NCBI GenBank assembly: GCA_030619985.1
Contig: JAUXAI010000040.1
Span: forward strand, 1-11,587
Source: a bacterium
GTDB lineage: Bacteria > UBP18 > UBA7526
Length of the DNA: 11,587 nucleotides
Reading direction: 5' to 3'
The notes under the pieces were generated by a model. The model ran no database searches, was not told where the DNA came from, and saw nothing but the letters and a program-made list of their open reading frames with translations. The position numbers and the translations under genes are program-made. Shown one piece after another: positions 1 through 11,587 of this stretch (positions within the stretch are counted from its first letter, which is position 1; each line of letters opens with the position of its first letter).

Positions 1-1621
1 CATCAACATCCAGTCCAGTAGCATACTTTATTCCGGGAGTCAGAAGATCCCAGTAGATGGCGGGAGGAAATAATGTTCCGAACTTACAGATCCCCGATGA
101 GTCAATGACGGCGCAGAACTCCTCCCCATCCTTCACCACAAAGGGCTTATACTTTGTCTGAATGCCGTCTATTATCTCGGGCATCTTATCTTTTCCATAC
201 CTCTTAATGGCTGCTCCGGCATAGCCGGTCTCATCGATGGTGGGAAAACCTTTCAGATGGTCTGCTCCTCTATTAGAGGTTGCATGGGCTAATCCCATGG
301 ACTGCTGGCTCCTTCCATCCTGGGCCGGAATCTCCATTCCCTTGATATGCATGGCATAATATTCCGAACCCTTACCAGTCTTCTCTGATGCCCTCTTACA
401 ACCTTCTGCTAATAGACCACCAAATCCCTCTCTTTTAGCAATCTTCTCCAATAGGGTAATTATGGAATGATAATTCCCCCAGGAAAGGTCCAGGCCATCC
501 GTATTCTCTTTGGTCAGTATTCCTTTCTCATAACATTCCATAGCCCAGGAAATAGCCCCTCCCGCAGAGATGGTATCCATTCCCATGCTATCGCAGATGA
601 CATTCATCTTTATAATAGAAGGTAGGTTGCTATTGCCGCACTTTGCTCCCAGGGCACACAATGTCTCGTACTCTAAGGAAGAGGTCACCGTCCCCTTATA
701 CTCTCCTTCCCTCACCTCCATCACCTTATCACAGGCAATGGGACAGCGATAGCAGGCCAGATGTCTTACAAAATGCTTCTCATCTAAAGCCTCGCCACTT
801 ATCTTATCCGCATGCTCGAAGTATCCGGCCTGTAAGTTTCTTGTAGGAAATCTTCCCACCTCATTTACAACATTGACCAGCCCTGCCGTCCCATACTTAT
901 GCTCTCCCGCAGTAAACTCATTCTCCCTTATGGCCTTCCTTGCCAGAGAAGCAGCCTTTTTGAATTCCTCTGGGTTATCTACCGAAACTTGTTTCGTTCC
1001 TCTCACTGCAATGGCTTTCAAGTTTTTAGAACCCATTACCGCACCCATCCCTGCTCGAGCAAGAGCTCGATTTTCAGTGACTACGATGCAGGCAAATCTG
1101 ACCAGGTTCTCTCCTGCCGGGCCGATAGAGGCCACCTTAATCTTCTCATCTTTCAATTCTTCCCTGATCATGTTCTGGGTAGCAGGAGTATCCTTCCCCC
1201 AGAGATGTTTGGCATCCCTTAGTTCAATCTTGTCGTCTTTAATCCATAAATAGACCGGCCTCTTTGCCTTTCCTTGAAAGACGATCATATCGTAGCCCGC
1301 AAAGCGCAGTTCTGGGGTAAAGAACCCACCAGCATTAGCATCGCCATATATTCCGGTTAGAGGGGACTTGCTGATTACTTCTAAATGACCAGAACAGGGC
1401 CAGAGGGTTCCGGTCAAGGCGCCAGTAGCGAAGACGAGCCTATTCTCTGGGTCTAGGGCGTCAACCTCTGGAGGAACCTCATCCCAGAGAATCTTTGTCC
1501 CGAAGCCATTTCCTCCCAAATAGTTCTCAATGAGATCATCTGGCAGGTCCAGAACCTTAACTTCTTCCTTCGTCAAATCAACCCTGATATACTTTCCATT
1601 ATATCCTTTATACTTTGCCAT
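1..1621 (-). CDS. aldehyde:ferredoxin oxidoreductase, tungsten/molybdopterin type (3' end beyond window)
   Basis: The reading frame is open from the ATG at 1621 to the window edge, giving 540 residues with no stop. It has the family layout: N-terminal GYNGKYIRVDLT (6-17), the cofactor-binding stretch with GDANAGGFF (93-101) and GMGAVMGSKNLKA (191-203), then the [4Fe-4S] cysteines C290, C293 and C297 (CYRCPIAC) and a distant fourth cysteine at C512 (SSGICKF). This spacing matches the family pattern CxxCxxxC...C. Family members run to about 600-620 residues, so roughly 60-110 C-terminal residues are missing. The enzyme is cytoplasmic and oxidises an aldehyde to a carboxylate while reducing ferredoxin, using a bis-pterin tungsten (or molybdenum) cofactor. 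The substrate cannot be read from the sequence. The start is supported by GGAGG six bases upstream. A separate -10 box lies in the 86-bp gap behind allG, so it may be transcribed alone or with that operon. Confidence 0.93.
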   Translation of the reverse strand, partial: MAKYKGYNGKYIRVDLTKEEVKVLDLPDDLIENYLGGNGFGTKILWDEVPPEVDALDPENRLVFATGALTGTLWPCSGHLEVISKSPLTGIYGDANAGGFFTPELRFAGYDMIVFQGKAKRPVYLWIKDDKIELRDAKHLWGKDTPATQNMIREELKDEKIKVASIGPAGENLVRFACIVVTENRALARAGMGAVMGSKNLKAIAVRGTKQVSVDNPEEFKKAASLARKAIRENEFTAGEHKYGTAGLVNVVNEVGRFPTRNLQAGYFEHADKISGEALDEKHFVRHLACYRCPIACDKVMEVREGEYKGTVTSSLEYETLCALGAKCGNSNLPSIIKMNVICDSMGMDTISAGGAISWAMECYEKGILTKENTDGLDLSWGNYHSIITLLEKIAKREGFGGLLAEGCKRASEKTGKGSEYYAMHIKGMEIPAQDGRSQQSMGLAHATSNRGADHLKGFPTIDETGYAGAAIKRYGKDKMPEIIDGIQTKYKPFVVKDGEEFCAVIDSSGICKFGTLFPPAIYWDLLTPGIKYATGLDVD

Positions 1622-1665
1622 CTCTGCCTCCTACAAGTAGGCCTCATTCCTTATCTAACATCAAT

Positions 1666-1671
1666 ATTATA
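1666..1671 (-). promoter_or_regulatory. candidate -10 box for the aldehyde oxidoreductase gene
   Basis: The minus strand reads TATAAT, a perfect sigma-70 -10 hexamer. Transcription would start about 35-40 bases before the ATG at 1621. No good TTGACA lies 16-18 bp upstream (the stretch there is T/C-rich), so this rests on the -10 box and its position in the 86-bp gap after allG. Confidence 0.4.
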
Positions 1672-1707
1672 CTATAGATTCAACGGAAAAGAAAGGAAAA
1701 TTTAAGC

Positions 1708-3108
1708 TTATTGCGGTCTTCCAATCTTCGAAGATGCGAAGGTAGTAAGAGCTTCTTCGAAGATGCTCATGGGGGCGCGCAGGATGCCGGCTCCTATCTG
1801 GCCGATGCCCGGTTTTTTGTGGGCAATGCCAGTATTGATGAATGGAGTAATTCCGGTCTCGACTATTTTTCTAATGTCAATACCAATAGGGGTTCCTATA
1901 AAATCAAGGGAAGGAATTTTATAAGTATCGTGCTTGGCTACAACAATTTCATACATCTCTTTGGTATATCTTATGGCGTCCTGGGGATTTCCCCCGATGA
2001 ACTGAACGATGGCCGGGGCAGAGGCCATAGCAAATCCACCAATGCCTGCGGTCTCTGAGATAGTAGAATCTCCTAAGTCAGGATTGGCATCCTTTTCACT
2101 ATATCCCGCAAAATATAATCCCTTGGGCATTCCGGCTGGGGCAGTAAACCATCTCTTTCCTAATCCGGCCACCCTTATTCCGATCTCTGTCCCATTTCTT
2201 GCCATGGCACTCACTAAGGAACTATTTTTAAAACTAAGGATAGTGTCTGCAGTTGCCTTGCAGGCCGCCATGGAGATATTTAAGAAGAAATGAACATTTC
2301 CCGAAACAAATTCAATTATTTCTCCTATTGTCTTTTTATTCAAATCGGTCTTTAGGAGATGAGGGATAATCTCCTTTATAAATAACGAGGTTGCAGCCAC
2401 ATTTCTATTATGGCACTCATCCCCCATCTGCAGTGCCTGGGCAATCAGGTTCTTGATGTTTATTCCCCCGGATATTTTTACCGCTTTCTTCAAGCCCGGA
2501 GCGAGGACCTTCTCCATCCACTTAAGCCTCTCGATTACCTCTTCACTATAGGCCCCAAACCTCAACACCTTTCCCAATCCCTCATTCAAGGTGCAATAGG
2601 CATAATTCCCAAACTTCTCGTTCTTGACTACAAAGACATACATAGAGGCCGAGATAATGCCGGCCATAGGGCCTACCGCATTATGATGGTGGCAAGGAGA
2701 AAATTTTATTTTCCCAGATGCCGCTAATTTTTTCGCCTCTTCGGGGTTTCTTGCCAATCCCTCATAGATCAGAGCGCCCATTATGGCTCCCTTTATTGGC
2801 CCACACATCCTCTTCCATTCTACAGGAGGCCCGGCATGAAGGATGGTCCTCTTGGTCATTCCAGGAATGACATCCTTGGTCTGTTCAATATCTACCAGTA
2901 ATGGCTGAGAGTCGATCATCCTCTTAACCGCTTCCCTATTTGCCCTATTGATGGCTCGATTATCGAGTTTAGCGAGCATTCTCGCTCCAGGAACAGGCGG
3001 TCTCCAATCAACGTGCAAGACCTCTACTCCTTGTTCCTTTAAGGATTCGTGAAAGGACTCCAGCCCCAGATCAATAACCTTTAATCTTTTACCAAATAAT
3101 CCAGTCAT
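1708..3108 (-). CDS. allG: DUF1116 / YlbE family protein, AllG-like component of oxamate carbamoyltransferase
   Basis: This 466-residue protein belongs to the DUF1116 (YlbE) family, about 420-470 residues long. In allantoin-degrading bacteria it forms oxamate carbamoyltransferase together with AllF and AllH, converting oxalurate and phosphate to oxamate and carbamoyl phosphate. Visible conserved blocks are HAGPP (91-95), PCHHHNAVGPMAG (138-150), MGDECHNRN (228-236), MARNGTEIG (302-310), GDSTISETAGIGGFA (346-360) and NTGIAHKKPGIGQIGAG (425-441). There is no signal peptide and no convincing membrane segment. The ATG at 3108 follows the stop of the upstream gene by four bases with only a weak ribosome site, so translation is probably coupled. 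It is separated from allF by a phosphoribosyltransferase-like gene and a repeat-filled gap. Family assignment is firm. The oxalurate activity is inferred from homologs and from the allF/allH neighbours, and the true substrate could be another carbamoyl compound. Confidence 0.88.
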   Translation of the reverse strand: MTGLFGKRLKVIDLGLESFHESLKEQGVEVLHVDWRPPVPGARMLAKLDNRAINRANREAVKRMIDSQPLLVDIEQTKDVIPGMTKRTILHAGPPVEWKRMCGPIKGAIMGALIYEGLARNPEEAKKLAASGKIKFSPCHHHNAVGPMAGIISASMYVFVVKNEKFGNYAYCTLNEGLGKVLRFGAYSEEVIERLKWMEKVLAPGLKKAVKISGGINIKNLIAQALQMGDECHNRNVAATSLFIKEIIPHLLKTDLNKKTIGEIIEFVSGNVHFFLNISMAACKATADTILSFKNSSLVSAMARNGTEIGIRVAGLGKRWFTAPAGMPKGLYFAGYSEKDANPDLGDSTISETAGIGGFAMASAPAIVQFIGGNPQDAIRYTKEMYEIVVAKHDTYKIPSLDFIGTPIGIDIRKIVETGITPFINTGIAHKKPGIGQIGAGILRAPMSIFEEALTTFASSKIGRPQ

Positions 3109-3112
3109 TTTT

Positions 3113-4195
3113 TCACTTCATTAATTTCTCTATTTCCTTTATTCTCTGAGTACAGAATTTTTTGAGAGAATCTTTCTTCTTGGCTTCTCTTATTCTCTTT
3201 GGAATCCATCTTTTTCTATATGCCTGGTAAAGGTTCTTAATTAATCTTGAATCCATATTCTTCCAGGTTCTTTCCTTTGCTTCTCTCAGTTTCTCAAATG
3301 ATCTATATTCCCTCTCCGGCCACCTCTCCTTATATGCTTCATAGAGGGTCACTCCAGTATTTGACAATTTCTTCCAATAGTCGATGACATCTTCTAAGTG
3401 AGTAAGGCATTCAAAGGAGCGGGAGCCCACATCGTAAATGGTGCATCTCTCTAAGGGATAGGATATTCTCTCATACTGGAATAGTTCGAACTCCGGGGAG
3501 AGGAGAGCGGGATATCTGATGAGGTCTGTTCCCGGAAGGCAGATTCTAAAATCCTTCTTCTTCTCTGGAAGACCGAACCTTCCTTCTAAGTAATAGAGAT
3601 AGGTATTCTGATAGTCGAATGATTTCCTGAAGAGTCTATCGAATTTTTCCAAGATCTTTTCCGCCTTGTAGCAGCCGATGGTGAAGACGATGAAGTTCCT
3701 GATATTCTTCTTTTCTTCCAAACATCTTCTATAGAGTATTCCCAATCCATTCTCTATGGTGGTTCCGGTAGCGATGACATCCCCCAAGAAGATATTAGCG
3801 TCTTGAGGAATGGAGAACTTTCGATACTGGTCTAACTTTATGGACCATTTTCCTCTTTTCTTATATCTCTGGGAGGTGATAAAGGAGGAGAAGTGCCTAT
3901 TGAAGCCATAGACCTTATGAAGGAGGAAGGGTAGGCCGAAGTTAAGCCCCCCTCTCAAGAAGTGCAAGACAGAGACACTTTTATCATCAAAACGATTAAA
4001 GGGAAGGTTCTTTAAAATATTCTTCATTCCTTCCTGAAGGGTGTTTATATATTCGAAGCCCATAATCTCCGGGATGTTGCATATTCGGCGTGTCTGGGGA
4101 GTGGAAATAATATATCTCTTTATTCCCTTCTCATCCGGTCCTATCTTATAAAGAGAAAAGTTCTTCTTCCTCACCTTCTTGATTAAGTAGTCCAT
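3113..4195 (-). CDS. phosphoribosyltransferase-fold protein with a long basic C-terminal extension, substrate unknown
   Basis: The 360-residue protein has one clear signature, LGDVIATGTTIEN at 137-149, with a hydrophobic strand before it. This is the PRPP-binding motif of type I phosphoribosyltransferases. FLRGGLNFG (79-87) resembles the RGG loop seen early in such enzymes, and ITSQRYKKRGKW (106-117) could be the flexible flap. The PRTase core would therefore cover about 50-210. Residues about 230-360 are an extra region rich in Arg, Lys, Glu, Trp and Tyr, helical and very basic, with no fold I recognise; typical stand-alone base salvage enzymes are only 170-240 residues. The start is supported by GGGGAGGAG five bases before the ATG. 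The gene sits between allF and allG and nearly abuts allG. The acceptor base or other substrate is unknown; membership of the fold is likely, catalytic activity less certain. Confidence 0.68.
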   Translation of the reverse strand: MDYLIKKVRKKNFSLYKIGPDEKGIKRYIISTPQTRRICNIPEIMGFEYINTLQEGMKNILKNLPFNRFDDKSVSVLHFLRGGLNFGLPFLLHKVYGFNRHFSSFITSQRYKKRGKWSIKLDQYRKFSIPQDANIFLGDVIATGTTIENGLGILYRRCLEEKKNIRNFIVFTIGCYKAEKILEKFDRLFRKSFDYQNTYLYYLEGRFGLPEKKKDFRICLPGTDLIRYPALLSPEFELFQYERISYPLERCTIYDVGSRSFECLTHLEDVIDYWKKLSNTGVTLYEAYKERWPEREYRSFEKLREAKERTWKNMDSRLIKNLYQAYRKRWIPKRIREAKKKDSLKKFCTQRIKEIEKLMK

Positions 4196-4215
4196 ATCTC
4201 CTCCCCTTAATCACA

Positions 4216-4258
4216 GATTATAGAATGCGCTTCGCTGGCATTCTAGAGAGCATAAATA
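4216..4258. repeat. interspersed 43-bp hairpin repeat, copy 1
   Basis: This segment matches 11540-11582 at 40 of 43 positions. It contains an 8-bp inverted repeat, TAGAATGC (4221-4228) and GCATTCTA (4238-4245), around a 9-base loop GCTTCGCTG. Two of the three differences between copies compensate each other within the stem. Both copies have the same orientation and lie just 5' of a gene on the minus strand. Confidence 0.85.
4217..4245 (-). promoter_or_regulatory. candidate promoter inside the hairpin repeat, upstream of the phosphoribosyltransferase-like gene
   Basis: On the minus strand the repeat ends in a perfect TATAAT (4217-4222). With a 17-bp spacer, TAGAAT (4240-4245) is a poor -35 match (3 of 6 to TTGACA). 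A start about seven bases downstream would leave a leader of roughly 15 bases that still contains the ribosome site before the ATG at 4195. The second repeat copy has TGTAAT at the same place (11541-11546). This is an inference from sequence only. Confidence 0.3.
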
Positions 4259-4476
4259 TTAAGCATTGACACAGATTATTTACAGATCAGCACAGATCAC
4301 AGATCCGGATCATTGATCTTGGATGCTTGATCTTTGTTCTTGATAGCCCGATCGCCTGATAGCTCGATAGCTCGATAATTGCTCTGGTTACTGATTACCG
4401 CTGATTTCTGCTGATTTATAACCACTATCCACCTACGAGGTGGAAAAGGGTAATCTCCTTCACCCCTTTCCCATAC

Positions 4477-4527
4477 ATCTGTGATCATCTGCGGCTTAAT
4501 CTCTTAATCTGTGATCATCTGCGGCTT
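4477..4527. repeat. 21-bp direct repeat at 4477-4497 and 4507-4527, spanning the allF stop
   Basis: The two 21-bp copies are identical and 30 bp apart. The downstream copy (4507-4527) encodes the last seven residues of AllF, KPQMITD, and directly precedes its stop codon. The other lies just after the stop. CACAGAT within the unit links it to the repeat family in the neighbouring gap. Confidence 0.9.
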
Positions 4528-6060
4528 GTCTCTTATGGCTACCAGGGCAGTGAACCTCGCTGCCTGAGCATTGGAAGGCATAACGATTACTCCCATCTTC
4601 TCTAATTCTTCCTTCTGCCTCTTATAGTCCTGGGGATCGCCCTCTGTGCCACATAAAGAGGCCACTACTAAGACATTCCTTTCCTTTGCCTCCTTTATTG
4701 CTGGAGCCAGGGCATTCGCTGGATCAGGATGGGCACCATAACCCAAAACGATATCTAAAAGGATTACCGCTGTCTCAGGATCTTTTGCCTCCTGAATAAT
4801 CCTTTCATTCCTTAAAGTAAAGTCGATCATGGGATGGGGTCTTCCTCTGGTAAACTCATCGTCTCCTAAGTCAACTAAAGAGTTCTTTTGGCTCAAATTA
4901 CTATCCTTTAACTTCAGAGAGGGTTTTAGGGGGATATTGGAATAGATATCACCAATTAAATCCTTTAAGATGAGCATGGCCTCATCACATAGTGTTCCCC
5001 CAGAGAATAGTCCTCGAATATACTTTTGTCTGTCTTTTAGTTCTGACCATTCCTTCTTCGCTAAAGAGATTATCTTCTCTCTTTTCTCACTAAACGGCTG
5101 AGGTTTATACGCTTTTTTCTTACTCAGAGCGACTGCCTTATGGGCTGCTTCTTCTAAGGTAGAAGCAAAGTGTATTCTTTTAGTCTCTTCGCCTGGTTTG
5201 CTTCCTAAGAAATTTATGACAAAGGACTTCTTAGCCTTCTTTACCTCTTTTATTATTCTATCTGCTACTTCCTCTGCTGGTGGCTTGGAGATCAAAACGA
5301 TTATCTTGGTATCCAGATCATTCTCCAGGGCTTTAATTCCCTGAAGCATAGTAATCCCACCTATCTCCTTCGATAGGTCCCTTCCCCCAGTTCCTATCCC
5401 CTGGGAGATTCCCAAGCCCGCCTTATGGATTAGACAAGAAACTTCCTGTAGTCCCGTTCCCGCAGCAGCAACAATCCCGATATTCCCTCTTCTGACCACA
5501 TTGGCAAAGCCCAAGGCCACACCATTGATTATCGCTGTTCCGCAGTCTGGACCCATGACTAACTGGCCTTTCCTCTTAGCCATTCTTTTTAACTCTAACT
5601 CATCCCCTACGGAAACATTGTCACTGAAGATGAAGAGGTTTAAGCCCCTTTCTAAGGCTTTTTCTGCTTCCCATCTCACATACCTTCCCGGAATAGAGAT
5701 ATGGACCAGATTAGCATCTGGAGATTGGTCAAGGGCAGAACTTAGGCTCTTAGGTAAAATTGCCTCACCTTCTTCTTTTCTAACTCTTTTCTCCACCAAT
5801 AATTTTTCAATCTCCTCCAACGTCTTTTCAATAGCCCTCTTGTCCCGGGCAGAAATAGCAATTAAGAGGTCATTGGACTTTGCTTCTTCTCCCTCTTTAG
5901 TTAAAAGATTTACCTCTGCCAATAGTTTCTTATTCTCTGGAGTCCCCATTAGGCAGGATACTTCCTCTATACCCTCTAAGGATTTTACTTTATTAGCGAT
6001 AGACATGAGAAAAACAGAATCCTGATAGGTATCTTTCTTAACAATATTCTTTAGAATCAT
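4504..6060 (-). CDS. allF: FdrA family protein, AllF-like component of oxamate carbamoyltransferase
   Basis: This 518-residue protein is an FdrA family member (E. coli FdrA is about 555 residues), built on the succinyl-CoA synthetase alpha/beta fold. Seen are GPDCGTA (170-176), the glycine-rich nucleotide/CoA-like loop GNIGIVAAAGTGLQEV (192-207), GIGTGGRDL (221-229), LFSGGTLCDEA (351-361), LGDDEFTRGRPHPMID (397-412), LGYGAHPDPA (439-448) and GTEGDP (471-476). Known work places FdrA/AllF with AllG and AllH in oxamate carbamoyltransferase; the family resembles CoA ligases but acts in carbamoyl transfer. The ATG at 6060 lies inside the last codons of allH, a 23-base overlap that implies coupled translation. 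The last seven residues before the stop come from a 21-bp repeat that occurs again just after it, so the C-terminal tip is probably not native. Family assignment is firm and the substrate is inferred. Confidence 0.9.
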   Translation of the reverse strand: MILKNIVKKDTYQDSVFLMSIANKVKSLEGIEEVSCLMGTPENKKLLAEVNLLTKEGEEAKSNDLLIAISARDKRAIEKTLEEIEKLLVEKRVRKEEGEAILPKSLSSALDQSPDANLVHISIPGRYVRWEAEKALERGLNLFIFSDNVSVGDELELKRMAKRKGQLVMGPDCGTAIINGVALGFANVVRRGNIGIVAAAGTGLQEVSCLIHKAGLGISQGIGTGGRDLSKEIGGITMLQGIKALENDLDTKIIVLISKPPAEEVADRIIKEVKKAKKSFVINFLGSKPGEETKRIHFASTLEEAAHKAVALSKKKAYKPQPFSEKREKIISLAKKEWSELKDRQKYIRGLFSGGTLCDEAMLILKDLIGDIYSNIPLKPSLKLKDSNLSQKNSLVDLGDDEFTRGRPHPMIDFTLRNERIIQEAKDPETAVILLDIVLGYGAHPDPANALAPAIKEAKERNVLVVASLCGTEGDPQDYKRQKEELEKMGVIVMPSNAQAARFTALVAIRDKPQMITD

Positions 6061-6910
6061 TTTCCAGTTCTTTTACTCTTAAAGAAAGGCCTTCCAAAAC
6101 TCCAAGAAGGGTATCTCTTCCTGAAGTGGCGCCAAAGTTCAAACATCTTCTGGCCGCTTCCTCAACTCCTTCTCTATTTCCAGAAAAGATTGTTTCTATT
6201 AGATTCAGAATTGTTTCTGGAAATCTACCCTGACAGGCATATTCTAAAAACTTCTCACTCAGGAAAGTTGTCCTCTTTTTCTCTAATTCAATAACTTCCT
6301 TTATCCTTCTTACTAAATATCCCAACCTTAAATCATTTAAGAAGTGGAGAGAGGCAATGAAGCCCACTAAGAAATCGTCTCCGGAAGGGGTGAGTCCTTC
6401 TCCAAAGCCAATGAGCCTTTTAACATTTCTTAAAACCTTGGGAAGATTTCTTTCTTCAAGTGATTTAGTTAATTCTTGAATCCGAACTCTTAATTCTTGA
6501 GAAACGCTGTTTCTTTCTTTTTCGGTTGAAAAATCTTCTTGGAGAAATGAGCCAAACAAGTTGTCTCTTACTCGAGAACTTAATGTCTTCTCTTTTATCT
6601 CAATTTTAGACGACCATTTCTTCGCTCTTCCTAAAGAGATGAGGAAATTTCCGTTATCAATACTTATCTCCTGAGCAGTTCCTACTGTTTTCGCCCCCTT
6701 TTTTATCTTGAAAGAAATGAAATCTTCATCTTCGGGAAGTTTAAGGAGAATGCGATTGGGACCATTTAGTTTTTCAACTGCCACAATAGAGATAAGTTCA
6801 TTCTCTTCTGTTCTAATATTGAAGGCTTTAGAGAAGATACTGTGGACTTCTCCCCCAAATCTAGGGGGTAACTTGGTATCAAAAGAAAAGGCACTAAAAG
6901 TTCGTCTCAT
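6038..6910 (-). CDS. allH: DUF2877 / YlbF family protein, AllH-like component of oxamate carbamoyltransferase
   Basis: I place the start at the ATG at 6910, giving 290 residues (E. coli YlbF is about 270). The frame stays open back to an ATG at 7138, but that extra 76-residue stretch lies across the deaminase gene in another frame, is rich in Ser, Arg, Trp and Pro, and resembles no part of the family, so it is a shadow. Conserved blocks are LIGFGEGLTPSGDDFLVGF (166-184), FLSEKFLEYACQGRF (216-230) and FGATSGRDTLLG (259-270), all typical of DUF2877. The protein looks cytoplasmic. It is the third component of oxamate carbamoyltransferase in characterised relatives. AGGG lies six bases before the chosen start. 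The gene overlaps the deaminase by 17 bases upstream and allF by 23 bases downstream, so the three are a tight translational unit. Family is clear; the start is the less certain part. Confidence 0.86.
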   Translation of the reverse strand: MRRTFSAFSFDTKLPPRFGGEVHSIFSKAFNIRTEENELISIVAVEKLNGPNRILLKLPEDEDFISFKIKKGAKTVGTAQEISIDNGNFLISLGRAKKWSSKIEIKEKTLSSRVRDNLFGSFLQEDFSTEKERNSVSQELRVRIQELTKSLEERNLPKVLRNVKRLIGFGEGLTPSGDDFLVGFIASLHFLNDLRLGYLVRRIKEVIELEKKRTTFLSEKFLEYACQGRFPETILNLIETIFSGNREGVEEAARRCLNFGATSGRDTLLGVLEGLSLRVKELENDSKEYC

Positions 6911-7412
6911 CCTGAGCCCTATATTTCCCGTGATATTTTGCCTTCCCAACCGTTCTCTGAAAGATGAACTGGCAGATGGGCGTCCCAGGATAGATGGCCA
7001 AGGGCATAGGACTAAAATTTGAGATCTCCAGGACCTGGTGGTTGGCGATCCCAGGATGCATGAAACTGGCTGAGATGTGGACCAGAAGACCGAACCGAGC
7101 GAACCTACTCCTTCCCTCAAGCCAACCACAGATATCACTGGGCAAGGTGATCTTCTCTTTGGTGATCCCCAGTATCGTCTCTCCCGGCATTAAGACAAAG
7201 TATTTCTTCACTTTTACTACCTCAGTTACCTGCTCATGGGAGGTCCTTTCTGAGACATGGATGACATTGTGCACCTTCTTGAAGACCCGAAACTCATTCC
7301 CCAGATGAAGGTCCACAGAGCCCGGCCCCACCTTCGACTCATCAAAGGGCTCAATCTTTATTCTTCCCTTCCTAATCTCCTTCAGAATCTCCCCTCTGGT
7401 CAGAATACTCAT
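6894..7412 (-). CDS. dcd: dCTP deaminase (dUTPase-like fold)
   Basis: The 172-residue protein matches the dCTP deaminase / dUTPase superfamily: GPGSVDLHLG (29-38), LEGRSRFARFGLLVH (98-112), HPGIANHQVLEISN (119-132) with E129 at the position of the catalytic glutamate (E138 in E. coli), and YPGTPICQFIF (141-151). The family enzyme converts dCTP to dUTP, or to dUMP in bifunctional forms. The residue before PG is His rather than the Asp found in E. coli Dcd; I believe other branches of the family vary here too. The C-terminal lid, KYHGKYRAQDET (159-170), is recognisable but stops two residues later, without the usual Ser-Arg ending. The start at 7412 is supported by GGGGAGGT a few bases upstream. 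The gene overlaps allH by 17 bases, so it is co-transcribed with the carbamoyltransferase genes, an unusual partnership. Deamination activity is inferred from the family. Confidence 0.88.
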   Translation of the reverse strand: MSILTRGEILKEIRKGRIKIEPFDESKVGPGSVDLHLGNEFRVFKKVHNVIHVSERTSHEQVTEVVKVKKYFVLMPGETILGITKEKITLPSDICGWLEGRSRFARFGLLVHISASFMHPGIANHQVLEISNFSPMPLAIYPGTPICQFIFQRTVGKAKYHGKYRAQDETNF

Positions 7413-7573
7413 CTTCCACCTCCCCGCTTTTTTGAATCGGGGAATCGGAGAGACGGTGAATCGGTAATCCTTCCCCCCTTCTCCGTTTCCCCCCTTCTCC
7501 GTTTCACTATTTCACCTGCCTGCCCCGCTCTGAACCATACGGTACAGGGCCCCGTAGGCTTGTCCTTCGGGGC
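7413..7573. repeat. 161-bp repeat-mosaic gap between comEC and dcd
   Basis: No gene is supported. The gap holds a perfect 16-bp tandem duplication (7473-7488 and 7489-7504, unit CCCCCCTTCTCCGTTT), three GAATCGG words (7434, 7442, 7458; spacing 8 and 16) and an imperfect hairpin at 7550-7572 just after the comEC stop. That hairpin has arms CCCCG/CGGGG plus AGG/CCT around one T:T mismatch. On the minus strand it is not followed by a T-run, so it is not a standard terminator. No convincing promoter for dcd was seen. Confidence 0.7.
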
Positions 7574-10018
7574 TCACTTTCCTAGTCTTTGTTTTTCCCG
7601 CATAGTATTAACCCAATAATCCCTGCCATCTGTAGTTATAACAACTGCTCCCTCTTCATCTGCACGATATACCTTGATTCCTAGATTCTGGAATCTCTTT
7701 AATACCTCAGGATGGGGATGGCCAAAGGGATTTCGGGCACCGACACTTATTATAGCACACTCTGGAGAAACTTTCTCTAAAAATTTTAAAGTACTAGAAG
7801 TCTTAGACCCCTGATGGGGAACCTTGAGGATGGTACTCTTGAGCCTTAGGCCATACTTCTTAACCAGTAACCCCTCTGCCTCTTTCTCGATATCAGCAGT
7901 AAAAAGGAAACTTACCTTCCCATAGGTCAACTTTACTACTATTGAGTTATTATTCAGTTGAGAGCCTCCATACTCTATGAGCTCTTCTTGAGGATGCAAA
8001 ATATCGATCCGTATATTATTTTGATTACTTTCCAATTTCTGGCCTGCTCTGGCTATCCGGTAGGGGATCTTCTTCTCTTTCATAATCTCCAAAAACTTTT
8101 TGCAGGTGAAAGAGGTATGCTCCTGGCCACTCTCTATTACTCCTCCTACCCTAAAATTAGAAAGAACCCCTATCAGACCTCCTAAGTGATCGGTATGGGG
8201 ATGAGTGGAGATAAGATAATCGATCCTTCTTATTCTCTGGTCCCAGAGGTAGGGAGGGAGGGTATCATATCTTCCACTTCCTCCATCGATGAGCATATTC
8301 TTCTTATCTGGAAATTGAACGAAAATGGAGTCTCCCTGACCAACATCCAAGAAAGTGACCTTTAGGAGATCACTTTGAGGGGTAAAGATATTTCCCCAGA
8401 TGAAGAAGGCTATTAAGCATAGGGTTCCAATAAAAACTACTTTTCTTATCAAGGGGGAACGTCTAAAATTTATCAGCCCGACAATACCTAAGTAATAGAA
8501 ACCAATGAAAAAAAGAGAAGGAGTAATAACTCTTATTCCTGCTCCCGGAAAATAATTGAAGAAGTTAACCGCCTTAACGAGTAGGGTTAGGAATAGCCAG
8601 TTGGCATGAGAGAAGAGCTGGGCTAAGGGAAGAAAGAAGGAGAAGATGGCTGCCAGAAAACCCAAGGCAACGACAATAGTGACTAAGGGTACGACAAAGA
8701 GATTGGCCAGAAGGGCCACTGGAGTAAAGTAGTTGAAGTGATAAGCGATTAGAGGCGCTACCCCAATCCAGGCAGCCAAAGAGACGGCCATTAAACCCCC
8801 GAGATAGTGAGATAGAAATTTCAATTTGGGCCAGATCCTGGGATAGAGATATAAGATGGAGAGAACCGCTATAAAGGAGAGCTGGAACCCAATGTTGAAT
8901 AGAAAAAGAGGGTTTATAAGAAGGAGGATGAGTGCCGCCAAGGCAAGGGAATTGTATAGTTCCCTCTTCCGTTGAAGGTAGTAGGCAAGGGTGCCTATTC
9001 CAAACATGATCGAGGCTCGCAGGATAGAGGGGCGGGGACCAACCATGAGGGCATAGAGAAAGATGATGAGAATGAGGAGAAGGGCACTTATCCTTTTAGG
9101 GAGACGAAGAATGGCGAAGAAGGCCCCGAAGATGAAGGTAATGAGGCCTACATGGAGGCCAGAGACCGCCAAGACATGAACTACCCCAGTATCTATGAAG
9201 TCTTTTTCTATTTCTGGAGGAAGCTCCCCCCTCCTGCCAAGGAGGATCCCCTTGAGCACCCCTCCCTGAAGGGAAGGAAGGGTCTGGTCAATAGTCTCCA
9301 TGAGGTGCTGACGGAAGAAGAGACCGACCCGAGATAGGGGATTTCCTCCCTCTCTCCCCAGAATCTCTATTTCCTCCTCCCTCAAATAGACCAGGGCAGG
9401 GATCTTCCTTCCTAAGAGATAACTTCGGTAATCGAAACCCTTTGGGTTTCGAGAAGCAGGAGGTCTCTCCAATCTTCCCCGAAATCTGATCCTATCTCCA
9501 TACTGAAAGGAGGATTTCTTTATTTCTGCCTGACGGTAGAAGTCTTTGGCATGGAAGATACTGACCTCTATTCTGGATCCCATCCTTTTCCCATTTATTT
9601 CTTCTGTTTTCAGAGCAAAGGAGGTTCTCTCCTCTTTTGCCTCTGGAAAGGAGGAGACCGTCCCAATAATCTCTACCTTTTTCCCCAAGAATTCATCCAA
9701 CCCAGAAGGAGTAAGACAGGAGACAAAGAGTTTATGATAGAGAAAGCCGCTTAAAATAAGGGTGAGGATGAGGAAGATGGTGGAAAGGGTGAGATTCCCT
9801 CTTTTAAAGGATAGAAAGAAAGAGAGGAGAAGGAAGGTAAGGGTGAGGAAGAGAAAGGGGAAGGGAAGGTCAAGAAGATGGCCAAGGATAATACCTAGAA
9901 TATAAGTGAGAACAATAATAATGAGTGGATATTTTATTCGCGAAGATTCCTGCCTTGTCGGCAGACAGGCGCGTTTATTATTCGCGTTCATTCCTGCCTC
10001 GTCGGCAGACAGGCGCAT
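7574..10018 (-). CDS. comEC: ComEC/Rec2 family DNA-uptake channel protein
   Basis: The 814-residue protein has the full three-part ComEC layout. Residues about 30-220 hold the first membrane helices and the DUF4131-type domain. The polytopic competence domain (about 235-545) carries the family signature VVHVLAVSGLHVGL (279-292). A metallo-beta-lactamase-like domain (about 553-800) has LDVGQGDS (557-564), the metal-binding HPHTDHLGG (606-614), TADI (707-710) and HQGSKTS (735-741). ComEC carries single-stranded DNA through the inner membrane during transformation, and the C-terminal domain is proposed to degrade the other strand. It starts three bases after the second comEA gene. Residues 1-27 are encoded by two copies of a palindromic repeat and look unlike a ComEC N-terminus. 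An alternative ATG at 9991, preceded by GAGGCAGGA, also lies inside the repeat, so the exact start is uncertain. Confidence 0.93.
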   Translation of the reverse strand: MRLSADEAGMNANNKRACLPTRQESSRIKYPLIIIVLTYILGIILGHLLDLPFPFLFLTLTFLLLSFFLSFKRGNLTLSTIFLILTLILSGFLYHKLFVSCLTPSGLDEFLGKKVEIIGTVSSFPEAKEERTSFALKTEEINGKRMGSRIEVSIFHAKDFYRQAEIKKSSFQYGDRIRFRGRLERPPASRNPKGFDYRSYLLGRKIPALVYLREEEIEILGREGGNPLSRVGLFFRQHLMETIDQTLPSLQGGVLKGILLGRRGELPPEIEKDFIDTGVVHVLAVSGLHVGLITFIFGAFFAILRLPKRISALLLILIIFLYALMVGPRPSILRASIMFGIGTLAYYLQRKRELYNSLALAALILLLINPLFLFNIGFQLSFIAVLSILYLYPRIWPKLKFLSHYLGGLMAVSLAAWIGVAPLIAYHFNYFTPVALLANLFVVPLVTIVVALGFLAAIFSFFLPLAQLFSHANWLFLTLLVKAVNFFNYFPGAGIRVITPSLFFIGFYYLGIVGLINFRRSPLIRKVVFIGTLCLIAFFIWGNIFTPQSDLLKVTFLDVGQGDSIFVQFPDKKNMLIDGGSGRYDTLPPYLWDQRIRRIDYLISTHPHTDHLGGLIGVLSNFRVGGVIESGQEHTSFTCKKFLEIMKEKKIPYRIARAGQKLESNQNNIRIDILHPQEELIEYGGSQLNNNSIVVKLTYGKVSFLFTADIEKEAEGLLVKKYGLRLKSTILKVPHQGSKTSSTLKFLEKVSPECAIISVGARNPFGHPHPEVLKRFQNLGIKVYRADEEGAVVITTDGRDYWVNTMREKQRLGK

Positions 10019-10019
10019 T
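9934..10019. repeat. two tandem copies of a 42-bp palindrome-containing repeat at the 5' end of comEC
   Basis: Copies at 9934-9975 and 9978-10019 are offset by 44 bp and match at about 37 of 42 positions. Each holds an inverted repeat, CTGCC and GGCAG around five bases, flanked by outer CCTG/CAGG words. The element is read as coding sequence, supplying both candidate start codons of comEC (10018 and 9991) and residues 1-27. Confidence 0.85.
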
Positions 10020-10021
10020 CT

Positions 10022-10696
10022 TCATTTCACGGTAATTTTATCCCTCAATACCCCATAAATTTTAGGGCCAAACCCATGAATCTTGGTAATCTCCTCAATG
10101 CTTGAATAGGGGCGGTTAGCGATGATGGCTTCTGCTTTCTTTGGACCGATGTTGGGCAGAGTTTGAATCTCTTGGAGGGTAGCAGTGTTTATGTTTATTT
10201 TTGGGGCTACTTCTTCTTTTATCTTTCTTTTGAGTTTCCTTTCTTCTTTTTCTTTCATCTCACCATAGGCTAACTTTAACTCCTCTGTGGTATAGACATG
10301 CTCTGGCCCATGGGAGAGAAGCCTCTTTTTAAACTCCTGGGCATCGAACTTCTGGGAGACAACGATCTTGGAGCCATCCTTCATGGGTTGAGCGAGGTTC
10401 AGGATATCGAGAAGGGCATCCTCCTCTGGTCCACCAGCTGCCTTCACGGCATCAATGACTCTTGCTCCCTCTTTAAAGTGATAGACCCCGGGCTTATTCA
10501 CCGCTCCCGTAATGTGGATGATAATCCTCTTAGGGGCAACTTCTTCTTCAAGCGAGGTAATGCTTTCTGCGGTCAGGAGATGCCCTTTCTCCTTATTCTC
10601 CAGATACTTCCTAACAGAGGCCACAGCACCTCCCACCAAGATCACTCCTACAAGGAAAAGAATGACCAACTGCTCAGAACGGGATAGTTTAAACAC
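10022..10696 (-). CDS. comEA: ComEA-like competence protein (SLBB + helix-hairpin-helix), paralog 2
   Basis: The 224-residue protein has a single N-terminal membrane anchor (about 9-27), an SLBB domain with ITGAVNKPGVYHFKEGARV (62-80) and a C-terminal double helix-hairpin-helix with KININTATLQEIQTLPNIGP (166-185) and ITKIHGFGPKIY (203-214). This is the ComEA architecture: a membrane-anchored DNA receptor that hands incoming DNA to ComEC. It starts with GTG, preceded by AGGAG at a good distance, nine bases after the stop of the first comEA. It is a clear tandem duplicate of that gene. Between SLBB and HhH both carry an extra conserved stretch (here 117-145, FDAQEFKKRLL...LAYG) and a charged Lys/Glu linker. 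The second hairpin is slightly degenerate (ANRPYSSIEE instead of the longer version in paralog 1). comEC follows almost immediately. Confidence 0.9.
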   Translation of the reverse strand: MFKLSRSEQLVILFLVGVILVGGAVASVRKYLENKEKGHLLTAESITSLEEEVAPKRIIIHITGAVNKPGVYHFKEGARVIDAVKAAGGPEEDALLDILNLAQPMKDGSKIVVSQKFDAQEFKKRLLSHGPEHVYTTEELKLAYGEMKEKEERKLKRKIKEEVAPKININTATLQEIQTLPNIGPKKAEAIIANRPYSSIEEITKIHGFGPKIYGVLRDKITVK

Positions 10697-10705
10697 TCTT
10701 CTCTC

Positions 10706-11500
10706 CTAATCCACGGTAATCTTATCCTTCAGGTTCTCGTAGGTCTTCTGCCCGATGCCATGGATCTTCATGATATCAGAGGTCTCTTGGAAAGGGCCAT
10801 GTTCCTCCCTATATCTTATGAAGGCCTCTGCTTTCTTTGGTCCAATACCGGGCAAGGTCTGGAACTCTTCCTTCATTGCCGTATTGATATTTATTTTCTC
10901 TTCTTCACTTGGTTTGGGTTTTTCTTCCTCCTCTTTGGGTTTCTCTTCCTTCCTCCTCTCCTCTTCTTTGGGCCTGCCATAGGCCAGTATTAGCTCTTCT
11001 GTGGTATAGATATGTGCTGGACCATAAGAAAGAAGTCTTTTTCTGAAGGCTTGGGCATCAAACTTTCGGGAGATGACGATCTCTGAGCCATGCTCCAGGG
11101 GTTGGGCAAGCCTCATGATATTCAGGATGGCTCCCTTTCCTACCCCGGCCGCTTTTACCGCATCGACAACCCTTGCCCCTTCTTCAAACTGATAGACCCC
11201 GGGCCTCTTCACCGCTCCCGTGATGCGAATAGTAATTTCCTTTGGAGCGGGAGGCATTTCTGGGGTTGGCTCGGAAGGCGGCTTGGTAATGATCTCTGGC
11301 TCAGGGAGGATCTCAGGCTCAGGGATGGCTACTGGTTCCGGAATGACTTCCCGTCTCACCTCCCTTTCTGGAATAGGAGGGGGGAGGATTTCGGGAAGGG
11401 GGGTGAGGAGTATCTTCACCATATAGACAATGCTTCCCAGAGCTACGGCTCCTAGGAGAGAGAAGAAAACGACTCGTTCCAAATGAGAGAGTTTAAACAT
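10706..11500 (-). CDS. comEA: ComEA-like competence protein (SLBB + helix-hairpin-helix), paralog 1
   Basis: The start is set at the ATG at 11500, giving 264 residues. AAAGGAG lies five bases upstream, and the resulting MFKLS N-terminus matches the paralog. An in-frame ATG at 11527 would add nine residues read from repeat DNA. A membrane helix (about 9-30) is followed by a Pro/Glu-rich stalk (33-87), an SLBB domain with ITGAVKRPGVYQFEEGARV (93-111), the stretch shared with paralog 2 (147-175), a Glu/Lys/Pro linker (177-201) and a double helix-hairpin-helix with KININTAMKEEFQTLPGIGP (202-221) and IMKIHGIGQKTYENLKDKI (243-261). It would act as the membrane-tethered DNA-binding receptor of transformation. 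The long stalk, absent in paralog 2, could hold the DNA-binding domain further from the membrane; that is inference. It is the first gene of the comEA-comEA-comEC cluster in this window. Confidence 0.9.
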   Translation of the reverse strand: MFKLSHLERVVFFSLLGAVALGSIVYMVKILLTPLPEILPPPIPEREVRREVIPEPVAIPEPEILPEPEIITKPPSEPTPEMPPAPKEITIRITGAVKRPGVYQFEEGARVVDAVKAAGVGKGAILNIMRLAQPLEHGSEIVISRKFDAQAFRKRLLSYGPAHIYTTEELILAYGRPKEEERRKEEKPKEEEEKPKPSEEEKININTAMKEEFQTLPGIGPKKAEAFIRYREEHGPFQETSDIMKIHGIGQKTYENLKDKITVD

Positions 11501-11539
11501 ACTTCTCCTTTGAACACAGATACACACGGATAAGAAACG

Positions 11540-11582
11540 GATTACAGGATGCGCTTCGCTGGCATCCTAGAGAGCATAAATA
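11540..11582. repeat. interspersed 43-bp hairpin repeat, copy 2
   Basis: This copy matches 4216-4258 at 40 of 43 positions. The stem is AGGATGC (11546-11552) and GCATCCT (11562-11568) around the identical loop GCTTCGCTG. It lies 40 bases upstream of the comEA start at 11500, and a CACAGAT word (11515-11521) sits between. The minus strand carries TGTAAT (11541-11546) where copy 1 has TATAAT. Confidence 0.85.
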
Positions 11583-11587
11583 ATTAA

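Follow-up and report, generated by a model that had tools for sequence, protein, structure and literature searches.

What does a carbamoyltransferase complex of allantoin degradation do where its genes lie among those for nucleotide enzymes? The question is raised by a stretch of 11,587 nucleotides (the window), contig C63 of the 1.25 Mb draft genome G000 (91 contigs, 83.65% complete), in which the genes for AllF, AllG and AllH are mixed with a dCTP deaminase gene (dcd) and a gene for a phosphoribosyltransferase-like protein (PRT). In allantoin degradation by E. coli, AllFGH acts as an oxamic transcarbamylase, and it has been assayed as such (PMC11326118). An earlier note on the window had proposed that the complex phosphorolyses a ureido product of nucleobase breakdown, yielding carbamoyl phosphate for ATP or for pyrimidine synthesis. 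The analysis described here indicates that the enzyme family is known, that its genomic setting is new and conserved, and that a new substrate can be predicted.

All genes of the row lie on the minus strand, in the order of two ComEA-like genes, ComEC, dcd, allH, allF, PRT, allG and a gene for an aldehyde:ferredoxin oxidoreductase (AOR) (Table 1). The coding sequences of dcd and allH overlap by 17 bp and those of allH and allF by 23 bp, where the allH start, read from the sequence, is the ATG at 6910; the gene order and overlaps reported earlier are therefore the same here. Only 4 bp lie between PRT and allG, and about 308 bp between allF and PRT. AllF, AllG and AllH are all intact and score above their family cut-offs (NF004760, PF06545 and PF11392), as does the dCTP deaminase, which confirms that the three components assigned to oxamate carbamoyltransferase are present. 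In addition, AllF matches the solved FdrA structure 3dmy at E 5.6e-81, and AllG matches 3clq at E 7.7e-136. Comparison with two relatives gave dN/dS values of 0.02-0.12 for Dcd, AllF, PRT and AllG (0.02-0.04 for Dcd alone), indicating that these four genes are under purifying selection. The AOR gene is truncated by the contig end and extends the row past the span of 1708-7412 covered by the earlier note, which was also correct that no carbamate kinase and no allantoin gene are found in the window. Other features of the window include a repeat-rich stretch of 308 bp that fills the gap between allF and PRT (4196-4503) and, ahead of ComEC, the ComEA-like genes as a tandem pair with SLBB and helix-hairpin-helix domains (10022-11527).

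Table 1. Genes of the conserved row in the window, with their coordinates and profile scores.
Gene	Product	Position	Strand	Profile matches
dcd	dCTP deaminase, 172 aa	6894..7412	(-)	TIGR02274 148.1 bits (cut-off 92.8); PF22769 160.7
allH	AllH (DUF2877), 290 aa	6038..6910	(-)	PF11392 96.6 bits (cut-off 25)
allF	AllF (FdrA-like), 518 aa	4504..6060	(-)	NF004760 (FdrA) 520.7 bits (cut-off 433)
PRT	PRT-like, 360 aa	3113..4195	(-)	PF24390 alone, 19.5 (below cut-off 27)
allG	AllG (DUF1116), 466 aa	1708..3108	(-)	PF06545 337 bits (cut-off 27)
AOR	Tungsten-type aldehyde:ferredoxin oxidoreductase	2..1621	(-)	PF02730 285 bits; PF01314 339.7

The window's phylum is represented in the search set by six species, with genomes 53-93% complete, every one of which has PRT. 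The full row comprises dcd, allH, allF, PRT, allG, AOR, and genes for cytosine deaminase (CodA), a cyclase and uridine phosphorylase, and it was recovered on a single contig in G003 (L157) and in G004 (L158, on the same contig as L015), while its genes are spread over split contigs in G001 (L014 and L160) and G005 (L159 and L161). In the fragmentary draft G000 the cyclase was not found, and the fragmentary draft G002 has a distant cyclase only. Uridine phosphorylase scores above its NCBIfam cut-off (292.9-294.9 against 280.3) and cytosine deaminase slightly below its own (421-432 against 438), and the row's cyclase matches PF04199 at 122 bits. Seed models for allB, allC, allD and allE, which do match the allantoin clusters L044 and L047, found none of these genes in the window or in the sister loci L157-L161. 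Several local irregularities were seen in the sister genomes: AllG is in two frames in G001 (L014:5759-7143); the first 48 AllG codons are set apart in G004 by about 1.3 kb with a 337-aa open frame (L015:8581-11236); and a small gene, possibly of the four-helix S23 type as named by eye, directly precedes PRT in G003 (L157:7476-7844) and G002, at the place where the window shows just its repeat-rich gap.

Parts of the same row recur in a second phylum, reached via L006, where PRT adjoins AllG in six genomes. Where the contigs suffice, the order there is allH-allF-PRT-allG with genes overlapping or abutting, followed in L150 by xanthine dehydrogenase (XDH)-type hydroxylase genes. In three more genomes of that phylum a divergent PRT lies apart from allG; one copy adjoins dcd (G325, L154) and another lies near probable nrdD, thyX and purE genes, these three named by eye (G328, L156), so that PRT appears to track pyrimidine and dNTP genes. 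An arrangement unique to G000 is thereby rejected: the run for which a search of other genomes had been proposed is kept across the window's phylum and partly in the second.

The PRT protein itself has few handles in sequence. No PF14681 match appeared in a Pfam scan up to E 1, so that sequence does not place PRT in the uracil phosphoribosyltransferase (UPRT) family; a search for solved relatives by sequence found none, and hhalign against the upp product of G005, the only one of the genomes with a canonical upp, was not significant. An AlphaFold2 model built from 13 sequences reached pLDDT 75.3 and pTM 0.77 (a model from 7 sequences was poor, at pLDDT 52.7). In VIA-align, its 14 best structural matches are all UPRTs, with Z scores of 10.3-12.8 over about residues 24-264 of the model, compared with Z of 9.4 or less for other phosphoribosyltransferases (adenine, orotate); a helical extension follows at the C-terminus. 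These matches of the model make a uracil-type phosphoribosyltransferase plausible. By eye, and without confirmation by a program, LRGGL, ATGTT and YDVGSRSF of PRT can be set beside LRAGI, ATGGS and GDAGDRLF of UPRTs.

In order to place AllFGH in a wider context, AllG neighbourhoods of other phyla were compared. AllG was found in 57 of the 301 Chloroflexota genomes drawn, and 37 neighbourhoods, each 19 kb or less, were set against 20 control stretches taken from those genomes. AllF is present in 36 of the 37, the XDH Mo subunit in 21, the cyclase in 18 and a carbamate kinase in 9, and every one of the 18 cyclase-bearing neighbourhoods also has the XDH Mo subunit. The enrichment over controls (18/37 against 0/20 for the cyclase, Fisher p 6e-5; 21/37 against 1/20 for the XDH Mo subunit, Fisher p 8e-5) carries optimistic p-values, because related species were counted apart and the loci are not independent. 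None of the labelled partners occurs at 9 of the 37 loci, and AllFG therefore has other contexts too. L005, labelled Sumerlaeota, shows the row allH-allF-allG-cytosine deaminase-cyclase-uridine phosphorylase, and L011 (Anaerolineaceae) contains XDH subunits, a cytosine-deaminase-like gene, a (methyl)malonyl-CoA-decarboxylase-type Na+ pump, allF, allG, cyclase and allH. Genes for such Na+ pumps adjoin allF in L009-L011, and four loci have class III CoA transferases; with malonate-type decarboxylases and CoA transferases as neighbours, a C3 dicarboxylic acid is a better fit than oxamate as the product.

Enterobacteria and enterococci show further settings. On an IncR plasmid (L040), allFGH comes after genes for a nucleobase symporter and a cyanuric acid hydrolase (AtzD; 580 bits against 360), and on an E. 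coli IncF plasmid (L046) it is flanked by genes for a BiuH-like hydrolase and a cytosine permease; with their carbamate kinase, these two enterobacterial plasmid loci are apparently modules for ureide use. In the E. coli yah cluster, allFGH is followed by carbamate kinase and an amidohydrolase, and in Enterococcus gilvus it lies inside an allantoin cluster. A quick tree of AllG sets an allantoin clade apart from a biuret/cyanurate group and from large cyclase/XDH groups; the E. coli-type and Enterococcus allantoin sequences form their own 4-row clade (98 in this quick tree), and the window's AllG, outside it, groups with L005 and the PRT-associated sequences (13 rows, 99). As the contexts and the AllG groups differ, more than one acyl ureide seems to be served by the AllFGH family. 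The N-terminal stretch of the window's AllG (2956-3090, about 45 residues) matches residues 509-553, the C-terminal end, of AllF of the E. coli type, and in Enterococcus faecalis (L043) AllF and AllG are fused in one 1003-aa protein, which indicates that the border between the two genes has moved within the complex.

On these data an ordinary allantoin cluster is rejected, since the partners in the sister rows and in Chloroflexota are cyclase, pyrimidine and hydroxylase genes, the row has no allantoin genes and its AllG belongs to another clade. The part of the earlier proposal that placed the complex in nucleobase rather than allantoin metabolism is thus borne out by the CodA, cyclase and uridine phosphorylase genes downstream in the sister genomes; the substrate of AllFGH stands as a prediction.

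The explanation that we prefer, and to which as a whole we give an even chance, is that the window contains the upstream part of a nine-gene operon for oxidative pyrimidine breakdown in which AllFGH cleaves ureidomalonate. Dcd, cytosine deaminase and uridine phosphorylase would supply uracil, part of which the UPRT-fold PRT would send back to UMP. An oxidoreductase (AOR here, an XDH-type hydroxylase in other phyla) would convert uracil to barbiturate, the cyclase-family amidohydrolase would open barbiturate to ureidomalonate, and AllF-AllG-AllH would convert ureidomalonate and phosphate to malonamate and carbamoyl phosphate, ureidomalonate being an acyl ureide and the next chemical homologue of oxalurate. 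The carbamoyl phosphate would then pass to carbamate kinase, for ATP, or to ornithine carbamoyltransferase.

Ring oxidation in the window's phylum is the weakest step of this scheme. No XDH Mo subunit was found in any of the six genomes, and AOR stands where L150 has that subunit; AORs are known as enzymes of aldehydes, and the full-length orthologue in G003 (L157) is close to classical AOR (E 2.5e-154 against 1aor). To our knowledge, hydroxylation of the uracil ring by an AOR would be new. The cyclase is strongly conserved in sequence between phyla, with the motif HxGTHxDGxxHF, and among solved structures it is closest to kynurenine formamidases rather than to barbiturases. The AtzD-type seed model gave no match to an AtzD/Bar-family barbiturase (PF09663) in the sister loci, which carry the PF04199 cyclase instead. 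A 241-aa protein with no Pfam match is often found near the cyclase (L011:12343-13068, with homologues in L081, L093, L099 and L160).

As for the fate of carbamoyl phosphate, the statement that the genome lacks a carbamate kinase was considered and rejected: a PF00696 search gave only aspartokinase, glutamate 5-kinase and acetylglutamate kinase, and TIGR00746 then found a divergent homologue on contig C86 of G000 (249.7 bits against a cut-off of 358). The kinase that the earlier note had suggested looking for is accordingly absent from the window and the row and present elsewhere in the genome. It lies behind SsnA, a YgeY-type hydrolase and two ornithine carbamoyltransferase (OTCase)-family genes in a cluster (L117:192-10579) where a PLP enzyme occupies the YgeX position and which also has threonine synthase and a DgcN-like gene; judged by gene content, this is probably an anaerobic purine/urate cluster. 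The carB model scored above its cut-off in all 14 control genomes and in none of the six of the window's phylum; were carB a gene of this phylum, incompleteness alone would hide it in all six drafts with a chance of about 4e-5, calculated from the completeness values and assuming independence. No PF02729 match in the six genomes scores as aspartate carbamoyltransferase (a few short fragments are unclassified); the full-length matches inspected are argF, which lies in a run with arginine-synthesis genes, and the two transcarbamylases of the C86 cluster. Pyrimidine synthesis, one of the two uses proposed earlier, is consequently an unlikely sink, since neither carbamoyl-phosphate synthase nor a pyrB-type gene was found and ornithine carbamoyltransferase was. 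With argF and the C86 kinase both present, carbamoyl phosphate made by AllFGH could feed either.

In an alternative reading the operon and its pyrimidine context are unchanged, but the ureide cleaved by AllFGH would be carbamoyl-beta-alanine (ureidopropionate), formed when uracil is broken down reductively, and AOR would work on an aldehyde further along the pathway, such as malonate semialdehyde. The classical sequence of AOR and the missing XDH-type hydroxylase in the window's phylum favor this, as does the ability of YgeW to phosphorolyse a different, non-acyl ureide in the reductive urate pathway (PMC12507026). We nevertheless consider it unlikely, as the row itself holds no dihydropyrimidine dehydrogenase or dihydropyrimidinase gene and the XDH hydroxylase and cyclase partners of AllFG in other phyla suggest oxidation of the ring.

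It is quite improbable, in our estimation, that AllFGH keeps the activity of the E. coli enzyme and that pyrimidine genes share its operon for nitrogen control only: although the three subunits are clearly homologous to the assayed enzyme (PMC11326118), the sister rows lack allantoin genes, AllG falls outside the allantoin clade, and cyclase and hydroxylase partners recur instead. There is similarly little probability that dcd and PRT are chance neighbours serving nucleotide pools, leaving a unit of allHFG with AOR, cytosine deaminase, cyclase and uridine phosphorylase. Both genes are missing at most AllFG loci elsewhere, and dcd, adjoining ComEC, could be part of an upstream unit, but in two phyla PRT is placed between allF and allG, the genes of the second phylum even overlapping, and the divergent PRT copies of G325 and G328 keep company with pyrimidine and dNTP genes.

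Returning to ureidomalonate cleavage, a broader claim, which we advance tentatively and with more doubt than belief, is that the row represents an undescribed anaerobic oxidative pyrimidine pathway of several phyla in which AllFGH types are ureidomalonate carbamoyltransferases and uracil breakdown thus yields carbamoyl phosphate directly. In the window's phylum this might also supply carbamoyl phosphate to arginine synthesis, replacing the carbamoyl-phosphate synthase that was not found, and AOR might be the ring oxidase. No earlier description of AllFGH or barbiturate in anaerobic pyrimidine breakdown was found in the open-licence PMC literature. If true, a large family named after oxamate would be misnamed for many members in Chloroflexota and several candidate phyla, and oxidative pyrimidine breakdown could give ATP or carbamoyl phosphate beyond ammonia and CO2. 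The presence of AllFGH in a conserved row with pyrimidine genes suggests that uncultured bacteria of the window's phylum save part of the energy of uracil-type bases as carbamoyl phosphate, and their apparent lack of carbamoyl-phosphate synthase makes its origin directly testable.

The Rhodococcus-type oxidative pyrimidine pathway proceeds by ring oxidation, ring opening and cleavage of ureidomalonate, the last by hydrolysis with ureidomalonase. The steps predicted here follow the same order, whereas AOR or XDH and a PF04199 cyclase replace the known barbiturase family, and the predicted phosphorolysis, in place of hydrolysis, would keep the energy as carbamoyl phosphate. We know of AllFGH assays with oxalurate or oxamate in E. 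coli only. The E. coli complex has the same AllF, AllG and AllH subunits, and both are presumed to split an acyl ureide with phosphate so that carbamoyl phosphate is formed. The row described here differs in that its operon has pyrimidine genes but neither allantoin genes nor a kinase, in that its AllG belongs to another clade, and in that a segment which is C-terminal in E. coli AllF is N-terminal in AllG. Anaerobes that degrade urate reductively use YgeW and carbamate kinase to turn a ureide and phosphate into carbamoyl phosphate for ATP (PMC12507026). That pathway likewise leads from a nucleobase ureide to carbamoyl phosphate, and the C86 cluster of G000 resembles its clusters (PMC12507026), but YgeW has an OTCase fold, with no relation to AllFGH, and for the present row a substrate derived from pyrimidines is predicted. 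Finally, nitrifiers have allFGHK clusters with biuret/triuret genes that carry allK and biuH (PMC12625717); there, as here, AllFGH lies outside an allantoin operon and is tied to other ureides, with cyclase, cytosine deaminase and uridine phosphorylase as the partners in the present row in place of allK and biuH.
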